From positions 1 to 23,128 of the IMG/VR virus record IMGVR_UViG_3300036845_000098: a DNA stretch of 23,128 nucleotides; one strand, 5' to 3'. Every line of letters begins with the position of its first letter. The stretch's first letter is position 1. The DNA comes from a virus. The translations under genes and the position numbers were made by a program. This document shows, in pieces, positions 1 to 23,128 of the stretch. Under the pieces are notes generated by a model that was not told the DNA's origin, made no database searches, and worked only from the letters and a program-made list of their open reading frames with translations.

Positions 1-1013
1 TCCATATAGCTCGGCTGTTCACACTTGCCCCCGAACGTAAATAGGCCGCGCCAGTTAATGCTAGCAATGAACTCTCCTGACATCATTTGATTCCACAGAA
101 CATCCGAATACGGACAAAGAATAGACCATGACCCAACAGCATTGTAGTAAAGCTGCGCATTAATAGTCGCATAATTAATTAGGCCCTGGCTGTTAAGACT
201 GGTGTCGAGAAGTTCCAGCCATACAATGTTCGGCGGCATAACAGGAGGCTGAACAGCCAAGTTAACCCAGGAACCATAATGTATCGCTATCTCGGCAGCC
301 GTAATACAGCGACTGTAAATTGCTACATGCGCGATACTACCGCCGAAGTAACCGCCAGCAGTATTGCTAGTGCTCATTATGATAGTGTGACCAATACGCC
401 AGTAATATGCAGCAGAATAGCTAACAGTCGTTATAGGCATTGTACTTTGAAGTGCGCCATCCCGATACATAGACATCAGTGAATGTCCATCGAATGTTAT
501 CACGCAGTGATGCCAAGTACCGTCATTCGTCGCAGAAACATCAGTAACAGTACTCGCAACAGCGCCCGAGGATAGCTGAGATCCGGTAAGGGTAGTACCG
601 CCGCCCATATATGCCGTCAACGTATGCTGGTTGCTTATACCATTACCACTCGCAGAACCAGCATTAAACTCTAGCATACCACCAACAGGATTAACAGTAT
701 TATAGAAAAACTCCATTGAATACTGCGAGTTAATAGACGATATATTCAAAGCATTAGAATCAATAATTTCCCCCGAAACACCATCGAACATAGCCGCGCC
801 AGCATTACCCCATGGGTCCTTGACGCCGAGAGTTACGCCACCATTAACATTCCCCGCCGAATTAGCAACAAGTTCATGTACCGTAAGTGAACCAGCCGCG
901 TCGTTAAGCGGCCAATAACGATCCGGACCCGAAGAAATGATATTCCCTTGATACTGACTAGATGTTATAGCAAGACGCTGACCAACACCAGGAATATTCT
1001 GCTCAATACTCAT
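1..1013 (-). CDS. Minor tail protein with LamG domain and Gp37-like region (partial)
   Basis: This frame is open from ATG at 1013 to the left edge, so the C-terminus lies outside the window; 337 codons are visible. Residues about 30-250 form a LamG/concanavalin-A-like jelly roll, shown by YWPLNDAAG near residue 33, GTWHHCVITFDG at 165-176, a YRDG turn near 183 and a closing GGSIAHVAIYSR..TAAEI..HYG segment at 224-247. Such domains bind glycans or surface polymers. From about residue 263 (IVWLELLDTSLNSQG, then NAVGSWSI) the sequence resembles the start of siphovirus Gp37-like minor tail proteins, which form part of the tail tip. It overlaps the distal tail gene by 4 bp (ATGA). Position and domains suggest a tail-tip protein that contacts the host surface. 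The fold is clear; the ligand and the Gp37 link are inferred from sequence feel. Confidence 0.82.
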   Translation of the reverse strand, partial: MSIEQNIPGVGQRLAITSSQYQGNIISSGPDRYWPLNDAAGSLTVHELVANSAGNVNGGVTLGVKDPWGNAGAAMFDGVSGEIIDSNALNISSINSQYSMEFFYNTVNPVGGMLEFNAGSASGNGISNQHTLTAYMGGGTTLTGSQLSSGAVASTVTDVSATNDGTWHHCVITFDGHSLMSMYRDGALQSTMPITTVSYSAAYYWRIGHTIIMSTSNTAGGYFGGSIAHVAIYSRCITAAEIAIHYGSWVNLAVQPPVMPPNIVWLELLDTSLNSQGLINYATINAQLYYNAVGSWSILCPYSDVLWNQMMSGEFIASINWRGLFTFGGKCEQPSYM

Positions 1014-1912
1014 GCTCGGCTCCATCTATTTGTCCAATCGAGCACAACACTTGAAGCAACAGTAGCACCAGTAAGCGTCACCGTCACGCTATTATTCCCT
1101 GACACCAAAGGCCACAAACTGCGCGGTGATTGAGCAACGAGATTGCTCCAAAGATTAGCTCCATTAGTTATATCAACAACCGACTGCTGTCCACGTGCTG
1201 TCGTGACCTGTACTTGATGTCCAGCAGGAACGGGAGCACTAAGTGACCATGACAATCCTGTAGTGTTGTTAGTCATCTTTGGCGTACCAGGTCCGGTAAT
1301 TATCCACGTAGGGAAGCTAAGCGAGGTTCCTTGATTATTGACGATATTCGTACCAACAATTGTCACACCATCAAATGCAATCGGAAGCAACGGCAGGATA
1401 CCGATGCCAGACTGAGCAAGAGCGAAGATAAACTGATTCGGGTTAAGATCACTCCAGTACGGGTCCGGCGTCGAGAGCGAGAATGAGTACAAAGACATAT
1501 CATTCAAGCCAACTTCCGGAGTATCAAGACCGGATGTGGTGTACGTAGATATCTGTCTTGACGTTCCGTCAGGTCGCTGAATTATAAGTTTGCCCGGCAT
1601 TGGTATCTCATTACGCCGCGTAATGAATGCTCGCACCAAAGCATCAAGAGTGGTATAGTAGTCATTTTGAACATCACTCGCAGGACGTGACACCAAGACG
1701 GCCAGGCCAATCGTTCCCGGCTGCGGAATATAAATATTTGCGAGCGCAGTGCCATCCAGAAACGGGATTGTCTGCATCATGAACGGGAATCCCTCGATAC
1801 CCGCGATAGCCGAGCAGACATATCCATTCGACATAGAACGATCAGACAGGTTCCATGTATTGCCATCAGGATCAATATACGTTATGACTAGCGGCGTAGG
1901 TGCGAAAGACAT
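1010..1912 (-). CDS. Distal tail protein (Dit-like, siphovirus tail family)
   Basis: A 300-aa protein placed directly after the tape measure, where siphoviruses encode the distal tail (Dit) hub that joins the tail tube to the tip. The N-terminal third (ITYIDPDGNTWNLSD, then GIEGFPFMM and an LDGTALANI stretch) matches the sipho-tail N-terminal fold. The middle contains SFSLSTPDPYWSD, a typical junction before the C-terminal beta domain. ATG at 1912 is preferred over TTG at 1915 because GGGAGG lies 8 nt upstream of it. That ATG shares one base with the tape-measure stop (TGATG), so translation is coupled. Codons are often A/T-ending, unlike the capsid genes. Family assignment is good; no catalytic role is expected. 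Confidence 0.87.
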   Translation of the reverse strand: MSFAPTPLVITYIDPDGNTWNLSDRSMSNGYVCSAIAGIEGFPFMMQTIPFLDGTALANIYIPQPGTIGLAVLVSRPASDVQNDYYTTLDALVRAFITRRNEIPMPGKLIIQRPDGTSRQISTYTTSGLDTPEVGLNDMSLYSFSLSTPDPYWSDLNPNQFIFALAQSGIGILPLLPIAFDGVTIVGTNIVNNQGTSLSFPTWIITGPGTPKMTNNTTGLSWSLSAPVPAGHQVQVTTARGQQSVVDITNGANLWSNLVAQSPRSLWPLVSGNNSVTVTLTGATVASSVVLDWTNRWSRA

Positions 1913-4900
1913 CAAGACCGCCTCCCTTGCCTGTACATATTGCCTTGCGACATGCTCATCATGTTAAACGCAGTACGAACCTGAGACTCAATCGCCGCGA
2001 GGGTAAGGCCGTCGAAGTGAGCGTGGTACTGAGTTCCACCGAGCGCAGCCGCCGCCATCTCGGTAGGCGATAGGATACGCTCCGGCCTGCCGGTCATGTT
2101 ATACGCGAGGGTAACACCTGGAGGTAGCCAGCCACCGGTATCATATCCATGACCTGATCCCATACCACGCCCACCACTCATAAGACCCCTGCCATATGTA
2201 TGCATGGCATAATTAATAGCAGCGGCAATGTTAGCGAGCGGATCATATATATTCCCCGATGTACCAGGTACGTGATACCGGGAGAACGTCGCGCCAATAA
2301 CCTGCATAAGCCCGCGCGACGGGTCACCCATCTTCGCATTAATGTCGGAAAGGTTTATCGCATTCACATTTCCACCAGACTCCGTCTGCATCTGGTAGAG
2401 GACTTGCCCCGATAGCGATTGCGGAAGACCTAGCATAGTAAGCGCCTTCGAGACCATACCGGCCCACTGCGACACATTCCCGCCAGCGCCACCGCCGACT
2501 ATCGCGTGCCACAAACTACTAACGCCAGAAGCAACCTTGCCAGCAACACCAGTAAACCCGAGTGCGCCTCCAAGTTCGGAGATTGCTTTAGCCGGAAGCT
2601 TTAGGATCTGGCCCATGCTAATAAGCCCCTTTGAAAGGTAACTCATGATCGCATTCGGCCACGAACCAAACACCTTGCCGACGAATGTGCCGATATTCTT
2701 TCCCTCGCCCATCATACCGTGAATGATACCGGTAATGATCTGCTTGCCAATTGGCTCCATTTTCTTGGACGGCGAGCCGATATGGAATCCAGCCGGACTA
2801 AGCAGGAAATTGATAACCGGCTTAACGATGTCATCATACCCCCACTTAGCAACATTCTTCATGGCATCGATAATGCCAATCTGGAAACCTGCTACGATAT
2901 CCTTGCCAGTTTGAAGAAGCCAAGTCTTCGCATCCTTGCCCCAATTCAGGATGTCATGATACCAGCCAGTAAATAGTGACATCGCCCTGGTGATAAGATT
3001 CGATATCGTATTAATCACATTATTGTATATCCAATTCCAGGCACCGGACATAGCGTTCTCTACGTTATGCATCCAGTTGACCGCATTCTGGTACCAACCA
3101 TTAAACAGCATCTCTGATTGATTGATCAGGTGCGTTATCGAATCGACAGTATGCTCATAAACCCAGTTCCACCCACTCTCGAACCATCCCTCGACATCAT
3201 CAAACCAGTGGGCTATATCATGGCCCCACCCGACCATTAGATTATGGCCACTTTCCCAGGTACGCGTAATCCATTGTACAGTACTATTGTAAGTTGAATT
3301 CCATCCCTGAATAAACCATTGCTTAACATCATCGAACCAATGAGCTATATCATGACCCCACGCAACCATAAGATTGTGGCCGCGCTCCCACGTATGAACG
3401 ATCCATGGCAGCATTGCTTCCCATGCAACCATAGACCAATGCCCAATATTTTGCGCCAAGCTAACAAAGAAAATCCTAACATTGTCGGTAATATGGCTCA
3501 TCGACTGATTCGAAAACGCCTGTACCCAACCCGGCGTAGTATTGTCCCTGAAAGTAGTTGCCTGGTTAAGTGCCCTACCAGCAGCACCAGCAGCCCTGCC
3601 AGTCGCCGGAATATTTCCAGTACCCAAGTCCCATAGTGCATTATTAACATCAACAACCCCCTTAACCGCCTCGGTAGTGTGCCGAGTAGTAGCGCCGATT
3701 GCGCGGCCGACCGCTCCATGCTGCCACTTCTCGACATCCGTAGCAATCCTAGCAAGATCGCCCGCACTAGCGATGAGGAAGTTGATAATGTCGACTATGT
3801 ACTGGAACACATTCGCCATCGCCTGCGGATTCTTCGCAACAGTATTGGCTAGTGTAGTAATCGAATTAGCTATCAGCGTCATATCCGGCGCGATATCCGG
3901 AGTGATAGCCGTAAGGATCGTCATGAATGAATTAGCTACAGCTTCAATCGACTTCGCAATCGCCGGGCTTCCAAATGCCTTTACGATAGCATCAAGGAAC
4001 TTCTGGAACGGCACGGCAAGGATTTTGCTAGCAGTCGTAAACACCTTCGTTAGTGGTCCGGCTATTATGCCTATAGCTCTTAGTACTTCCTTGAGCGGCG
4101 CGATGAATGGCGTGCCAATCTTCTTCATATCCGCAGACATCTGCGATGTAAGAGACTTCCATGCTGCCCCAAGTTTCCCGGTCATTACCGCGCCGCCGAT
4201 ACCAATACCGACAAGAGCTGACCCGAGAGCACCGACAATTGCCCCGCTAATAAGCTGGCCTATCCACGGAGAGGCTACGGCAATAGCCGCACCAATTCCA
4301 GCAGGCCCCGCAGCCATTCCTCCAAGGCCTGCCAGAGAGAGACCGCCTCCACCACCCGCGCCTCCACTCGAAGCAGCAGATCCTGCTGCTGGTATTATTC
4401 CACCGCCACCTCCACCACCGAAGAATCCCTTGATGCCGCCGAAGAAATTCATGATATTGCCGAGAATACCGGAACCGGCCGACGCACCGCCTGTGCCGGT
4501 GCCAACAAGAGACTCTAGGCCTGTGAGGGTTATCCCTTTCTTCTTGCCGGCAACGCCTCCGCCAACTCCGACACCACCGAGCATCTTTTCACTTTCAAGA
4601 CGCAGCTCGGCAACCTTAGCTAGCGCGTCCTTAGTATTGAAGTCGAGTTTGATATCCTTAGACATGTCGGCCAAGTGCTTAACATCAGTCTCGACAATAG
4701 TAAGACTTTCAATTGCCTTCTTAGATCCGATAATGTCCTGTTCCGAAAGGTCCTTCAACTTTGCGCGAAGTTCCTCGACCTTCAGGTCTATGTCCGAAGC
4801 ATCACCCTTCATCTTGAAATCGGGAATTGTATCAAGAACTTCCTTCAGGCGCTCCTTGAATGCCTCCCCAAAATCCTTTGCCGACTCGTCGCCAGCATCA

Positions 4901-5052
4901 ATCATTTTCTCATCGATGCTGTCGCCTATTGTCTGGCCTACATCATCCCCAACTTTCCGTGCGCCGGGGATGAGTTGCTGACGAAGCTTGTCTTCCCAAC
5001 CACGAGCATCAGGAACGACGCCGACCGAAACACTACCGACGAAATATATCAG
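1912..5052 (-). CDS. Tape measure protein with lytic transglycosylase domain; start anomalous
   Basis: About 1,046 codons; it sets tail length and is ejected at infection. The first in-frame ATG is at 4905, but the same frame is open to 5052 and encodes tape-measure-like sequence (VSVGVVPDARGWEDKLRQQ), so the real protein starts upstream. The well-placed ATG at 5056 (GGGAGG 9 nt upstream, overlapping the chaperone stop) is in another frame and stops after 7 codons. Numbered from 5052, the order is: basic/coiled N-terminus, a Gly-rich hinge around residues 190-245, hydrophobic transmembrane-like stretches around 250-290, a Trp-rich repeat region at about 545-700, and a soluble lytic transglycosylase-like domain at about 850-955. 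The last has candidate catalytic Glu near 891 in QTESGGN, then GLMQVI and AAINYAM. It would cut peptidoglycan locally during entry. At roughly 0.15 nm per residue the tail would be near 150 nm (inference). Confidence 0.9.
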   Translation of the reverse strand: MIYFVGSVSVGVVPDARGWEDKLRQQLIPGARKVGDDVGQTIGDSIDEKMIDAGDESAKDFGEAFKERLKEVLDTIPDFKMKGDASDIDLKVEELRAKLKDLSEQDIIGSKKAIESLTIVETDVKHLADMSKDIKLDFNTKDALAKVAELRLESEKMLGGVGVGGGVAGKKKGITLTGLESLVGTGTGGASAGSGILGNIMNFFGGIKGFFGGGGGGGIIPAAGSAASSGGAGGGGGLSLAGLGGMAAGPAGIGAAIAVASPWIGQLISGAIVGALGSALVGIGIGGAVMTGKLGAAWKSLTSQMSADMKKIGTPFIAPLKEVLRAIGIIAGPLTKVFTTASKILAVPFQKFLDAIVKAFGSPAIAKSIEAVANSFMTILTAITPDIAPDMTLIANSITTLANTVAKNPQAMANVFQYIVDIINFLIASAGDLARIATDVEKWQHGAVGRAIGATTRHTTEAVKGVVDVNNALWDLGTGNIPATGRAAGAAGRALNQATTFRDNTTPGWVQAFSNQSMSHITDNVRIFFVSLAQNIGHWSMVAWEAMLPWIVHTWERGHNLMVAWGHDIAHWFDDVKQWFIQGWNSTYNSTVQWITRTWESGHNLMVGWGHDIAHWFDDVEGWFESGWNWVYEHTVDSITHLINQSEMLFNGWYQNAVNWMHNVENAMSGAWNWIYNNVINTISNLITRAMSLFTGWYHDILNWGKDAKTWLLQTGKDIVAGFQIGIIDAMKNVAKWGYDDIVKPVINFLLSPAGFHIGSPSKKMEPIGKQIITGIIHGMMGEGKNIGTFVGKVFGSWPNAIMSYLSKGLISMGQILKLPAKAISELGGALGFTGVAGKVASGVSSLWHAIVGGGAGGNVSQWAGMVSKALTMLGLPQSLSGQVLYQMQTESGGNVNAINLSDINAKMGDPSRGLMQVIGATFSRYHVPGTSGNIYDPLANIAAAINYAMHTYGRGLMSGGRGMGSGHGYDTGGWLPPGVTLAYNMTGRPERILSPTEMAAAALGGTQYHAHFDGLTLAAIESQVRTAFNMMSMSQGNMYRQGRRS
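3198..3405 (-). repeat. Two copies of a 44-codon repeat in the tape measure gene
   Basis: Segments 3198-3273 and 3330-3405 are near-copies offset by 132 bp (44 codons). They encode TWE(R/S)GHNLMV followed by WGHDIAHWFDDV. Further Trp-rich degenerate units follow towards 2950. Tape-measure proteins often lengthen by such in-frame duplication. Confidence 0.85.
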
Positions 5053-5055
5053 TCA

Positions 5056-5855
5056 TTATGACCGACCTCCCATTCGCTCACGTACCTCGTCATCACTCAG
5101 GTGACGTAGCCGTGGATCAAGTATCCGCGCGGACTCGATACTCATGACCTTACCACGCTGCGTACCGGAGCCGGGCCTACGGATAAATTCTGGCCTTGGA
5201 ACGGTCTCGTTCTTTGCTGAATGCGAACTTGCGTACATCCACGACAGCTGCCGCACTTCATCGATGAGCGCAGCGGTAAGAAGCTCAAGAGTGCTCCACG
5301 GAGCCTGCGCGGGATCGCCGGCGGCGAGAGCAAGTTCCTCGGCCGGTGTTGAGTTCCGTATCGCAGTATTCAAGGCACTCTCCGGTGGGAGATGGTCTAC
5401 CAGTACGAGTAGCCGACGCCAGGATAGTCTTTCACCCAATCCTGACAGCTCTACTCCGTAATAGCGCTGTAGGTCTGCTTCTACCTCCTCCGGGAATGAT
5501 TCGGTGACCCAGAGCGCCTTCTGGATTTTCCCATGTTCATCCGGGACTGCCTACCGCACTCGTTGAATACCGCCTCGACCTGGTAGTTGCGTAGGTCAGC
5601 ATCGACCCAGATCCTGAACTCGTCATCATCATCGATGACTTCTCGTGCCCATGTATCCCAGTCACCCGACGATGCCGCGCGCATCGCGGTTGATGACCAG
5701 TCCTTAGCATGAGCCACATGAACGACCTTGCCGTCAAGTCGCACTGTGAGCTGTTCGCCGACAGCCTCTCGGCGCAACACTTCATCGAGCGCGTCAAGAT
5801 CGACATCGACCGGCATCTCGTCTTCGGGTGCATCCACCCACTCGTCGGCGCTCAC
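5056..5855 (-). CDS. Tail assembly chaperone fusion GT (via -1 frameshift)
   Basis: Reading from GTG at 5855 and slipping back one base at the GGGAAAA heptamer (5532-5526) gives a 266-aa product ending at the TAA at 5058-5056. After residue 110 the fused frame continues IQKALWVTESFPEEVEADLQ and then the whole downstream frame (GERLSWRRLLVLVDHLPPES and on). The downstream frame has no good start of its own; its only early start is a TTG without a ribosome binding site. In siphoviruses G and GT hold the tape measure while tail-tube subunits polymerise, and a fixed G:GT ratio is needed. Position between major tail protein and tape measure, shared N-terminus and canonical slippery site all agree. 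Confidence 0.9.
5481..5855 (-). CDS. Tail assembly chaperone G (unshifted product)
   Basis: A 124-aa acidic protein (EDEMPVDVDLDALDEVLRRE, then IDDDDEF) with a short basic tail (SRRRSGSPNHSRRR) that is reached only if no frameshift occurs. Start is GTG at 5855, which overlaps the major tail protein stop as GTGA. The abundant unshifted chaperone is expected to coat the tape measure. The basic C-terminal tail is probably a by-product of the zero frame past the slippery site. Sequence similarity alone is weak; the call rests on gene order and the frameshift arrangement. Confidence 0.87.
   Translation of the reverse strand: MSADEWVDAPEDEMPVDVDLDALDEVLRREAVGEQLTVRLDGKVVHVAHAKDWSSTAMRAASSGDWDTWAREVIDDDDEFRIWVDADLRNYQVEAVFNECGRQSRMNMGKSRRRSGSPNHSRRR
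5526..5532 (-). promoter_or_regulatory. -1 ribosomal frameshift slippery site GGGAAAA
   Basis: In zero frame the message reads ATG GGA AAA TCC, giving the heptamer G-GGA-AAA of the X-XXY-YYZ class. Both tRNAs can re-pair after a one-base backward slip to GGG-AAA. The -1 frame is then open through the next stop, 43 bases past the zero-frame TAG, to 5056. Confidence 0.93.
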
Positions 5856-6772
5856 GTGAAGTACGCAGACATGTCTTGGCCGTAGCCGATGTAACGCTGG
5901 GCTACTGCGTTCGGAGTACTGCCGATCGTGCCGGGATAGAACGTGAACGTCAGGTCCGTCATCGTGATGTCGCCCTGCTGTACCTGGTCATTCCCGCGCG
6001 CCGTCACCTTGGCGAATGGCGCGTACATGCGACTCCGCTTCACGCCATCGATCGAGTCGAAGATCAGCGAGTACCGGTTGTCAGCCGGAGGGTCCGGGAT
6101 GATGTAGACGGATGTGTAATTGCCGATCGTCAGCGATGCGGAAGCATTCGTCACCGTAGCGGACTGCGACATCGTGAAGCTGGTGGCCGGAGTAACTGAC
6201 GTGATCGTTGTGCCCGACGGGATGCCAGTACCCGAAACGCCCTTGCCGACGTCTGCGTTGATGACAGCTGCGTCGGTGACCGTCTGGCTGCCAATCGCGA
6301 TTGCGCATGACGGGTCGACCCGGCCCGGTGTCGGCTTGAGCGGCGATGATGCGACGGGGAAGATCGACACATCGTCGTACAGTGACTGAACGTACGGGTT
6401 CATCGCTTCCAGGAAGATCGCCTGGCAGGTCTTGACGCCGCCGGTGAGGATGGACCGGATCGGGGTAAGTACCCCGGCCGCCGGGATGTCCTTGATTGTC
6501 TCGTCGAGCTTGAAGATGTAACCGGACACATCAGTCCAGCCACAGCACTTATAGGTCGCGCCGGTGATCGTGGTCGGGTCCTCAAACGCCGCTGGCGGAT
6601 AAAGGTTCGGCGGGCCGACCCACACGACGACATCGCCCGCCGCGTAGAGAAGCTGATTGTTCTTGTACGAGCCGGTACTTGGAAGAGGCAAGCCGGTGAA
6701 CGGCGTGACCTCGGCACCCATCGATTCGACTTCTGATTCCGCTCCTGCTGCTGCCGCTCTAGCTGGTGACAT
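5852..6772 (-). CDS. Major tail tube protein with inserted beta-rich module
   Basis: A 306-aa protein immediately upstream of the tail chaperones, the usual place of the tail tube subunit. Residues about 40-150 (GDVVVWVGPP..., DVSGYIFKLDETIKDIPAAGVL) and 217-306 (YIIPDPPADNRYSLIFDS, GDITMTDLTFTFYP, GQDMSAYFT) form the tube fold. Residues about 155-216 (TVTDAAVINADVGKGVSGTG, then GIPSGTTITSV) look like an inserted repeat-type beta module that resembles one in the gene at 16863-17369. Start ATG at 6772 has GGAGGG 5 nt upstream. Codons are strongly G/C-ending, fitting a highly expressed structural gene. Its stop overlaps the next GTG. Confidence 0.88.
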   Translation of the reverse strand: MSPARAAAAGAESEVESMGAEVTPFTGLPLPSTGSYKNNQLLYAAGDVVVWVGPPNLYPPAAFEDPTTITGATYKCCGWTDVSGYIFKLDETIKDIPAAGVLTPIRSILTGGVKTCQAIFLEAMNPYVQSLYDDVSIFPVASSPLKPTPGRVDPSCAIAIGSQTVTDAAVINADVGKGVSGTGIPSGTTITSVTPATSFTMSQSATVTNASASLTIGNYTSVYIIPDPPADNRYSLIFDSIDGVKRSRMYAPFAKVTARGNDQVQQGDITMTDLTFTFYPGTIGSTPNAVAQRYIGYGQDMSAYFT

Positions 6773-6789
6773 TCTTTCCCTCCTAGGGA

Positions 6790-7182
6790 TTATGGGTGTA
6801 CCTGAAGTTCATACGTTGCGGAAAACCGCACTAGATTTGGATTAACCTCCGGAAGTTGTCTCGGACTTGCGACGGTACTCGTTCTCTGAATTACTCCATT
6901 CGATACTATGGCGCTCATGAGCGACATGACTTGTGACTGGATTTCTCTCGCAGCATAGGAGACATTACCAATCTGGGACTTAGGGCCGAACACATCAATA
7001 TCAACAACCGGACGATCTAGGCCGACATGAACAACCGCGCCGCCGGTTCGGCGAATCCTAGCGGTAATCCCGGAAGGATCACCATATGGCATAACCGTCA
7101 CAAAACGAATGTCAGGATTCTGCGGCACTAGCGCATACATCAGCAAGGTCTCGACATCAGGAAATATCGGGTACCCACTCAT
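6790..7182 (-). CDS. Tail terminator protein
   Basis: A 130-aa protein between the neck protein and the major tail protein, the standard place of the tail terminator that caps the tube and docks it to the head. It begins with a helix (PDVETLLMYALVPQ), followed by a strand-turn pattern (IRFVTVMPYG, ITARIRRTGG, RPVVDIDVFG) and a helix with AAREIQSQVMSLMSAI, ending in FSATYELQVHP. This is the layout of minor tail protein U-like terminators in actinophages. ATG at 7182 overlaps the preceding stop by 4 bp. Call by fold pattern and synteny. Confidence 0.8.
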   Translation of the reverse strand: MSGYPIFPDVETLLMYALVPQNPDIRFVTVMPYGDPSGITARIRRTGGAVVHVGLDRPVVDIDVFGPKSQIGNVSYAAREIQSQVMSLMSAIVSNGVIQRTSTVASPRQLPEVNPNLVRFSATYELQVHP

Positions 7183-7517
7183 CCCGCAACCCCCTTGTAA
7201 GGCAGGAATGCCGCGCGGACAAGTATATGCTCAGGCTCGGCACCCCAGTGAGCAAACTCGACGTAGAATGCCTCCGGCGCATCATTATACACAACCGCCT
7301 CGGCGCGGTCATTCGTAACGCCGCCATGAAGATGTGACCTTACGTGGAAGCTGGCCTTGTACCGTCCAGGATGCTTGCTCTTCATATCCACCGGGGCAAT
7401 AACTTCCGCACGCATCTTAATTTCCAAAGCGCGTTGCTCCATAGCATCACGCATCATGTCCGAGTTAAGTAGCTGCCCCATCCCGGAGTGATCAGGAGTA
7501 TACGTAGCATCTGTCAT
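7179..7517 (-). CDS. HK97 gp10-like neck/tail completion protein
   Basis: A 112-aa protein with the pattern of HK97 gp10-like proteins. There is a long helix (MRDAMEQRALEIKMRAEVIAPVD), then HPGRYKASFHVRSHLHGG, AEAVVYNDAPEAFYVEFAHWGA and a short C-terminal helix. The phrase FYVEFAHWGAEPEH resembles the conserved 'YVEFGT...' end of the family. These proteins sit at the head-tail junction or early tail. ATG at 7517 overlaps the stopper stop (ATGA); its own stop overlaps the tail terminator start. Confidence 0.8.
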   Translation of the reverse strand: MTDATYTPDHSGMGQLLNSDMMRDAMEQRALEIKMRAEVIAPVDMKSKHPGRYKASFHVRSHLHGGVTNDRAEAVVYNDAPEAFYVEFAHWGAEPEHILVRAAFLPYKGVAG

Positions 7518-7867
7518 GATGACGAGCCTCCGGAAACTAGCAGAACGTTAATGCGAATTGGCGACGCACGGCCGGAAAATGGCGATTGCCATTCGCTAGG
7601 CGCACCAGTGACTTCATACGTAGCTCCATCATACTGAATAGCATCAAGAGCCGACACATCCGTCCCAGCAGGCATATAGATAATGTCGTTAGTCGATACC
7701 TGATCGGTAAAAATGAGGACTTCGGTACTTCCTGATGGCTGGAACACGCACTGCGGAACAACAATCGGGGTTTCCGTGAGCACATCATTGCCGTACTCGT
7801 CCGTACCGGTAACGGTGCGCTTTAGAAGCGTCATCGGCACCGCATATGGGAAATTAGGAAACCCCAC
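7514..7867 (-). CDS. Head-to-tail stopper
   Basis: A 117-aa beta-rich protein between adaptor and gp10-like protein, as in other actinophage neck cassettes. Features are an N-terminal NFPYAVPMTLLKRTVTGTDEYGNDV strand/turn, an IIYMPAGTDVSALDAIQYDG section and the family-typical ending YEVTGAPSEWQSPFSGRASPIRINVLL. Stoppers of the SPP1 gp16 type close the portal channel after packaging. The start is GTG at 7867 with GGAGGTG close upstream. The following ATG lies 11 codons in and has no better ribosome binding site. Confidence 0.78.
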   Translation of the reverse strand: MGFPNFPYAVPMTLLKRTVTGTDEYGNDVLTETPIVVPQCVFQPSGSTEVLIFTDQVSTNDIIYMPAGTDVSALDAIQYDGATYEVTGAPSEWQSPFSGRASPIRINVLLVSGGSSS

Positions 7868-7878
7868 AATACACCTCC

Positions 7879-8526
7879 CTACAGCGAAATCTTCATCGTG
7901 CCAAGCTTCTTGCGGTAATCGGCCAGTACGTCCTTCATGCCCGCGTCAACAAGGGCAGCATTCAGTCCCGCGCCGGACGTACGGCGCATCGAGTACGAGT
8001 AGGCCCCGACCGACTCGCTCATGAGGGTTGCCGACATCGTAGGCGTCGCTAGCTCAGAGGTAACCGCCGAACACAACACTGATGACACATCATCCGGAAC
8101 ATCTACAAATCCATGGGTGCCCGTTATCTTGAAGCTACCGCCCCACCAGAACGTCTCCTGGTACCATATCTCTGGAAGATTGATGATTCCAGAGTAGGCC
8201 GGGTTGAACACGGTGATCTCGTCGACGCCATCGAAGTGATACCAGGTAACCGGGATGTCCATGATGCCAGGCGTACCGCCGAGAGCAATAACGGAATCAA
8301 TACTAACTATCGGCCGCCACGCCGTCAGCTTGATAACCCCACCATCGCCGACTAGCGTTATGGTGTCGGAGGCATGGTACAGGAAATCCCGGCGACAGTA
8401 CCTACGCAGGATAGCACTGCCATCATCCAGGAGTCCCTGTACCCGCCCCGCCTCCAGTTGGTTCAGGTTGCGGCCCAGCCTCGCCGCGATATCATCGGGC
8501 GTGGCGAGACTGGGTATCGCTGACAT
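7879..8526 (-). CDS. Head-to-tail adaptor
   Basis: A 215-aa protein directly after the major capsid gene. The N-terminus (LATPDDIAARLGRNLNQLEA, then RVQGLLDDGSAILRRYCRRDF) is the helical start typical of phage head-tail connector/adaptor proteins of the SPP1 gp15 / HK97 gp6 kind. A beta middle follows (ITLVGDGGVIKLTAWRPIVSIDSV), and then VDVPDDVSSVLCSAVTSELATP, the second conserved helix. It joins the portal ring to the stopper. ATG at 8526 has GGAG 5 nt upstream. Codon use is intermediate, GC-rich. Confidence 0.85.
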   Translation of the reverse strand: MSAIPSLATPDDIAARLGRNLNQLEAGRVQGLLDDGSAILRRYCRRDFLYHASDTITLVGDGGVIKLTAWRPIVSIDSVIALGGTPGIMDIPVTWYHFDGVDEITVFNPAYSGIINLPEIWYQETFWWGGSFKITGTHGFVDVPDDVSSVLCSAVTSELATPTMSATLMSESVGAYSYSMRRTSGAGLNAALVDAGMKDVLADYRKKLGTMKISL

Positions 8527-8534
8527 CGAAACTC

Positions 8535-9680
8535 CTACTCCTCGGACTTGGTAGTTGAACGCGGCGTACGGCCGCCACGATGGCTACCGGTGGTGCCGCC
8601 GTTGCCGGTGCCGGCTGATTCCTCTTCATCGGCGGGAACGTCATCCGCCGTTGCGCCGACGACCGTCCTTGTTCCGCCGGGGTACGTCTGGATGACGTCG
8701 ATCGCGCCGCTGGACGGAACCGTGGAGCCGACGCCGAGAACCGCGCCGAACGGCCACCGCTGGGTGATCGTGTGACTCGGATTCATGATAGTGACCGGAT
8801 TGACGGTAGCGTAGGCGAGACGCATGACCATGCGCATCGCAACGGCGTCCTGCTGCATGAGGTTGAGGATGACCTTGCCGGTGTCGTCGGAGATGACGCC
8901 TTCGGTGAACATCTTGAAGTTGATGTCCTGCCGGATGCCGATGATGGCCTTCGTGAAGTCACCAGCTAGCATGAGCGCTCCGTTGACCGGGTTGATCCAC
9001 GAACCGTTGTTGACCTCGGACATCTGGTACCCGTAGAGCTTGCCTCCAGGAGTGTCCGTCATGTCCGGCTGGTAAATGGGCACGCCCTGTGCCGACCGGA
9101 TTCCGGCCATCTTCCAGCCAATGCCCGGCATCGCGGCGAACCCAGACACCGTGTAGCCGGTCTCGGCCATGATCGCGCCCAGCTCTGTGACGTCCTGGCC
9201 CAGGTCAACACCGGTGCCTTCCAGAACACACTGGCCCGACTTCCCCGCGCCGGTGAAGACTGCTTCACCCCAGGTAGCTGGCTTGTTGACGCCCCAGAGC
9301 ACCGCCGAATCGATCAGCGCACCGACCGCCTCTGTGATTCTGGGCTGAACCTGCGACCACAACGGCACATCCGCGTCGTCAAGATACGCAAGCGGGATCG
9401 GCACGATACAGGCAAGTTCCTCGACAACCATGATGACGTTCTGCCACGCCATCTGGGACGTCTGCTTGAGACCGGTGTCCCCGCCGACCCAGTACGCCAT
9501 GGGCAGCACATCGAGCACTGGCATGCGTTGCGTCTTGGAAGACAAGGTGGTCTTGTTCATGAGGGTCAAAGCCGCCGATGACTTCGGAGCCTCCTGGATG
9601 ATCGCCGCAGCGAGAGGCTGCGGGACAAGGGGGTCTGGAGTTCCGGATGACCGGAAGACCCCAGTATCGTAGACGCCCAT
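8535..9680 (-). CDS. Major capsid protein, HK97 fold
   Basis: A 381-aa protein that follows the scaffold gene. HK97-like features are an N-terminal arm (LVPQPLAAAIIQEAPKSSAA), the spine-helix area SQMAWQNVIMVVEELACIVPIP, LIDSAVLWG, AMPGIGWKMAGIRSAQGVPIY, and the late DFTKAIIGIRQDINFKMFTEG section that ends with the A-domain strand FGAVLGVG. The last 30 residues (SAGTGNGGTTGSHRGGRTPRS) are low-complexity and may be a surface extension. No protease is visible next to it and there is no N-terminal delta domain, so a separate scaffold is used. ATG at 9680 (GGAAAGG 6 nt upstream) is preferred to TTG at 9683. Codons are strongly G/C-ending. Confidence 0.93.
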   Translation of the reverse strand: MGVYDTGVFRSSGTPDPLVPQPLAAAIIQEAPKSSAALTLMNKTTLSSKTQRMPVLDVLPMAYWVGGDTGLKQTSQMAWQNVIMVVEELACIVPIPLAYLDDADVPLWSQVQPRITEAVGALIDSAVLWGVNKPATWGEAVFTGAGKSGQCVLEGTGVDLGQDVTELGAIMAETGYTVSGFAAMPGIGWKMAGIRSAQGVPIYQPDMTDTPGGKLYGYQMSEVNNGSWINPVNGALMLAGDFTKAIIGIRQDINFKMFTEGVISDDTGKVILNLMQQDAVAMRMVMRLAYATVNPVTIMNPSHTITQRWPFGAVLGVGSTVPSSGAIDVIQTYPGGTRTVVGATADDVPADEEESAGTGNGGTTGSHRGGRTPRSTTKSEE

Positions 9681-9716
9681 CAAAAACCTTTCCGCACTAC
9701 GGCGGAACCGTAATGC

Positions 9717-10379
9717 CTACGTTCGATTGAGCAGGTTGCGGAACCATTGCTCATTGTTCAACGGCGTTGCGCCGACTGGGGCCGATCCCGGCCTCATGGA
9801 TTCGACCGGCCGTGCGGCCAGCTGATGCTGTGGCTGCTGTGGCGTTGCGCCATTCTGGTTCAGGTTCCCAGGATCTATCCCAGCATCCTTAAGCATTTGT
9901 TCCGCTATCGCCTGGGCCGTCTCCTCGATGACCTGTGCGAATAGCTCTGCTCGCTCGTTGATCTCCTCATCCGTTCCGGCACCGAGATGATCAATAAGTT
10001 CTACGGGAAGGTTGTTCGATGCGGCCGCCATCATGCGAGAGTGTAGGCCCCTAGCCTCATCACGCTCACGTTCAGCCGCCGCCTGGGCGTCTTGCGCCCG
10101 CTGGAGTTCCGTCTTGTTGGCGTCTTCGATTTGCTGAAGGCGCGTCGCCGCACTAGCATTCGCCTTGGCCCGTGTCTCGTGCTTACGAGCCATTGACTTC
10201 CAGTGCTCGACTTGCGCGGCCAGGTCACCGTCCTGCTGCTGACTGCTCTCAAGCATGCCATCCAGCAGGCCAGAAGCATCCTGATCGCCAGAAGCCGCGC
10301 CAGCAGAAGCCGTTCCAGCTCCATTGCTAGCAGTGCCCGTTGCGGGCCCAGCTCCGGTCTCGGCCGCACCTTCGCTCAT
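9717..10379 (-). CDS. Scaffolding protein
   Basis: A 220-aa protein next to the major capsid gene. It has an Ala/Gly-rich disordered N-terminus (residues 1-45), a long charged coiled coil at about 55-110 (VEHWKSMARKHETRAKANAS..., QDAQAAAERERDEA), an amphipathic middle and a polar Gln/Pro-rich tail that ends EQWFRNLLNRT. This is the usual shape of actinophage scaffolds, whose C-terminal helix binds the capsid subunit while the shell assembles. ATG at 10379 has TTGGAGGA upstream. It is the first gene after the internal promoter at 10407-10435, so scaffold and capsid can be expressed above the upstream genes. Confidence 0.87.
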   Translation of the reverse strand: MSEGAAETGAGPATGTASNGAGTASAGAASGDQDASGLLDGMLESSQQQDGDLAAQVEHWKSMARKHETRAKANASAATRLQQIEDANKTELQRAQDAQAAAERERDEARGLHSRMMAAASNNLPVELIDHLGAGTDEEINERAELFAQVIEETAQAIAEQMLKDAGIDPGNLNQNGATPQQPQHQLAARPVESMRPGSAPVGATPLNNEQWFRNLLNRT

Positions 10380-10406
10380 CGATCCTCCAAGTGTGCCTCT
10401 AGCGGG

Positions 10407-10435
10407 AGTATACCCCGCCGGACGCCGAAAGGGAA
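10407..10435 (-). promoter_or_regulatory. Internal late promoter before scaffold and capsid genes
   Basis: On the minus strand TTCCCT (10435-10430) is followed after exactly 17 bases by TATACT (10412-10407). Predicted start is near 10400, about 20 nt before the scaffold ATG. The -10 is framed by the short inverted repeat GCGGG / CCCGC. The same hexamer pair and spacing recur at 18153-18181, 20714-20742 and 21398-21426. Confidence 0.75.
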
Positions 10436-10444
10436 GTCCTAACT

Positions 10445-10714
10445 CTACGTAGTCTTCCGGTTACGCGCCTCCCTAGCGCGAGTCAAAGCCTCTTCCAGGC
10501 CAGGTGCGTGACCAGGCCATCCTCCGGTCGCGTGCCTGTGAATGTTCGCACACAGCCCCTTGACCATTCCGGCCGGGACATACTTCGAGAGCGTTGTAAC
10601 GCACGCATCGAAATCTCCTGGCACGCCCCAGTGTAGCTTTGCCGCGCCAGCCCCGGAAGTCCAGTACTTAAGCAACTGGTCCGGCATGCTGGTGTGCTCT
10701 TCTTTCTGTGCCAT
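10445..10714 (-). CDS. Conserved actinophage small protein (LLKYWTSGAGAAKLHWG type)
   Basis: An 89-aa protein. Its core (LLKYWTSGAGAAKLHWGVPG, then DFDACVTTLSKYV, KGLCANIHRHATGGWPGHAPG) follows a pattern I recall from small unnamed proteins in actinobacterial phages. Cys38, Cys55, His59 and His61 could bind a metal, but this is only a reading of the residues. ATG at 10714 has GGAGAG 6 nt upstream and overlaps the previous stop (TGATG). It sits between head genes and the internal promoter. Function unknown. Confidence 0.8.
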   Translation of the reverse strand: MAQKEEHTSMPDQLLKYWTSGAGAAKLHWGVPGDFDACVTTLSKYVPAGMVKGLCANIHRHATGGWPGHAPGLEEALTRAREARNRKTT

Positions 10715-11097
10715 CACACACTCTCCACCATCAGTGTCCCGTAGCCAACCGTACAGACGTCTGCCGAAGAATCAATCAGGTCAATTCTCCACCAGAATGA
10801 CCCGGCGCTCGCATTATCCGACGCCGGGATCTCGAATGTTGACATACACGTACCGGTATTGTCCGGATTGTCGACAACTGTGGATGTGTACATCCTTGTC
10901 GTCGGATCAGTATCGCTCGTCGTACGGTCAGTTTTGTAGTAGAATTCCGATGTTGCCCCGGTGCCGTCGGAGATCCCCGGATAGTACACATTGACGACGA
11001 CATCGTTATTCTGCGGAATATACAGCACCGTCATTGGAACCGGAGCGACATTCTCCACCACTACCGTAGCGCCAGATATATCAAATGGGGTTGTCAT
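10714..11097 (-). CDS. Hypothetical beta-rich head-region protein
   Basis: A 127-aa protein of unknown function. The sequence alternates strands and turns (ATVVVENVAPVPMTVLYIPQ, DVVVNVYYPG, ATSEFYYKTDRTTS, then FWWRIDLIDSSADVCTVGYG), which suggests an immunoglobulin-like or similar beta sandwich. ATG at 11097 has GGAGGG 7 nt upstream; the longer reading from 11226 starts inside the preceding gene without support. It overlaps that gene by 17 bp. A head decoration or fibre role is possible from position and fold, but not shown. Confidence 0.75.
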   Translation of the reverse strand: MTTPFDISGATVVVENVAPVPMTVLYIPQNNDVVVNVYYPGISDGTGATSEFYYKTDRTTSDTDPTTRMYTSTVVDNPDNTGTCMSTFEIPASDNASAGSFWWRIDLIDSSADVCTVGYGTLMVESV

Positions 11098-11272
11098 GAA
11101 TACCCTCCTGGAACGGCGTGAACTGCGAATCGAACATGAACGGATCAACAGCAACGATGTAACTCGAACCATTCCCGGTAATCCACTCGACAACAGGCCA
11201 TCCAGAGTCCTCATCACGCCCGACAAGCTCTACCTGAGTATTGTCAAGTACGCTAATGTACCGATCCCTCAT
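11081..11272 (-). CDS. Hypothetical 63-aa head-region protein
   Basis: A small acidic protein (MRDRYISVLDNTQVELVGRD, then EDSGWPVVEWITGNGSSYIV). ATG at 11272-11270 has GGAGG 6 nt upstream and shares one base with the stop of the preceding gene (TAATG). Strand-rich, single-domain; no family recognised. It is kept as real because of its ribosome binding site, the coupled start and the lack of any other gene here. Confidence 0.7.
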   Translation of the reverse strand: MRDRYISVLDNTQVELVGRDEDSGWPVVEWITGNGSSYIVAVDPFMFDSQFTPFQEGIHDNPI

Positions 11273-11565
11273 TATGATCCTCCAGTAGTGAGCGTCCCGT
11301 CTGGCTTCCAGGTGTCCGGAATATCTTCGGACCATCCCTTGGCCTTAGCGACGCTCATGACGTACCGCCGGACCTTTGCTCGCTCTTCTGGCGTGTTCGG
11401 ACGCGCCCGTCCTACCGCACGAATCGCCGCCGACAGCGAATTAGTCGGCCCGGTACGCGAATTGATCGGGAATCGCGGTGAGTTACTCTGATTGGCCGAC
11501 GACGGGGGCATTGCCTGCTTCTTCTGGAGCAGGTTCCGTAGTGCTTGTTCCTTCAGGTCCGACAT
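11272..11565 (-). CDS. Hypothetical protein with RRY-motif C-terminal domain
   Basis: A 97-aa protein. After a disordered Ser/Asn-rich stretch, the C-terminal half (AIRAVGRARPNTPEERAKVR, then RYVMSVAKAKGWSEDIPDTW) matches a short helical motif seen in many phage proteins, where a helix RxxVRRYI..RAKALG is followed by IPDxW. Its role there is not known to me. ATG at 11565 is chosen because GGAG lies 8 nt upstream; ATG at 11571 and GTG at 11574 are too close to that site. It starts inside the MuF gene, overlapping it by 83 bp. Confidence 0.72.
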   Translation of the reverse strand: MSDLKEQALRNLLQKKQAMPPSSANQSNSPRFPINSRTGPTNSLSAAIRAVGRARPNTPEERAKVRRYVMSVAKAKGWSEDIPDTWKPDGTLTTGGS

Positions 11566-12307
11566 TTCCATCACTCCAGTACTGTTTCCAGGCCGCTACC
11601 GCAGCCTTACCACTTTTCCCAGCAGTAGCCGACTTCCATTCACCCTGAATATCGGCATTATACGACTGCTGTCCGTTAAAGACCGTCCTGGCTAGACAGT
11701 AACAGCGATCATGCGCATGGAACCGGTCGCCAAAAGACTTATGCACCCCGCTAGAACCAGCCAGCATCGAGCAATAGTCGCATGCACGCTTATCCGACTC
11801 CATGATACGCTCCCACCCCTGAGCGTTATAATCAAATGAAGCCGCCGTTGTTACCGTATCACGCCCGCCATTCATCACAAGACGAACGCCAGCTCCCTGT
11901 AGCGCATCCATTGCCTTGCCAGACGCAACCGGAGCCTCATCCCCCGTCCCAAGAAAATGAAAGAACTGCCCAGCCGCCATCGCATTAACTACTGTCGAGA
12001 GGTAATCCGGCCGAAGCTGCACGTTAGGCACAGCACGCCCAAAGAAGCCAGCTACCGCGCGAGACAGGGTGTAGTACTCTGCCGCATCAGCCGCCGACAT
12101 CCCATAGTGCGTGTCCACAACACCCATGATGACCGGCTCAGTACGATGCCACGACTCATTAAACCGGGCAGGATCTATCATTCGCGCCCAGATCCCGGCA
12201 ATTGCTGCCTCTACACGATGCCCGATCATATATTGGTGATCTCTGTACCGCGCGAACAGTGCTAGTGATGACTGCTCATCAGACAGTGGAAGCCCAGGCA
12301 TCGTCAT
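11483..12307 (-). CDS. MuF-like capsid maturation / minor head protein
   Basis: A 274-aa protein directly after the portal gene. The N-terminal part is helical. The C-terminal part carries the MuF signature: C176-x2-C179 (CDYCSMLAG), then FHAHDRCYCLARTVF with His197, His199, Cys202 and Cys204. MuF proteins sit inside the head next to the portal and may be ejected with DNA. ATG at 12307 overlaps the portal stop (ATGA). The tail past residue 215 is Lys/Ala/Ser-rich and shows no toxin domain, so this looks like the plain structural form. Confidence 0.87.
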   Translation of the reverse strand: MTMPGLPLSDEQSSLALFARYRDHQYMIGHRVEAAIAGIWARMIDPARFNESWHRTEPVIMGVVDTHYGMSAADAAEYYTLSRAVAGFFGRAVPNVQLRPDYLSTVVNAMAAGQFFHFLGTGDEAPVASGKAMDALQGAGVRLVMNGGRDTVTTAASFDYNAQGWERIMESDKRACDYCSMLAGSSGVHKSFGDRFHAHDRCYCLARTVFNGQQSYNADIQGEWKSATAGKSGKAAVAAWKQYWSDGNVGPEGTSTTEPAPEEAGNAPVVGQSE

Positions 12308-13887
12308 AGCGACTCACCAGTCGGGATCATACCGGGCGGCAAGAGCGCCGCAGCATTCGGCGGTACCGGTGGAGGTGGCGGAGGCACCGCAACTCCGGGA
12401 GGAGCACCGGGCACTGCTCCGGGAACAGCACCCGGAACAGGAGCGGCCGGAACGCCAGCCTGCTGAGCCGCTAGCTGCGCTACAAGCATCTGCGCCTTCT
12501 CGCGTTGCGCAGCTAGCTGCCAGGACGCTACATCATCGGCCGTAGCACCAGGCACCCGTGCCCAGAGTTCTTCAGCAGGCACGCCAAGCATCTGCGCTAG
12601 CTTGGTAAGACCGTCGATCGTTGACCCGAATGCCCGTGCCGATGTGTCTCTCCACACAACCGTGCCGAACAAGTCATTCCAGCCATCCTTGTCGCCGCCA
12701 GCAAGCGCCGCTAGCCGGAACACGTTACGCCATGGGTCGGTCATCGAGGCTTGTAGTTCCTCAATCTTCCTGTCCAGGCCATCTCGCGCTGCGGCTAGTG
12801 CTTCCGCCGACATGTTCGCAACCTGCCCAAGAAGGTGGTACGGCGGGACTTGCGAGATGGTCGACATGTGCCTGATACCATCCTCACGGACCAGCGAGTA
12901 CGGTTGTAGCGCTGTCTCGCCGAACTCGCCAAAATGTGTCGCAGCATCATCGGACGCCCACACTCTGTCCACTCCCGGCCGGAACGGCTGTGCCTCATTT
13001 CCCTCCTCATCAACCGGCGACATCCCGGCGACCCACCGCTGACGGAACGCGGCGAACTGTGTCGAGATCATCAGGTTGAACGTGTCGAAATTGATTTGGT
13101 CCTGAATCGGCATAAGCGGCTCAATCTCACCTACGCAGTCATCTTCCCCATCCAGGTCAGTTTCATACAAGAACCGCACTACCGGACACATCCCAAGTCC
13201 ATGCGATGATATTACCGGCTGACTATTGAGCAGGATGTCGCCCGGATCTGCTATCTTCAGTCCGGCTTGCGTAGGATCGGATACCGCATTCCCGGTCAGG
13301 ATGTACCGGTTTGCTTCGTCATAAACGTACACCATGAGCCGGGCGGTCCCGTTCGGAATCCTGATGACGTTGACTTCGATTGAGAACTGCGGCCATTCAT
13401 CATCAACTTCATCAGCATAGAATGCCGTCATGCGCCGTGGTGAGATAGGCCGGATCACCGGAACGTTCTGTGCCTGCTCTTCCGGCGAAGCCATGACTCC
13501 CGGCAGCACGATAACGTACGCCGAGCCATACTTGATGACTGAACGATGAACGCCATGCTGCCGTGATACCATTCGGTTCGCCCGGAACGCATCCCACTCA
13601 GGCTGTGGACGTTCCGGTGCCGCAACCTCATTGGCGGTTGTGCCGGACGGGTGATAGCCGTCAACATGAAGATTCTCAGAAACCACGGAGACAATCAAGG
13701 GCAAGAAATTCCGCCGGGCCTTTCGCGCAATCCAGCGATATTCGGCATTCACACCGCGCGGAATGTACGGAGGATCTTGAGCTCCCCGGACGTAATTTGA
13801 GATACGCCGGAGCCGTACCTGCTCGGCCTGCCTGGCCATCAGCGCTTTCGTAGTTGTCTCGACAACTTCAGAAGTACCAATAATCAC
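12304..13887 (-). CDS. Portal protein, SPP1 gp6 / Phage_prot_Gp6 family
   Basis: About 527 aa. Family features include RRISNYVRGAQDPPYIP near the start, NFLPLIVSVVSENLHVDGY, the stem/wing part RPISPRRMTAFYAD, IQDQINFDTFNLMISTQFAAFRQRW and the crown helix NMSAEALAAARDGLDRKIEE. The C-terminus is a Pro/Val/Gly/Ala tract (AVPGAVPGAPPG, then PPPPPPVPP) that looks unstructured. The portal forms the dodecameric DNA gate. The start is probably GTG at 13887, with AAGGGG 8 nt upstream; GTG at 13896 is too close to that site. The coding region is followed by the MuF gene with a 4-bp overlap. Confidence 0.93.
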   Translation of the reverse strand: MIIGTSEVVETTTKALMARQAEQVRLRRISNYVRGAQDPPYIPRGVNAEYRWIARKARRNFLPLIVSVVSENLHVDGYHPSGTTANEVAAPERPQPEWDAFRANRMVSRQHGVHRSVIKYGSAYVIVLPGVMASPEEQAQNVPVIRPISPRRMTAFYADEVDDEWPQFSIEVNVIRIPNGTARLMVYVYDEANRYILTGNAVSDPTQAGLKIADPGDILLNSQPVISSHGLGMCPVVRFLYETDLDGEDDCVGEIEPLMPIQDQINFDTFNLMISTQFAAFRQRWVAGMSPVDEEGNEAQPFRPGVDRVWASDDAATHFGEFGETALQPYSLVREDGIRHMSTISQVPPYHLLGQVANMSAEALAAARDGLDRKIEELQASMTDPWRNVFRLAALAGGDKDGWNDLFGTVVWRDTSARAFGSTIDGLTKLAQMLGVPAEELWARVPGATADDVASWQLAAQREKAQMLVAQLAAQQAGVPAAPVPGAVPGAVPGAPPGVAVPPPPPPVPPNAAALLPPGMIPTGESL

Positions 13888-13899
13888 ACTACACACCCC

Positions 13900-15567
13900 T
13901 TACGAGAATGACCAGACATGACCGCCACCCTTCTTTGCAGCAGCTTCCTTACGCTCCTTGTATGACTTCGAGGCAAGCACAAGACGCCTAACATGTCGCG
14001 CGCCGATCATACATACGCAACCATCTATCTTATTTGGACTCTTGGGAGAATCCTTACCAATTGAAATGCCGTACCGGTTCGGGCGGCGACGCGCATTAAC
14101 GACATGACGTCCCAGAATCGAATCCCCGTCATGATGGAATCCAGTTCCGGTGTTAGCATACGTATCAATCTCGGACAGCACCATTTCACATGCTGCAGTA
14201 AACTCCCCGACGTGTGAACGCATATCCCAGGCAACCGGCTGCGGATCTCGCCCCGAAGGTACGGCCCAGACATCAACCGTCTCCTCGAACCATTCCCGCC
14301 AGGTAATCTTGGTAGACTCTTCCCACTCCTTGACATCAGCGAAAAACCCGCAGACATGCCAGCGTTCCTTCGCGACCTGTACCGTAGCATGAACTTCATC
14401 GACCGGTACAAACTTCCCAGTCCCCCTAGGTTCCCATATCCCGAGAGTGAACACGAACCCAGTATCAACATGACACCCTACAAGCGCCGTCGCATCATCG
14501 ACCCGCGAGCCGTCGAAGAACATTACAATATCGTCGCCATCATCGAAGCGGAAGTCAACATCCGCCATGATGGACCACTTCTGCTGCGTCGTCCAGGCAT
14601 CCTCGGCCGACTCGGGCCAGTTGAGGTAGTACCGCTTAGACACATCCAGCTTGATTCGTGGCGACAGGATACGGTTCTCTACAATATCATCAATGTCAGC
14701 CCAGTAAGCATCCCCGTATGCGAACTCTACGGCCTTGCGAATAGATGCTACATCATCGAAATCAACATCCGGGGGCGCCATCCTGGAATCATACAGGATC
14801 TTTCCACGCCCCTTGAGCTTACCCTCTTCCTGCGATACCCAGGCATCGAATGTCGTCTCGGCGACTGATTCCTGCCCCGGTTCCCACGCATTAGACGTCT
14901 CTACAACCCGTGATCCGGACTTACCGACGTTACGGTCCATAACCTCCGCAAGGTCTACTCCGCCATTTGAATGCGTAAAGCTCTCCGTCTGGTCAAGAAT
15001 CGCGAATGTTACAAGCGCTCCTTCTTCTGTTGTTGGGGATGACGTGATGACCATGAGCTGGCCACCGCCCGGAGTGTGGAAGATAGTCTTCCCAGCTTCG
15101 ATGTCATAGTCACGTAGTAGCCGTGAATTCTTCGGCAGAAGCGCACGTACCATGCGCATTGTGTTGACGTTTGCTTGGTCATGCGATGACGCACCAATCT
15201 GTACTAGCGGCATGGAGACGGGTTTGCCTACCACCCCTCCAGGCACTGAAGCATCGAACCGCGCGAGCCGTACAGGCGCTAGCAACTCTATCATCGCCAG
15301 TACAGCTGCGAATGGCGATTTGCCGGCTCCTTTTGGGTACCGGCGGACCCCATGATAGTAAATCCATCGTGAATCCGGCCGTAGCGAGTACCACCATAGC
15401 ATGAACCGTACCTGCGACTCGGTGAACTCCCACCGCAATCCTGCATCCGGGCCATCTGGCTGTCGCAGGTACTTAGTGGCCCAGTGAATCGCTTCCCAGC
15501 CAAGGGTTAGCTCGGGAACCCCCTCCGGCAATGTGACAAGCCTGTCCCTGGGCGCAATAAGGTCCAT
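13900..15567 (-). CDS. terL: Terminase large subunit
   Basis: A 555-aa packaging motor protein. The ATPase half has a Walker-A-like RRYPKGAGKS at residues 75-84 and a Walker B TFAILDQTE around 188-195 (Asp192, Glu195). The nuclease half has FDGSRVDDATALVG near 351-364 (first acidic residue Asp352), then GFFADVKEWE and a late KIDGCVCMIGA segment. It packages DNA through the portal and cuts concatemers. ATG at 15567 has AAGGGG 7 nt upstream. The small subunit gene lies upstream, separated by the H1-like gene. Confidence 0.95.
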   Translation of the reverse strand: MDLIAPRDRLVTLPEGVPELTLGWEAIHWATKYLRQPDGPDAGLRWEFTESQVRFMLWWYSLRPDSRWIYYHGVRRYPKGAGKSPFAAVLAMIELLAPVRLARFDASVPGGVVGKPVSMPLVQIGASSHDQANVNTMRMVRALLPKNSRLLRDYDIEAGKTIFHTPGGGQLMVITSSPTTEEGALVTFAILDQTESFTHSNGGVDLAEVMDRNVGKSGSRVVETSNAWEPGQESVAETTFDAWVSQEEGKLKGRGKILYDSRMAPPDVDFDDVASIRKAVEFAYGDAYWADIDDIVENRILSPRIKLDVSKRYYLNWPESAEDAWTTQQKWSIMADVDFRFDDGDDIVMFFDGSRVDDATALVGCHVDTGFVFTLGIWEPRGTGKFVPVDEVHATVQVAKERWHVCGFFADVKEWEESTKITWREWFEETVDVWAVPSGRDPQPVAWDMRSHVGEFTAACEMVLSEIDTYANTGTGFHHDGDSILGRHVVNARRRPNRYGISIGKDSPKSPNKIDGCVCMIGARHVRRLVLASKSYKERKEAAAKKGGGHVWSFS

Positions 15568-15578
15568 CACATCACCCC

Positions 15579-16409
15579 TTACGGCGTTGCTACATACTTG
15601 GCCAGATTCGCCATTACGGCAGCTGACGGTGTAACCTTCGAGCCAGCCCCACCAGCCCGTGCCACAGATGGCTTCTTGCCGACCGGAGCCTTCTGGTGTG
15701 CCTTCAGTGCCGCGCCGCGCCGGGACGCTGCCGCTGCGGCTGATGCTGCCCGGCGAGCAGCCGCCGCATCAGCACGGGCCTTTGCCGCCGCAGCCCTCTT
15801 GAGCGCAGCTGCCGCTAGCGCCTTATTGCGTGCTGCTGCCTTCGCCTTGGCAGCCGCTGCCTTCTGGGCAGCAGTCTTGGCAGCAGGCTTCTTGGCAGCA
15901 GGCTTCTTGGCGGCCGCCTTTTTCTTGGCGGCAGGCTTCTTTGCCGCTGCCTTTTTCTTGGCGGCCGCTCTGTGGGCGCTGCCAATCCTGCCAAGCCCTC
16001 CGGCATAGTTCGCCAGCTGTCCTACGTTCGCCGCTCCGGCAAGCAGTCCGCCAAGATGGCCTCCACCCGCACCGCCTTTGCCGGTCTGCTTGCCTTTGCC
16101 CTTTGCTTCGGTCTTTGCCTTAGCTTCAGGCTTCTTGGCTTCAGGCTTCTTAGCTTCTTTCACGACATGTGGGCCACCGGCACGCCTGACTTGTGCCGCC
16201 TGCCTCTCCTGTGCGACCTTTGCGCTCGCCCTTGCTGCCGCTGACTCGACATGAGCCGAGTCCCTGACAACAGTCTTACCCCCACTACCCGGAACGGCAT
16301 CACGCACAACCTTGCCGCTCTTGAGGTGCCGAAGATGCCCGTGTCGGACACCGCCGAGAACCCACCGGCCGTGGAACCCGCGCAACTCCGCGAGATTGAA
16401 GTCAACCAT
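15579..16409 (-). CDS. Lys/Ala-rich histone-H1-like protein between terminase genes
   Basis: A 276-aa, very basic protein. Residues 1-35 (MVDFNLAELRGFHGRWVLGG) form a short unique head with an RGxxGRW motif of a kind I recall from actinophage head proteins. Residues 85-105 are AKKPEAKKPEAK repeats. Residues 148-178 are AAKK(K/P)A repeats like the C-terminal tails of histone H1, HupB or Ku-type actinobacterial proteins. Residues 180-235 are a long Ala/Arg/Lys helix. Such tails bind DNA without sequence preference. Position suggests a packaged or packaging-linked DNA-binding protein, but nothing shows function directly. ATG at 16409 is better spaced from GAGG than ATG at 16415. It overlaps the small terminase stop by 8 bp. 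Confidence 0.85.
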   Translation of the reverse strand: MVDFNLAELRGFHGRWVLGGVRHGHLRHLKSGKVVRDAVPGSGGKTVVRDSAHVESAAARASAKVAQERQAAQVRRAGGPHVVKEAKKPEAKKPEAKAKTEAKGKGKQTGKGGAGGGHLGGLLAGAANVGQLANYAGGLGRIGSAHRAAAKKKAAAKKPAAKKKAAAKKPAAKKPAAKTAAQKAAAAKAKAAARNKALAAAALKRAAAAKARADAAAARRAASAAAAASRRGAALKAHQKAPVGKKPSVARAGGAGSKVTPSAAVMANLAKYVATP

Positions 16410-16848
16410 CGACATCCCTCACAATCCCGAGCCGTCCATGCCAGTCAACGACTGCCTGGTCAGCCGCTTCCTCATCCTCATCCGTAACTTCCGGCTCATC
16501 CAGTTCAATACGGTTACGCCGCCGGTCAACAATCGTAACACCGAGCCGTTCTGACAACCGGAGGAATGCCGGCAGCATGGTCGACTTCCGTGTGCGCAAG
16601 AATGTATCATATAGTTGCGCACAGAATACAGCCGTCGCCCAGTCAGACGCCTCATAGAACTCCGACTGCCCAGACAGCGCCAATGACCGGAACCACGACT
16701 GTGCTGTAGGATGCCACATCGGGTTTGCTTCCGGAACCGGGATTCCGGCCCGCCGGGAAGTCCCCTTCGACACAGCAACAAAGCGCGGATCGTTCGCAAA
16801 CCCCGATGCCGCACCAGTACGCTCTTCTGGTCTCTTCTTGGCTACCAT
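16402..16848 (-). CDS. Terminase small subunit
   Basis: A 148-aa protein with the core typical of actinophage small terminases: WHPTAQSWFRSLALSGQSEF, YEASDWATAVFCAQLYDTFL, then LPAFLRLSERLGVTIVDRRR and the acidic tail ELDEPEVTDEDEEAADQ. It recognises the packaging start and presents DNA to the large subunit. ATG at 16848 follows TTG 16851; upstream bases show only a weak GGCGG site. It lies two genes before the large subunit. Confidence 0.88.
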   Translation of the reverse strand: MVAKKRPEERTGAASGFANDPRFVAVSKGTSRRAGIPVPEANPMWHPTAQSWFRSLALSGQSEFYEASDWATAVFCAQLYDTFLRTRKSTMLPAFLRLSERLGVTIVDRRRNRIELDEPEVTDEDEEAADQAVVDWHGRLGIVRDVDG

Positions 16849-16862
16849 CAATCGCCGCCGTT

Positions 16863-17369
16863 CTAGTGTGTGTATGTGAGTGTTGTCGAAACAGGGAGTG
16901 CCCCGGCGCCAACCACGAACGTCAGCGCTGAAGCGGTAGCGGTTGCTGCCGCAGAGATGACATAGCCAGTTCCGGCCGTCACAGAAACGATCGTGGCTGC
17001 GGCCGGGATGCCAGGTCCACTAATGGACTTGCCGGCATCCGCAGCAACGGCATGAGGGTCGGTGACGGTTGTGGTTGTGTTGGTCCCACATCCGGTGTCT
17101 GAACGACCGGTCAATGGAGCACCGAGGTTGATGACGTTGGAGCGGACGTACTGCGCGGCAGCATGAAGGCCTGCTACCGCCCAGCGATTCCCGCCGATGA
17201 CCTGATCGGCTACCGTCCATGTTGCGTCGTCGGGACTCGTCTCCAGATTCACGACGCAGTCCGGCGCAAGGCTGGAGACCTTCATCCCGAGATGCTTGAA
17301 TGTGGCACTAGCCCCGGCATTGACGCCAGGCCCGGCCCCAACTGCCGTAGTTGTGTGGTTAAACTGCAT
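16863..17369 (-). CDS. Beta-rich putative virion (decoration-like) protein
   Basis: A 168-aa protein. Residues about 20-85 (ASATFKHLGMKVSSL, NLETSPDDATWTVADQVIGG, then AAAQYVRSNVINLG) look like a beta sandwich of the kind found in phage decoration or adhesion proteins. Residues about 98-153 contain VTDPHAVAADAGKSISGPG and IPAAATIVSVTAG, closely patterned on the insert of the major tail protein (5852-6772). ATG at 17369 is taken because upstream in-frame starts lie inside the preceding gene; an AGAGGA-type site lies about 11 nt upstream. A surface-exposed structural role is inferred from the shared module, despite the place beside the packaging genes. Confidence 0.75.
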   Translation of the reverse strand: MQFNHTTTAVGAGPGVNAGASATFKHLGMKVSSLAPDCVVNLETSPDDATWTVADQVIGGNRWAVAGLHAAAQYVRSNVINLGAPLTGRSDTGCGTNTTTTVTDPHAVAADAGKSISGPGIPAAATIVSVTAGTGYVISAAATATASALTFVVGAGALPVSTTLTYTH

Positions 17370-17385
17370 GATTCGTCCATTCCTC

Positions 17386-17622
17386 TCAGTTGCCCGCCTT
17401 GCCGCTGCTAGAGCCGCCCTCCATGTAACTGCTATCACCGGAATCCTGACCAGGGCCAGGTACCGGTCCATCTCCTTGCTTCCATGCCTCAGGGACAACA
17501 CCCGCGCCATGACATATGGGACAGACATGAGTGTCTACCCGGCCGGTGCCGGAGCAAGGTGGGCAAACCTTCTCGCCAGCCTTGGGCTTCCGGTTCTTCT
17601 GAATCTTCACAAACGGCGGCAT
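17386..17622 (-). CDS. Small CxxC zinc-knuckle protein (DnaJ-like motif)
   Basis: A 78-aa protein. Residues 20-41 read CPPCSGTGRVDTHVCPICHG, i.e. two CxxCxGxG knuckles (Cys20, 23, 34, 37) like the central zinc region of DnaJ. The rest is a basic start (VKIQKNRKPKAGEK) and a Gly/Ser/Asp-rich tail. Such mini-proteins occur in actinobacterial phages, where their role is unknown to me; zinc binding and protein contact are likely. ATG at 17622 has AGAGGG 6 nt upstream. It overlaps the HNH gene by 16 bp. Confidence 0.82.
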   Translation of the reverse strand: MPPFVKIQKNRKPKAGEKVCPPCSGTGRVDTHVCPICHGAGVVPEAWKQGDGPVPGPGQDSGDSSYMEGGSSSGKAGN

Positions 17623-17942
17623 AACAATCCCTCTCCACAACGCAGAATTCCAGGGTGTGGCTCAACCGGACGCATCCGCATGGAACGCCGGGCAGCATTC
17701 TGCGCACCAATCTGCGCACCCGTCCGGCGCAGATGATGCGAATGACAAAGACCACGCAACATCTCAAGACGGTGGTCATCAGGCGAACCAAGATGGTCAA
17801 CTTCCGTCGAGTCCTGTCCGCAACCCCACTCCTCACCAGGAAGAATCCCCCATTGACATCCAGGGTCCCGCGCCAGAACAGAAGCGCGCAGACGCCCCCA
17901 CCCAGGGGGCAGGGGCGTGCTACGCCAGGAACCGCCGCTCAT
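17607..17942 (-). CDS. HNH endonuclease
   Basis: A 111-aa HNH nuclease. The order is GWGRLRASVLARDPGCQW (Cys29), Cys41, TEVDHLGSPDDHRLE (Asp49-His50, the general base) and LRGLCHSHHLRRTGAQ (Cys66, His69). Cys29, Cys41, Cys66 and His69 probably hold zinc. The usual Asn of the motif appears replaced near EMLRGLC. HNH proteins next to terminases take part in packaging cleavage in several phages. ATG at 17942 overlaps the stop of the 58-aa gene (ATGA), which settles the start. Confidence 0.9.
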   Translation of the reverse strand: MSGGSWRSTPLPPGWGRLRASVLARDPGCQWGILPGEEWGCGQDSTEVDHLGSPDDHRLEMLRGLCHSHHLRRTGAQIGAQNAARRSMRMRPVEPHPGILRCGEGLLCRRL

Positions 17943-18115
17943 GGTCCCGCGCCAGACGTTGCTAGACTGAGGGGAGACCGGCAAGGGAACTGGTGACCAG
18001 GAACAGTGCCCGAGACCTGGCCCGAGAACGCAACCGCGCCGCCACCAGAAGACAATCCAACAAGGGTCGTCGCCGCCTTCATGCCTTCATCCACCACCGG
18101 GCTAACATCACCCAT
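17939..18115 (-). CDS. 58-aa first gene of the late block
   Basis: A small frame from ATG at 18115 to TGA at 17941-17939 (58 aa: MGDVSPVVDEGMKAATTLVG, then LSSGGGAVAFSGQVSG). A strong site AAGGAGGT lies 5 nt or so upstream, and its stop overlaps the HNH ATG. The promoter at 18153-18181 lies about 30 nt before its start codon. The family is not recognised; it is Gly/Ser/Ala-rich with no membrane segment of usual length. The well-formed start and coupling to HNH make it likely to be translated. Confidence 0.72.
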   Translation of the reverse strand: MGDVSPVVDEGMKAATTLVGLSSGGGAVAFSGQVSGTVPGHQFPCRSPLSLATSGAGP

Positions 18116-18152
18116 CTGTCCACCTCCTTCAGCGCGGTTACGTCACGAGATG

Positions 18153-18181
18153 AGTATACCCGATCCGCCCCGGCTAGGGAA
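18153..18181 (-). promoter_or_regulatory. Main late promoter
   Basis: Minus strand: TTCCCT (18181-18176), exactly 17 bases, then TATACT (18158-18153). Predicted start is near 18146, about 30 nt before the 58-aa gene. The 12 bases ending at the -10 (CGGATCGGGTAT) are nearly the same as those at 20512-20540 and 20714-20742. Confidence 0.78.
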
Positions 18182-18191
18182 GAAACGGTCG

Positions 18192-18222
18192 ACTATACTC
18201 TAGCGGAACAATAACTATACTC
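18192..18222. repeat. Direct repeat ACTATACTC x2 upstream of late promoter
   Basis: ACTATACTC occurs at 18192-18200 and 18214-18222, 22 bp apart (about two helical turns). Relative to the predicted late start near 18146 the copies are centred around -50 and -72, where activators usually bind. Each copy also contains TATACT on the plus strand and could instead be a -10, but no matching -35 is seen. Confidence 0.6.
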
Positions 18223-18262
18223 CTCAATAGAATACCCCCCAAGCACCGGGGGAAAAGGATGA

Positions 18263-18360
18263 ATGAGAGACGCCTTGGTATACAAGGTCGTCCCGGCTCT
18301 CTATAGGGACCTTTAGGGTCCCGAGAGCGGGGAGGATGTTTATACCAAGGCGGAACTCAT
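18263..18360. terminator. Long hairpin between replication and late blocks
   Basis: A 98-nt imperfect inverted repeat. The outer arms are ATGAG-NNN-CGCCTTGGTATA (18263-18282) and its complement (18341-18360). The inner arms are GCTCTC (18296-18301) with GAGAGC (18323-18328), and GGGACC (18306-18311) with GGTCCC (18317-18322). The loop is TTTAG. It lies 23 bp past the helicase stop, so it probably ends leftward early transcripts. There is no clear U-run on either side. A smaller hairpin, CCCCC / GGGGG, lies beside it at about 18235-18251. Confidence 0.65.
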
Positions 18361-18382
18361 CATTCCCTCGAATCTCAATATA

Positions 18383-19531
18383 CTAATCTGGTAGCGAATA
18401 TCTCTTCTCAGAACCTACCCTTTTCAAGATGATTCGGCCATCATCTACCGCTTCCTTGATAAGGATAGTTTTATCAGTATTTCCACACATCATAGCCCTT
18501 TGTAGCTCACCCGCTCGCGCGTAGTCCCTATCATTATTGATAAGAAGTAGTGCTAGAATGTCCTCTACCGGGCCATCATTCCCGGCCGAAAGTTCTTGCC
18601 ATTCGCCGGGGAAGAAGTTCATCCCGGAGTCGGTACATTCGACGTCGATAAGCATCATCTGCTGCGCGGGAAGTGTACCGGAACGGTCCTTGTTTACATG
18701 TACTGATACCTGTCCGTCCCGGCCTATCGAGAATGGGAATTCGACCCTAAAGACTAGGTCAACATCGCATACTGCGCCCTTATCTGAGCTACCACGCCCG
18801 CGCGAGTCATCATAGTGTCCGGTATGGTCTATGATGATAGAACACTCGACTCCGGAACATGCCGAAACGGTCCAGTCCCTGACACCTTGCGGGTCATTTT
18901 CTGACGTTCCGGAAGCCGCCAAAAATGGCGTCATCGAGTCGAATAGAATGCCCGAACACCCGAGAACCACCACAGATCTTGCGAGCGCGCGGCCATGTTC
19001 TACCAGATCTGGAGTCATGTCATCCGGCATTCTAATGTAGAAGATACGACGCAATTCGGCGTCCGTAGCGCCGAGCTGCCGAAGTGCTTGCTTACATCTT
19101 CCGGAGCCCATCTCAAGGTCACATACGGCCCATTTCTCGCCCGCGCGGATGCGCTGTAGTACGCACCAGTAAGCAAACCTGGTCTTCCCACTTCCGGCCG
19201 GGCCGGAGATTCTATGCACCCCACTTGAAAGCAGAACTCCACTCGCATCGAGTTCAACTGGCTCGGGGTCAAAAACATCGAGAAGGCATATCGGCGTGAA
19301 CTTACTCTCGTCGCCACCTTTGCGCAGGCGCTCTTCACGCAAGGTACGCTTTGCCTCTTCGCGAGCACGCTCGTAGACGAGTGCCCTAGCATTCTCGATT
19401 ATCTGCGCTCTATCTTGCTCTGCTGTAGAACCGGTGTATGGCATCTCTATGTCTTCGCGATTTACACCAGGACCCTCGCCGCGCCGGATGTAGTTGTTGT
19501 CATCGTCATCGTGACGGTTATTGTTTGTCAT
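18383..19531 (-). CDS. RecA-fold replicative helicase / RepA-like ATPase
   Basis: A 382-aa protein. A polar, charged start (residues 1-75, NNNRHDDDDNN and a long Arg/Glu helix) is followed by a RecA/AAA_25 core. Walker A is GPAGSGKT at 110-117, the acidic DLEMGSGR at 138-145, Walker B GILFDSM with Asp198, an IIIDHTGHYDDSRGRGSSDK sensor/finger stretch at 232-251, and a winged-helix-like tail (AGELQRAMM, then DDGRIILKRVGSEKRYSL). It would act as hexameric helicase beside the PrimPol enzyme. ATG at 19531 has GGAGGAG 6 nt upstream and overlaps the PrimPol stop by 4 bp; earlier in-frame starts lie inside that gene. Confidence 0.88.
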   Translation of the reverse strand: MTNNNRHDDDDNNYIRRGEGPGVNREDIEMPYTGSTAEQDRAQIIENARALVYERAREEAKRTLREERLRKGGDESKFTPICLLDVFDPEPVELDASGVLLSSGVHRISGPAGSGKTRFAYWCVLQRIRAGEKWAVCDLEMGSGRCKQALRQLGATDAELRRIFYIRMPDDMTPDLVEHGRALARSVVVLGCSGILFDSMTPFLAASGTSENDPQGVRDWTVSACSGVECSIIIDHTGHYDDSRGRGSSDKGAVCDVDLVFRVEFPFSIGRDGQVSVHVNKDRSGTLPAQQMMLIDVECTDSGMNFFPGEWQELSAGNDGPVEDILALLLINNDRDYARAGELQRAMMCGNTDKTILIKEAVDDGRIILKRVGSEKRYSLPD

Positions 19532-20601
19532 GATGTTCTCCTCCAGTCGGCGCTCCCTATCGAGCACACGTCTATATCTTCCTGCGGAACGGCAGCGGCA
19601 TTAGCCATAGCCGTATTGACTGCCCCGGCCCATTCCGAACGGAGGTTCCGGCGGCGTCCTGCGTGTGAGAAGTCCCACTCCAGAATGTTCAGCGCCGCTT
19701 CTAGGCCCTTGTGCCCCTCAGCGGCATTCATACATAGATGCGTTACGGCCTGACAAAGTTCATCGTGAAGGCCACCCAGGACTCCTGCGACGCGGATCTT
19801 GGTTGCTTCCTGTTCGGCCGCATGTGACATGTACTTACACATCGCCCCACTACCTACCCGAGCATACCAGGCAGCAACTTCCTCACTCCGCGCCCGCTCG
19901 GTGACAGTATAGTCGCGTTCTGACATCAGGTACCGCGCCCATGGAACTGGCAACTCAGGCAACTCCTCGGGGCGCGGTGCTAGGACAGGGTCATCTCCGC
20001 TCCACCACCTATACAACCGGCCCGTTGAATTATGTACGGAGGGAGCCACAGTCGCGAACCGGTGATGATACTGCGCTATCTCGACGCCGGAACCGGGTCC
20101 AAGGTCTGTCACCCACACTCGGCGCACGGAACGGGGAGCATGGAACAGGTAGATCCCCGACACGCCATCTTCCGGCATGCGGGAAGTTGACCTCCAGGTC
20201 AGCGGCAAGTGGCATTGAAGGCGTTGCGCGAGGAACATTATTGTCCGGTGTCCGTCACGGCCTTCATACGCATCTACGTCTATGCCAATAATGTCCCAGG
20301 GCAGCCGCAACCCGAGATTCGCCTGCGCATACTTGGCAATCAGGCCAGGGAGATCCTCATCACTAATATCAACGCCAGCATGCCCGGTAACGCCCTTGAC
20401 CAGTGGTGCTTTCGTACCCTGCCGCGCGACCGGGATCGTTCCTGTCCAGCCAAGCTCCCGGTAGCGTCCGGCCCCGTCCCTGAAGGGAAAACGCCTGGTC
20501 CCGCGCGGGTCTTTACTTTCAGCCCCGGATCGGGTAGACTCGTCCATAGGGAACCTCACTTCCCTGACGGCGGGCCAGAGCGGCAACTCCAGGCCCGCCA
20601 T
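19528..20601 (-). CDS. Bifunctional DNA primase/polymerase (PrimPol)
   Basis: A 357-aa protein with the N-terminal PrimPol domain. GWTGTIPVARQGTKAPLVKG at 51-70 is the family opening. LGLRLPWDIIGIDVDAYEG contains the catalytic pair Asp108-x-Asp110. SGIYLFHAP near 148-156 and VEIAQYHHRFATVAPSVH with His190 follow. The C-terminal third is helical (AEQEATKIRVAGVLGGLHDE). It starts DNA chains for the phage; the helicase gene follows with a 4-bp overlap. ATG at 20601 (GGAAG 6 nt upstream) is chosen; ATG at 20547 also has a GAGG site, and would drop 18 residues before the domain. Confidence 0.9.
   Translation of the reverse strand: MAGLELPLWPAVREVRFPMDESTRSGAESKDPRGTRRFPFRDGAGRYRELGWTGTIPVARQGTKAPLVKGVTGHAGVDISDEDLPGLIAKYAQANLGLRLPWDIIGIDVDAYEGRDGHRTIMFLAQRLQCHLPLTWRSTSRMPEDGVSGIYLFHAPRSVRRVWVTDLGPGSGVEIAQYHHRFATVAPSVHNSTGRLYRWWSGDDPVLAPRPEELPELPVPWARYLMSERDYTVTERARSEEVAAWYARVGSGAMCKYMSHAAEQEATKIRVAGVLGGLHDELCQAVTHLCMNAAEGHKGLEAALNILEWDFSHAGRRRNLRSEWAGAVNTAMANAAAVPQEDIDVCSIGSADWRRTS
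20512..20540 (+). promoter_or_regulatory. Promoter-like element inside the PrimPol gene
   Basis: Plus strand: TTTACT (20512-20517), 17 bases, TAGACT (20535-20540). The stretch CCGGATCGGGTAGACTCG differs from that of the element at 20714-20742 only at the TARRCT bases. It would read rightward into the divergent region towards the resolvase gene, antisense to the PrimPol start. Confidence 0.5.
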
Positions 20602-20668
20602 CTTAATCTTCCGTTTACCGGCCGTATACCGGCGCGAAATCCCGAGTATACTCCCCGGACATGCTACA

Positions 20669-20696
20669 AGTCTAGCCCCCTTCCCGGCCGGGAAAA
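20669..20696 (-). promoter_or_regulatory. Candidate leftward promoter for the replication pair
   Basis: Minus strand: TTTTCC (20696-20691), 16 bases, TAGACT (20674-20669), about 65 nt before the PrimPol ATG. It overlaps the inverted repeat TTCCCGGCCGGGAA (20681-20694). A palindrome GAGTATACTC (20644-20653) lies just downstream and could be an operator. The -35 is a weaker match than in the other elements. Confidence 0.45.
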
Positions 20697-20713
20697 TTGT
20701 TTCGCTTGCCCCC

Positions 20714-20742
20714 TTCCCTTCCCCGGCCGGATCGGGTAAGCT
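20714..20742 (+). promoter_or_regulatory. Rightward promoter for the resolvase gene
   Basis: Plus strand: TTCCCT (20714-20719), exactly 17 bases, TAAGCT (20737-20742). Predicted start near 20749, which leaves a 100-nt leader before ATG at 20850. Confidence 0.72.
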
Positions 20743-20751
20743 CGAATAGCG

Positions 20752-20781
20752 CGCTCCGGTTTACTCGCCTTTTCCGGAGCG
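20752..20781 (+). other. Hairpin in the resolvase leader
   Basis: CGCTCCGG (20752-20759) pairs perfectly with CCGGAGCG (20774-20781) around a 14-nt loop. It begins within a few bases of the predicted transcript start, so it may stabilise the 5' end or act in control. The loop ends in TTTT but no U-run follows the stem. Confidence 0.6.
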
Positions 20782-20849
20782 TGTCCGGGCTGGTCGCGGG
20801 ATATGGGAAGAGCGCCCCTGCGATCAGTCCGGCATCTGGAGGGGGAGGG

Positions 20850-21371
20850 ATGCCGACCAAGCACTTGCATATAATGGGTATTGATCCCGGCGGCACAACC
20901 GGCTGGTACCTCATGACGGTTCCCCGTGACTGTATTTTCGGGGATGCTCCGGCCGCTATTTGGGAGCATGACTGGGGCGAGTTCGACGGGCCGGAACCAA
21001 AGCAAGCCGTAGAGATTGCCCGCCTAGTCCGGGAAGTACAGTCCCTCGATTATAAGACCGGCGTCGCAATGATCGTAGAAGCGTGGGACCAGGACCCTAC
21101 CTTTCACTCAACCGACCCTGAGGCCCTTTCCCCGGTACGCCTAGGCGCGATGTACCAGCTGTTGAAGCACCAGAAGCAGCTCGGGGACGCTACCCTTACA
21201 TTCCAGCACCGCGCGATGGCATTCTCAACCGCCACAGACGAACGCCTCAAGGCATGGGGATTGTGGGTTAAGGGAAGTGACCATGTCCGCGCGGCACTGC
21301 GGCATACCATAACAGCATTGCGGCGAGCACGCAACAGTCCCGAGTTTGCGGCAGAACTATGGACCTACTAG
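20850..21371 (+). CDS. RuvC-like Holliday junction resolvase
   Basis: A 173-aa protein with an RNase H/RuvC fold. IMGIDPGGTTGWYLM gives the first catalytic Asp12, MIVEAWD gives Glu77, and KGSDHVRAALRHTITALRRA carries the late acidic residue Asp144 with His145 and His152. It would resolve branched DNA left by replication and recombination before packaging. ATG at 20850 follows an excellent GGAGGGGGAGG site; the longer reading from 20697 crosses the promoter and is rejected. It sits alone under the promoter at 20714-20742, divergent from the replication pair. Confidence 0.88.
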   Translation: MPTKHLHIMGIDPGGTTGWYLMTVPRDCIFGDAPAAIWEHDWGEFDGPEPKQAVEIARLVREVQSLDYKTGVAMIVEAWDQDPTFHSTDPEALSPVRLGAMYQLLKHQKQLGDATLTFQHRAMAFSTATDERLKAWGLWVKGSDHVRAALRHTITALRRARNSPEFAAELWTY

Positions 21372-21397
21372 AGCCGAAATTGTTTTCCGGAAAGGGC

Positions 21398-21426
21398 TTC
21401 CCTTACCGGGAATAATCCGGTAGGCT
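21398..21426 (+). promoter_or_regulatory. Rightward promoter for the two small genes
   Basis: Plus strand: TTCCCT (21398-21403), exactly 17 bases, TAGGCT (21421-21426). Predicted start is near 21432, some 20 nt before ATG at 21452. It lies in the 80-bp gap after the resolvase stop. Confidence 0.68.
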
Positions 21427-21451
21427 AGTCCTAACGGCGAATCGGACGGGG

Positions 21452-21730
21452 ATGGGGGAGAGTGTGCTACTAGTCGAGCAGTACCTTAGCGAGCACTGGG
21501 CTCTAGGCGTGAGCCCTGCCATGAAGCTCATGACGGTAATGCTCGACGTAGCCTATCGCGAGGGTGCGCTAGAACTAGGCGGCGACCAGCTCCCACTCTT
21601 CACGATGGAACTCCTCGACTGGCTGCTCAGCAGTGCTGTCGGGAAAGACTGGACATTCACCCCCTTCGAGCGGAGCCGGGTAACGGCTATCATGCTCGAA
21701 GCGAAGACCAACAACGCGAATCGGCATTGA
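21452..21730 (+). CDS. Hypothetical 92-aa helical protein
   Basis: A small, mostly helical acidic protein (VLLVEQYLSEHWALGVSPAM, then KLMTVMLDVAYREGALELGG and MELLDWLLSSAVG). No family recognised. ATG at 21452 follows GGACGGG only closely; GTG at 21464, in frame and after GGGGGAG, is a real alternative. The next gene follows after 11 bp, so the two probably share one transcript from 21398-21426. Confidence 0.72.
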   Translation: MGESVLLVEQYLSEHWALGVSPAMKLMTVMLDVAYREGALELGGDQLPLFTMELLDWLLSSAVGKDWTFTPFERSRVTAIMLEAKTNNANRH

Positions 21731-21741
21731 AAGGCGAGAAG

Positions 21742-22173
21742 ATGCTAGAGCCGGCATTCAAGAAATGGGTCTCGGAAGTCGATACGGTCATCCTGGTGTG
21801 CTGGGACCTCGGACATATCTGGGACGCGGACCTGTACGACAACATCGAGAAGCGCCCACACGGAGCGCACCTACTCGTCGGCTCATGCGACCGAGGTTGC
21901 GGAGTAGTCCGGGCGCGGTACCTGAATGCCTCATGGCGGCCGGACGCGGCGAAGAACAGCTACAAGTACCCTCGCAACTACTCGCCCAAGGGCCTCATCG
22001 ACTCCCCGTTCTTCATGTCCTGGGAGCACCGCGCGTACATCCGGAAGGAGATCTCCCGGCGCTACAAGGCAGGCCAGAAGGGCGCTCCTGACGATGCCAG
22101 CTCTACTGTTCAGGTCCGGACCTCGCGCGGTACCACGAACGTCATCGACGCCCAGGCGAAGTTCTCCGGGTAG
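21742..22173 (+). CDS. Hypothetical 143-aa protein with CxxGCG motif
   Basis: It opens with a short helix, then VILVCWDLGHIWDADLYDN, and LLVGSCDRGCGVVRARYLNA with a CDRGCG pair and His28/Cys residues that could bind zinc. Then come SYKYPRNYSPKGLID, SPFFMSWEHRAYIRKEISRR and a polar tail. The layout (W-x-LGH, C-x3-C, R-rich) recalls small zinc-ribbon-like proteins of actinophages, but I cannot name a function. ATG at 21742 has AAAGG 7 nt upstream; TTG at 21727 overlaps the previous gene and is less likely. Codons are strongly G/C-ending. Confidence 0.78.
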   Translation: MLEPAFKKWVSEVDTVILVCWDLGHIWDADLYDNIEKRPHGAHLLVGSCDRGCGVVRARYLNASWRPDAAKNSYKYPRNYSPKGLIDSPFFMSWEHRAYIRKEISRRYKAGQKGAPDDASSTVQVRTSRGTTNVIDAQAKFSG

Positions 22174-22186
22174 CATGATGAAGACT

Positions 22187-22234
22187 CCCGCCCGCGTACC
22201 AGTCTCCCCCAGAAACCGCCGGTGCGCGGGCGGG
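22187..22234 (+). terminator. GC-rich inverted repeat after the 143-aa gene
   Basis: CCCGCCCGCG (22187-22196) and its exact complement CGCGGGCGGG (22225-22234) enclose 28 nt. There is no U-run, so it is either a GC-type terminator or a leader structure. TATACT follows at 22237-22242 without a matching -35. The loop TCCCCCAG (22205-22212) could instead pair with CTGGGGGA (22251-22258), giving two exclusive folds ahead of the secreted-protein gene. Confidence 0.5.
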
Positions 22235-22299
22235 CCTATACTTCCCCGGACTGGGGGAAAGCCGGCAGGAAAGCCCTGTCGGAGAACGAAAGGTACCAA

Positions 22300-22989
22300 A
22301 TGTTTTTCAGGAAGTCGGTAGTACTCGGAGCGGCAATCGCATGTGCCGCCATCATCCCGGCAGGCGGGGCCGCAATGGCCTCTCCGTCCGTCAATCGTCC
22401 GGCCGCGACACCGTCGTGTGGCCACCAGTGCATCGACCCGTATAACCGGGTGTGGGGTAAGGGGGAAGTACTCGACGCGCTCAGCGGCGGCAACGGAACC
22501 GTCGGAGAACTGGTCGGCCTGTCACGCCAGACAAACTCCAACGCGGGCGAGGACTTCACCTACAACTTCGACGGCCCGGTCACGGAACTGGTCGGCACCG
22601 GCCAGCTCTCGCCCGTCACCATCGACCACTACGCCGGGGACTACGCATTCGAGCTCACGTACGAGCCGAATGGCGAGGACTCTGACCTGTGCGTCGGCCT
22701 CAACGCGGGCGTTCCCTCGCAGGGCTGGAAGCTCAAGCTAGAGCCTTGTGGCGTCTCGGCCGACACGATCTGGATCGTGGACTTCTCCGGCAACGGTTCC
22801 GGCTTCGCCAGTGTGATCTCCGGGACGACAACCAAGTTCTCTCACCCGCTCTCCTGGACGTACCCCAGCTCGGCAACCCCGTTCGACAGCCCACGTCCGT
22901 CGATCGTGGTCGACGACCTGCTGACCAACTCGCGAGGGTTCCACCCGAACGAGCAGCAGTGGGGCGCAAGGTTCGGCGTCATCAAGTAA
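22300..22989 (+). CDS. Secreted protein with Sec signal peptide (host-like)
   Basis: A 229-aa protein. MFFRKSVVLGAAIACAAIIP and GGAAMASP form a signal peptide (RK start, hydrophobic core about residues 6-21, AMA-S cleavage near 27). The mature part has Cys37 and Cys41 in SCGHQCID, then RQTNSNAGEDFTYNFDGPVT, YAFELTYEPNGEDSDLCVGL, LKLEPCGVSADTIWIVDF and a C-terminal QQWGARFGVIK: an all-beta, disulfide-containing exported protein. The pattern recalls secreted proteins of unknown function in Streptomyces-like bacteria (from memory). ATG at 22300 has AAAGG 6 nt upstream. Its own terminator follows. Strong G/C-ending codons fit acquisition from a high-GC host. Role unknown; a lysogeny or superinfection trait is only a guess. 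Confidence 0.82.
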   Translation: MFFRKSVVLGAAIACAAIIPAGGAAMASPSVNRPAATPSCGHQCIDPYNRVWGKGEVLDALSGGNGTVGELVGLSRQTNSNAGEDFTYNFDGPVTELVGTGQLSPVTIDHYAGDYAFELTYEPNGEDSDLCVGLNAGVPSQGWKLKLEPCGVSADTIWIVDFSGNGSGFASVISGTTTKFSHPLSWTYPSSATPFDSPRPSIVVDDLLTNSRGFHPNEQQWGARFGVIK

Positions 22990-23014
22990 CACTGCCGTAA
23001 CAACTTCATAAGCC

Positions 23015-23051
23015 GAAGCCCGGTCCACTCCGCTTGTGGGCCGGGCTTCTT
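23015..23051 (+). terminator. Intrinsic terminator after the secreted-protein gene
   Basis: GAAGCCCGG (23015-23023) and CCGGGCTTC (23041-23049) pair perfectly, extended inward by CCAC / GTGG around a 7-nt loop, and are followed by TTTAC. It ends rightward transcription 26 nt past the stop. Confidence 0.88.
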
Positions 23052-23092
23052 TACACACGCATACCACGCAAACAAACAACTGGCAAAACAAA

Positions 23093-23122
23093 CACAGTTT
23101 CGAAATCGTTCACAGTTTTCGA
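23093..23122. repeat. Short direct repeat CACAGTTT(T)CGA near the right edge
   Basis: CACAGTTTCGA (23093-23103) and CACAGTTTTCGA (23111-23122) lie 18 bp apart in an AT-richer non-coding stretch that follows the terminator and runs to the edge. They could be protein-binding sites; no gene is visible in 23052-23128. Confidence 0.45.
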
Positions 23123-23128
23123 CGGCTA

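Follow-up and report, generated by a model that had tools for sequence, protein, structure and literature searches.

A strongly basic protein encoded between the terminase genes of uncultivated soil phages is a candidate internal head protein

The small (TerS) and large (TerL) terminase genes of an uncultivated soil tailed-phage lineage are separated by a gene for a strongly basic protein. We put at about even the chance that this product is an internal head protein, a capsid passenger that is loaded by means of a short N-terminal tag, bound to the packaged DNA and ejected with it. The gene was analyzed in a 23,128-nt stretch of viral DNA (the window) and in relatives from IMG/VR. It is a real gene under purifying selection, and its product is largely disordered and strongly positive, with two conserved linear ends.

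Results

A basic, largely disordered protein interrupts the terminase pair

The original prediction of a strongly basic, Lys/Ala-rich protein encoded between TerS and TerL was borne out by profile matches for both neighbors and by the composition of the product (Table 1). The first ATG of the ORF would give a gene at 15579–16415 (-) and a protein of 278 amino acids; the start that aligns in relatives, MV[DN]FN (MVDFN in the window), lies at 16409, is preceded by a GAGGG box 6 nt upstream and yields 276 amino acids. TerL begins 8 nt past the stop codon and is followed by genes for a portal, a VG15-type protein, a scaffold and a capsid protein. Because of this short gap and the overlap with TerS, the three genes very likely form a single late operon.

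Table 1. Positions of the basic gene, the parts of its product and the flanking terminase genes in the window
Feature	Position	Strand	Evidence or remark
Basic, largely disordered protein, 276 aa, net charge +49	15579..16409	(-)	Intact in 24 further contigs
N-terminal tag, residues 1–20, MVDFNLAELRGFHGRWVLGG	16350..16409	(-)	Invariant residues in 21 members; common to other terminase-flanking proteins and portal/MuF-like ORFs
Gly/Ala-rich hydrophobic segment, residues 112–149, predicted helix 136–149	15963..16076	(-)	
Lys/Ala/Pro tract, residues 148–180, AAKKPAAKK repeats	15870..15968	(-)	Composition
Long Ala/Lys/Arg-rich helix, residues 180–239	15693..15872	(-)	AlphaFold pLDDT about 97
C-terminal conserved motif VTPSAAVMANLAKYV, residues 258–273, predicted helix 263–273	15591..15638	(-)	Invariant P261, S262, V265, M266, L269, Y272
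TerS, upstream neighbor, 8-nt overlap with basic gene start	16402..16851	(-)	Pfam Terminase_7, 2.3e-27
TerL, downstream neighbor	13900..15570	(-)	phrog_9, 2e-60

The basic protein has a pI of 11.7, and Lys and Ala together make up 0.88 of residues 148–180 and 0.70 of residues 181–240. The 11 other window proteins measured had net charges of 0 or below and Lys plus Ala fractions of 0.07–0.21. An AlphaFold model built with 21 sequences (mean pLDDT 65) contained helices at residues 51–76, 136–149, 180–239 (confident) and 263–273 and no globular domain, and the head was unstructured. The helix at 180–239 is present at full length only in the closest relatives of the window protein.

Several features of the neighborhood were recorded separately. 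PHROG 226 labels TerS a "minor tail protein" (2.4e-21), at odds with the Pfam terminase match, and the label looks wrong. In the window, the gene at 16863–17375 (-), whose product starts MQFNHTTTAVGAGPGVNAGA, is found upstream of TerS; in sister lineages (L029–L045 and others), related genes occupy the space between the two terminase genes, so gene order around TerS has been shuffled. A VTDA..DVGK.VSG.GIP.GT.I.SVT..TSF..S..AT.T.A.LT-like insert is common to this protein and to another structural-region protein at 5852–6772 (-), as if one module had entered both. The small protein at 17386–17640 (-) carries zinc-ribbon-like, DnaJ-like CPPCSGTG..CPICHGAG motifs and adjoins an HNH endonuclease (17607–17984); related ORFs lie near TerS in L006, L015 and L018. 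On the strand opposite to the head genes, the ORF at 22222–22989 (+) has a signal-peptide-like start from about residue 28 as listed (MFFRKSVVLGAAIACAAIIPAGGAAMA), and its product looks secreted.

The two ends and the charge are conserved

Family members were collected from IMG/VR by TerL-based and family-based scans and by a DNA scan for the head motif. The gene was found intact in related phages, in 24 further contigs, each time between TerS and TerL. In one 60,717-base contig (L005/L063), the gene is split across the two contig ends, as expected if the genome is circular or circularly permuted. For most diverged pairs, pairwise dN/dS was about 0.1–0.25 over the 33 N-terminal and 36 C-terminal residues, and values across the middle were mostly 0.1–0.6; values for the head were noisy in the closest pairs, reaching 0.73. 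All four Ala codons are used in the Lys/Ala zone of the window protein. Together, the intact contigs, the dN/dS values and the codon usage show that this is not a chance frame.

Among 21 diverse members, the head residues M1, F4, E8, R10, G11, H13, G14, R15, W16, G19, G20 and R27 were invariant, as were the six tail residues given in Table 1. The conserved linear motifs of the family are thus FN..E.RG[FY]HGRW..GG at the N terminus and PS..VMA.L..Y at the C terminus. Within these loci, the only other gene with the C-terminal motif is a short basic relative in L105. The RGFHGRW head had been proposed as a possible anchor; it is conserved and likely a targeting or anchoring element. All 21 members had a net charge of +38 to +61 and a pI of 10.9–12, whereas composition drifted (Lys 5%–15%, Ala 14%–31%, with Arg replacing Lys in many) and length ranged from 243 to 471 amino acids. 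These data indicate that charge and the two terminal motifs, not Lys/Ala richness, are conserved in the family.

The terminase junction was filled within this lineage

In the TerL tree, carriers of the basic gene formed one group (support 98) nested in a 36-row group (support 100). Apart from one truncated contig, the remaining rows of this larger group have other genes with the tag. In sister clades farther away, TerS either adjoins TerL or is separated from it by genes that bear no tag. The reference TerL rows, mostly actinobacterial prophages plus three phages, formed one separate group. The question had been raised whether other actinophages carry such a gene at this place. They do not in the 21 prophage loci and 3 phages with related TerL in which both genes can be seen: in these reference rows TerS directly adjoins or overlaps TerL. 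This contiguity, together with the tree, places the filling of the junction within the present lineage.

Shorter basic genes (155–179 amino acids, strongly positive) were found directly after TerS in five sister contigs plus a near-copy (L105, L021, L025, L018/L019 and L024, the last partial). They share a variant head, MAGWTGAQPR..G[KQ]FG, and the L105 product has the same C-terminal motif, PSQAVMANLRTYL. Homology between the short and long forms is supported for L105 (E 5.3e-5) and for the head, and is weaker for the rest. Because the short genes coexist with tagged enzymes in sister phages, the basic gene probably predates the long form seen in the window, and a simple swap of cargo within a lineage of tagged enzymes was dropped as an explanation.

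The N-terminal motif recurs on unrelated proteins

In sister phages, other proteins encoded beside TerL start with the same motif, R[DG].HG[RK]W..GG, preceded by an FN..E, FDP.E or DVS.EL stretch. One is a 665-amino-acid protein with an ADP-ribosyltransferase (ART) domain (PF03496, 1.8e-20; Alt-like phrog_802). A second group has invariant HE.GHG and NEM.AE.WTEY motifs, by which it appears peptidase-like; AlphaFold modeled the protein with low confidence (pLDDT 52), with no match to a known fold, and the tag of the group aligned in register with the head of the basic family (profile alignment, E 2.8e-4). Tagged 220-amino-acid proteins directly after TerL (L018, L051 and L055) had no family match.

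Two DNA scans of IMG/VR for the tag returned 29 and 22 contigs. In 13 longer contigs, 14 of 15 matches lay at terminase genes, the remaining one being weak (E 0.02). TerL loci gave 13 matches, compared with none in residue-shuffled ORFs. The RDPHG tag pattern was absent from 396 actinobacterial genomes and is therefore not a common cellular motif. Outside the lineage, the tag sits inside long ORFs of other, unrelated viruses: at position 456 after a portal domain (43–416) in L142, after MuF-like domains in L126 (motif at 586) and L136 (motif at 503), and before ART-like and Zeta-toxin domains in L132 and L138. In unrelated contigs it recurs twice within one L130 ORF and in three L139 ORFs, and in L138 it immediately precedes the Zeta-toxin domain; it looks as though each module moves around together with a tag of its own. 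The portal and VG15 proteins of the window itself are without it. From this distribution, the N-terminal motif appears to behave as a tag, and a role in loading is suggested by analogy.

Database searches place the protein outside known families

Searches of Pfam and PHROG with the basic protein returned no family at E up to 1. Kinship with histone H1, to which the protein had been likened, was not supported: Pfam revealed no linker histone H1/H5 winged-helix domain (PF00538), no HU domain (PF00216) and no match to Hc1 or Hc2 models, and the Lys/Ala composition is not conserved. PHROG and Pfam gave no MuF domain, and the gene lies between TerS and TerL rather than directly downstream of the portal gene, where SPP1 gp7 and MuF genes are placed. 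Polyvalent proteins combine two or more disparate functional domains; in the basic protein, no domain at all was found with PHROG, Pfam or NCBIfam. An NCBIfam match to GltJ was compositional and far below the cutoff, and was discarded. A PDB profile search gave no match. PHROG (E up to 1) also detected no relation to the T4 internal proteins or their targeting sequence; what the protein does share with that class is a short N-terminal sequence common to several otherwise unrelated proteins of a phage group, for which loading would be the corresponding role.

Neither the N-terminal 92 amino acids, the tag consensus nor the tagged relatives had a tblastn match in 50,697 annotated phages, and a family alignment scan of 84,980 prokaryotic genomes gave 31 pattern matches, none of them confirmed. 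A full-text literature search for the HGRW motif returned nothing relevant, and one for H1-like phage proteins close to terminase yielded a single paper, on a jumbo phage. By the sequence features tested, the protein is not an H1, HU, Hc1/Hc2, MuF or T4 internal protein. Its tag and place assign it to a group of terminase-flanking tagged proteins, of which we found no description in the open literature, and its mode of action would, as far as can be inferred, resemble that of an internal head protein.

Discussion

We propose that the basic protein is made late, together with the terminase genes, and that its N-terminal tag would carry it into the procapsid, probably with the portal, a MuF-type protein or the scaffold as its docking partner. 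The long basic body would then hold it electrostatically on the packaged DNA, with which it would exit at infection, most likely to shield or organize the incoming DNA or to act on the host nucleoid. DNA binding is deduced from charge only, and presence in the virion and ejection are proposed by analogy with known head passengers. Purifying selection on head and tail and a charge that stays constant despite compositional drift are consistent with such a passenger. So is the occurrence of the tag on other kinds of protein beside TerL, including the Alt-like ADP-ribosyltransferase, and after portal and MuF-like domains, that is, on proteins located inside the capsid or at its gate. The protein is unlikely to act as a bulk counter-ion: with a charge of +49 each, tens of molecules would by our estimate offset no more than a few percent of the charge on a 50–60 kb genome.

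The original prediction had also considered that the protein might hold DNA at the packaging motor. An accessory that works with TerS and TerL, holding DNA or bridging the subunits, would explain the gene order, the overlap with TerS and the constant position between the two genes in this lineage. However, sister phages have tagged enzymes at the same site, some tagged proteins come after TerL (L018 and L055), and closely related terminases work without any such protein, which makes a motor role unlikely. The basic character, the conserved head and the interruption of the terminase pair all stand from that proposal, but holding DNA at the motor lost ground, and an internal head passenger is favored, because the tag is common to unrelated proteins next to TerL and to portal/MuF-like ORFs. 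It is also improbable that the protein is a head passenger that serves mainly to coat host nucleoid proteins or displace them, in the manner of actinobacterial HupB-like Lys/Ala tails. Its tagged siblings are effector-like (ART, and the Zeta toxin in L138) and the Lys/Ala tract resembles HupB and H1 tails, but many members have Arg instead of this Lys/Ala character, packaged DNA would compete for the protein, and sequence cannot separate this option from the more general head passenger.

Pairing with the scaffold or capsid during procapsid assembly, followed by loss or degradation, is a poorer candidate still; the scaffold is acidic (pI 4.7, net charge -14) and the operon is late, but the tag on enzymes and on portal/MuF-like extensions would be left unexplained. 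Functionless low-complexity filler from replication slippage would account for the KKPEA and AAKKPAAKK repeats and for the range of lengths. It is extremely improbable given the frame kept intact in 25 contigs, the invariant head and tail and the constant charge, and was rejected because dN/dS is well below 1.

We hypothesize, tentatively and at less than even confidence, that R[DG].HG[RK]W..GG can be transferred between proteins as a general head-loading signal that has no relation to the T4 targeting sequence. Peptidase-like proteins, an ADP-ribosyltransferase and the basic DNA-binding protein would be the passengers that a group of uncultivated phages brings in this way into the capsid and from there into the host. 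Some would be free proteins encoded next to TerL, and others would be extensions of portal and MuF-like proteins. The portal and MuF-like carriers come from unrelated viruses, so a single common role is hypothetical; the 16- to 20-amino-acid motif could instead serve for cleavage, dock on a partner other than the head or have arisen by convergence.

Internal head proteins outside the T4, T7 and MuF systems are hard to recognize because they evolve fast and have no common domains. If the proposal is true, a motif found on a basic protein, on predicted enzymes and on portal/MuF-like extensions would make passengers findable by sequence, provide a testable head-loading signal and identify the junction between TerS and TerL in this lineage as a site for passenger genes. 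Whether some phages deliver a chromatin-like protein of their own to the cell is a question that the basic member raises.

Comparison with known systems

Histone H1, HupB tails and chlamydial Hc1 and Hc2 contain Lys/Ala/Pro-rich, disordered basic tracts that can in principle bind DNA. The window protein has such a tract, but no matching Pfam domain, and its family does not keep the composition. Adenovirus core proteins VII, V and mu, also basic and disordered, travel with the DNA inside the capsid; virus and sequence are unrelated, and the likeness lies in basic disorder, DNA binding by the window protein being predicted from charge.

Phage T4 sends its internal proteins into the prohead core by an N-terminal sequence of about 10 amino acids and also packages the ADP-ribosyltransferase gpAlt (PMC9958956). 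The present lineage is alike in having a short N-terminal sequence on several proteins, an ADP-ribosyltransferase among them. It differs in that no sequence relation to T4 internal proteins was detected, the tag is unlike the T4 motif and the genes flank TerL; packaging and protease trimming, both features of the T4 proteins, are hypothetical for the window protein. In SPP1, the portal draws the DNA-binding protein gp7 inside the procapsid (PMC6316719); in its MuF relatives, toxins are fused to the C terminus (PMC5576092). The window protein lacks a MuF domain, and its gene comes before TerL instead of after the portal gene; its type of tag follows portal and MuF-like domains elsewhere. Polyvalent proteins are predicted to be packaged in the head and injected, with MPTase, ART and other domains (Iyer et al., 2017; PMC5512222); the window protein has no enzymatic domain, but some of its tagged relatives fit this description.
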